Source of the DNA: an uncultured Gilliamella sp.
GTDB lineage: Bacteria > Pseudomonadota > Gammaproteobacteria > Enterobacterales > Orbaceae
Assembly: GCA_945276085.1 (NCBI GenBank)
Contig: CALYPO010000012.1
Location: forward strand, 1-33,746
Length of the DNA stretch: 33,746 bases
Direction: 5' to 3'
Below, piece after piece: positions 1-33,746 of the stretch; position 1 is the stretch's first letter, and each line of letters opens with the position of its first letter. Both the position numbers and the translations under genes were made by a program. A model generated the notes under the pieces. That model saw only the letters and a list, made by a program, of their open reading frames with translations. It searched no databases and was not told the origin of the DNA.

Positions 1-143
1 AACAGTTATTATCAGAACCTTTAGCCGTGTTAACCGATAATGATTTTGTTCAACAGCGCTATATTTCACTCGAAAAACAGAAAAAATTAGAAGAAAATGA
101 TAAAGTATCGTTTGATGAATATTTAGCTCAACAAAATAAATAG
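1..143 (+). CDS. gshA: Glutamate-cysteine ligase, C-terminal end (partial)
   Basis: The window opens inside a reading frame, with codons starting at base 3 and a TAG stop at 141-143, giving about 46 residues. They align by eye with the last residues of E. coli GshA: an L-L-x-E-P-L stretch, then E/D-D-F-V, an acidic/lysine-rich helix, and a short F-x-x-(Y/W)-L end. GshA is the cytoplasmic ATP-dependent enzyme that joins glutamate and cysteine in the first step of glutathione synthesis. The catalytic part lies outside the window to the left, so completeness cannot be judged. yafD starts five bases downstream on the same strand, so the two may be co-transcribed. Glutathione is also the carrier for GloB, encoded at 2208-2936. 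Confidence 0.82.
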   Translation, partial: QLLSEPLAVLTDNDFVQQRYISLEKQKKLEENDKVSFDEYLAQQNK

Positions 144-148
144 TTAAT

Positions 149-931
149 ATGTTTAAACATCGAGATTATACATTACGATATCGGGCAAATAATGAAGTAG
201 AAATCATTTTGCCCAATAGTCAATTGATAGTAAATAAACCATTAATTGATAAAACTACTTTTACAATTATGGTTTGGAATATTTTTAAACAAAAAAGAGC
301 CGACTGTATTCAAATTTTAGAACATTATGCAGATGAAACTAAATTGATATTATTACAAGAAGCGCAAACCACACCACAATTATTGAACTTTATTACCCGA
401 CAAAATAAGATAGCAGACCATGTGCCCGCTTACTGCTTCAATAATATTTATGCTGGTGTGATGACAATTACAGATACATTACCTATCTCTATCTATTCAT
501 TTAGAGAAAAAGAACCCCTTATTCGCGTTCCAAAATCCGCTTTAATCACGATATATCCTATTTATAACTCAACACATCAATTGCTGGTTGCGAACATTCA
601 TGCCGTTAACTTTAGTATTGGTGTGAAAAGTTATCGGCAACAAATGCATATGCTATTAAATCGAATCAAGGAGCATAATGGACCGGTGATCTTAGCGGGT
701 GATTTCAATGCTTGGAGTCAACAGCGGTTAAATCTTTTATATCATTTAGTAAGTACAATCGACCTCAAACCGGTGAATTTTTCAATTGATATTCGAAAAA
801 CATTTATGGGAAGACCATTAGATTTTGTATTTTATCGAGGATTACAATTAGATACAGCAAAAATAATTAGTACTTCGGCATCTGATCATAATCCTTTATT
901 GGTCAAATTTAGATTGGATTTGCAAGATTAA
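149..931 (+). CDS. yafD: YafD-like endonuclease/exonuclease/phosphatase family protein
   Basis: This 260-residue protein matches E. coli YafD (266 aa) along its whole length. It has the endonuclease/exonuclease/phosphatase fold motifs in order: V-W-N-I-(F/Y)-K around residue 42-47, L-L-Q-E-A-Q-T-T with the metal-binding Glu71, N-I-H-A-V-N-F, A-G-D-F-N-A-W, and the terminal S-D-H-N-P-L-L with the catalytic Asp-His pair. The substrate of the family member in E. coli is not firmly known, so only a metal-dependent phosphodiesterase fold is claimed. There is no signal peptide. The ATG follows the gshA stop closely without a strong ribosome-binding site, which suggests translational coupling. The 3' end overlaps the convergent mltD by 23 bp. 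In E. coli yafD also lies near mltD and gloB, so the neighbourhood is ancestral. Confidence 0.88.
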   Translation: MFKHRDYTLRYRANNEVEIILPNSQLIVNKPLIDKTTFTIMVWNIFKQKRADCIQILEHYADETKLILLQEAQTTPQLLNFITRQNKIADHVPAYCFNNIYAGVMTITDTLPISIYSFREKEPLIRVPKSALITIYPIYNSTHQLLVANIHAVNFSIGVKSYRQQMHMLLNRIKEHNGPVILAGDFNAWSQQRLNLLYHLVSTIDLKPVNFSIDIRKTFMGRPLDFVFYRGLQLDTAKIISTSASDHNPLLVKFRLDLQD

Positions 932-2165
932 TGGTTAATACATCACCTTCTTTGATATCCTGATCGGTCAAATTATTCCAAGTTAAAATATCTGTAATTT
1001 TAACACGATAATTTTTAGCTATAGTTACTAAATCATCACCTGCTTTAACTTGATAAGTGATCTGTTTATTGGATTTAGTATGAAGCGTTTTATTCTTATT
1101 ATTTATTCCACTTGACACTTCGGACTTGATTGCTACTGTTTTGACTTCCAAAGGCATAGTGTTATGAGGCACATCTTGTAAAAGTTCTGTGATTTCGGCT
1201 GAAACAAGATTTTGTGCTTGTAGCTTTTTATGTAAATCTTCCGCATAAGAATACGGAACCAGTAAATGGAATGGTCCACTTACAGTTTGTTGTAAATAGC
1301 CTGCATTAAAACTTTTTAAGTCGTTAATTGGTATCCCGGTATATTGAGCAATTTTAGCTAATGAAATATTTTTAGACATATCAATTCTAACTAATGAGTT
1401 TTCATAGTTACAATCGGGTAATTTAATACCGTAACGTTCACTATTTTTTACAATATCAATAATGGCTAAAATCTTTGGTACATAGTGTCGGGTTTCAGTT
1501 GGTAAATCCAGCGCCCAATAATTTGTTGGTAAACCATTTGCTTTATTTTGTGCAATTGCTTTTCTAATGCGACCTTCGCCAGCATTATAAGCAGCAAGAG
1601 TTAATAACCAATCTCCTTTAAAACGACCGTTCAGATCTTTTAACAGCGTTATCGCTGAATTCGTTGATGCAATTAGATCACGTCTTGGATCAAATGAGTG
1701 ACTTTTATTGAGACCGTATTCTCTGGCCGTTATGGGTACAATCTGCCATAAACCGGCAGCTTTACCAGCCGATGTTGCTAACGGATCGTAGGCACTTTCA
1801 ATCAGTGGAATTAAAGCTAATTCTACCGGTAAATTATTTTGACGTAGTTGATCCATTATGTAATATACATAAGGCTCAGAACGAAGCGCTGTAGTTTCAA
1901 AAGCTTTAGGGTTGCGTAATAAAAGCGCTCTTTCTTCTTTAATACGATTATTTTCAGGGACTTTCACATTCAGTTGGCTTATCATATAATGCCAAGGATT
2001 TTGAGTAATTAATTTATTATTAATTCCACTACTTTTTAAAAGTCCACTGGTAACGATTGATTCTGAGTTATGTGTTGGATAGACACTACTATTATATTGA
2101 GATTGATGGTTTTGGCATGCAACCAAAAACGAACATAATGCTGTGAATATAAATAACTTTTTCAT
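909..2165 (-). CDS. mltD: Membrane-bound lytic murein transglycosylase D (lipoprotein)
   Basis: A 418-residue lipoprotein that cleaves the MurNAc-GlcNAc bond of peptidoglycan to form 1,6-anhydro ends. The N terminus is a lipoprotein signal with lipobox L-V-A-C at residues 14-17, so Cys17 would be lipidated. The SLT domain follows, with the catalytic Glu123 in the motif I-E-S-A-Y-D-P and the downstream G-K-A-A-G-L-W-Q-I and A-A-Y-N-A-G-E-G motifs that define family 1 transglycosylases. A degenerate LysM-like stretch lies near residue 260-310. One clear LysM peptidoglycan-binding repeat ends the protein (about residues 370-416). E. coli MltD is 452 aa. gloB lies upstream on the same strand, 42 bp away; in E. 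coli mltD and gloB are divergent or separately transcribed neighbours, and the exact arrangement there was not checked. Confidence 0.92.
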   Translation of the reverse strand: MKKLFIFTALCSFLVACQNHQSQYNSSVYPTHNSESIVTSGLLKSSGINNKLITQNPWHYMISQLNVKVPENNRIKEERALLLRNPKAFETTALRSEPYVYYIMDQLRQNNLPVELALIPLIESAYDPLATSAGKAAGLWQIVPITAREYGLNKSHSFDPRRDLIASTNSAITLLKDLNGRFKGDWLLTLAAYNAGEGRIRKAIAQNKANGLPTNYWALDLPTETRHYVPKILAIIDIVKNSERYGIKLPDCNYENSLVRIDMSKNISLAKIAQYTGIPINDLKSFNAGYLQQTVSGPFHLLVPYSYAEDLHKKLQAQNLVSAEITELLQDVPHNTMPLEVKTVAIKSEVSSGINNKNKTLHTKSNKQITYQVKAGDDLVTIAKNYRVKITDILTWNNLTDQDIKEGDVLTINLANPI

Positions 2166-2207
2166 TACCTTAAAACATTAAACATTTATTAAAACCGTAT
2201 ATTATAC

Positions 2208-2936
2208 CTAAAAAATATCCTTTTGGCTTCTAAAAAAAACAAATAAATCTAACTCATTGTTAAAATTTAATTTATTTTGTATGTTTTTTTCTTTACATCG
2301 TAGAAAAACATTAATTTGTTTTTCATTTCTTAAAGTAGATGGTAAAGTAATTGATTTATCGGAAATTAAATCATAATAGGCACTAATTTTAGTATCATTT
2401 GGTAACATATTGAGTGCAAAATCGAGATTAGATTTAGTATATTCATGACCAGCACAGACAAGGGTATCATCAGGTAATTGGGCTAATTTGTTAAGTGAAT
2501 TTAGCATTTGCTGATAAGTACCTTCAAATACACGTCCACAACCAGCCGATAACAGCGTATCGCCACAAAAAAGATAAGGCTGACAATAGTAAGCCAAATG
2601 ACCCAATGTATGACCTGGTACAGGAATTATCTCAAATTTAAAATCGGCAATAATTAATTTATCCCTATTTTCTACATATTGAATAGGTAAAGGAATCTCT
2701 TTGGGCCCATATACCTCAATAGAATTAAAATCATTTTGTAGTTTTAGCACACCGCCAATGTGATCTATATGGTGATGAGTAAGCAAAATTGCAAGGGGTG
2801 TTAAATTATGTAGATGTAGATAGTTATAAACAGGTTCGGCTGCCCCTGGATCAATGATAATAACTTGTTTAGCATTATTTTCTAATAACCAGACATAATT
2901 GTCTTTTAAAACGGGGATTATGTGTAATTTATACAT
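2208..2936 (-). CDS. gloB: Hydroxyacylglutathione hydrolase (glyoxalase II)
   Basis: A 242-residue metallo-beta-lactamase-fold enzyme that hydrolyses S-lactoylglutathione to lactate and glutathione, the second step of methylglyoxal detoxification. The binuclear metal motif T-H-H-H-I-D-H lies at residues 53-59 (ligands His54, His56, Asp58, His59). It is followed by P-G-H-T-L-G-H, C-G-D-T-L-L (bridging Asp) and A-G-H-E-Y-T (final His ligand). The C-terminal glutathione-binding region is shorter and more diverged than usual, but it keeps the family's terminal phenylalanine/R-x-x-K-D pattern. The length is close to E. coli GloB (251 aa). The protein should be cytosolic, as no signal peptide is present. 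Confidence 0.93.
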   Translation of the reverse strand: MYKLHIIPVLKDNYVWLLENNAKQVIIIDPGAAEPVYNYLHLHNLTPLAILLTHHHIDHIGGVLKLQNDFNSIEVYGPKEIPLPIQYVENRDKLIIADFKFEIIPVPGHTLGHLAYYCQPYLFCGDTLLSAGCGRVFEGTYQQMLNSLNKLAQLPDDTLVCAGHEYTKSNLDFALNMLPNDTKISAYYDLISDKSITLPSTLRNEKQINVFLRCKEKNIQNKLNFNNELDLFVFFRSQKDIF

Positions 2937-3016
2937 AAATGAAATCCATGCTATTAAGTGACATTTGATAACTATAATGGGTTGGTCTCATGTGAAATAA
3001 TAGGGTTTAAAACTTA

Positions 3017-3490
3017 TTACGCTGAATTTGATTCTTCAAAAAAAGTATCCACTAAAGTAGGGGACTCAGCTTTAGATTTGGCTATGATATCACATTGTTC
3101 ATTTTCAGGATGCCCTGCATGGCCTTTAACCCAAATCCAATCGATTTTATGTGTTTGTACCGCTTTATCAAGCCGCATCCATAAATCAACATTTTTGACA
3201 GATTTATTATTTGCGGTTTTCCATCCATTTTTTTTCCAAGTATAAATCCATTTTGAAATACCATTTTTCAAATATTGGCTATCAGAATAGAGATCAATTT
3301 GACAAGGCTCTTTTAATTTTTCTAAAGCGACAATTGCAGCTAATAACTCCATTCGATTATTAGTTGTATTAAAATATCCTTCTGCTAATATTTTTTCATT
3401 GTGCTTATATCTTAAAATGGCAGCATATCCGCCAGGTCCAGGGTTTCCAAGACAAGAACCATCTGTGTATATTCTGATTTGTTTTAACAT
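3017..3490 (-). CDS. rnhA: Ribonuclease HI
   Basis: A 157-residue ribonuclease H that cuts the RNA strand of RNA:DNA hybrids, removing R-loops and primers. All catalytic residues fall at the E. coli numbers: Asp10 in Y-T-D-G-S-C, Glu48 in N-R-M-E-L, Asp70 in Y-S-D-S-Q-Y, His124 in V-K-G-H-A-G-H, and Asp134 in N-E-Q-C-D. The tryptophan-rich basic protrusion ([12 protein letters not shown]) that grips the hybrid is present. It is divergent from dnaQ across a 181-bp spacer, the same arrangement as in E. coli. Confidence 0.96.
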
Positions 3491-3671
3491 TTTTGCAAAC
3501 TTTTCGGCAAACTAGGTTGATAACTCCCAAAATGTAACACAATTTAAAAATGGTAAGCAAATCTGAAGATTCAGCTTCAAATAGCGGGTAGGTATCAACA
3601 TTAATAGTATTTAATGGTAAACTATATCACTAATTCGTAGTTTTCCCAATGTTTGATATAAAGAGAATAAC

Positions 3672-4412
3672 GTGATAACTCATTCTACTCGCCAAATTGT
3701 ACTCGATACAGAAACAACAGGTATGAATCAAGATGGAAATAATCATTATGAAGGACATAAGATTATTGAAATTGGTGCTGTTGAAATCATCAATCGCCGT
3801 TTAACAGGCAATCATTTTCATGTCTATATTAATCCAGAACGCTTAATTGATGAAGAAGCGTTTAAAGTCCATGGTATAAGCAATGAAGCTGTTAAAAATG
3901 AACCGATATTCAAAAATATCGCCCATGATTTTATTAAGTTTATTGACGGTGCTGAATTAATTATCCATAACGCATCGTTTGATGTCGGGTTTATGGATTA
4001 TGAGTTTCGTCTTTGTGGTTTAGATTATAAAACTGCTGATCACTGTATTGTTACCGATACTTTAGCAATGGCAAGACGCCTGTTCCCTGGCAAACGTAAT
4101 AATTTAGATGTGCTTTGTGAACGCTACCAAATTGATAATTCTCATCGTACACTTCATGGCGCTTTACTGGATGCTGAGATTTTAGCTGAAGTATATTTAG
4201 CTATGACGGGGGGACAAACGACATTATCCTTTAATATGGATGAACATAGTCTAGCTAATGGTGAAAACAGCAATACTTTTCAAAGAATAGAGCGAGGATC
4301 GACCCCTTTAAAAGTCATAAAAGCATCAGAATATGAACTTTCAGAACATGAAACTGTTTTATCAAAAATTGATAAAAAAAGTGGCGGAGCATTATGGCGC
4401 GCCAGTAAATGA
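3672..4412 (+). CDS. dnaQ: DNA polymerase III epsilon subunit (3'-5' proofreading exonuclease)
   Basis: A 246-residue DEDDh exonuclease that proofreads for the replicative polymerase. The start codon is GTG at 3672, preceded by an AAGAG Shine-Dalgarno-like stretch. ExoI is D-T-E-T-T-G with Asp12 and Glu14. ExoII is H-N-A-S-F-D-V-G-F-M near residue 99-108. ExoIII has His162 and Asp167 in L-H-G-A-L-L-D-A. The C-terminal segment that tethers epsilon to the alpha subunit is present and ends close to E. coli length (243 aa). It is divergent from rnhA. It is followed by tRNA-Asp, as in E. coli, where the rnhA/dnaQ pair is next to aspV. Confidence 0.96.
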   Translation: MITHSTRQIVLDTETTGMNQDGNNHYEGHKIIEIGAVEIINRRLTGNHFHVYINPERLIDEEAFKVHGISNEAVKNEPIFKNIAHDFIKFIDGAELIIHNASFDVGFMDYEFRLCGLDYKTADHCIVTDTLAMARRLFPGKRNNLDVLCERYQIDNSHRTLHGALLDAEILAEVYLAMTGGQTTLSFNMDEHSLANGENSNTFQRIERGSTPLKVIKASEYELSEHETVLSKIDKKSGGALWRASK

Positions 4413-4452
4413 TTGTTTTCTATTCAATTGATTGCATATTTTAAAATATCTA

Positions 4453-4481
4453 TTGACGCCATCGAAAATAATCTTTAATAT
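4453..4481 (+). promoter_or_regulatory. tRNA-Asp promoter with stringent-type discriminator
   Basis: A -35 box TTGACG (4453-4458) is separated by 17 bp from a -10 box TAATAT (4476-4481). The bases just after the -10 (CACGCC) form a GC-rich discriminator, a known hallmark of stable-RNA promoters under ppGpp control. Between promoter and tRNA, an 8-bp inverted repeat CTACTTCA / TGAAGTAG (4487-4514) would form a hairpin in the 5' leader of the precursor. Confidence 0.7.
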
Positions 4482-4524
4482 CACGCCTACTTCAGCAGTG
4501 ATGCCTTGAAGTAGTCTAAAAAGC

Positions 4525-4601
4525 GGAGCGGTAGTTCAGTTGGTTAGAATACCTGCCTGTCACGCAGGGGGTCGCGGGTTCGAGCCCCGTCCGTTCCGCC
4601 A
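4525..4601 (+). tRNA. aspV: tRNA-Asp (GTC anticodon)
   Basis: This 77-nt gene is almost identical to E. coli tRNA-Asp. The acceptor arm GGAGCGG pairs with CCGTTCC. The anticodon stem CCTGC/GCAGG encloses the loop CTGTCAC with anticodon GTC at 4559-4561. The T arm has GGTTCGAGC, and the terminal CCA is encoded (4599-4601). It lies 112 bp downstream of dnaQ, with its own promoter at 4453. The defence-like module at 4666-7120 begins immediately behind it, but no repeat of the tRNA 3' end was found on the far side of that module. Confidence 0.97.
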
Positions 4602-4665
4602 ATTTCATCAGTTTTTCCATAATGTTTTTGTTCCAATCCTCTATATAAAATCAATAGTTATTTAT

Positions 4666-5529
4666 TTATAATTCGCCTTTTTGAATTTTAATCAAATAAT
4701 TGAGTGCTTCTTCGTTATTTTGTAATCCATGATAAAAACAGGCATCCCAATTATTGGGTGTTCCGCCATTATTCTCGTAAATTAATTGGATTTCATATAA
4801 TTTTTTTATGATGTCTTCTAAATTAATTGCGTTTTTTATATATATCTTTGGTGATTCACATAATTTTGTCCATAAATAAGAGAAATGATTCTTGATTCCT
4901 GAAGGGATGACAATATTCTTGATGTGCCATTCAACTATAATTTTTTCTTCATCTTTTACATCTATGGCTATAGGAGTAATTAACGGTGCTCGCCAGTCTG
5001 GTTTAAAGTGAGATGACATGATTCTTTTTTCAATAAATTTATCAAAATAAGGGTGAATAGGCCTTTCATGTAATATATCTCCTTTTATTTTTAATGATCG
5101 TTCCTTATTGCATCTATCACAAGCAGGTATCAGGTTCTTGGAAAAAAAAGAGTATTCTGGAAAGATTGATTTAGGTAAATAATGATCGATTGTTCCATTG
5201 CCATGTCTCCCACACATTGGGCATGCACCTTGAATACTTTCTCTCAGCGATTTAATGAATTTAAGTGCTTGTGGCGGGTTATCATATAAAAGATTCATGT
5301 GTTGTTTAAATGCCGATAATGAAGGTATTGTTTCTTCTGACAATGAATTAATAAACCAAGGGTTACCATTATGCTTATCATAATGTTCGTAAGATTTTTT
5401 AATAATATCGATATAAGATGAAATAAACCGAATATGTTTTCCTTTTCGATTTTTTTGACAAAGTTCATCTAATTGACAGCTATCAATAATTTCTGCGCTA
5501 TTATATTGTGGAAAATTTAATTTTCTCAT
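4666..5529 (-). CDS. ptuB: HNH endonuclease of a Septu-like (PtuAB-type) pair
   Basis: A 287-residue protein with a central zinc-framed HNH nuclease motif. Cys103-x-x-Cys106 is followed by Asp115-His116 (the metal/general-base pair), Asn132 in K-N-L-I-P-A, Cys137-x-x-Cys140 and Asn141 in D-R-C-N. The four cysteines are the usual structural zinc site, and D-H...N...N is the beta-beta-alpha-metal active site with Asn in the last position. The N-terminal 100 residues and the C-terminal 140 residues match no family I recognise. The start codon lies one base after the stop of the upstream ATPase gene, so the two are translationally coupled and the ATPase comes first. An ABC/SMC-like ATPase followed by an HNH protein is the Septu anti-phage arrangement. 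No reverse transcriptase is nearby, so a retron variant is not supported. The function is inferred from architecture only. Confidence 0.75.
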   Translation of the reverse strand: MRKLNFPQYNSAEIIDSCQLDELCQKNRKGKHIRFISSYIDIIKKSYEHYDKHNGNPWFINSLSEETIPSLSAFKQHMNLLYDNPPQALKFIKSLRESIQGACPMCGRHGNGTIDHYLPKSIFPEYSFFSKNLIPACDRCNKERSLKIKGDILHERPIHPYFDKFIEKRIMSSHFKPDWRAPLITPIAIDVKDEEKIIVEWHIKNIVIPSGIKNHFSYLWTKLCESPKIYIKNAINLEDIIKKLYEIQLIYENNGGTPNNWDACFYHGLQNNEEALNYLIKIQKGEL

Positions 5530-5530
5530 A

Positions 5531-7120
5531 TTAATATTCCATATTATTCCTTAGCTGTAAGAGGGCATCTGGACTTATTTCTCCAATATACTTATCGAGA
5601 ATTTCATCGAAGGTTAAATCATCTTTAATGTTATCAACTAATTCATTGTATAGATGGATTAACAGATCATCGCCAAAGATTTCATTTGAGATGCTGGTCA
5701 CATTAGCGCCTAATGTTTGCATTCGCGGCTGCTTAATTTTGAAATCTACTTCGTCCTTTTCAATAATATGAACTTGTGCACTTTGTACTTCTCTGACAAT
5801 GTAAGGAGAATGAGTAGCGATTATAGCGATGGATTTTGTGGTCTCTAATACATTATTAAGAATTCTCATAAATTGAGAAATAAGGTTAGGATGTAAAAAA
5901 GTTTCTGGTTCATCAATAAGCAGTACTGATGCCGGTCCGACATTGGCAAAAACGTTTAAAATGAAACGGATAAATGTTGATTGTCCTAAACTTGGATGAT
6001 ATTTTTCGTCATTTTTATATATAACGAGATTTTTTTCTCGGTCAATCGTCGCTATCCTATCAAGCCAACGTTGCTCACCATTGTATCGGGCAAAGTTTTT
6101 TATTGCGATTTCGTGGTGTTGATCTAGGTTAGCCGAATGATCCACTAAAAGCGGAACTTTTATTGTTAAATCATAAAATTCTTGGGAAATGATATTACAT
6201 AATTCGGATATTCTATTGTTTCTTAACACATCTACCAATAAATGATTGTCTGTTTTTTCATTAAAAACCCTGTCGTTCTGAATATTAGGATCTAGCTGTG
6301 AAATAGAAACACTAGGATTATTGATAAGTTCTTTGTCAATTGAATTAAGTGTTGCATGATGAGCAAACAAAATAACTTGGTTAAAGTCAAGTTGTGGAAC
6401 AATTGAGATATGTTTTGATTGTCTATCAGCAAGCGCTTTAACGAGTTCTGTCAGTATCGTTGTTTTTCCACATCCATTTTGCCCTATTATGGTCGCAATG
6501 CGACCCCGTAATTTATTCTGATTGGTAAATTTAAATTCGAGTTGAAGAGAATCTAAATTTTTAAACGTAATGTTGAAGGTTTGTTTAGAGTCGGCATTTT
6601 CAATGACTTTACCTTGTATAATAGAATATCCATGCCGATAAGCAAAATACGCCTCACTCGTTCTAAGCATAGCTCTACTATACACATCGGTTTTATAAAA
6701 ATCATCCCACTTTGGTATTCTAGAAGGTTTATCCACATATAAACAAATATCATTTATTTCTTCCAGAATGTTTATTGCTCTTTCAAAACCAATTAATCGG
6801 CTGATGGCGCTATAAGATTTTTGATTTGTGAATAAATGAGCAAAAGCTAAATCTATCGAAAAAAGATTTACAAATTTCTCTTTTTTTAGAATTGTAGAAA
6901 CATACTTATAAGTATTATCTTGATCTTTGAAAGCAAATTTTGAATCAAACCATTCAATTGAATTATCATTTAATCGAATACCTATTTCTGTCGCTAATTG
7001 GTATCCAAAATCATTCCAATAACTATCTATTGGTTTTATAAAAACCGATCCTTCTGTTAAAAATTTTGTCGAACAATCAGGAGAACAAAGAAGTATAGTT
7101 AACTTTTCCTTTTTTTCCAT
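5531..7120 (-). CDS. ptuA: ABC/SMC-like AAA ATPase of a Septu-like (PtuAB-type) pair
   Basis: A 529-residue ATPase. Walker A G-Q-N-G-C-G-K-T is at residues 213-220. A signature-like S-L-G-Q-S lies near 377-381. Walker B L-L-I-D-E-P-E follows (Asp403, Glu404), then a switch histidine at 437 in A-T-H-S-P. The signature, Walker B and H-loop are close together, as in OLD/RecF-type and AAA_21 ATPases. About 190 residues precede the ATPase domain and match nothing I recognise; in most relatives Walker A lies near the N terminus. The last 90 residues are helical and acidic. In PtuAB systems the ATPase assembles into a complex that controls the HNH nuclease during phage infection. It is the first gene of the pair and has about 280 bp of AT-rich DNA upstream. 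Confidence 0.75.
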   Translation of the reverse strand: MEKKEKLTILLCSPDCSTKFLTEGSVFIKPIDSYWNDFGYQLATEIGIRLNDNSIEWFDSKFAFKDQDNTYKYVSTILKKEKFVNLFSIDLAFAHLFTNQKSYSAISRLIGFERAINILEEINDICLYVDKPSRIPKWDDFYKTDVYSRAMLRTSEAYFAYRHGYSIIQGKVIENADSKQTFNITFKNLDSLQLEFKFTNQNKLRGRIATIIGQNGCGKTTILTELVKALADRQSKHISIVPQLDFNQVILFAHHATLNSIDKELINNPSVSISQLDPNIQNDRVFNEKTDNHLLVDVLRNNRISELCNIISQEFYDLTIKVPLLVDHSANLDQHHEIAIKNFARYNGEQRWLDRIATIDREKNLVIYKNDEKYHPSLGQSTFIRFILNVFANVGPASVLLIDEPETFLHPNLISQFMRILNNVLETTKSIAIIATHSPYIVREVQSAQVHIIEKDEVDFKIKQPRMQTLGANVTSISNEIFGDDLLIHLYNELVDNIKDDLTFDEILDKYIGEISPDALLQLRNNMEY

Positions 7121-7398
7121 ATTAAAACTGATCCAAAACTAAAATTACCTAAATATGTAATTGTTTTTATATAACACATTTAACATAAATGCAAAGAAAA
7201 ATGTAATTTAATCAATATGAAAAAATCGTGTTTCATAACGTTTTTTTCTTTTAAAACTCTGTTATATACTTAAGTTGTCACACAATGAATAATTTACCCT
7301 AACTTTAGGCGTAATGATTAAGTTTTTTGGAATATTGAATTCATGCTTTGTTATTCGCAATCAAAAATTTTAATAATTATCTATAAGTATACTTAGTT

Positions 7399-7767
7399 AT
7401 GTTAAAAAAATGGTTATTTATTATTATAGGTAGTGTTTCATTTTTGCTGGGAACGGTAGGCATTTTCGTGCCACTTTTGCCAACAGTACCTTTCTATTTG
7501 TTAACCGCATATTTGTGGCTTAATAGTTCAGATCGTCTTTATCGCTGTTTTACTCAAAGTCATTATTATCAAACTTATATACAAAAGATGCTTATTGAGA
7601 AAAAAGCATCTAAAAAAAGTTTGTTTAAAATGCTAGCTATGGTTTTTATCGCATTGTTAATCCCATTTATTTTTATTCATTCCTTGCATGTGCGCATTAT
7701 TTTAGTAATCGTTTTTTTAGCGCATATTGTTATTGGCTTTTATTATTTTAGAAAAAAGAAAATTTAA
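7399..7767 (+). CDS. ybaN: YbaN-like (DUF454) inner-membrane protein
   Basis: A 122-residue hydrophobic protein matching E. coli YbaN (125 aa) in its defining N-terminal half: a first helix with L-G-T-x-G, then V-P-L-L-P-T-V-P-F-Y-L-L-T-A at about residues 25-39 and a second hydrophobic stretch, a basic middle section, and a C-terminal hydrophobic region of two further helices ending in a positive tail. This is the DUF454 family, whose biochemical role is not established. The gene stands alone between the defence-like module and the convergent pyrimidine gene. A short inverted repeat follows its stop. Confidence 0.75.
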   Translation: MLKKWLFIIIGSVSFLLGTVGIFVPLLPTVPFYLLTAYLWLNSSDRLYRCFTQSHYYQTYIQKMLIEKKASKKSLFKMLAMVFIALLIPFIFIHSLHVRIILVIVFLAHIVIGFYYFRKKKI

Positions 7768-7784
7768 AGAGAAAAGAAACGTAA

Positions 7785-7807
7785 TTACAGGGTAAGTTAC
7801 CCTGTAA
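7785..7807. terminator. Inverted repeat between convergent genes, weak bidirectional terminator candidate
   Basis: TTACAGGGTAA (7785-7795) is followed after one base by its exact complement TTACCCTGTAA (7797-7807). It lies between ybaN and the convergent dihydroorotate dehydrogenase gene. It could fold into a 9-bp stem with a small loop, but no good T tract follows on either strand, so termination is only a guess from position. Confidence 0.35.
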
Positions 7808-7830
7808 CAATTATAAATATTGCTAATAAT

Positions 7831-8883
7831 CTAGTTCAGACTTTTCTTAATCTCTATAGCAAGTAACGGATTCCACATGGCTCCTGTCGCACTCATCACA
7901 GCATCAGCACCGTTTTTAATGAATTGATGATAATGTTCACTGTTGCTAACTCCACCAACACCTATAATGGTAAATTTTAAATCCATTTGTTGACGATATT
8001 TATCAAGGCGACTCACCATATCTAATCCAGCCCAACGTATGGCATCGCCACAAATTCCACCTTCCTTTCTATTTTCTCCTAAAGCTGGCTGACCATTTGC
8101 GTTAACAGGTTTAGCTGATAAGGTATTAATAGCACTTAATCCATCAATTATCGATCCGACTTTAGTAAGTAATGAAATAATTTTTTCATCATCCGGAAAA
8201 TAGGCTAGTTTCAATATAAGTGGACGATCGGGAACTGCATTTTTAATTTCATTTACAATGCGTTCTACTTTATCAACATCAAAACAGAGTAATTTACTCG
8301 CTCCTTCATTTGGGCAACTCAAGTTTGCTTCAAGAATTGGGGCATTAGTTTCTCTTACTAATTTAGCGGCTAACGCATAATCTTTTTCAATTTCGCCATG
8401 TCCTTGTGTTCCTTGAAAGCTACCAATAACATATTGACCTTGACCAGCGGCTTTTACCGCATCAGCCATATCAGGTTGCCAAACATCGGGAGCAAGAGAA
8501 GGAACACCAAACGAATTGGTAATTGATAGCGGTTGAGTATAATTTGTATCTGCTAAGACAGTATCAAGATTACTGGATAATTTACCGTTAGGATGAACAG
8601 ATAGCACATTCGGCAATGGATGACATTTGTGAAATCTTGTTCTTACAGTTTTATAGACGCATAAGTCAAATCCATACGCAAACGCAGCTTTAATATAATT
8701 GGCATTTAGGAGGGGACCGGCAGGCATTCCAAATGGTAAATTAACATCAAGATTGAGAAATTGACTGGTTTGGGTTGCGACATGTTCAACGTGACTTAAT
8801 TGTGTAAAAAGCCCAAAAGGACCGTTTGCATAATTATCTTCGTAACTGATAGTGGGATCGTAAAACGGCGTTAAAGATTTCAT
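7831..8883 (-). CDS. Dihydroorotate dehydrogenase family protein, class-1-like
   Basis: A 350-residue FMN-dependent TIM-barrel enzyme of the family that oxidises dihydroorotate to orotate in pyrimidine synthesis. The start is placed at the ATG at 8883, which has an AGGAGAT Shine-Dalgarno at 8887-8893; an in-frame ATG at 8904 would add seven residues but has no such site. Landmarks are F-G-M-P-A-G-P (51-57), N-S-F-G-V-P, A-N-L-S-C-P-N with Cys190 in the catalytic-base position, L-K-L with Lys225, and G-V-G-G-V-S-N plus a G-A-D-A-V loop for the FMN phosphate. A cysteine base marks class 1 enzymes, which are soluble and use fumarate or NAD; E. coli PyrD is class 2 with a serine. A long N-terminal extension is unusual for class 1A. 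A promiscuous family role other than dihydroorotate oxidation is possible. The upstream leader (8880-9038) supports a pyrimidine role. Confidence 0.75.
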   Translation of the reverse strand: MKSLTPFYDPTISYEDNYANGPFGLFTQLSHVEHVATQTSQFLNLDVNLPFGMPAGPLLNANYIKAAFAYGFDLCVYKTVRTRFHKCHPLPNVLSVHPNGKLSSNLDTVLADTNYTQPLSITNSFGVPSLAPDVWQPDMADAVKAAGQGQYVIGSFQGTQGHGEIEKDYALAAKLVRETNAPILEANLSCPNEGASKLLCFDVDKVERIVNEIKNAVPDRPLILKLAYFPDDEKIISLLTKVGSIIDGLSAINTLSAKPVNANGQPALGENRKEGGICGDAIRWAGLDMVSRLDKYRQQMDLKFTIIGVGGVSNSEHYHQFIKNGADAVMSATGAMWNPLLAIEIKKSLN

Positions 8884-9038
8884 AATATCTCCTGTGATGA
8901 GCACTTAAAAAAATTCTGAGGAAAGAGGGGTATATTTTTGATAAAAAAAATCCTCCATAAAGGAGGATCAATAAATTGAATTAAAAAAGAGTGATACTTA
9001 ATTTTGGATAATAATTTTTCTTTTTTCACTCTAATCAT
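8880..9038 (-). CDS. Leader peptide ORF of a pyrBI-type attenuator (pyrL-like)
   Basis: A 52-codon ORF starts with ATG at 9036-9038 and ends with a TGA that overlaps the dehydrogenase start codon (T-T-A-T-G-A). It reads through a 7-bp pause-type hairpin followed by T6, then through an intrinsic terminator with T8 at 8943-8968. The peptide starts M-I-R-V-K-K and is rich in Phe, Ile, Lys and Leu because of the U-rich template. The layout (short translated leader, hairpin then U tract, terminator inside the leader ORF, pyrimidine gene next) matches the E. coli pyrBI leader. There, low UTP makes polymerase pause, which lets the ribosome catch up and block the terminator. The ribosome-binding site is weak (AAGAGA about 10 bases upstream). 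That the peptide is made is inferred, not shown. Confidence 0.6.
   Translation of the reverse strand: MIRVKKEKLLSKIKYHSFLIQFIDPPLWRIFFIKNIPLFPQNFFKCSSQEIL
8943..8968 (-). terminator. Intrinsic terminator/attenuator in the leader of the dihydroorotate dehydrogenase gene
   Basis: Read on the minus strand, GGAGGAT/ATCCTCC arms (8950-8956 with 8962-8968) enclose a 5-base loop and are followed directly by eight T residues (8943-8950). The terminator lies 60 bases before the gene's start codon and downstream of a good promoter, so it must regulate this gene. A preceding stem AGAGTGA/TCACTCT followed by T6 (about 8983-9032) has the position of a pause hairpin. Confidence 0.8.
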
Positions 9039-9068
9039 TCTTAGGTTCTCTTGTACAAACTTGCATGC

Positions 9069-9096
9069 ATTCTAGCTTAATCTATTCAAACTTCAA
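9069..9096 (-). promoter_or_regulatory. Promoter of the dihydroorotate dehydrogenase leader transcript
   Basis: On the minus strand a -35 box TTGAAG (9091-9096) and a -10 box TAGAAT (9069-9074) are separated by 16 bp. Transcription would start near 9062. The leader would be about 180 nt long and contain the leader ORF, pause hairpin and terminator. Confidence 0.6.
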
Positions 9097-9386
9097 GCCA
9101 ATTATAATGATAAATATGTAACTAAATGAAATAGTTGCAGTGTTTTTTTTTAGATTTATCGTTGCAATATGACTATCTTGAAAACTGTTTTGCTTACTTA
9201 AGCTACAATGTTATTTGTTTAGATAAACAAATAGCACATAATACTTTAAAAAATATATAAAAATTTTTGTCTAAAAAATAATACATCAGTACATTAATAG
9301 TCTGTTTCGAAGTGGAGAATGATTATAAGTAATGCTATTATTAACAACAGTTAATAAATCTGAATAAAATAATTAGGTATATAATA
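9097..9386. promoter_or_regulatory. Divergent intergenic region with a 22-bp perfect palindrome
   Basis: This gene-free stretch separates the pyrimidine leader from the reductase operon. It contains a perfect inverted repeat TATTTGTTTA-GA-TAAACAAATA at 9212-9233, an operator candidate about 155 bp before the reductase start. A possible plus-strand promoter is TTGTCT followed after 17 bp by TACATT, just downstream of the palindrome. The palindrome is not an FNR box (TTGAT-N4-ATCAA). The binding protein is unknown. The rest of the stretch shows no structure. Confidence 0.5.
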
Positions 9387-12158
9387 ATGAAAAAAGAAAA
9401 TATTTTTAAACCCTTCACTTTACCCAATGGCGTTGAATTAAAAAATAGAATAATGATGGCGCCAATGACGACCTGTTCCGGATTTTATGACGGTTCAGTC
9501 ACGCATGATTTAATCGAGTATTATCGAGATCGAGCAGGTGAAATTGGAACAATCATCGTTGAGTGCGGGTTTGTCGATAATAAAGGATTAGCGTTTCCTG
9601 GTGCAATAGGTTTAGATAACGATGATAAAATTGAAGGATTAGCTAAAATTGCGAAAGCAATTAAAGAAAAGGGATCGAAAGCAGTCATTCAAGTTTATCA
9701 CGGTGGTCGAATGGTTGAGCCAAAACTCATTGGTGGACAATCTCCTGTTGGACCAAGTGCTATCGCAGCCCCTAGAGTAGGCGCAGCAACACCGATCGCA
9801 TTAACGGCAGACGAAGTCGACGACATGATCGAGAAATTTGGTCAAGCGGTACGTCGTGCTATTGAAGCCGGTTTTGATGGTGTTGAAATCCACGGCGCTA
9901 ACACTTATTTAATCCAACAATTTTATTCTCCAAATTCAAATCAACGAACCGATAAATGGGGTGGAAGCCGTGATAATCGCTTGCAATTCCCTTTAGCAAT
10001 CTTAGATATCACACATAAAATGGTTAAACAGTTTGCAACGCCAGAATTTATTGTTGGTTATCGTTTTTCTCCGGAAGAACTGGAAGTACCGGGTATTCGT
10101 TTTGATGACTCCATGTATCTACTTGAAAAGTTAGCAGACAAAGGTCTGGATTATATCCATTTTTCAATGGGCGCGATTTTAAGACCTTCAATTGTTGATA
10201 CCCAAGATCCAACCCCGTTAATCAATAAATATGTGGCAATGCGATCTGCGACATTAGCTAAAATTCCGGTAGTAGGTGTAGGTAATGTGGTTAATCAAAT
10301 TGATGTAGAAACGGCGATTGATAATGGTTACGATTTGGTCGCTGTTGGTCGAGCATGCATCGCTTATCCAGACTGGATTAGCCGTATTGAAAAAGGTGAA
10401 CAACTGGAGCTAACTATCAGTAGTGACAAACGTGAAGAATTGAATATCCCTGAACCTTTATGGCGTTTTTCATTAGTTGAAGCATTAATTCGTGATGCAA
10501 GTCTAAATAATAAGAAATTCAAACCTGGTCAATATCAAGAAAAAGTTAATGATGAATCTTATGAATTTCTTATTAATGTCGAGTTAGGCAAAGATTTCAT
10601 TAAAGATATGCAACTTGTGAATGCCAATGAGTTTGATAACCAAGTTTTAGATAATTTTGCAGAAATTAAACAACGAATTATTAATTCAAACAGTCCACAT
10701 GTGGATGCAATTTCTGGGGCTACATCACAGTGTGAAGCATTCAAAAAAGCCGTTACTAAGGCCATGACACAATCGAATAAAGAAGCCATTATTGCTGAAG
10801 GTGGTGATCCAAATGATAAATCTTACGATATTGTTGTTGTGGGAAGCGGGGGAGCAGGGCTGGCTTCTGCAATACGAGCTCATGATTTAGGGGCTAGCGT
10901 TGTTGTCGTTGAAAAAATGCCTGTTATTGGCGGAAATACCAATAAAGCGTCTGCTGGTATGAATGCAGCTGAAACTAAATTCCAAAAACTTAAAGGCATT
11001 GTTGACAGTAAGGATCTATTCTATAAAGAAACTTTGGCTGGTGGTAAAAATAAAAATAATCCGGAATTACTTCGTTACTTTGTTGAAAATGCCCCCGATG
11101 CGATTGATTGGTTAGATGAAAACGGTATTGAACTAAGTGGTATTACGACAACAGGTGGAATGAGTATCGACCGTACACATCGACCAGCAAGTGGTGCAGC
11201 TGTTGGCGGATTTTTGATTAGTGGATTGGTAAAAAATCTTAATAAACGTGGTATTGAAGTCATGTTAGATACCAATGTGACTGAAATCGTTACCGAAAAT
11301 CATAAAGTTGTTGGCGTTAAAGTCGTTGAAGAAGACGGCACAAATTATATCATTAAAGCGAAAGCGGTGGTGATTGCAACGGGCGGATTTAGTGCTAACC
11401 GTGAAATGGTTGAAAAATATCGTCCTGACTTAAAAGGTTTTGTGACAACCAACCATAAAGGGGCGACAGGTTCTGGTATCATGATCTTAGAAAAACTTGG
11501 GGCTGGCACTGTTGATATGGGCGAAATTCAAATCCATCCAACTGTTGAACAAACTACCTCATATTTGATCTCAGAATCTATACGTGGCGGTGGCGCAATT
11601 CTTGTTTCTCAAGAAGGTAAACGTTTTGTTAATGAATTAGATACCCGAGATAAAGTTTCAGCGGATATTATCAAATTACCTGAACACTATTCCTATATTT
11701 TATTCGATCAACAAGTTCGTGACGAAAACAAAGCCGTTGAAGAGTATGTTTCTAATGATCTCGTTGTTCAAGCCGATTCAATTACTGAATTAGCTAACAA
11801 ACTTTCTATTGATGCTAATAATCTGTCAAAAACGATTGAACGTTATAATGAGTTTGTAATTAACAAACAAGATGAGGATTTTGGTCGAACGACGGGAATG
11901 CGTCATCCAATTAACACCGCACCATTTTATGCAATTAAAATTGCACCGGGTGTTCACCATACAATGGGAGGTGTAACGATAAACACTGAAACACAAGTAT
12001 TAGATAATGATAAACATGTGATTAAAGGTGTTTTTGCGGCTGGTGAGGTTGTTGGTGGTGTGCATGGAGCAAATCGCATTGGTGGTAATGCTGTTGCTGA
12101 TATCATTATTTTTGGTATACAAGCAGGTAAAAAAGCCACAGATTACATTAATAGTTAA
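9387..12158 (+). CDS. Soluble NADH-dependent fumarate reductase-type flavoprotein (OYE + FMN_bind + FAD domains)
   Basis: A 923-residue three-domain flavoenzyme. Residues 1-350 are an old-yellow-enzyme-like NAD(P)H:flavin oxidoreductase with H-G-A-N (His169, Asn172) and the R-D-N-R loop. Residues about 385-460 are an FMN_bind domain with the flavinylation motif D-A-I-S-G-A-T-S, so Thr446 should carry covalent FMN. From residue 480 there is a fumarate-reductase FAD domain: G-S-G-G-A-G (486-491), His598 in T-H-R-P, Arg754 in L-D-T-R-D-K, His857-His858 in H-H-T-M-G-G, and Arg897 in G-A-N-R-I-G-G-N. These match the catalytic histidine and arginine sites of soluble fumarate reductases. There is no signal peptide, so it is cytosolic and would pass electrons from NADH through FMN to FAD and then to an unsaturated acid. 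Similar enzymes are known from Klebsiella (fumarate) and Vibrio (acrylate). Fumarate is the likeliest substrate, but urocanate or acrylate cannot be excluded. Confidence 0.85.
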   Translation: MKKENIFKPFTLPNGVELKNRIMMAPMTTCSGFYDGSVTHDLIEYYRDRAGEIGTIIVECGFVDNKGLAFPGAIGLDNDDKIEGLAKIAKAIKEKGSKAVIQVYHGGRMVEPKLIGGQSPVGPSAIAAPRVGAATPIALTADEVDDMIEKFGQAVRRAIEAGFDGVEIHGANTYLIQQFYSPNSNQRTDKWGGSRDNRLQFPLAILDITHKMVKQFATPEFIVGYRFSPEELEVPGIRFDDSMYLLEKLADKGLDYIHFSMGAILRPSIVDTQDPTPLINKYVAMRSATLAKIPVVGVGNVVNQIDVETAIDNGYDLVAVGRACIAYPDWISRIEKGEQLELTISSDKREELNIPEPLWRFSLVEALIRDASLNNKKFKPGQYQEKVNDESYEFLINVELGKDFIKDMQLVNANEFDNQVLDNFAEIKQRIINSNSPHVDAISGATSQCEAFKKAVTKAMTQSNKEAIIAEGGDPNDKSYDIVVVGSGGAGLASAIRAHDLGASVVVVEKMPVIGGNTNKASAGMNAAETKFQKLKGIVDSKDLFYKETLAGGKNKNNPELLRYFVENAPDAIDWLDENGIELSGITTTGGMSIDRTHRPASGAAVGGFLISGLVKNLNKRGIEVMLDTNVTEIVTENHKVVGVKVVEEDGTNYIIKAKAVVIATGGFSANREMVEKYRPDLKGFVTTNHKGATGSGIMILEKLGAGTVDMGEIQIHPTVEQTTSYLISESIRGGGAILVSQEGKRFVNELDTRDKVSADIIKLPEHYSYILFDQQVRDENKAVEEYVSNDLVVQADSITELANKLSIDANNLSKTIERYNEFVINKQDEDFGRTTGMRHPINTAPFYAIKIAPGVHHTMGGVTINTETQVLDNDKHVIKGVFAAGEVVGGVHGANRIGGNAVADIIIFGIQAGKKATDYINS

Positions 12159-12174
12159 TTGAACTTTGCTAAAA

Positions 12175-13140
12175 ATGGTAAGTTCTACCTACGACTATTC
12201 TCAAACATTGATGGGGATGACGGTAACATTGACGCTATTAGAGCAAAATGAAACCGTCGCAAAACTTGCTTTTGCTACCATTAAATTGCTTGAAGATAAA
12301 TTGACTGTTAACCGCCCAGTTTCGGAGGTTATGTCAATCAATCTTGCAGCAGGCAAACATCCTGTTGAGGTAAGCTTACCTGTATTTTCACTTATTAAAC
12401 AGGCTTGGCAACTGAGCGTGAATCCCTCAAGTTGTTTTAATATGGCTATCGGCCCTGTCGTCAAACTTTGGAAAATAGGCTTTAAAGGAGATAGTATTCC
12501 TGCCGATCATCATATCAAACAACAACTATTATTAACCGATCCATTTGATATAGAATTAAATGATACAACCCATTCTGTTTTTTTAAAAAAAGCAGGAATG
12601 GAGATAGATCTTGGTGCTATCGCAAAAGGTTATATCGCCGATGTCATTAAAAATCTGTTACTTGAACATCATATTCACCATGGCATCATAAATTTAGGTG
12701 GAAATGTACTAACGTTAGGAGCCTCCCCAATAGAAAAGTCAGGTTGTTGGTGTATAGGGTTAAGAAAACCCTTTTCTTTATCTGATGAGTTAGCAGGTAT
12801 AATAAAAGTTAAAAATAAATCAGTCGTTACTTCGGGCATTTATGAACGTTATTTTGTGCAAAATAATCGGCTTTATCATCATATTTTCAATCCTTTAACT
12901 GGCTATCCTCTTGATAATGAAATTGAAAGCGTTACCGTTATTTCAAATACTTCTCTTGAAGGCGATATTTACTCAACGATTTTTTATGGATTAGGCGTAA
13001 ATGCCAGTGGTGAATATTTAAAAAAACATCCAGATATTTCAGCCATTTTTTTACTAAAAAATAAAACGATGACACTGATCAATCCGAAAAATTTTAATTT
13101 TGATCTAATTGATAAACACTATGAAATAAATCTGCATTAA
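12175..13140 (+). CDS. apbE: FAD:protein FMN transferase (ApbE family)
   Basis: A 321-residue ApbE-family enzyme that transfers FMN from FAD to a threonine or serine of FMN_bind domains. Seen motifs: M-G-M-T-V-T-L near the N terminus, F-N-M-A-I-G-P-V, I-D-L-G-A-I-A-K-G-Y (about 144-153), I-N-L-G-G-N, T-S-G-I-Y-E-R-Y, H-I-F-N-P-L-T-G-Y-P (about 236-245), and a final D-I-Y-S-T where ApbE proteins bind magnesium. There is no signal peptide or lipobox, whereas many ApbE proteins are exported; this fits a cytosolic target. It follows the reductase by 16 bp, and the reductase carries the D-x-x-S-G-A-T acceptor motif. The start is uncertain: ATG at 12175 is used here, but a TTG at 12166 is in frame, and neither has a clear Shine-Dalgarno. 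Confidence 0.9.
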   Translation: MVSSTYDYSQTLMGMTVTLTLLEQNETVAKLAFATIKLLEDKLTVNRPVSEVMSINLAAGKHPVEVSLPVFSLIKQAWQLSVNPSSCFNMAIGPVVKLWKIGFKGDSIPADHHIKQQLLLTDPFDIELNDTTHSVFLKKAGMEIDLGAIAKGYIADVIKNLLLEHHIHHGIINLGGNVLTLGASPIEKSGCWCIGLRKPFSLSDELAGIIKVKNKSVVTSGIYERYFVQNNRLYHHIFNPLTGYPLDNEIESVTVISNTSLEGDIYSTIFYGLGVNASGEYLKKHPDISAIFLLKNKTMTLINPKNFNFDLIDKHYEINLH

Positions 13141-13221
13141 GAACCAATGACAATGAAATTGCTAAACTTTTATTGTTTTAAATGAATTAATTACGTTTTT
13201 ACATTAAAGAAGGAAATTATT

Positions 13222-14685
13222 ATGAACGCAGTGAAAAAACCACCAGTAAAATGGTTACCGCTCATAATTATTGCTGCTATTTCAGCAATATTATGGCTAT
13301 TTGTTTCGCCTCCACAAGGAATAAGTACAGAAGGTTGGCGAACAAGCATTATTTTTGTGGCAACGATTGCCTGTATTGTTGCAGAAATTATGCCAATTGG
13401 CGCAATTGGCTTATTAGCCATTACGGTTTTTGCTATTTTAAGACCATCTGGTGCAGCTAATGCAACTGAGTCTATCAAGATATCATTAAGTGAATTAAAT
13501 AGTAGCTTAATTTGGTTGATCGTTGTTGCTTTTATGATTGCGCGAGGATTTATTAAAACTGGTTTAAGCAAACGTATTGCTTATTATTTAGTAAAAATTT
13601 TAGGTAAAAACACTTTAGGCTTAGCTTATGGTTTATCTGTAACAGATGTGGCATTGGCGCCTGCCATTCCAAGTACGACAGCTCGTGCTGGTGGTGTGAT
13701 TTATCCAATCGCTGAAGCGTTATCGATTAACTTTAATTCTAATCCGAAGGATGAATCAAGAAATCGAATTGGCACTTTTTTAATGTTAACCATTAGTCAT
13801 ATCAATGATATTACCTCAGCAATGTTTTTGACTGCATTTACCGGTAATTTATTAGCCGCTAAATTAGTCACAGAAACATTAGGCGTGACATTGGGATGGG
13901 GACAGTGGTTTATTGCAGCTATCGTACCTTGTTTAGTTTCTTTTATTGTGATTCCATTAGTCATTTATTTCTTAACCAATCCAGAGCTTAAAAAGACACC
14001 TGATGCGCCAAGATTAGCCGTTGAAGAATTGAAAAAAATGGGACCAATTACCGCTAAAGAAATTATTATGGGTGGGACGGTAATTTTATTATTAGGTCTT
14101 TGGATTTTCGGTAAAGACTATTTAGGTATTGATGCAACAACGACTGCTTTTATTGGTTTAACGATTTTAATCTTAACTGGTGTACTAAGCTGGGATGATG
14201 TGAAAGGTGAAAAAGCGGCATGGGATACCTTAATTTGGTTTGCGGCTTTATTAATGATAGCAGGACAAGTCAATAAGCTAGGTGTTACAAAATGGCTAGG
14301 CGATACTATCGGTAGTGCAGTAAAGGGGCATTTAGGTGATAGTAGCTGGGTATTTGTTATCATTATTTTGTGTGTTGCCTATGTTTATTTACACTATTTC
14401 TTTGCTAGTGGCAATGCGCATATTGCGGCGCTATTTCCAGTATTCTTATCTGTAGCAGTGGCACTTCATGTTCCACCAATGATTGCGATATTTGCATTAG
14501 TTATTTGTACCAACTATTTTGGTTCCATTACCCAATTTGCCAATGCTCGAAATCCGTTGTTATTTGCTGAAGGTTTTGTTCCAGTCAAAACATGGTGGAA
14601 AGTAGGATTTATCTGTAGCGTTGTTAACTTAACCATTGTGTTTACCGTTGGTCTTTTGTGGTGGAAAATGTTGGAATTAGGTTAA
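13222..14685 (+). CDS. DASS-family dicarboxylate/tricarboxylate transporter (CitT/TtdT-like)
   Basis: A 487-residue polytopic membrane protein, the same length as E. coli CitT and TtdT, with 11-13 hydrophobic segments. It carries the conserved DASS block A-P-A-I-P-S-T-T-A-R-A-G-G (147-158), whose Ser-x-Thr helps form the first sodium/substrate site in this family, and the second repeat near F-A-S-G-N-A-H-I-A-A-L-F-P. The ATG at 13222 has an AAGGA ribosome site at a good distance. It lies 81 bp behind apbE on the same strand with no terminator between, and a strong terminator follows it. The operon context suggests it imports the reductase substrate or exchanges it for the product (for example fumarate or malate in, succinate out). 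Substrate and coupling ion are inferred. Confidence 0.85.
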   Translation: MNAVKKPPVKWLPLIIIAAISAILWLFVSPPQGISTEGWRTSIIFVATIACIVAEIMPIGAIGLLAITVFAILRPSGAANATESIKISLSELNSSLIWLIVVAFMIARGFIKTGLSKRIAYYLVKILGKNTLGLAYGLSVTDVALAPAIPSTTARAGGVIYPIAEALSINFNSNPKDESRNRIGTFLMLTISHINDITSAMFLTAFTGNLLAAKLVTETLGVTLGWGQWFIAAIVPCLVSFIVIPLVIYFLTNPELKKTPDAPRLAVEELKKMGPITAKEIIMGGTVILLLGLWIFGKDYLGIDATTTAFIGLTILILTGVLSWDDVKGEKAAWDTLIWFAALLMIAGQVNKLGVTKWLGDTIGSAVKGHLGDSSWVFVIIILCVAYVYLHYFFASGNAHIAALFPVFLSVAVALHVPPMIAIFALVICTNYFGSITQFANARNPLLFAEGFVPVKTWWKVGFICSVVNLTIVFTVGLLWWKMLELG

Positions 14686-14714
14686 GAAATAACGTATCTT
14701 AAACACTATTCAAC

Positions 14715-14745
14715 AAAAAAACCGTCAGAAATTGGCGGTTTTTTT
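14715..14745. terminator. Bidirectional intrinsic terminator
   Basis: ACCGTCA (14721-14727) pairs with TGGCGGT (14733-14739) around a 5-base loop, with one G-T wobble. It is flanked by A7 on the left and T7 on the right, so it can terminate both the transporter operon (+) and the convergent ppk-ppx operon (-). Confidence 0.85.
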
Positions 14746-14765
14746 ATCCTCTAATTATGATAATC

Positions 14766-16289
14766 TCATAACAACATAATCGATAAACTCCAATCATTAA
14801 TGGCCTGCCAATATTTTTGTTCCTGCTCTAAATCTAATAAAATCAATTTATTACTTTCCACAAAATTAGTGTCAATTTCGAATGTCATTTTGGTCAATTT
14901 GTCTTTAACTAATTTTAATCGAAATGCATTCAAATTAATCTCTGTAGAGCGTTGATTATTGATCAGAATGGAGAGCCTGAGTATTTGTAATAATGAAATA
15001 ATATGTTTAAATTCAAAAAGGCTAAAATAAGGAAATGCTTCAATATTAATTGATTTTCGATGATAACGAACGAGTGTCGATAACAACAGTTGTTGTTCTT
15101 CGTTAAATCCCGGCAAATTGCTGTTTTGCAGAATGTAACTTGAATGTTTATGCACAGACGAAAAGTTAATTTTTAATCCTACTTCATGTAAAAGTGCTGC
15201 CCAATATAAAATGGATTCCACACAAATTGGAATATCGATTTGTGCTTGCTCTTTCCATTGTAAAAAAAAGTATTTTGCTGTTTTGACAACTTGCATAGCA
15301 TGACGCTGATCGATATTGTAGTGTTTAGATAAAGATTCGGCGGTTGTTTGACGTATGTCTCGATAATTAGGGCCACCGATTAATTCATACAAAACCCCTT
15401 CACGTAAAGCATTAGAACTATACTGCAACGAACTTAATCCCAATGCATTAAATACACCACAAAATATTGCCAGTCCACTCACAAAAACCTGTTTACGTTC
15501 ATCGGATAGTGAAGGGTAGGTAATATCATCAAATGTTTCAAAGTCCAATACATAACTAACTAAATCATCTAATCTCTTCGGGGTAATAATACCGTCACTC
15601 ACACCAAGATCTAATAGAATATGGTGAATAGATTTAATGGTTCCTGATGTACCAAAAGCAACCGTAATATTCTGTTTTTTGATAGTACTAATCATGGTTT
15701 CAATTTGTTGCTCGGCTGCAAGTTTTGCGCGTTGAAATGACTCTTCATCAATCTTTTGTTGTGGAAAAAAACGTTTATTAAAGGTTACGCAGCCCATTGG
15801 ACGACTAGCGACAATAATAGGTTTAAGGTCATTGCCTTTGCCAATCGCAATTTCAGTTGATCCTCCGCCAATATCAATAACAAATTTAGTATCAATTGAT
15901 GAAGTGGGTTCAGCGGTCATAGTACCTAAATAGACTAAACGGGCTTCTTCTTGACCTGAAATAATTTCTATAGGGAAAGGTAATATTTTAGCTGCAGCCT
16001 TCAAAAACTTATGCCTGTTTGATGCAACACGAAGTGTGTAAGTTGCAACAATTCTCACATTTTCCGGAGGAAATCCATTTAAACGTTCAGCAAACAGTTC
16101 AAGACACTCTATTCCCCGTTTAATACTCGAGTCACTTAATTGATTATTTTCATCTAATCCAGTCGCCAAATGTATATTCTTTTTATTTTTATAAATTATC
16201 TGTGTTGCACCATTAATGATTCGTGCAATAATCATATGAAAACTGTTAGAACCGAGATCAATAACCGCATATTCATTAGATTTCTTCAC
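14766..16289 (-). CDS. ppx: Exopolyphosphatase
   Basis: A 507-residue enzyme that releases phosphate from the ends of polyphosphate, matching E. coli Ppx (513 aa) along its length. The actin-like ATPase fold shows V-I-D-L-G-S-N-S-F-H (about 9-18), the catalytic glutamates in S-G-Q-E-E-A-R (114-115), and the phosphate loop D-I-G-G-G-S-T-E. The C-terminal HD-type domain has L-L-H-E-V-G-L and the H-K-H-S-S-Y-I-L-Q-N-S stretch typical of Ppx. The start codon is GTG at 16289 with AAGGATAT upstream. It lies 12 bp behind ppk, so the two are co-transcribed, and synthesis and breakdown of polyphosphate are balanced in one operon. GppA is a paralogue, but ppk linkage and similarity favour Ppx. Confidence 0.94.
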   Translation of the reverse strand: MKKSNEYAVIDLGSNSFHMIIARIINGATQIIYKNKKNIHLATGLDENNQLSDSSIKRGIECLELFAERLNGFPPENVRIVATYTLRVASNRHKFLKAAAKILPFPIEIISGQEEARLVYLGTMTAEPTSSIDTKFVIDIGGGSTEIAIGKGNDLKPIIVASRPMGCVTFNKRFFPQQKIDEESFQRAKLAAEQQIETMISTIKKQNITVAFGTSGTIKSIHHILLDLGVSDGIITPKRLDDLVSYVLDFETFDDITYPSLSDERKQVFVSGLAIFCGVFNALGLSSLQYSSNALREGVLYELIGGPNYRDIRQTTAESLSKHYNIDQRHAMQVVKTAKYFFLQWKEQAQIDIPICVESILYWAALLHEVGLKINFSSVHKHSSYILQNSNLPGFNEEQQLLLSTLVRYHRKSINIEAFPYFSLFEFKHIISLLQILRLSILINNQRSTEINLNAFRLKLVKDKLTKMTFEIDTNFVESNKLILLDLEQEQKYWQAINDWSLSIMLL

Positions 16290-16301
16290 GTTTAGATATC
16301 C

Positions 16302-18362
16302 TTATTGTTTGGCTTCTAATTGTTTTAAATAATCATAAATAGCGTGCTGTGCTCGAATTTTTTTCTTATTACCGCGTTGAACATAATTATTCATGTTTTC
16401 TTTATCAATAATTCGTGCTTTGACATTATCATTACATTGGATATTAAAAATATCATGAATAGTTGATTTTAAGATAGGATCAAATATCTTCACACCTACT
16501 TCTATGCGGTTATCCAAATTACGTGGCATCCAGTCAGCAGAGGAGATGAAAGTATCTTTTTTACCATCATTTTCAAATATATATACCCGTGCGTGCTCTA
16601 AATATTGATCGACGATACTAGTTACATATATATTTTCACTCAGATTGGGAATTTGAGGTTCTAAAACACAGGTTCCTCGAACAATCATTCTAATTTTTAC
16701 ACCTTCGCATGATGCACGGTATAACTGGTCTATCATCTCTTTATCAGTGATCGCATTAAGCTTTAAATAGATGCCTGAAGGTTTTCCTGCTTTGGCATTT
16801 TGAATTTCTCTTTCAATAAATTCATGAAAACGCAAACGCGTATTTTGAGGGGAAACAAGCAAATGATTGAACGAAACTGGCTTGAATGGATTTTCAATAA
16901 AATTAAACACTTTTATTACTTCGTCTGTAATGGCTGGATCGGCGGTTAATAATGAAAAATCTGTATACACACGAGCAGTTTTTTCGTTGAAATTCCCCGA
17001 TCCAATATGTGCATATCGAACAATCTTGTTTTCTTCACGACGATCAATTAAAAATAGTTTGGCATGAATTTTGAGTTTGGGTTGTGAATAGATAACTTTG
17101 ATTCCACTACTGAGTAGTCTTTTTGCCCATTTAATATTTGCTTCCTCATCAAATCGAGCCTGAAGTTCAACCACTACGGTGACTTTTTTACCGTTATTAG
17201 CAGCATTAATTGCTGCATGGATAAATCGTGAGTCTTTTGCTACCCGATAGATATTCATGCGGATATGGGTTACAGCCGGATCAAATGAAGCTTGTCGCAT
17301 AATTTCTAATACATGCCCAAACGAGTAGTAAGGGTAATAAAGAAGTACATCACGATCTTTAATCGTCGCAAACGCATTTCTAAACTTTTTAAAGCGATTA
17401 TAAGCCAAACTCGGTAATCGTTTATTTAAAAGGTTTTTTCCACCAAGATCAGGAAAGTTAGCCAGATCTTTAAAATTAGGGTAACGTCCACCTGGCATGG
17501 CATCTTGTTCAGTTAATCTTAATTTACTGATTAATAACTCAAATAATGCTTTAGGCATATCTTTTTGATAAGTAAAACGAACAGGTTGTGCCGTCAATCG
17601 CTGCTTCAATCCTTGAGACATTAATTCTAACAAACTGTCTAATTCTGTATTTAATTCATATTCTGCATCTCGATTGATATTGATTGAATATGCATTCAGT
17701 TCTGTGGCATCAAAAAAGACTTTGAAGATATCAGATAAACAATAACGAAGGATGTTATCCAAAAAGATAATTGATTTATTTTTGGTTGATACTTCTGACG
17801 GCAAAAGTACAAATCGAGGTGCGTTGTCGGTTGGTAACTCAAGCAGGGCATAACTTATCTTTTCATCACAGATAATTTCAACGGCCAAATAAGCATGATC
17901 ATCTTTTAAAAATTGGATCAGTTCTGTGTGACTATCCAGTAATATTGGGGTAATGTATTGTCTTAAATTCTGTTTATAATAGTTTTTTATCCAATCTTCC
18001 TGATAAGATGAAAGTTGTCTCTCATTAATTAAGAAAATTTGATTTCTTGCCATTTCAAGTAATAATTCGTTATACAGTTGATCAAACTGGAGTTCAAGTT
18101 GTATGACTTTCTGATTAACTTGCCTTAATAATAACTTTGCGTTAGAAGTAGCGGACTGTCCTTGTTCCTGTTCAATTAATACATATTTTTTCAAATTGGC
18201 GTATTGTACTTTATAAAATTCATCGAGATTGCTGGAATAAATGCCTAAAAATCGAACACGCTCAATAAGTGGATTACTTTTGTCTGCTGCTTCTTGTAAA
18301 ACACGTTGATTAAAAGCAAGCCAACTAAGTTCTTTGGGAAAATACACTTTTTCTTGTAGCAT
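16302..18362 (-). CDS. ppk: Polyphosphate kinase
   Basis: A 686-residue PPK1 (E. coli 688 aa) that reversibly polymerises the gamma phosphate of ATP into polyphosphate at the inner membrane. The N-terminal domain opens with [18 protein letters not shown]. The two phospholipase-D-like domains carry the autophosphorylated His433 in K-I-H-A-K-L-F-L-I and the second histidine, His452, in [12 protein letters not shown] conserved [10 protein letters not shown] stretch is near the end. An AAGAGAT ribosome site precedes the ATG. It is the first gene of the ppk-ppx operon. Confidence 0.96.
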
Positions 18363-18414
18363 TCTTTATCTCTTAAAATACAATAATGAAATTTAATACA
18401 GGATAACTTAACTT

Positions 18415-18444
18415 AAAAAAAAAGCTAGCATATCGCTAGCTTTT
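18415..18444 (-). terminator. Intrinsic terminator of pykF
   Basis: GCTAGC (18424-18429), loop ATATC, GCTAGC (18435-18440), extended by AAAA/TTTT pairing. On the minus strand the stem is followed by nine T residues, so it terminates pykF transcription before ppk. Confidence 0.85.
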
Positions 18445-18487
18445 AATTTAAATATATTAAACAATTTTTGCTTTAAAGCAACTTTAC

Positions 18488-19900
18488 CTAAATACGGTGA
18501 ACTGAAGTGGTATTCGTTGTGCCACTTGGTACTAAAGCACCTGATACCATGACAATAGTATCACCTTGTTGTAAACCACAAATTTTTACAGCTAACTCTT
18601 TACCTAAACGGTAAAAATCATCTGTTGAATTAATAGCATCAATTAAAATTGGCTCAACACCTTTTGTTAGGGCTAATTGATTAACCGTTTTTTGACTTGA
18701 TGATAATGCTAAAATACGCGCTCTAGGGAAATAATGACGGACTTCACGAGCAGATTTACCACTACGAGTTGCAACAACAATTAAAGGCGCACTTAGACGT
18801 TCTGCAATTTCTACCGCACCACAACAAACAGCCGCAGTAATACGTAATTTTTCTTCTTTGGCAGTAAGCTCTAAAGAAGCAGGAATGGTAATGTCTGTAC
18901 GTTTACAGATAGTCGCCATAACATTAACGGTTTCTAATGGGTATTTACCTTTAGCACTTTCGCCTGAAAGCATGACTGCATCAGTTCCGTCAATAATGGC
19001 ATTTGCCACGTCACCCGCTTCAGCACGAGTAGGGCGTGGGTTTTTAATCATAGAGTCAAGCATTTGAGTTGCAGTAATAACAGGTTTAGAAGCTTTATTA
19101 CATTTTTGAATCATCATTTTTTGAGCAAAAATAACTTCTTCAACCGCAATTTCCACACCTAAATCACCACGAGCAACCATGATACCGTCAGACGCTTCCA
19201 AAATTTCATCAAAATTATCTAATCCTTCTTGGTTTTCAATTTTAGAGATAATTTTAATCTCTTCACCGCCATGAGATTTCAAATGTGCGCGAATATCTTC
19301 AACATCTGAGCGTTTACGAATAAATGACGCAGCGATAAAATCAACACCTTGTTCACAACCAAAAATAAGGTCATTTTTATCTTTTTCTGCAAGTGCCGGT
19401 AATTTTATTGAAACACCAGGTAAATTAATACCTTTGTTTTCACCTAAATCACCATTATTCAATACGGTACAGATGACTTCGTTGCCTTTTATTTCTTTGA
19501 CTTCCATCGCAATTAAGCCATCATCAACAAGAACGCGATTACCCACTTTGAGATCTTGAGCAAAACCTTTATATGTTACAGCTACGCGCTCAGCGTTCCC
19601 AATGACTGTTTCGTCAGTTGTGAATGTGAATGTTTGACCTGCAACTAGTGAAACGTCATTCCCACCTTCCAATTTAATTGTACGAATTTCAGGACCTTTA
19701 GTATCAAGCATAATTGCTGCTTTTAAACCTGTTTCTTGCATGACTTCACGTAGGTTTTTGATACGATTTCCATGTTCTTCATAATCACCATGGGAAAAGT
19801 TCAAACGCATTACGTTCATGCCTGCATTTAATAACTTAGCTAGCATTTCTTTTGATTCTGATTTTGGTCCAATAGTACAAACGATTTTTGTCTTTTTCAT
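18488..19900 (-). CDS. pykF: Pyruvate kinase I
   Basis: A 470-residue enzyme, identical in length to E. coli PykF, that converts phosphoenolpyruvate and ADP to pyruvate and ATP. Seen: [17 protein letters not shown] with the substrate Arg32, [17 protein letters not shown] with the catalytic lysine, [18 protein letters not shown] and L-S-G-E-S-A-K-G, in the normal order. The C-terminal effector domain keeps the S-G-x-S/T type phosphate loop, R-S-G-K-S-A-R, consistent with fructose-1,6-bisphosphate activation. An apparent leader of about 190 nt with its own terminator hairpin precedes it. Confidence 0.96.
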
Positions 19901-19968
19901 AATATTATCTACTAGTTGTTAAGGTTGAAGTTTAATTTTAAATAAACTGTTTTTAATTATGTTCACGC

Positions 19969-19996
19969 AAAAAAAAACCAATGCCCATGCATTGGT
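19969..19996 (-). terminator. Intrinsic terminator inside the apparent pykF leader
   Basis: ACCAATGC (19977-19984) and GCATTGGT (19989-19996) form a perfect 8-bp stem with a 4-base loop. On the minus strand it is followed by nine T residues (19969-19977). It lies 69 bp before the pykF start codon and 239 bp after the hslJ stop. It either ends hslJ transcripts or acts as an attenuator for pykF. Confidence 0.75.
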
Positions 19997-20006
19997 ATGT
20001 AATAAG

Positions 20007-20069
20007 TTAGCAGTAACCCAAAAAGTTACTTGTATTAACTGCAATCTTTGAAAAATTAAATATTTTCAT
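20007..20069 (-). CDS. Possible 20-residue leader peptide upstream of pykF
   Basis: An ATG at 20067-20069 opens 20 codons ending in TAA just ahead of the terminator at 19969-19996. A 6-bp stem AGTAAC/GTTACT (20012-20030) lies within its second half and could compete with other structures. The composition (three each of Phe, Asn and Ser) shows no run of a single regulatory amino acid. The nearest purine-rich stretch, AAGGA, is 13 bases from the ATG, too far for a good ribosome site. This is a weak candidate, listed because of its position. Confidence 0.25.
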   Translation of the reverse strand: MKIFNFSKIAVNTSNFLGYC

Positions 20070-20101
20070 CAAAAAATATATATCCTTAAAAATCTGTGTT
20101 T

Positions 20102-20130
20102 ATTATAGTCTTAACCACACTTTAAATAAA
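20102..20130 (-). promoter_or_regulatory. Candidate pykF promoter
   Basis: On the minus strand a perfect -10 box TATAAT (20102-20107) has TTTATT (20125-20130) 17 bp upstream as a poor -35 box. It would start a leader of about 195 nt that includes the hairpins and terminator ahead of pykF. Confidence 0.5.
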
Positions 20131-20234
20131 GTTTTTTATCAAAAAAACTAGATTATATTTGACGAAAACAAAAGAAGAATCATCCTAATTAACGAATACA
20201 AATGGCAAGATGTTCTTAACGACATTCATTGCTA

Positions 20235-20654
20235 TTACATCAGATCTTTAAGTTGATAAATGAGTTCATTGCTTTCATTTTTCAATGTCAATTGATCTTT
20301 GTTCAAGCTGACTTTTGCACCTTCTGTAATCATTTGGGTAATAATGCCATCTAACTTATCTAATTGTTCATCATTACAAAGCATCTTTGTCATACCAACG
20401 CCTGCACCTTTGATTGTTTCATTTTCTAAGGTGACTTTTGCGACAAATCGGTTACACATTTTTCCAGTAATATTCATATTTTCGCCAAACTCAAGTTCTG
20501 CAGCTTTATCTGAAGAAACATCTTGTCCATTCGCTTTTACCAATACAAAATGGTGATGTAACAAATCTTCAGCTTTAATTTTATTTGATTCTCCACATCC
20601 AGTTACTACTAAAGCTCCTACAAATAATGATGTTAATAGTAATGTCTTTTTCAT
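20235..20654 (-). CDS. hslJ: META-domain lipoprotein HslJ
   Basis: A 139-residue outer-membrane lipoprotein matching E. coli HslJ (140 aa). The signal peptide ends with a V-V-T-G-C lipobox (Cys20). The META domain follows, with H-H-x-F-V-L, a F-G-E-x-M-x-I-x-G-x-M-C-N-R-F core and G-M-T-K-M-L-C, and the two conserved cysteines that can pair. The family is heat-inducible in E. coli and linked to novobiocin resistance; the molecular role is unclear. An AGGAGTTAAG ribosome site precedes the ATG. It is divergent from hrpA. Confidence 0.92.
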   Translation of the reverse strand: MKKTLLLTSLFVGALVVTGCGESNKIKAEDLLHHHFVLVKANGQDVSSDKAAELEFGENMNITGKMCNRFVAKVTLENETIKGAGVGMTKMLCNDEQLDKLDGIITQMITEGAKVSLNKDQLTLKNESNELIYQLKDLM

Positions 20655-20684
20655 CTTAACTCCTAATGATAGTTTAAATTTGTT

Positions 20685-20713
20685 ATAATAGATTTAATTA
20701 AAATTACTTACAA
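20685..20713 (-). promoter_or_regulatory. hslJ promoter
   Basis: On the minus strand, -35 TTGTAA (20708-20713) and -10 TATTAT (20685-20690) are separated by 17 bp, 31 bp ahead of the hslJ start codon. The short 73-bp divergent spacer is shared with hrpA. Confidence 0.55.
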
Positions 20714-20727
20714 ATATTTTACTCTTT

Positions 20728-23700
20728 ATGTTATCTCAACAGCAAATTAAATTTCTAGAATCAATGACTTTCTTAGACAAGCATAAAATATTGAAGCTTG
20801 CTAAGAATAATCAAGATCTAGCAAAAATCAATTTAGCGGTAACTCAAGCTGTTTCACATTATCAAGCAAGATTGACGTCTTTACCTGCACAGATTGAATA
20901 TCCGTCTAATTTACCTGTGGCTGAAAAAAAATCAGAAATTTACCATGCGATTCAGCAGCACCAAGTGGTAATTATTGCAGGTGAAACTGGTTCCGGTAAA
21001 ACAACACAAATTCCTAAAATCTGTTTAGAATTAGGTTTAGGTGTAAAAGGATATATTGGACATACCCAACCAAGGCGGCTTGCAGCCCGTTCTGTCGCTA
21101 ATCGCATAGCGGAAGAGTTAAATACCGAAATAGGGCAGTTAGTCGGTTATAAAGTCAGATTTTCTGATCAGGTTAGTGATACCACATTGATAAAATTAAT
21201 GACTGATGGCATTTTGCTGGCTGAAATTCAAAAAGATAAACTTTTATTGCAATACGATACTATCATTATCGATGAAGCTCATGAACGTAGTCTTAATATT
21301 GATTTTATTTTGGGATATCTGAAACAATTGTTACCTAAACGCCCTGATTTGAAAGTGATCATAACGTCTGCAACCATTGATGTTGAGCGATTTTCTAACC
21401 ATTTTAATCATGCGCCTATTATAGAAGTATCTGGAAGAACCTATCCTGTCGAGGTACGATATCGTCCGCCAATATATGATAACGAAGATGATAAAGAGAT
21501 TAACAAAAATAGTGATTTTCAACCTATCATTGATGCAATTGATGAGTTATCAAAAGAGAGTTCAGGTGATATTTTAATATTTTTAACTGGTGAGCGAGAA
21601 ATACGTGATTTAGCCGATACACTAAACAAGCTTGAATTACGTCATACCGATATATTACCGTTATACGCTAGGTTATCTGCTTCCGAGCAAAACCGTATTT
21701 TTCAACCACATTCTAAACGACGCATTGTGCTTGCTACCAATGTAGCGGAAACTTCATTAACCGTACCCGGAATTAAATATGTCATCGATCCTGGATTGGC
21801 CAGAATAAGTCGCTACAGTTATCGAACTAAAGTTCAACGTTTACCGATTGAACCTATATCGCAGGCTTCAGCTAATCAACGAAAAGGTCGATGTGGACGT
21901 ACTTCAGATGGTATTTGTATTCGTCTTTATGATGAACAAGATTTTTTATCTCGCCCTGAATTTACCGACCCTGAAATCTTACGTACAAATCTTGCTTCTG
22001 TCATATTACAAATGACATCGTTAGGTTTGGGTGATATAGCTGCTTTTCCTTTTGTCGAGGCTCCCGATTCAAAATATATTCGTGATGGAATTCGTTTATT
22101 AGAAGAACTTGGTGCCATATTCACTAAGCATCATCAATATCATTTAACTCAAATAGGCAAAATTTTGGCACAATTACCGATTGATCCTAGATTAGCCAGA
22201 ATGTTAGTTGAAGCAAGACGATTAGGTTGCACCAAAGAAGTTATGATAGTAACCGCAGCGTTGTCAATTCAAGACCCAAGAGAACGCCCTTTTGATAAAC
22301 AACAGGCTTCTGATGAGAAGCACAAACGTTTTGCAGATAAAGATTCAGATTTTATTTCTCTTATTAATTTATGGAATTATATTCAAGAGCAACAAACCCT
22401 GTTATCGGGTAATCAGTTTAGAAAGTTATGCCCGAAAGAGTATTTGAATTATCTCCGCATTCGTGAATGGCAAGACGTCTATACTCAAATTCGTCAGACC
22501 ATTAAACAATTATCTTTTCCAATCAATAGTCAACCCGCAGATTATCGATCATTACATGTGGCTTTATTAAGTGGTCTACTTTCACATATTGGTTTAAAAG
22601 AGATTGAAAGAAACGAATACCTTGGTGCTCGAAATATCAAGTTTGCCATTTTTCCAAATTCAGTGTTATTTAAAACTCAACCTAAATGGTGCGTTGCCAG
22701 TGAGCTTGTTGAAACCAGCCGACTATGGGGGAGAACAGTAGCTAAAATTGATGCAGAATGGATTGAACCCATAGCTAAACATTTAGTGAAATACAGCTAT
22801 AGTGAACCTAGGTGGTCAAAAAAACAGGGCACTACAATTGCAAATGAAAAAGTGACATTATTTGGATTGCCTATAGTCCAAAATCGAATTGTAAATTACA
22901 GCCAGATAGATCCTGTGTTATCCCGTCACTTTTTTATAAGACATGCTTTGGTAGAAGGGGATTGGATTACTAATCATAAATTTTATAAACTAAACCAAAA
23001 GTTGATTAATGAAGTCGAAGATCTTGAACACAAATCCCGTCGTCAAGACATTTTAATCGATGATGATCAGTTATTTGATTTCTATGATCAGCGTATTGAT
23101 AAATCAATTGTTTCAGTTAAACATTTTGACAATTGGTGGAAGCAAAAGCAAAAAACTTCACCTGATTTTCTCAATTTTGAAAAACAGATGTTAATTAACC
23201 AATCAGCACAATTGATTGATTTAACTCAGTTCCCTGATTATTGGTATCAAGATCAATTCAAACTGCCTCTTAATTATGAGTTTGATTTAGGTAATAACCG
23301 TGACGGTGTCACTGTTAGAATTCCTATTGATATATTGAATCAAATCAAAAATGATGGATTTGACTGGCAAGTACCCGGTTTTAGAAAAGAATTGATAGTA
23401 TCCCTTATTAAATCATTACCTAAGTCTTTACGGCGCAGTTTGGTTCCTGCACCTAATTATGCTGAAGCATTCTTAAGTAGAGTAACATCGATCAAACATC
23501 CGTTACTTGAGACATTAGAGCATGAATTTCGAAAAATGACGGGGGTTCAAATTACTCATGAGGATTGGCAGTGGGATCAAGTTCCAAATTATTTAAGAAT
23601 TACCTTTAGCATTATAGATAATCAAGGTAATGAAATTGCTCATGGCAAAGATCTTAATCTTTTAAAAGAGCAATTAAAAGCTAAAATACAATCAGCATTA

Positions 23701-24609
23701 TCCTCATTGACTACTAAAAAATCAGCAAATCCAATTGAGTTAAATAACCTAACCGATTGGATATTTGGTACCCTACCGGCTATTTATGAAGAAAAACAAA
23801 AAAATTACACAGTCAAAGCATATCCAGCCATTGTAGATGATCATAAATCAGTCAGTATTAAGTTAGTCGATAATCAAATCGAGCAACAGCGATTAACTAA
23901 ACTTGGTTTAAGACGTCTTCTCATGATAAATATTCCTTCACCAATCAAATATTTACATGAAAAGTTACCGAATAAATCTAAATTAGGTCTCTATTTTAAC
24001 TCATTTGGTACTGTACTCGATCTTATTGATGATTGTATAGCCTGTGGCATTGACTATTTGATTGGAAAGAATAATAAACTTATTCAAACTGCTGAGCAGT
24101 ATCAACAATTACTTGAATATACAAAAGCGAATATTAACCAAGTTGTGGTTGATATAGCCAAACAAGTAGAAGCCATCTTAACACTTCATTTTAATATTAA
24201 TAAAAGGTTGAAAGGGCGTGTCGATTTATCTTTAGCTTTTGCCTTATCTGATATTAAAAATCAGCTTAATCATTTAGTTTATAAGGGGTTTGTTGCACAA
24301 TCAGGTTACCACAGATTAAATGATATCTATCGATATTTATCCGCAATTGAAAAGCGAATTGAAAAATTAATGCTTAATACGGCAAAAGATAGACAATCAA
24401 TGAATATTATTGAAGAAATTCAGAATTATTATCATCACTTTTTAAGTAGCCTTTCAAAAAATCAGAAATTAGATAATCGTGTTCTTGAAATACGCTGGAT
24501 GATAGAAGAGTTAAGAGTTAACTTATTTGCACAGCAGATGGGCACTCCTTATCCAATATCAGCTAAAAGAATTAAACAACAGATTGAGTTGATAAAATCA
24601 GAATTATAA
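20728..24609 (+). CDS. hrpA: ATP-dependent RNA helicase HrpA
   Basis: A 1293-residue DEAH-box helicase, close to E. coli HrpA (1300 aa). RecA-like domain 1 has Walker A G-E-T-G-S-G-K-T (85-92), T-Q-P-R-R-L-A-A, D-E-A-H (182-185) and S-A-T-I-D. Domain 2 has F-L-T-G-E-R-E-I, the A-T-N-V-A-E-T-S-L-T block and Q-R-K-G-R-C-G-R. The winged-helix, ratchet and OB-fold regions and the long C-terminal extension specific to bacterial HrpA follow. In E. coli HrpA resolves collided ribosomes. No good Shine-Dalgarno precedes the ATG. The gene is convergent with ydgH. Confidence 0.96.
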   Translation: MLSQQQIKFLESMTFLDKHKILKLAKNNQDLAKINLAVTQAVSHYQARLTSLPAQIEYPSNLPVAEKKSEIYHAIQQHQVVIIAGETGSGKTTQIPKICLELGLGVKGYIGHTQPRRLAARSVANRIAEELNTEIGQLVGYKVRFSDQVSDTTLIKLMTDGILLAEIQKDKLLLQYDTIIIDEAHERSLNIDFILGYLKQLLPKRPDLKVIITSATIDVERFSNHFNHAPIIEVSGRTYPVEVRYRPPIYDNEDDKEINKNSDFQPIIDAIDELSKESSGDILIFLTGEREIRDLADTLNKLELRHTDILPLYARLSASEQNRIFQPHSKRRIVLATNVAETSLTVPGIKYVIDPGLARISRYSYRTKVQRLPIEPISQASANQRKGRCGRTSDGICIRLYDEQDFLSRPEFTDPEILRTNLASVILQMTSLGLGDIAAFPFVEAPDSKYIRDGIRLLEELGAIFTKHHQYHLTQIGKILAQLPIDPRLARMLVEARRLGCTKEVMIVTAALSIQDPRERPFDKQQASDEKHKRFADKDSDFISLINLWNYIQEQQTLLSGNQFRKLCPKEYLNYLRIREWQDVYTQIRQTIKQLSFPINSQPADYRSLHVALLSGLLSHIGLKEIERNEYLGARNIKFAIFPNSVLFKTQPKWCVASELVETSRLWGRTVAKIDAEWIEPIAKHLVKYSYSEPRWSKKQGTTIANEKVTLFGLPIVQNRIVNYSQIDPVLSRHFFIRHALVEGDWITNHKFYKLNQKLINEVEDLEHKSRRQDILIDDDQLFDFYDQRIDKSIVSVKHFDNWWKQKQKTSPDFLNFEKQMLINQSAQLIDLTQFPDYWYQDQFKLPLNYEFDLGNNRDGVTVRIPIDILNQIKNDGFDWQVPGFRKELIVSLIKSLPKSLRRSLVPAPNYAEAFLSRVTSIKHPLLETLEHEFRKMTGVQITHEDWQWDQVPNYLRITFSIIDNQGNEIAHGKDLNLLKEQLKAKIQSALSSLTTKKSANPIELNNLTDWIFGTLPAIYEEKQKNYTVKAYPAIVDDHKSVSIKLVDNQIEQQRLTKLGLRRLLMINIPSPIKYLHEKLPNKSKLGLYFNSFGTVLDLIDDCIACGIDYLIGKNNKLIQTAEQYQQLLEYTKANINQVVVDIAKQVEAILTLHFNINKRLKGRVDLSLAFALSDIKNQLNHLVYKGFVAQSGYHRLNDIYRYLSAIEKRIEKLMLNTAKDRQSMNIIEEIQNYYHHFLSSLSKNQKLDNRVLEIRWMIEELRVNLFAQQMGTPYPISAKRIKQQIELIKSEL

Positions 24610-24629
24610 TAAATTAGCCTATTAGAGAA

Positions 24630-24645
24630 GGGCGCTAATGCGCCC
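24630..24645. terminator. Hairpin between convergent hrpA and ydgH, terminator candidate
   Basis: GGGCGC-TAAT-GCGCCC is a perfect, strongly GC-rich 6-bp stem in AT-rich surroundings, placed between two convergent stops. No proper T run follows on either strand, so it is a candidate only. Confidence 0.5.
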
Positions 24646-24655
24646 AAATTAAAGA

Positions 24656-25714
24656 TTAACGATATAAGTCAACAAACACGGTAATATTAGGGCCATTTGT
24701 ATCTTGTGCAATTCTAGCAATATGATAATACTTGGCACCAGCTTCTATCGCTCTTTTACCTGCTTGATATGAAATTTCCTGATCTGTGACATAATAGCCA
24801 CGGAATTTTATTGTATTGAAAGGAACCATTTTAGCTGCTGTTCCATCATTTAATTCTTGAATTTTACGACCATCCGAAAGAGTGACAGTGTAACGATTTA
24901 CGCGCTGTGGTTCGCTCATGACTTCAGTTTTTTCTGAAGTATTAGTATTAGTTTGTGCTGTTGTAATAGTCGTTGCAGTCGAATTAGTAGAAGAAGCTGT
25001 ATCGATAACTTTGACTTTGTTATTAAATTTATCAGCATAAAACTTTTCATTAAATGCAGATGGTGAATAATACCCCGGTCTTTCAACCTGCATTGCGGCT
25101 TCGCCACCTTGGGCTAAAGCTAATTGTCCTGCTTCGGAATCATAAGGGATTGCATTTTCAGGTTGAAGTTTACGTTCTGGTGCATCTTTCTTAAATAAAT
25201 AGGCAACAACCTGCAAATTACTTCCTAATTCTGAACGATTATCAATATAGTAAGCATAAGCACCTTTGTTTAAAGCTTCTTTTGCAATTGATTGATTAAT
25301 ATCATATTCACTTGGGAAATAACCACGAATACGAACAATATCATAAGGTTCTAGGCGAATAGCTTTAGATTTAGGGTATTCGTAGACTCCACCAAATTGG
25401 CGAAAGTTGTCAGTTTTCTCTTCGGCTTTAGGTGCATTAGCTTTGTACAATTTAGCATAAACAATACGCAAAGTATCATTAGAAGGGCTGATATTTGTCG
25501 TTGTAATATAGAAAGACGCAGCACCTTCTTTGTCTGCTGCTTTAGACATAGCCAACACATAATCGCTATCAGTATAAAATGCACCTCGAACAGAAATTTG
25601 TTTGAAAGACTGCAAGTTGCTTGCTTGTTCTTCAGTTAACTGCTGAGCCGCATAAGAATACATAGGAACAAATGTAACCATAGCAGCAATAAGTGTTTTC
25701 TTTAAACTCGTCAT
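24656..25714 (-). CDS. ydgH: YdgH-like periplasmic protein with three YdgH/BhsA/McbA (DUF1471) domains
   Basis: A 352-residue secreted protein matching E. coli YdgH (314 aa). The signal peptide ends near Ser20-Tyr21-Ala22. Three DUF1471 modules follow at about 35-92, 120-178 and 295-352. The first contains A-D-K-E-G-A-A-S-F-Y, the second K-G-A-Y-A-Y-Y-I, and the third contains I-K-F-R-G-Y-Y and ends in G-A-K-Y-Y-H-I-A-R. A Ser/Thr/Asn-rich linker at about 240-265 makes it longer than the E. coli protein. DUF1471 proteins in enterics are linked to envelope stress and biofilm, but this one's role is not defined. It lies 63 bp downstream of fnr on the same strand. Confidence 0.9.
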   Translation of the reverse strand: MTSLKKTLIAAMVTFVPMYSYAAQQLTEEQASNLQSFKQISVRGAFYTDSDYVLAMSKAADKEGAASFYITTTNISPSNDTLRIVYAKLYKANAPKAEEKTDNFRQFGGVYEYPKSKAIRLEPYDIVRIRGYFPSEYDINQSIAKEALNKGAYAYYIDNRSELGSNLQVVAYLFKKDAPERKLQPENAIPYDSEAGQLALAQGGEAAMQVERPGYYSPSAFNEKFYADKFNNKVKVIDTASSTNSTATTITTAQTNTNTSEKTEVMSEPQRVNRYTVTLSDGRKIQELNDGTAAKMVPFNTIKFRGYYVTDQEISYQAGKRAIEAGAKYYHIARIAQDTNGPNITVFVDLYR

Positions 25715-25777
25715 ATTCTATAAACCTTACAATTTTTAAATCGTATATTAAATATTTGTTATTTTAACATAAAAAAA

Positions 25778-26491
25778 TCAGTTACCTAAACTTATTAGCG
25801 CATTTAAATTTTTAATGAAAATATATCTGCCTTTAACGTGTAAAATATCTTGTTCTTGTAGTTTCGACAAAATTCGGCTTACGGTTTCAATCGTTAAACC
25901 TAAATAATTTGCTATATCACTACGGCTCATAGATAACTTTATGTTTAGTGATGTGTGACCACGATTTTCATATCTTCTATAAAGAGAATATATAAAATAG
26001 GCTAGGCGTTCATCAGCCTTTTTCTGAGAATAACATAAAATTAATTTTTGATAGTTATAAATGTCATTACTTAATAACCTAAATATCATGCTTCTGACAC
26101 AAGCATTTGATTCAACTAAAGACATTAGTTCTTCATAACGCAATTCACAAGCTAAAGTATTAGTAAGCGCTTTAATGTTGTTATTATATATTTTAGTTGA
26201 TATAGAATCCAGTCCAACAATATCACCAGGTAGATAAAAGCCATTAATCTGTTCTTTATTGTCTGATGTTGTAACATAGGTTTTTACAGCACCAGAATGA
26301 ATAATAAAAAACCGAGTAAAATCAGTGCTCTTGGATACTATGAGTTCATCTTTAGCATAAGTCTTTTTACGTTCCAAAACATTATTTAAAGTATTATTTA
26401 ATAACATTGGTAGACATAAAGAGCCTATACTGCATAATTCGCAAGGAACTGAATAACTTTTTGATCGTATATTCTTATTGGTAGTTTGCAT
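25778..26491 (-). CDS. fnr: Fumarate and nitrate reduction regulator FNR
   Basis: A 237-residue CRP/FNR-family oxygen-sensing transcription factor. All four cluster cysteines are present: Cys17, Cys20 and Cys26 in C-E-L-C-S-I-G-S-L-C, and Cys115 in L-A-C-E-L. A cyclic-nucleotide-fold domain with L-P-G-D-I-V-G-L-D-S-I, a dimerisation helix, and a C-terminal helix-turn-helix follow. The recognition helix T-I-E-T-V-S-R-I-L keeps the E-x-x-S-R contacts, so it should read TTGAT-N4-ATCAA. The N terminus is shorter than in E. coli (250 aa). No close FNR box was found in front of it or of the fumarate reductase operon in this window. Confidence 0.93.
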   Translation of the reverse strand: MQTTNKNIRSKSYSVPCELCSIGSLCLPMLLNNTLNNVLERKKTYAKDELIVSKSTDFTRFFIIHSGAVKTYVTTSDNKEQINGFYLPGDIVGLDSISTKIYNNNIKALTNTLACELRYEELMSLVESNACVRSMIFRLLSNDIYNYQKLILCYSQKKADERLAYFIYSLYRRYENRGHTSLNIKLSMSRSDIANYLGLTIETVSRILSKLQEQDILHVKGRYIFIKNLNALISLGN

Positions 26492-27097
26492 AATAAATTA
26501 ATCATTAATCCAAGTTCAGTTCTAGCCAAGAGTAACATATTTTTATGATAAAACAACAATTGGCCAATTCATATAGTTTAAATTATTAATCAACAAAACG
26601 TTCATTTAGTTTAAATTAACAGAAGGCAAGCATTAAAATAAGCATAATAATGAAAAGTATTAATAGGTGTTAGCAATTATATACTAAAGATAATCGATTT
26701 TATATTATGATATTGACTATCACTCTAAAAGGTTAAATTACGGTTTGATCTGATAGTTAAAGAACTTTTAATCAATTTTGAATTGAAAGTAGGGTTTAGC
26801 AAAACGGTGATATAACTGAAAATCATTTTAAGTTCGTAATAATGAATGCATTTAACATAATATACATTATCCAAATCTTATCCAATTGATTAAAAACAAT
26901 AAAAATCTAAAATATTTTTTCATTCATATGGCTATAATGTTCATAGAGAATAGGGCGTTATATAAGATTTATAAGTAGAAAATTAAATCTAGTTCAATGA
27001 TTTATAATTACGAATTTAAGTTAATTTTTTTAAAATTCACTTATTAATAATAATTATTAATTTATTATAGAATACCCAACTGGCTAAATACAATCCG
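26492..27097. other. Gene-free AT-rich stretch upstream of fnr containing an inverted dif-like site
   Basis: No coding region can be supported over these 606 bases on either strand. The only recognisable element is the dif-like core at 26850-26877, listed separately. The first 100 bases should hold the fnr promoter. The remainder is very AT-rich with many stops and may be decayed mobile DNA. Confidence 0.6.
26850..26877 (-). repeat. Second dif-like XerC/XerD site, inverted relative to dif
   Basis: Read on the minus strand, the site has a XerC arm GATTTGGATAA, centre TGTATA and XerD arm TTATGTTAAAT. It is 25/28 identical to the dif at 27959-27986, with the centre and XerD arm identical and all differences in the outer XerC arm. 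Its orientation is opposite, and it lies 1081 bp away (inner edges). Confidence 0.8.
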
Positions 27098-27316
27098 TTA
27101 AATCATAAAAAATAAGCCTTTATGTTTACCATCAAAAAAGACAAGTACAATAAATATCATGATAACAGCCAAAATAATTCTAAATTTTCTTTTTTTAAAA
27201 AGTTTTTCAATCGTGTTATTTAGATAAGTTCTATCAACATAACTCATATATAATATCAAAATAACCAATAAAACAGCTATTGGAACAGCTAAAACCATAT
27301 CATTATTAATTGTCAT
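27098..27316 (-). CDS. Small two-helix membrane protein, unknown
   Basis: A 72-residue ORF with two hydrophobic helices at about 8-26 and 46-63, separated by a basic loop that includes K-K-R-K. It has no recognisable family and only a weak ribosome site. It lies between the two inverted dif-like sites, next to a filamentous-phage remnant. It could therefore be phage cargo (inoviruses encode many small membrane proteins), but it is on the strand opposite to the replication gene remnant. Whether it is expressed is unknown. Confidence 0.4.
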   Translation of the reverse strand: MTINNDMVLAVPIAVLLVILILYMSYVDRTYLNNTIEKLFKKRKFRIILAVIMIFIVLVFFDGKHKGLFFMI

Positions 27317-27518
27317 ATTTTTGTTTAACTCATTATCTATATCTAACTATAAATGCAATTACCCGGAATTCTTTTTCTTAAAAATAATTGAAACGGTTAT
27401 CGTAAAATCACTGTCAAAATTACCAAACCTTAAAACGATTTAATCAAAATCCTAATCCTAATCCTAAATAATAATGTAACATTTATTATCTAGAACGCAT
27501 AACAAAATTTATACAGAT

Positions 27519-27917
27519 ATGTTTTCACATTATTGGGGATTATCAAGCTATAAACGATTAAATGAATTACATGATGAATTTTTAAATTTAGATAAAAAAC
27601 TGGCGGTTAATGCGATGGATTTTGAAACTATCAGCGAACAATTAATAAGGTGTGGCGTAGTAGAAACCACACGTTCAGCAAATACTACTGCAATGTATGC
27701 GATTCAATGGGCGCATGGACAAACATTTGATTTTAACAAATCACAGGTTCAAATACACAGAGCACGTTTGAGAAAAATCGGCATCGACATAGCACAACGT
27801 TGCAATCTGGCAAAATTCAGCCCGATTTCTGTTCGAGAAATTCGACAGGTTACGGTATCTGATTGTCCAATTCCTGATTGGTACAAAATGCCACAGATAT
27901 TTAAATTAGCGTCGTAA
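27519..27917 (+). pseudogene. C-terminal remnant of a filamentous-phage replication initiator (gene II/X family)
   Basis: A 132-residue ORF resembling the Phage_X domain, the C-terminal part of inovirus G2P replication proteins. Seen: a long helix, then A-M-Y-A-I-Q-W, S-Q-V-Q-I-H-R-A-R-L-R-K-I-G-I-D-I, and a terminal V-x-D-C-P-I-P-D-W-Y-K-M-P that parallels the R-P-D-W-Y-N-E-P end of the M13 protein. The catalytic N-terminal initiator domain (Phage_CRI) is absent: upstream in frame there is a stop at 27477-27479 and no further matching sequence. It may be a free X-type protein, since M13 makes one from an internal start, but a truncated remnant is likelier. It ends 41 bp before dif. A direct hexamer repeat CCTAAT (three copies, 27451-27467) lies just upstream. 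Confidence 0.65.
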
Positions 27918-27930
27918 ATTGGTTAGCTGA

Positions 27931-27969
27931 ATGATGAAAATTCACGTACGTTTATCGTGGTGCGGATAA
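27931..27969 (+). other. Short ORF running into dif, possibly the cut start of a phage gene
   Basis: ATG-ATG opens 12 codons (M-M-K-I-H-V-R-L-S-W-C-G), with the last codons and the TAA stop supplied by the dif XerC arm. It begins 13 bp after the replication-protein remnant, where inoviruses often place a single-stranded DNA-binding protein gene. It may be the N-terminal stump of such a gene cut at the integration junction. This is only an inference from position. Confidence 0.25.
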
Positions 27970-27986
27970 TGTATATTATGTTAAAT
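27959..27986 (+). other. dif: Chromosome dimer resolution site dif
   Basis: The 28 bases GGTGCGGATAA-TGTATA-TTATGTTAAAT match E. coli dif at 27 of 28 positions as I recall it; the only change is C to G at position 7 of the XerC arm. XerC binds the left 11 bp, XerD the right 11 bp, and the strands are exchanged at the 6-bp centre. It lies between fnr and rlhA, among genes that in E. coli also belong to the replication terminus half. An inverted second copy and an inovirus remnant lie to its left. Confidence 0.92.
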
Positions 27987-28206
27987 AATATTTATTGTTT
28001 AGGAATCCATAAATTCTGTTATTTTATCTGATGATAATACTATTTATTGCCTTACTGAGTTATAACCTATTCCTAATTAACATCAACATTCATACTTTAG
28101 CATTTAATATTTTTTGCCAAAATTTCTAAAGTTGAATGTTTATTTGTAACCAAAAATTATTTGAAATAAATGTATTGAAATTTGAATGAACCAAAACCAA
28201 AGCATT

Positions 28207-30153
28207 TTATTTAGATATGAAAATAATTTCGCTTCCTGACAATGGCATTTTTAAAACATGATTTTTAATTTTACCCCAAACTTGCATTTCACATGCTTTA
28301 CAGTTAAATTTCAAAATGAGCTCTTCATTATTATTTTGTATTAACTTCATTGGTGTGACTTTTGTTTTGACACCTTGAATACCTTTAGCTTGTTTCGGAC
28401 ATAAATTGAACGCAAATCGCAAACAGTGTTTTGTTATCATCAAAGGAACATCATCTTTAATTTCATGAGCTTCATATGCGCTTTCTATTAATTGAACACC
28501 ATGTTGTTTATAAAACTCACGGGCTTTATGATTATAGACATTAGCTAAATAAGTTAATTGATTATCGGGATAAATTGGTTTTGGGTTAGTTTCAGGCTTA
28601 CGCTTATTGGTTTGGTAGCTTGCTAACCTTGCTGAAGTTAATTTTTCAATAATGTCTCGTCTTAATTGATTAAGTTGACTGCTGGGAATAAAATAAATTA
28701 TCGATAAATCGATAATAAGCTCAGACAAATAATAAATAGTTTGCCCAAGTTTAGATAGATTATCTTGAATATTTTTTAACGCTTTATCAGTTTGATTCGC
28801 CAAATCAAATTGACCAATCAGATCTAATTCGACACAAATACCCTCCTCACTTTTGGCTATCAACTGAATTCCATTATCGATATTAGACAACACAAACGAA
28901 ACACCAATACGACGATCGCTTGAATCTTTGAGTAAGTTTTGTTGCCATAAATGATCTAAATTACGATTAACAATAAAAGGCAATTTGATGGTATTAAGCG
29001 ATTTAGGAATTTCATTTGGATAAACCCGATATTGATTAGCACCTAATTTATCGACTTTATCTGCTCGAAATCCAAACACTTCTCGTTTAATGAGGACATT
29101 TAGACCATCACCATTAGTTAACATTTTTTCAGATTTAATATCAATATACTGAGCGGTTACATTAGTTATTTCACCAATTTGTAATCCAATAAATTTTGGC
29201 GACTCAAAAGCACCAATGTCAGGTTTTCGACCAGTAACAAAATAATCTGTATTACCACGGTTAAATGTTCGTTTGGGATCTGGTGTAAAAAAGTATTCTG
29301 TTTTGCCACTAGAAGCAGCCGTTAAATTCGATGAATTTGAAAGGATGTTATCCAATTTTTGTCGATAATGTGCAGTAATATTTTTTACATAAGTTAAATC
29401 TTTATAACGCCCTTCTATCTTAAACGATCTTACACCAGCTTGGATTAGCGATTCTAAATTATCTGATTGATAATTGTCTTTCATCGATAACAAATGCTTT
29501 TCGTAAGCAACAACACGTCCTTGATCATCTTTTAAAGTAAAAGGCAATCGGCAAGCCTGTGAGCAATCTCCACGATTAGCACTACGCCCAGTTTGCGCAT
29601 GTGAAATATAGCATTGCCCGGAAAAAGCGACACATAACGCACCATGAATAAAAAACTCTATTTTTGCATCTATTTGCTTAAAAATAGTCGTAATTTCATT
29701 TAAGTTTAATTCACGTGCTAATACAATTTGCGAAAAACCAACATCGGATAAAAACTTTGCCTTTTCTGGCGTTCGAATATCCATTTGCGTACTGGCATGT
29801 AAGTCGATTGGTGGAATATCTAAATTTAAAATACCCATATCTTGCACGATTAACGCATCAACGCCTGCATGATAGAATTGCCAAATTAATTGTCTTGCAG
29901 ATTCTAATTCATTATCATGAAGAATCGTATTTAACGTAACAAAAACTTTAGCGTAATAACGATGTGCAAATTCAACTAATTTTGCAATATCACTAACCGA
30001 ATTTCCTGCATTATGACGAGCGCCAAAACTAGGCCCGCCTATATATACAGCATCTGCACCATGTAAAATTGCCTGCATCGCAATTTCAATATTTTTTGCA
30101 GGACTTAGTAATTCTAATTGGTTTTTATTCTGATATTGATCCATCTGTGACAT
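28207..30153 (-). CDS. rlhA: 23S rRNA C2501 hydroxylation protein (peptidase U32 family)
   Basis: A 648-residue protein matching E. coli RlhA/YdcP (653 aa) along its length. The N-terminal U32 domain has L-E-L-L-S-P-A, H-G-A-D-A-V-Y-I-G-G and the cysteine cluster Cys174, Cys181, Cys197, Cys201 in the G-A-L-C...G-Q-C-Y...R-G-D-C-S-Q-A-C-R pattern, probable iron-sulfur ligands. The C-terminal region keeps H-C-L-R-F-A-F-N-L-C-P-K and the cysteine pair in F-N-C-K-A-C-E, typical of RlhA but absent in the shorter U32 protein TrhP. In E. coli it is needed for hydroxycytidine 2501 in the ribosomal peptidyl-transferase centre. It has a near-consensus promoter at 30206-30234. Confidence 0.93.
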   Translation of the reverse strand: MSQMDQYQNKNQLELLSPAKNIEIAMQAILHGADAVYIGGPSFGARHNAGNSVSDIAKLVEFAHRYYAKVFVTLNTILHDNELESARQLIWQFYHAGVDALIVQDMGILNLDIPPIDLHASTQMDIRTPEKAKFLSDVGFSQIVLARELNLNEITTIFKQIDAKIEFFIHGALCVAFSGQCYISHAQTGRSANRGDCSQACRLPFTLKDDQGRVVAYEKHLLSMKDNYQSDNLESLIQAGVRSFKIEGRYKDLTYVKNITAHYRQKLDNILSNSSNLTAASSGKTEYFFTPDPKRTFNRGNTDYFVTGRKPDIGAFESPKFIGLQIGEITNVTAQYIDIKSEKMLTNGDGLNVLIKREVFGFRADKVDKLGANQYRVYPNEIPKSLNTIKLPFIVNRNLDHLWQQNLLKDSSDRRIGVSFVLSNIDNGIQLIAKSEEGICVELDLIGQFDLANQTDKALKNIQDNLSKLGQTIYYLSELIIDLSIIYFIPSSQLNQLRRDIIEKLTSARLASYQTNKRKPETNPKPIYPDNQLTYLANVYNHKAREFYKQHGVQLIESAYEAHEIKDDVPLMITKHCLRFAFNLCPKQAKGIQGVKTKVTPMKLIQNNNEELILKFNCKACEMQVWGKIKNHVLKMPLSGSEIIFISK

Positions 30154-30205
30154 CGTTTATTCTCAAAAATACTTCAAATTTTAGTGTTTTAATTTATTGA
30201 CAAGC

Positions 30206-30234
30206 GTTATAGTGAATTCACTAAGACTTGTCAA
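30206..30234 (-). promoter_or_regulatory. rlhA promoter with palindromic spacer
   Basis: On the minus strand, -35 TTGACA (30229-30234) and -10 TATAAC (30206-30211) are 17 bp apart. The perfect palindrome AGTGAATTCACT (30211-30222) fills most of the spacer. The whole promoter sits inside a longer inverted repeat, TTATTGACAAG (30194-30204) with CTTGTCAATAA (30227-30237). An operator here would block polymerase directly. Confidence 0.7.
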
Positions 30235-30282
30235 TAATAACAGGGTAATACTTTTATTTAATAAAATGTTAATTTGTGATTT

Positions 30283-31156
30283 CTATTTAAGATAATGTCG
30301 TGCTTTTAAAGCCGCTATACGTTTGTCTAATGGCGGATGAGACATAAATAGTTCTGAAATTTTGGTTTTTTTCGCACCATTTATACAAAATGCCATTATC
30401 GATGAATCTTCTTTAGGTTCGTAACTTGTTTTTAACTTTTCTAACGCTGCAATCATTTTATTTGCACCTACCAATTTTGCCGAACCAGCATCAGCATGAA
30501 ATTCACGGTAACGTGAAAACCACATAGTAATAATACTTGCCAAAATACCAAAAATGATTTCAAAGACCATAACAATTAGATAATAAATCATTTGGGATGA
30601 TCCTCGATTACGTTCATCCATGGCTTGCTTGAGTTGCCAATGAAGCTAATAGTCTGGATATAAAAATAACAAATGTATTAATTACACCCTGTAATAAAGT
30701 CATTGTAACCATATCTCCATTAGCGATGTGACTCATTTCATGTGCAATGACAGCTTCTGCTTCATCCTGTGACATCGTACTTAATAAACCTGAGCTAACG
30801 GCAACCAATGAACTATTTTTACTTGCTCCTGTAGCAAATGCATTCATATCATTAGCTTCATAAATTGCCACATCTGGCATTTTTAAACCAAGCTGTTCTG
30901 CCTGATGATGAACAATATTTAATAACCATTGTTCTTGAGCATTGGCCGCACGTTTAATCAGTTTTCCTTTAACCGATTTTAATGCTATTGTTTTAGAGAA
31001 TAAAAGAGATATATATGAACCACCAAAGCCAAATATACCTGCAAAAATCAATAATCCTAAAGTACTGTGAGCATCTACCCCCAATATACTTAGGATAATA
31101 CCAAAGACAAACATTACTGCTAAATTAGTCAGTATAAATAGCCCTACTCGCATCAT
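30283..31156 (-). pseudogene. htpX: Protease HtpX, split by a frameshift
   Basis: Two overlapping frames together rebuild full-length HtpX (E. coli 293 aa), the inner-membrane zinc metalloprotease of protein quality control. The first frame (30614-31156, 180 aa) holds the N-terminal transmembrane helices and the zinc motif H-E-M-S-H (His139, Glu140, His143), ending S-H-G-stop. The second (30283-30621, 112 aa) starts M-D-E-R-N-R-G and holds the last helices, the third zinc-ligand region [12 protein letters not shown] and the C terminus. The break falls in the loop before the third helix, around 30619-30624 (CATGGATGA). Removing one C before the ATG would restore one frame. Since the zinc ligands are divided between the parts, neither should be active alone. 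It could be a real mutation, a sequencing error, or coupled translation of two chains. Confidence 0.88.
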
Positions 31157-31329
31157 AAATCTACTCCATATTGTTTTTAGCTTTTAATAAAAAAGCCTAG
31201 AAAATTGCCTATTATATTAATTCAACAAAAATACTTCTTTCTATTAGATAGGATGGCTATATGTTGTTATATAGAATGATCAGTTAGTTAGTTTTGTTTT
31301 TGAAAAGATTAAAGCATTGCAGATAGTTT

Positions 31330-31441
31330 GGAGGAGACCCTATCAGCCACATCCCACACACATATTTTTTACTTTGGCTGCTTCCTTCCGGACCTGACCT
31401 GATGAGCAAAGAAATGTTGCAAGAGGACCCATAGAGCCTCC
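31330..31441 (-). ncRNA. ffs: 4.5S RNA, bacterial small SRP RNA
   Basis: On the minus strand the core CAGGTCAGGTCCGGAAGGAAGC (split here as CAGGTCAGGTCC + GGAAGGAAGC) with its GGAA tetraloop and following CAGCC is the invariant SRP RNA apical domain that binds Ffh. The terminal arms (GGAG...CTCC) close a rod of about 112 nt; E. coli 4.5S RNA is 114 nt. The ends are approximate. It lies between htpX and ihfA, with a good promoter just upstream. Confidence 0.93.
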
Positions 31442-31455
31442 ATTGAGGAGGTCGT

Positions 31456-31484
31456 ATTATGCTTGAATCAATTAATTAATACAA
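31456..31484 (-). promoter_or_regulatory. Promoter of the 4.5S RNA gene
   Basis: On the minus strand, -35 TTGTAT (31479-31484) and -10 CATAAT (31456-31461) are 17 bp apart. Transcription would start about 7 bases later, near 31449, just ahead of the mature RNA, with a GC-containing discriminator (ACGACC). Confidence 0.6.
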
Positions 31485-31497
31485 ACATTTTTTTAAT

Positions 31498-31544
31498 AAA
31501 AAAAATTGAACGACCTTTCTTTAATCAATCAAAAAAAGGTCGTT
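31498..31544 (-). terminator. Intrinsic terminator of the pheT-ihfA operon
   Basis: AACGACCTTT (31509-31518) and AAAGGTCGTT (31535-31544) form a perfect 10-bp stem. On the minus strand this is followed by CAA and eight T residues (31498-31505). It lies 30 bp after the ihfA stop. Confidence 0.85.
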
Positions 31545-31573
31545 TAATTATCACACGAATACTTACCTAACTT

Positions 31574-31867
31574 TTAAAGCGTTAGGTTTTTTTCTACGCG
31601 ATCTCTAAATTTAATTCCTGGTCTAAAGGTAACAACCCGACGAGCAGAGATATCTACACTTTCACCCGTTTTTGGATTTCGACCCGGTCGTGAATTTTTA
31701 TCACGAATAGTGAAATTACCAAACCCAGATAATTTAACAGGTTCCCCTTTTTCTAAAGCCACTCGTATCTCTTCAAAAAAAAGTTCAACAAGGACTTTAG
31801 CTTCTTGACGATCAATATTAAATTTATCGGCAAGACGATCTGCAATATCAGCTTTAGTTAATGTCAT
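31574..31867 (-). CDS. ihfA: Integration host factor subunit alpha
   Basis: A 97-residue DNA-bending protein (E. coli 99 aa) that pairs with IHF-beta. The start is set at the ATG at 31867, giving M-T-L-T-K-A-D-I as in E. coli. A longer frame from 31921 would add 18 residues that overlap pheT and have no counterpart in the family. The helical dimer part has V-E-L-F-F-E-E-I, followed by [17 protein letters not shown] with the intercalating proline in the beta arm, and [10 protein letters not shown]. It starts 5 bp after the pheT stop, so it is coupled to pheT, the same order as in E. coli. Confidence 0.95.
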
Positions 31868-31872
31868 AATTA

Positions 31873-33746
31873 TTATTCTCTTAATAGGGCTTTGAAACGA
31901 ATTTGTAAAGCAGTAACACACCTGCTTACAATGTTTGTTATATCTTCTTCTTCAAGTGTACGTGATTTGTCTTGTAAAATCAAACTGATAGCAAGGCTTT
32001 TTTCATCATCCTTAATGTTATCGCCTTGATAAACATCAAACAGATTAACTTTGATAAGTTGCTCACCACCAGCCTTTTTACACTCAGAAATAATATCTGC
32101 TGCTGGAATTGTATTTGAAACGACAATAGCAATATCTCGTTTATTTGACGGATATTTTGATACGTCCTGAGCCGACGGTACCTTTTTGTTATTAATTTTA
32201 GCTAAATTTATTTCAAAAACAAGCGTTTTACCATTTAAAGATAATTTTTTTTCAATTTCTGGATGCAAAACACCTAAATAACCAATAATTTCATCATTTA
32301 CAAAAATAGCGGCACTTTGTCCAGGATGTAAAGCAGACAAATTAGATTTTTCATAGCGTACGTCTTGAGCACATCCTAGAATCGAAAATATTGACTCAAT
32401 ATCCCCTTTTAGATCATAAAAATCAACAGCTTTTTTAGGTAATGTCCAATGTTCTTCATATAAATTACCCGTAATTACACCCGATAACATTTGTTCCTGA
32501 CGAACACCAAATTCACTTTTATCGTCTGGAATAAAGCGTAAGCCAGTTTCAAACAATCTAATTCTTGATTGTTGTCGGTTTTGATTATATAACACTGCGC
32601 CTAATAATCCAGTCCATAATGATAAACGCATAACTGACATTTCACTTGAAATAGGATTAGGTAAGTGAATTTGGTTTAAATTGGGATGCAAAATTTGTTG
32701 TACTTTTGGATCAACAAAACTGTAAGTTACAGCTTCTTGATAACCTTTATCAACTAATAAATCTTTTATTCTAGCTAATGAAATTTGACCTTCTGGTTTT
32801 GGCTGCATGACAGACTCAATGTTTAAGTTGGCGTTTGGAATATTGTTATATCCATAAATACGCGCCACTTCCTCAACGAGATCTTCTTCTATCTGTATAT
32901 CAAAACGCCAACTTGGTGCTTCAACTGACCAAATTTCATTTTTATAATTAACTTTACATCCAAGTCTTTCTAAAATATCAGTGATTTTTTGTGTATCAAT
33001 TGTATAACCAATTATGCTATCAATTTTATTACGGCGTAGTTGTATGTTAGCTGATTTTGGCAATTCAGTTGAACTGGTTTTGTCAACAATCGGTCCGACC
33101 TCACCGCCACAAATATCGAGGATAAGTTGTGTTGCTCTTTCCATCGCAATGCTTTGTAAAGCTGGATCAACTCCTCTTTCATACCGATGAGACGCTTCAG
33201 TATGCAGACCATATTCACGAGCTTTCCCGGTAATAGCTAATGGTGCAAAGAAGGCCGATTCAAGAAAAATATCTTTCGTCGATTGAGTCACACCAGATTT
33301 TTCTCCGCCCATAATACCGGCTAAGGCAAGTATTTTATCATGATCCGCAATAACTAAAGTTTGATCATTCAATTCAGTTTCATTGCCATTAAGTAAAACA
33401 ACTTTTTCACTTTTTCGAGCATATCTCACAATAATGCCCTTTTCTATTTCGGCAAGATCAAATGCATGCATTGGATGACCAAGCTCTAACAAAACAAAAT
33501 TTGTTATATCGACAACCGCATCAATAGACCGTATTCCACCACGACGTAATTTTTCTTTCATCCAAAGTGGGGTTATTGCGTTTACATTGATATTTTTGAT
33601 AACACGCCCTAAATAACGAGGCGCAGCTTTAGGCTCATCAATTTGAATTGATAATGTATCTGAAATTGTTGCAGGCACGCTTTCAACTTGGAGTGATTTC
33701 ATTGGAATATTGTTCACTGCTGAAATATCACGAGCGACACCAATGA
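31873..33746 (-). CDS. pheT: Phenylalanine-tRNA ligase beta subunit (partial, 5' end outside window)
   Basis: About 624 residues of the beta chain of phenylalanyl-tRNA synthetase are present; the family is about 795 aa, so roughly 170 N-terminal residues lie beyond the right edge. The frame stays open from base 33746: residues I-G-V-A-R-D-I-S precede the apparent GTG at 33717, which is therefore internal. Seen: the B3/B4 tRNA-editing region ([19 protein letters not shown] type), the B5 domain, the catalytic-like domain with S-Y-S-F-V-D-P and S-L-W-T-G-L-L, and the C-terminal anticodon-binding domain with [14 protein letters not shown]. It forms an operon with ihfA. Confidence 0.97.

Follow-up and report, generated by a model that had tools for sequence, protein, structure and literature searches.

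Can a chromosome terminus carry two dif sites that face opposite ways, and is such a pair a working system or a scar? The question arises from a stretch of 33,746 nt from an uncultured Gilliamella sp. (the window, meaning the whole of the DNA analysed), where two such sites bracket a short segment. A preliminary description of the window had likened the pair to plasmid dif modules or to the paired attachment sites of CTX-type phages, and had proposed that the segment may exist in both orientations. This interpretation is partly supported: the pair and its two orientations stood, the kinship with the mobile elements was not supported. Conservation within the family, an IHF-like motif and the identity of a cargo ORF as a remnant of inovirus gene II were absent from it.

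Two inverted dif sites at one chromosomal locus

Dif sites were sought in the window with a dif consensus, tolerating up to 3 mismatches. Exactly two matches were obtained, and none in each of 100 shuffles. The canonical dif lies at 27959-27986 on the forward strand with 1 mismatch to this consensus. The second site, here called the partner, lies at 26850-26877 on the reverse strand with 2 mismatches and has homologous partner sites in relatives. Following the usual dif layout, the canonical site was divided into XerC arm (27959-27969), centre (27970-27975) and XerD arm (27976-27986), and the partner into XerD arm (26850-26860), centre (26861-26866) and a degenerate XerC arm (26867-26877). The same layout of XerC arm, centre and XerD arm is given for dif1 of V. 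cholerae (PMC3089051). The canonical site has the full 28-bp XerCD-type architecture; in the partner the XerC arm is degenerate (GATTTGG vs GGTGCGG in the canonical site). A 21-bp core, ATAATGTATATTATGTTAAAT, comprising the last 4 bases of the XerC arm, the 6-bp centre and the 11-bp XerD arm, is identical in both sites, which are its only mismatch-free copies in the 1.72-Mb source genome. The XerD arms point outward and the XerC arms inward. Both the inverted orientation and the identity of centre and XerD arm, as described beforehand, are thus borne out.

The left neighbour of the pair is a Crp/Fnr-type regulator gene (25778-26491, reverse strand; here called fnr), which is conserved beside the pair in relatives. 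Its protein has counterparts of 100% identity in Gilliamella sp. wkB308 and in a Gilliamella metagenome-assembled genome. On the right follows a U32-family peptidase gene (28207-30153, reverse strand), found beside the pair in most relative stretches reaching that far. Throughout the family genomes the pair sits between fnr and the U32 gene wherever a stretch reaches both; some stretches end before the U32 gene or give no U32 match. Further to the right, two overlapping ORFs (30283-30621 and 30614-31156) match consecutive parts of an M48 peptidase model, so that this gene looks split. The source genome is a 67%-complete draft of 126 contigs. In ten relatives the locus lies ∼36-42% of the record away from dnaA, as calculated from positions and record lengths, and the earlier placement of the pair in the terminus holds there.

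Two dif cores on one contig were found in 30 of 44 family genomes (the window's included), 172-2490 bp apart and in all 30 cases inverted with the XerD arms outward. Relatives with the second site therefore exist, and the locus is indeed an exception to one dif per chromosome. Three further genomes (G013, G021, G023) have two sites at or near contig ends, and another (G001) has a single core at a contig start. The partner site is dispensable, since five genomes carry one site only (G029, G030, G039, G042, G043) and five have no core within 2 mismatches (G019, G022, G034, G035, G041). Pairs occur in three of the five genus-level groups (g1, g2, g3), and none was found in g4 and g5 (3 genomes in all). 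Five of the genomes with a pair consist of a single contig (G002, G003, G027, G028, G032).

Two wider controls were carried out. Within the order, 397 genomes, 38 of them from the family, were searched at up to 1 mismatch and the strand table was read by eye. The core was present in 311 of the 397, and in none of the 359 genomes outside the family was it found on both strands. Two genomes (G105, G285) had two cores on one strand; those of G105 (C1:2201 and 2427162) lie far apart on one contig and share the same changed centre. In the class control (377 genomes, up to 2 mismatches, table read by us), cores on both strands were found in six genomes besides the window's. In five of these (G050, G480, G556, G663, G679) the opposite-strand cores are on different contigs. 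The sixth, G447, lies outside the order and has exact cores at C1:158088 and 187405, 29.3 kb apart in opposite orientation with the XerD arms inward. No report of a short, unequal dif pair common to a family was found in the open literature searched.

Constraint on the unequal sites and an IHF-like motif

The two sites of a pair are rarely equivalent. When canonicity of the XerC arm was scored on its first 7 bases by a rule of our own, one site was more canonical in 26 of the 30 pairs and both were equal in four (G002, G003, G015, G032). Across the 26 unequal pairs, cells differing from the majority number 4 of 286 in the partner XerD arm and 1 of 156 in its centre, compared to 229 of 520 in the next 20 bp outward. 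The canonical site gave similar values (1/286, 1/156 and 215/520, respectively). The centres are equal within every one of the 30 pairs; in G025 both sites share the changed centre TCTATA, and G021 has TATATA at both contig ends. An inert scar is less likely, given this conservation of the partner XerD arm and centre.

Beside the degenerate XerC arm of the partner lies the motif WATCAANNNNTTR, which we take to be the IHF consensus. In the window it occupies 26879-26891 on the reverse strand, with one mismatch. The scan covered, on the site's strand, the 25 bp inside the site and the first 7 bases of the XerC arm; the partner arm of G013 fell outside the region taken. Of 28 partner sites, 20 carry the motif exactly and 26 with no more than 1 mismatch; in 25 of these 26 it takes one of two offsets. 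None of 27 canonical sites and none of 8 sites of equal pairs has it, and one of the 5 single sites does. Among 18,920 overlapping 32-mers taken as background from these loci, 83 contain it. Because partner sites share ancestry, the motif counts are not independent. Between g1 and g3 the motif is kept where adjacent sequence is not. The window itself encodes an IHF alpha subunit (31574-31921, reverse strand; TIGR00987 over the cut-off, match at 31589-31864), as do all 11 genomes searched, the window's included. IHF may bind at the partner side.

A second conserved motif, ATTATTRCGAACT, lies outside the partner XerD arm (26831-26843, reverse strand), and its reverse complement resembles a XerC arm. 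In the window's clade (G000, G010, G027, G033) this motif and the partner are on the fnr side, the motif being the outer of the two; in ten pairs (G006, G007, G011, G012, G016, G017, G018, G020, G028, G036) both are on the U32 side, again with the motif outermost. The motif is on both sides in G008 and, weakly, in G024. In the window's clade the motif has thus moved with the partner, and one core-to-core flip does not explain the orientation of the clade. Copying of a flank followed by a flip could place the motif on the fnr side.

Orientation of the segment and copying of its flanks

With fnr drawn on the left, 17 of the 30 pairs have the canonical site nearer to fnr and nine have it nearer to the U32 gene; four are undecided. 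Orientation was mapped on a quick tree of hrpA and fnr (39 genomes, midpoint root), scoring 25 genomes; G005, G008, G012 and the equal pairs were left out, and G013 and G023 were scored from separate contigs. At least five orientation changes are needed among the scored genomes, and the tree has at least three changes between pair and single site. Close relatives differ as well. The inserts of the sister species G014 and G025 are 92% identical over 138 bp and stand in opposite orientation, and so does the basic insert common to the sisters G020 and G026 (95%).

Two draft assemblies contain both orientations, with the switch point at the core. Contig C1 of G005 has the order fnr, partner, insert, canonical site, U32 gene; on contig C7 the U32 flank, identical over 1388 bp, is joined instead to the partner arm, with the insert in reverse (135/135 bp). 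Contig C11 of G012 runs from the fnr flank (105/105 bp) through canonical site, cargo and partner to the U32 gene, and on C13 the fnr flank is found on either side of the pair (1023/1023 bp). The flanks share 1 bp outside the core in G012 and 13 bp in G005. Together with the relatives that carry the pair, these assemblies bear out the proposal that the segment may exist in both orientations. G008 and G004 were dropped as proof of two orientations, as their outer flanks are repeated over 135 bp and at least 285 bp, respectively. The contigs of G001 and of G021 (at both ends) stop exactly at the core, which is compatible with a branch there. Judged from these contigs, either inversion within a chromosome or exchange between sisters may account for the mixed orientations.

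In some pairs the sequence outside the core has been copied. Matching flanks of at least 22 bp were found in 11 of the 30 pairs (G002, G003, G004, G008, G009, G014, G015, G024, G025, G031, G032). In G032 the match extends over 1113 bp without mismatch; at this locus (L101) an inverted second copy of the final 343 residues of the U32 gene stands on the other side of the pair. Inner flanks match as well in G002, G003, G015 and G032, over 59-315 bp. Such copies could have arisen when unlike sites of sister chromosomes recombined, or by fold-back replication.

Gene II remnants, recombinases and readings of the pair

The segment between the window's sites carries a piece of a filamentous phage. The ORF at 27519-27917 (forward strand) encodes a C-terminal piece (132 aa) of the inovirus replication protein G2P (PF05155, 5.5e-24), which covers positions 239-367 of the 382 of phrog_702 and is 66% identical to phage If1. 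Its 3' end points toward the canonical site, which the last third of gene II adjoins. Of a prophage, only this piece is present between the inverted sites, and there is no full prophage gene set between direct att repeats. A 72-aa hydrophobic ORF in the cargo (27098-27316, reverse strand) matched no family above the curated cut-off. The C-terminal part of G2P was found by tblastn with the window ORF in seven inserts including the window's, and a family search of selected ORFs added G018 and G026. Gene II pieces are thus present in 9 of the 30 inserts, and in all nine the 3' end is toward the canonical site. A complete phage was found in none of the 30 inserts, the longest being 2455 bp. Other selected cargo ORFs comprise a transposase piece (G003), an Aca2/YdiL-like piece (G018) and unknowns. 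In G031 a LamB porin gene lies between the dif sites (L100:6699-8450), so the segment can hold a host-type gene.

How a gene II end comes to lie next to dif is suggested by L066, an IMG/VR contig that carries genes for an ssDNA-binding protein and a Zot-family protein. Here 17 of 17 identical G2P end residues are followed by GGTTCGCATAATGTATATTATGGTTTTT, ahead of the ssDNA-binding gene. GGTTCGCATAATGTATATTATGGTTTTT has a XerC arm and a centre, but its XerD arm is poor; it forms a single dif-like attP at L066:83-110. Recombination of such an attP with dif would yield gene II end, XerC arm, centre and host XerD arm, as at 27917-27986. The argument rests on one phage contig: in the other 30 of the 31 phage loci, some of them truncated, gene II is not followed by any dif-like site at up to 2 mismatches to the core. 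L064 has one elsewhere, and 29 of the 31 loci have neither. The insert of G026 (2455 bp) ends in a broken site followed by a basic insert that is identical to that of G014 over 136/136 bp. Here a phage entered the canonical site of an already existing pair.

We consider it probable that the conserved dif pair of Gilliamella and some relatives recombines and has a phage landing strip inside. The dif locus consists of a canonical dif and an inverted partner, the latter with a weak XerC arm next to an IHF-like sequence. On activation by FtsK, XerC and XerD would recombine the two sites of the pair with each other and also the sister copies of each. Recombination between the two sites would invert the segment or, between sisters, swap the flanks, giving coexisting orientations. 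Filamentous phages with attP just after gene II would integrate at the canonical site and decay in the interior of the pair, leaving gene II stumps such as that at 27519-27917. A XerD-family match over the cut-off and FtsK gamma were found in all 11 genomes searched, and a second Xer paralogue in 10; it was not found in the window's genome, the 67%-complete draft. FtsK gamma activates XerD (PMC5052618). XerCD is the likely agent of recombination, and the twin inverted dif is a real and conserved variant of the dif system, probably an active one. The two sites may benefit the cell. With the XerD arms outward, XerD would be the first recombinase that FtsK encounters, from whichever chromosome arm it arrives. 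More tentatively, dimers might be resolved by the two inverted sites from either side in this way, with IHF gating the partner; exchange between unlike sites of sisters would then give head-to-head chromosomes and seed the copied flanks of the 11 pairs. This is possible, and we hold it loosely.

Other readings of the pair were weighed against its being a conserved, recombining dif variant. The partner might have been left by an ancient filamentous phage of the CTX type, integrating as a hairpin through inverted attP1 and attP2, and the pair would then be functionless; it could persist since only sites in direct orientation can delete each other. The gene II pieces agree with this, as does the XerC-arm-like motif outside the partner in many g1 genomes. 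CTX phage has two opposite dif-like sites ∼90 bp apart (PMC3089051). By our own derivation, integration of this type could leave a pair with the XerD arms outward. However, the partner XerD arm and centre are nearly invariant while the surroundings are not, in contrast to the broken phage junction in G026, where moreover the phage entered a pair already present. For the left-site region of the window, the predicted fold was not better than that of shuffled sequence (z +0.83), and 160 of 200 shuffles equalled or surpassed it. We consider such a relic unlikely. As a present structure, a CTX-type hairpin is not supported by this fold of the left-site region, nor is the suggested attP pair, the XerD arms being intact.

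It is still more doubtful that the pair is stable, that ordinary homologous recombination or inversions of a larger region made species differ in orientation, and that the mixed assemblies are errors of assembly. Flanks copied over at least 22 bp would permit homologous exchange, repeats can explain the contig breaks in G004 and G008, and the outside motif moved too in the window's clade. The flanks of G012 and G005, however, share only 1 bp and 13 bp outside the core, respectively, yet both junctions are present in contigs, over 1023 and 1388 identical bases. That the pair is an assembly artefact or a chance similarity is hardly credible. Several sites do lie at contig ends of drafts, but the shuffles gave no match and the pair is present in the five single-contig genomes. 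Chance similarity was rejected on the shuffles, the presence of the pair in relatives and the lack of cores on both strands in the 359 other genomes of the order.

Compared to known systems, the locus resembles the chromosomal dif/XerC/XerD/FtsK system of gammaproteobacteria in its 28-bp site, 6-bp centre, XerD arm, distance from dnaA and encoded recombinases and FtsK gamma; it differs in having two inverted sites and, in one of them, a degenerate XerC arm with an IHF-like motif next to it. Plasmid dif modules consist of oppositely facing XerC/XerD sites around a small cargo. The Gilliamella pair shares this arrangement, whereas its place is chromosomal and fixed with conserved neighbours. A plasmid module was therefore rejected and the suggested kinship is not supported; the only plasmid matches (2 records) fall under a phage/plasmid replication protein. 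CTX attP1 and attP2 are likewise inverted dif-like sites close together (PMC3089051), but they are phage-borne with altered centres and XerD arms, whereas here a host locus with intact XerD arms lies between the same genes across species. As in filamentous prophages at dif, a gene II remnant ends at dif, and L066 has its attP after gene II; here, though, the 30 inserts hold no complete phage and the flanking sites are inverted, not direct. In Lactobacillus bulgaricus, two putative dif sites in opposite orientation lie at the terminus, inside a 47.5-kb inverted repeat of one subspecies (PMC5345009). The opposite facing at the terminus is alike, whereas the pair described here spans 0.2-2.5 kb, is unequal in 26 of 30 cases and occurs in three genus-level groups.

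A single dif per chromosome is taken to be the rule. A 2023 review regards more than two dif sites per dimer as a problem, since a dimer stays unresolved if the wrong sites recombine (PMC10331603). Most examined members of the family carry four per dimer, with both sites nearly invariant. Resolution by two inverted sites, if true, would contradict the view that no more than one dif is tolerated per chromosome. Several family members are cultured and could therefore be used to test Xer partner choice and the side of FtsK action. The system could also test the origins of terminus palindromes and of phage landing sites.
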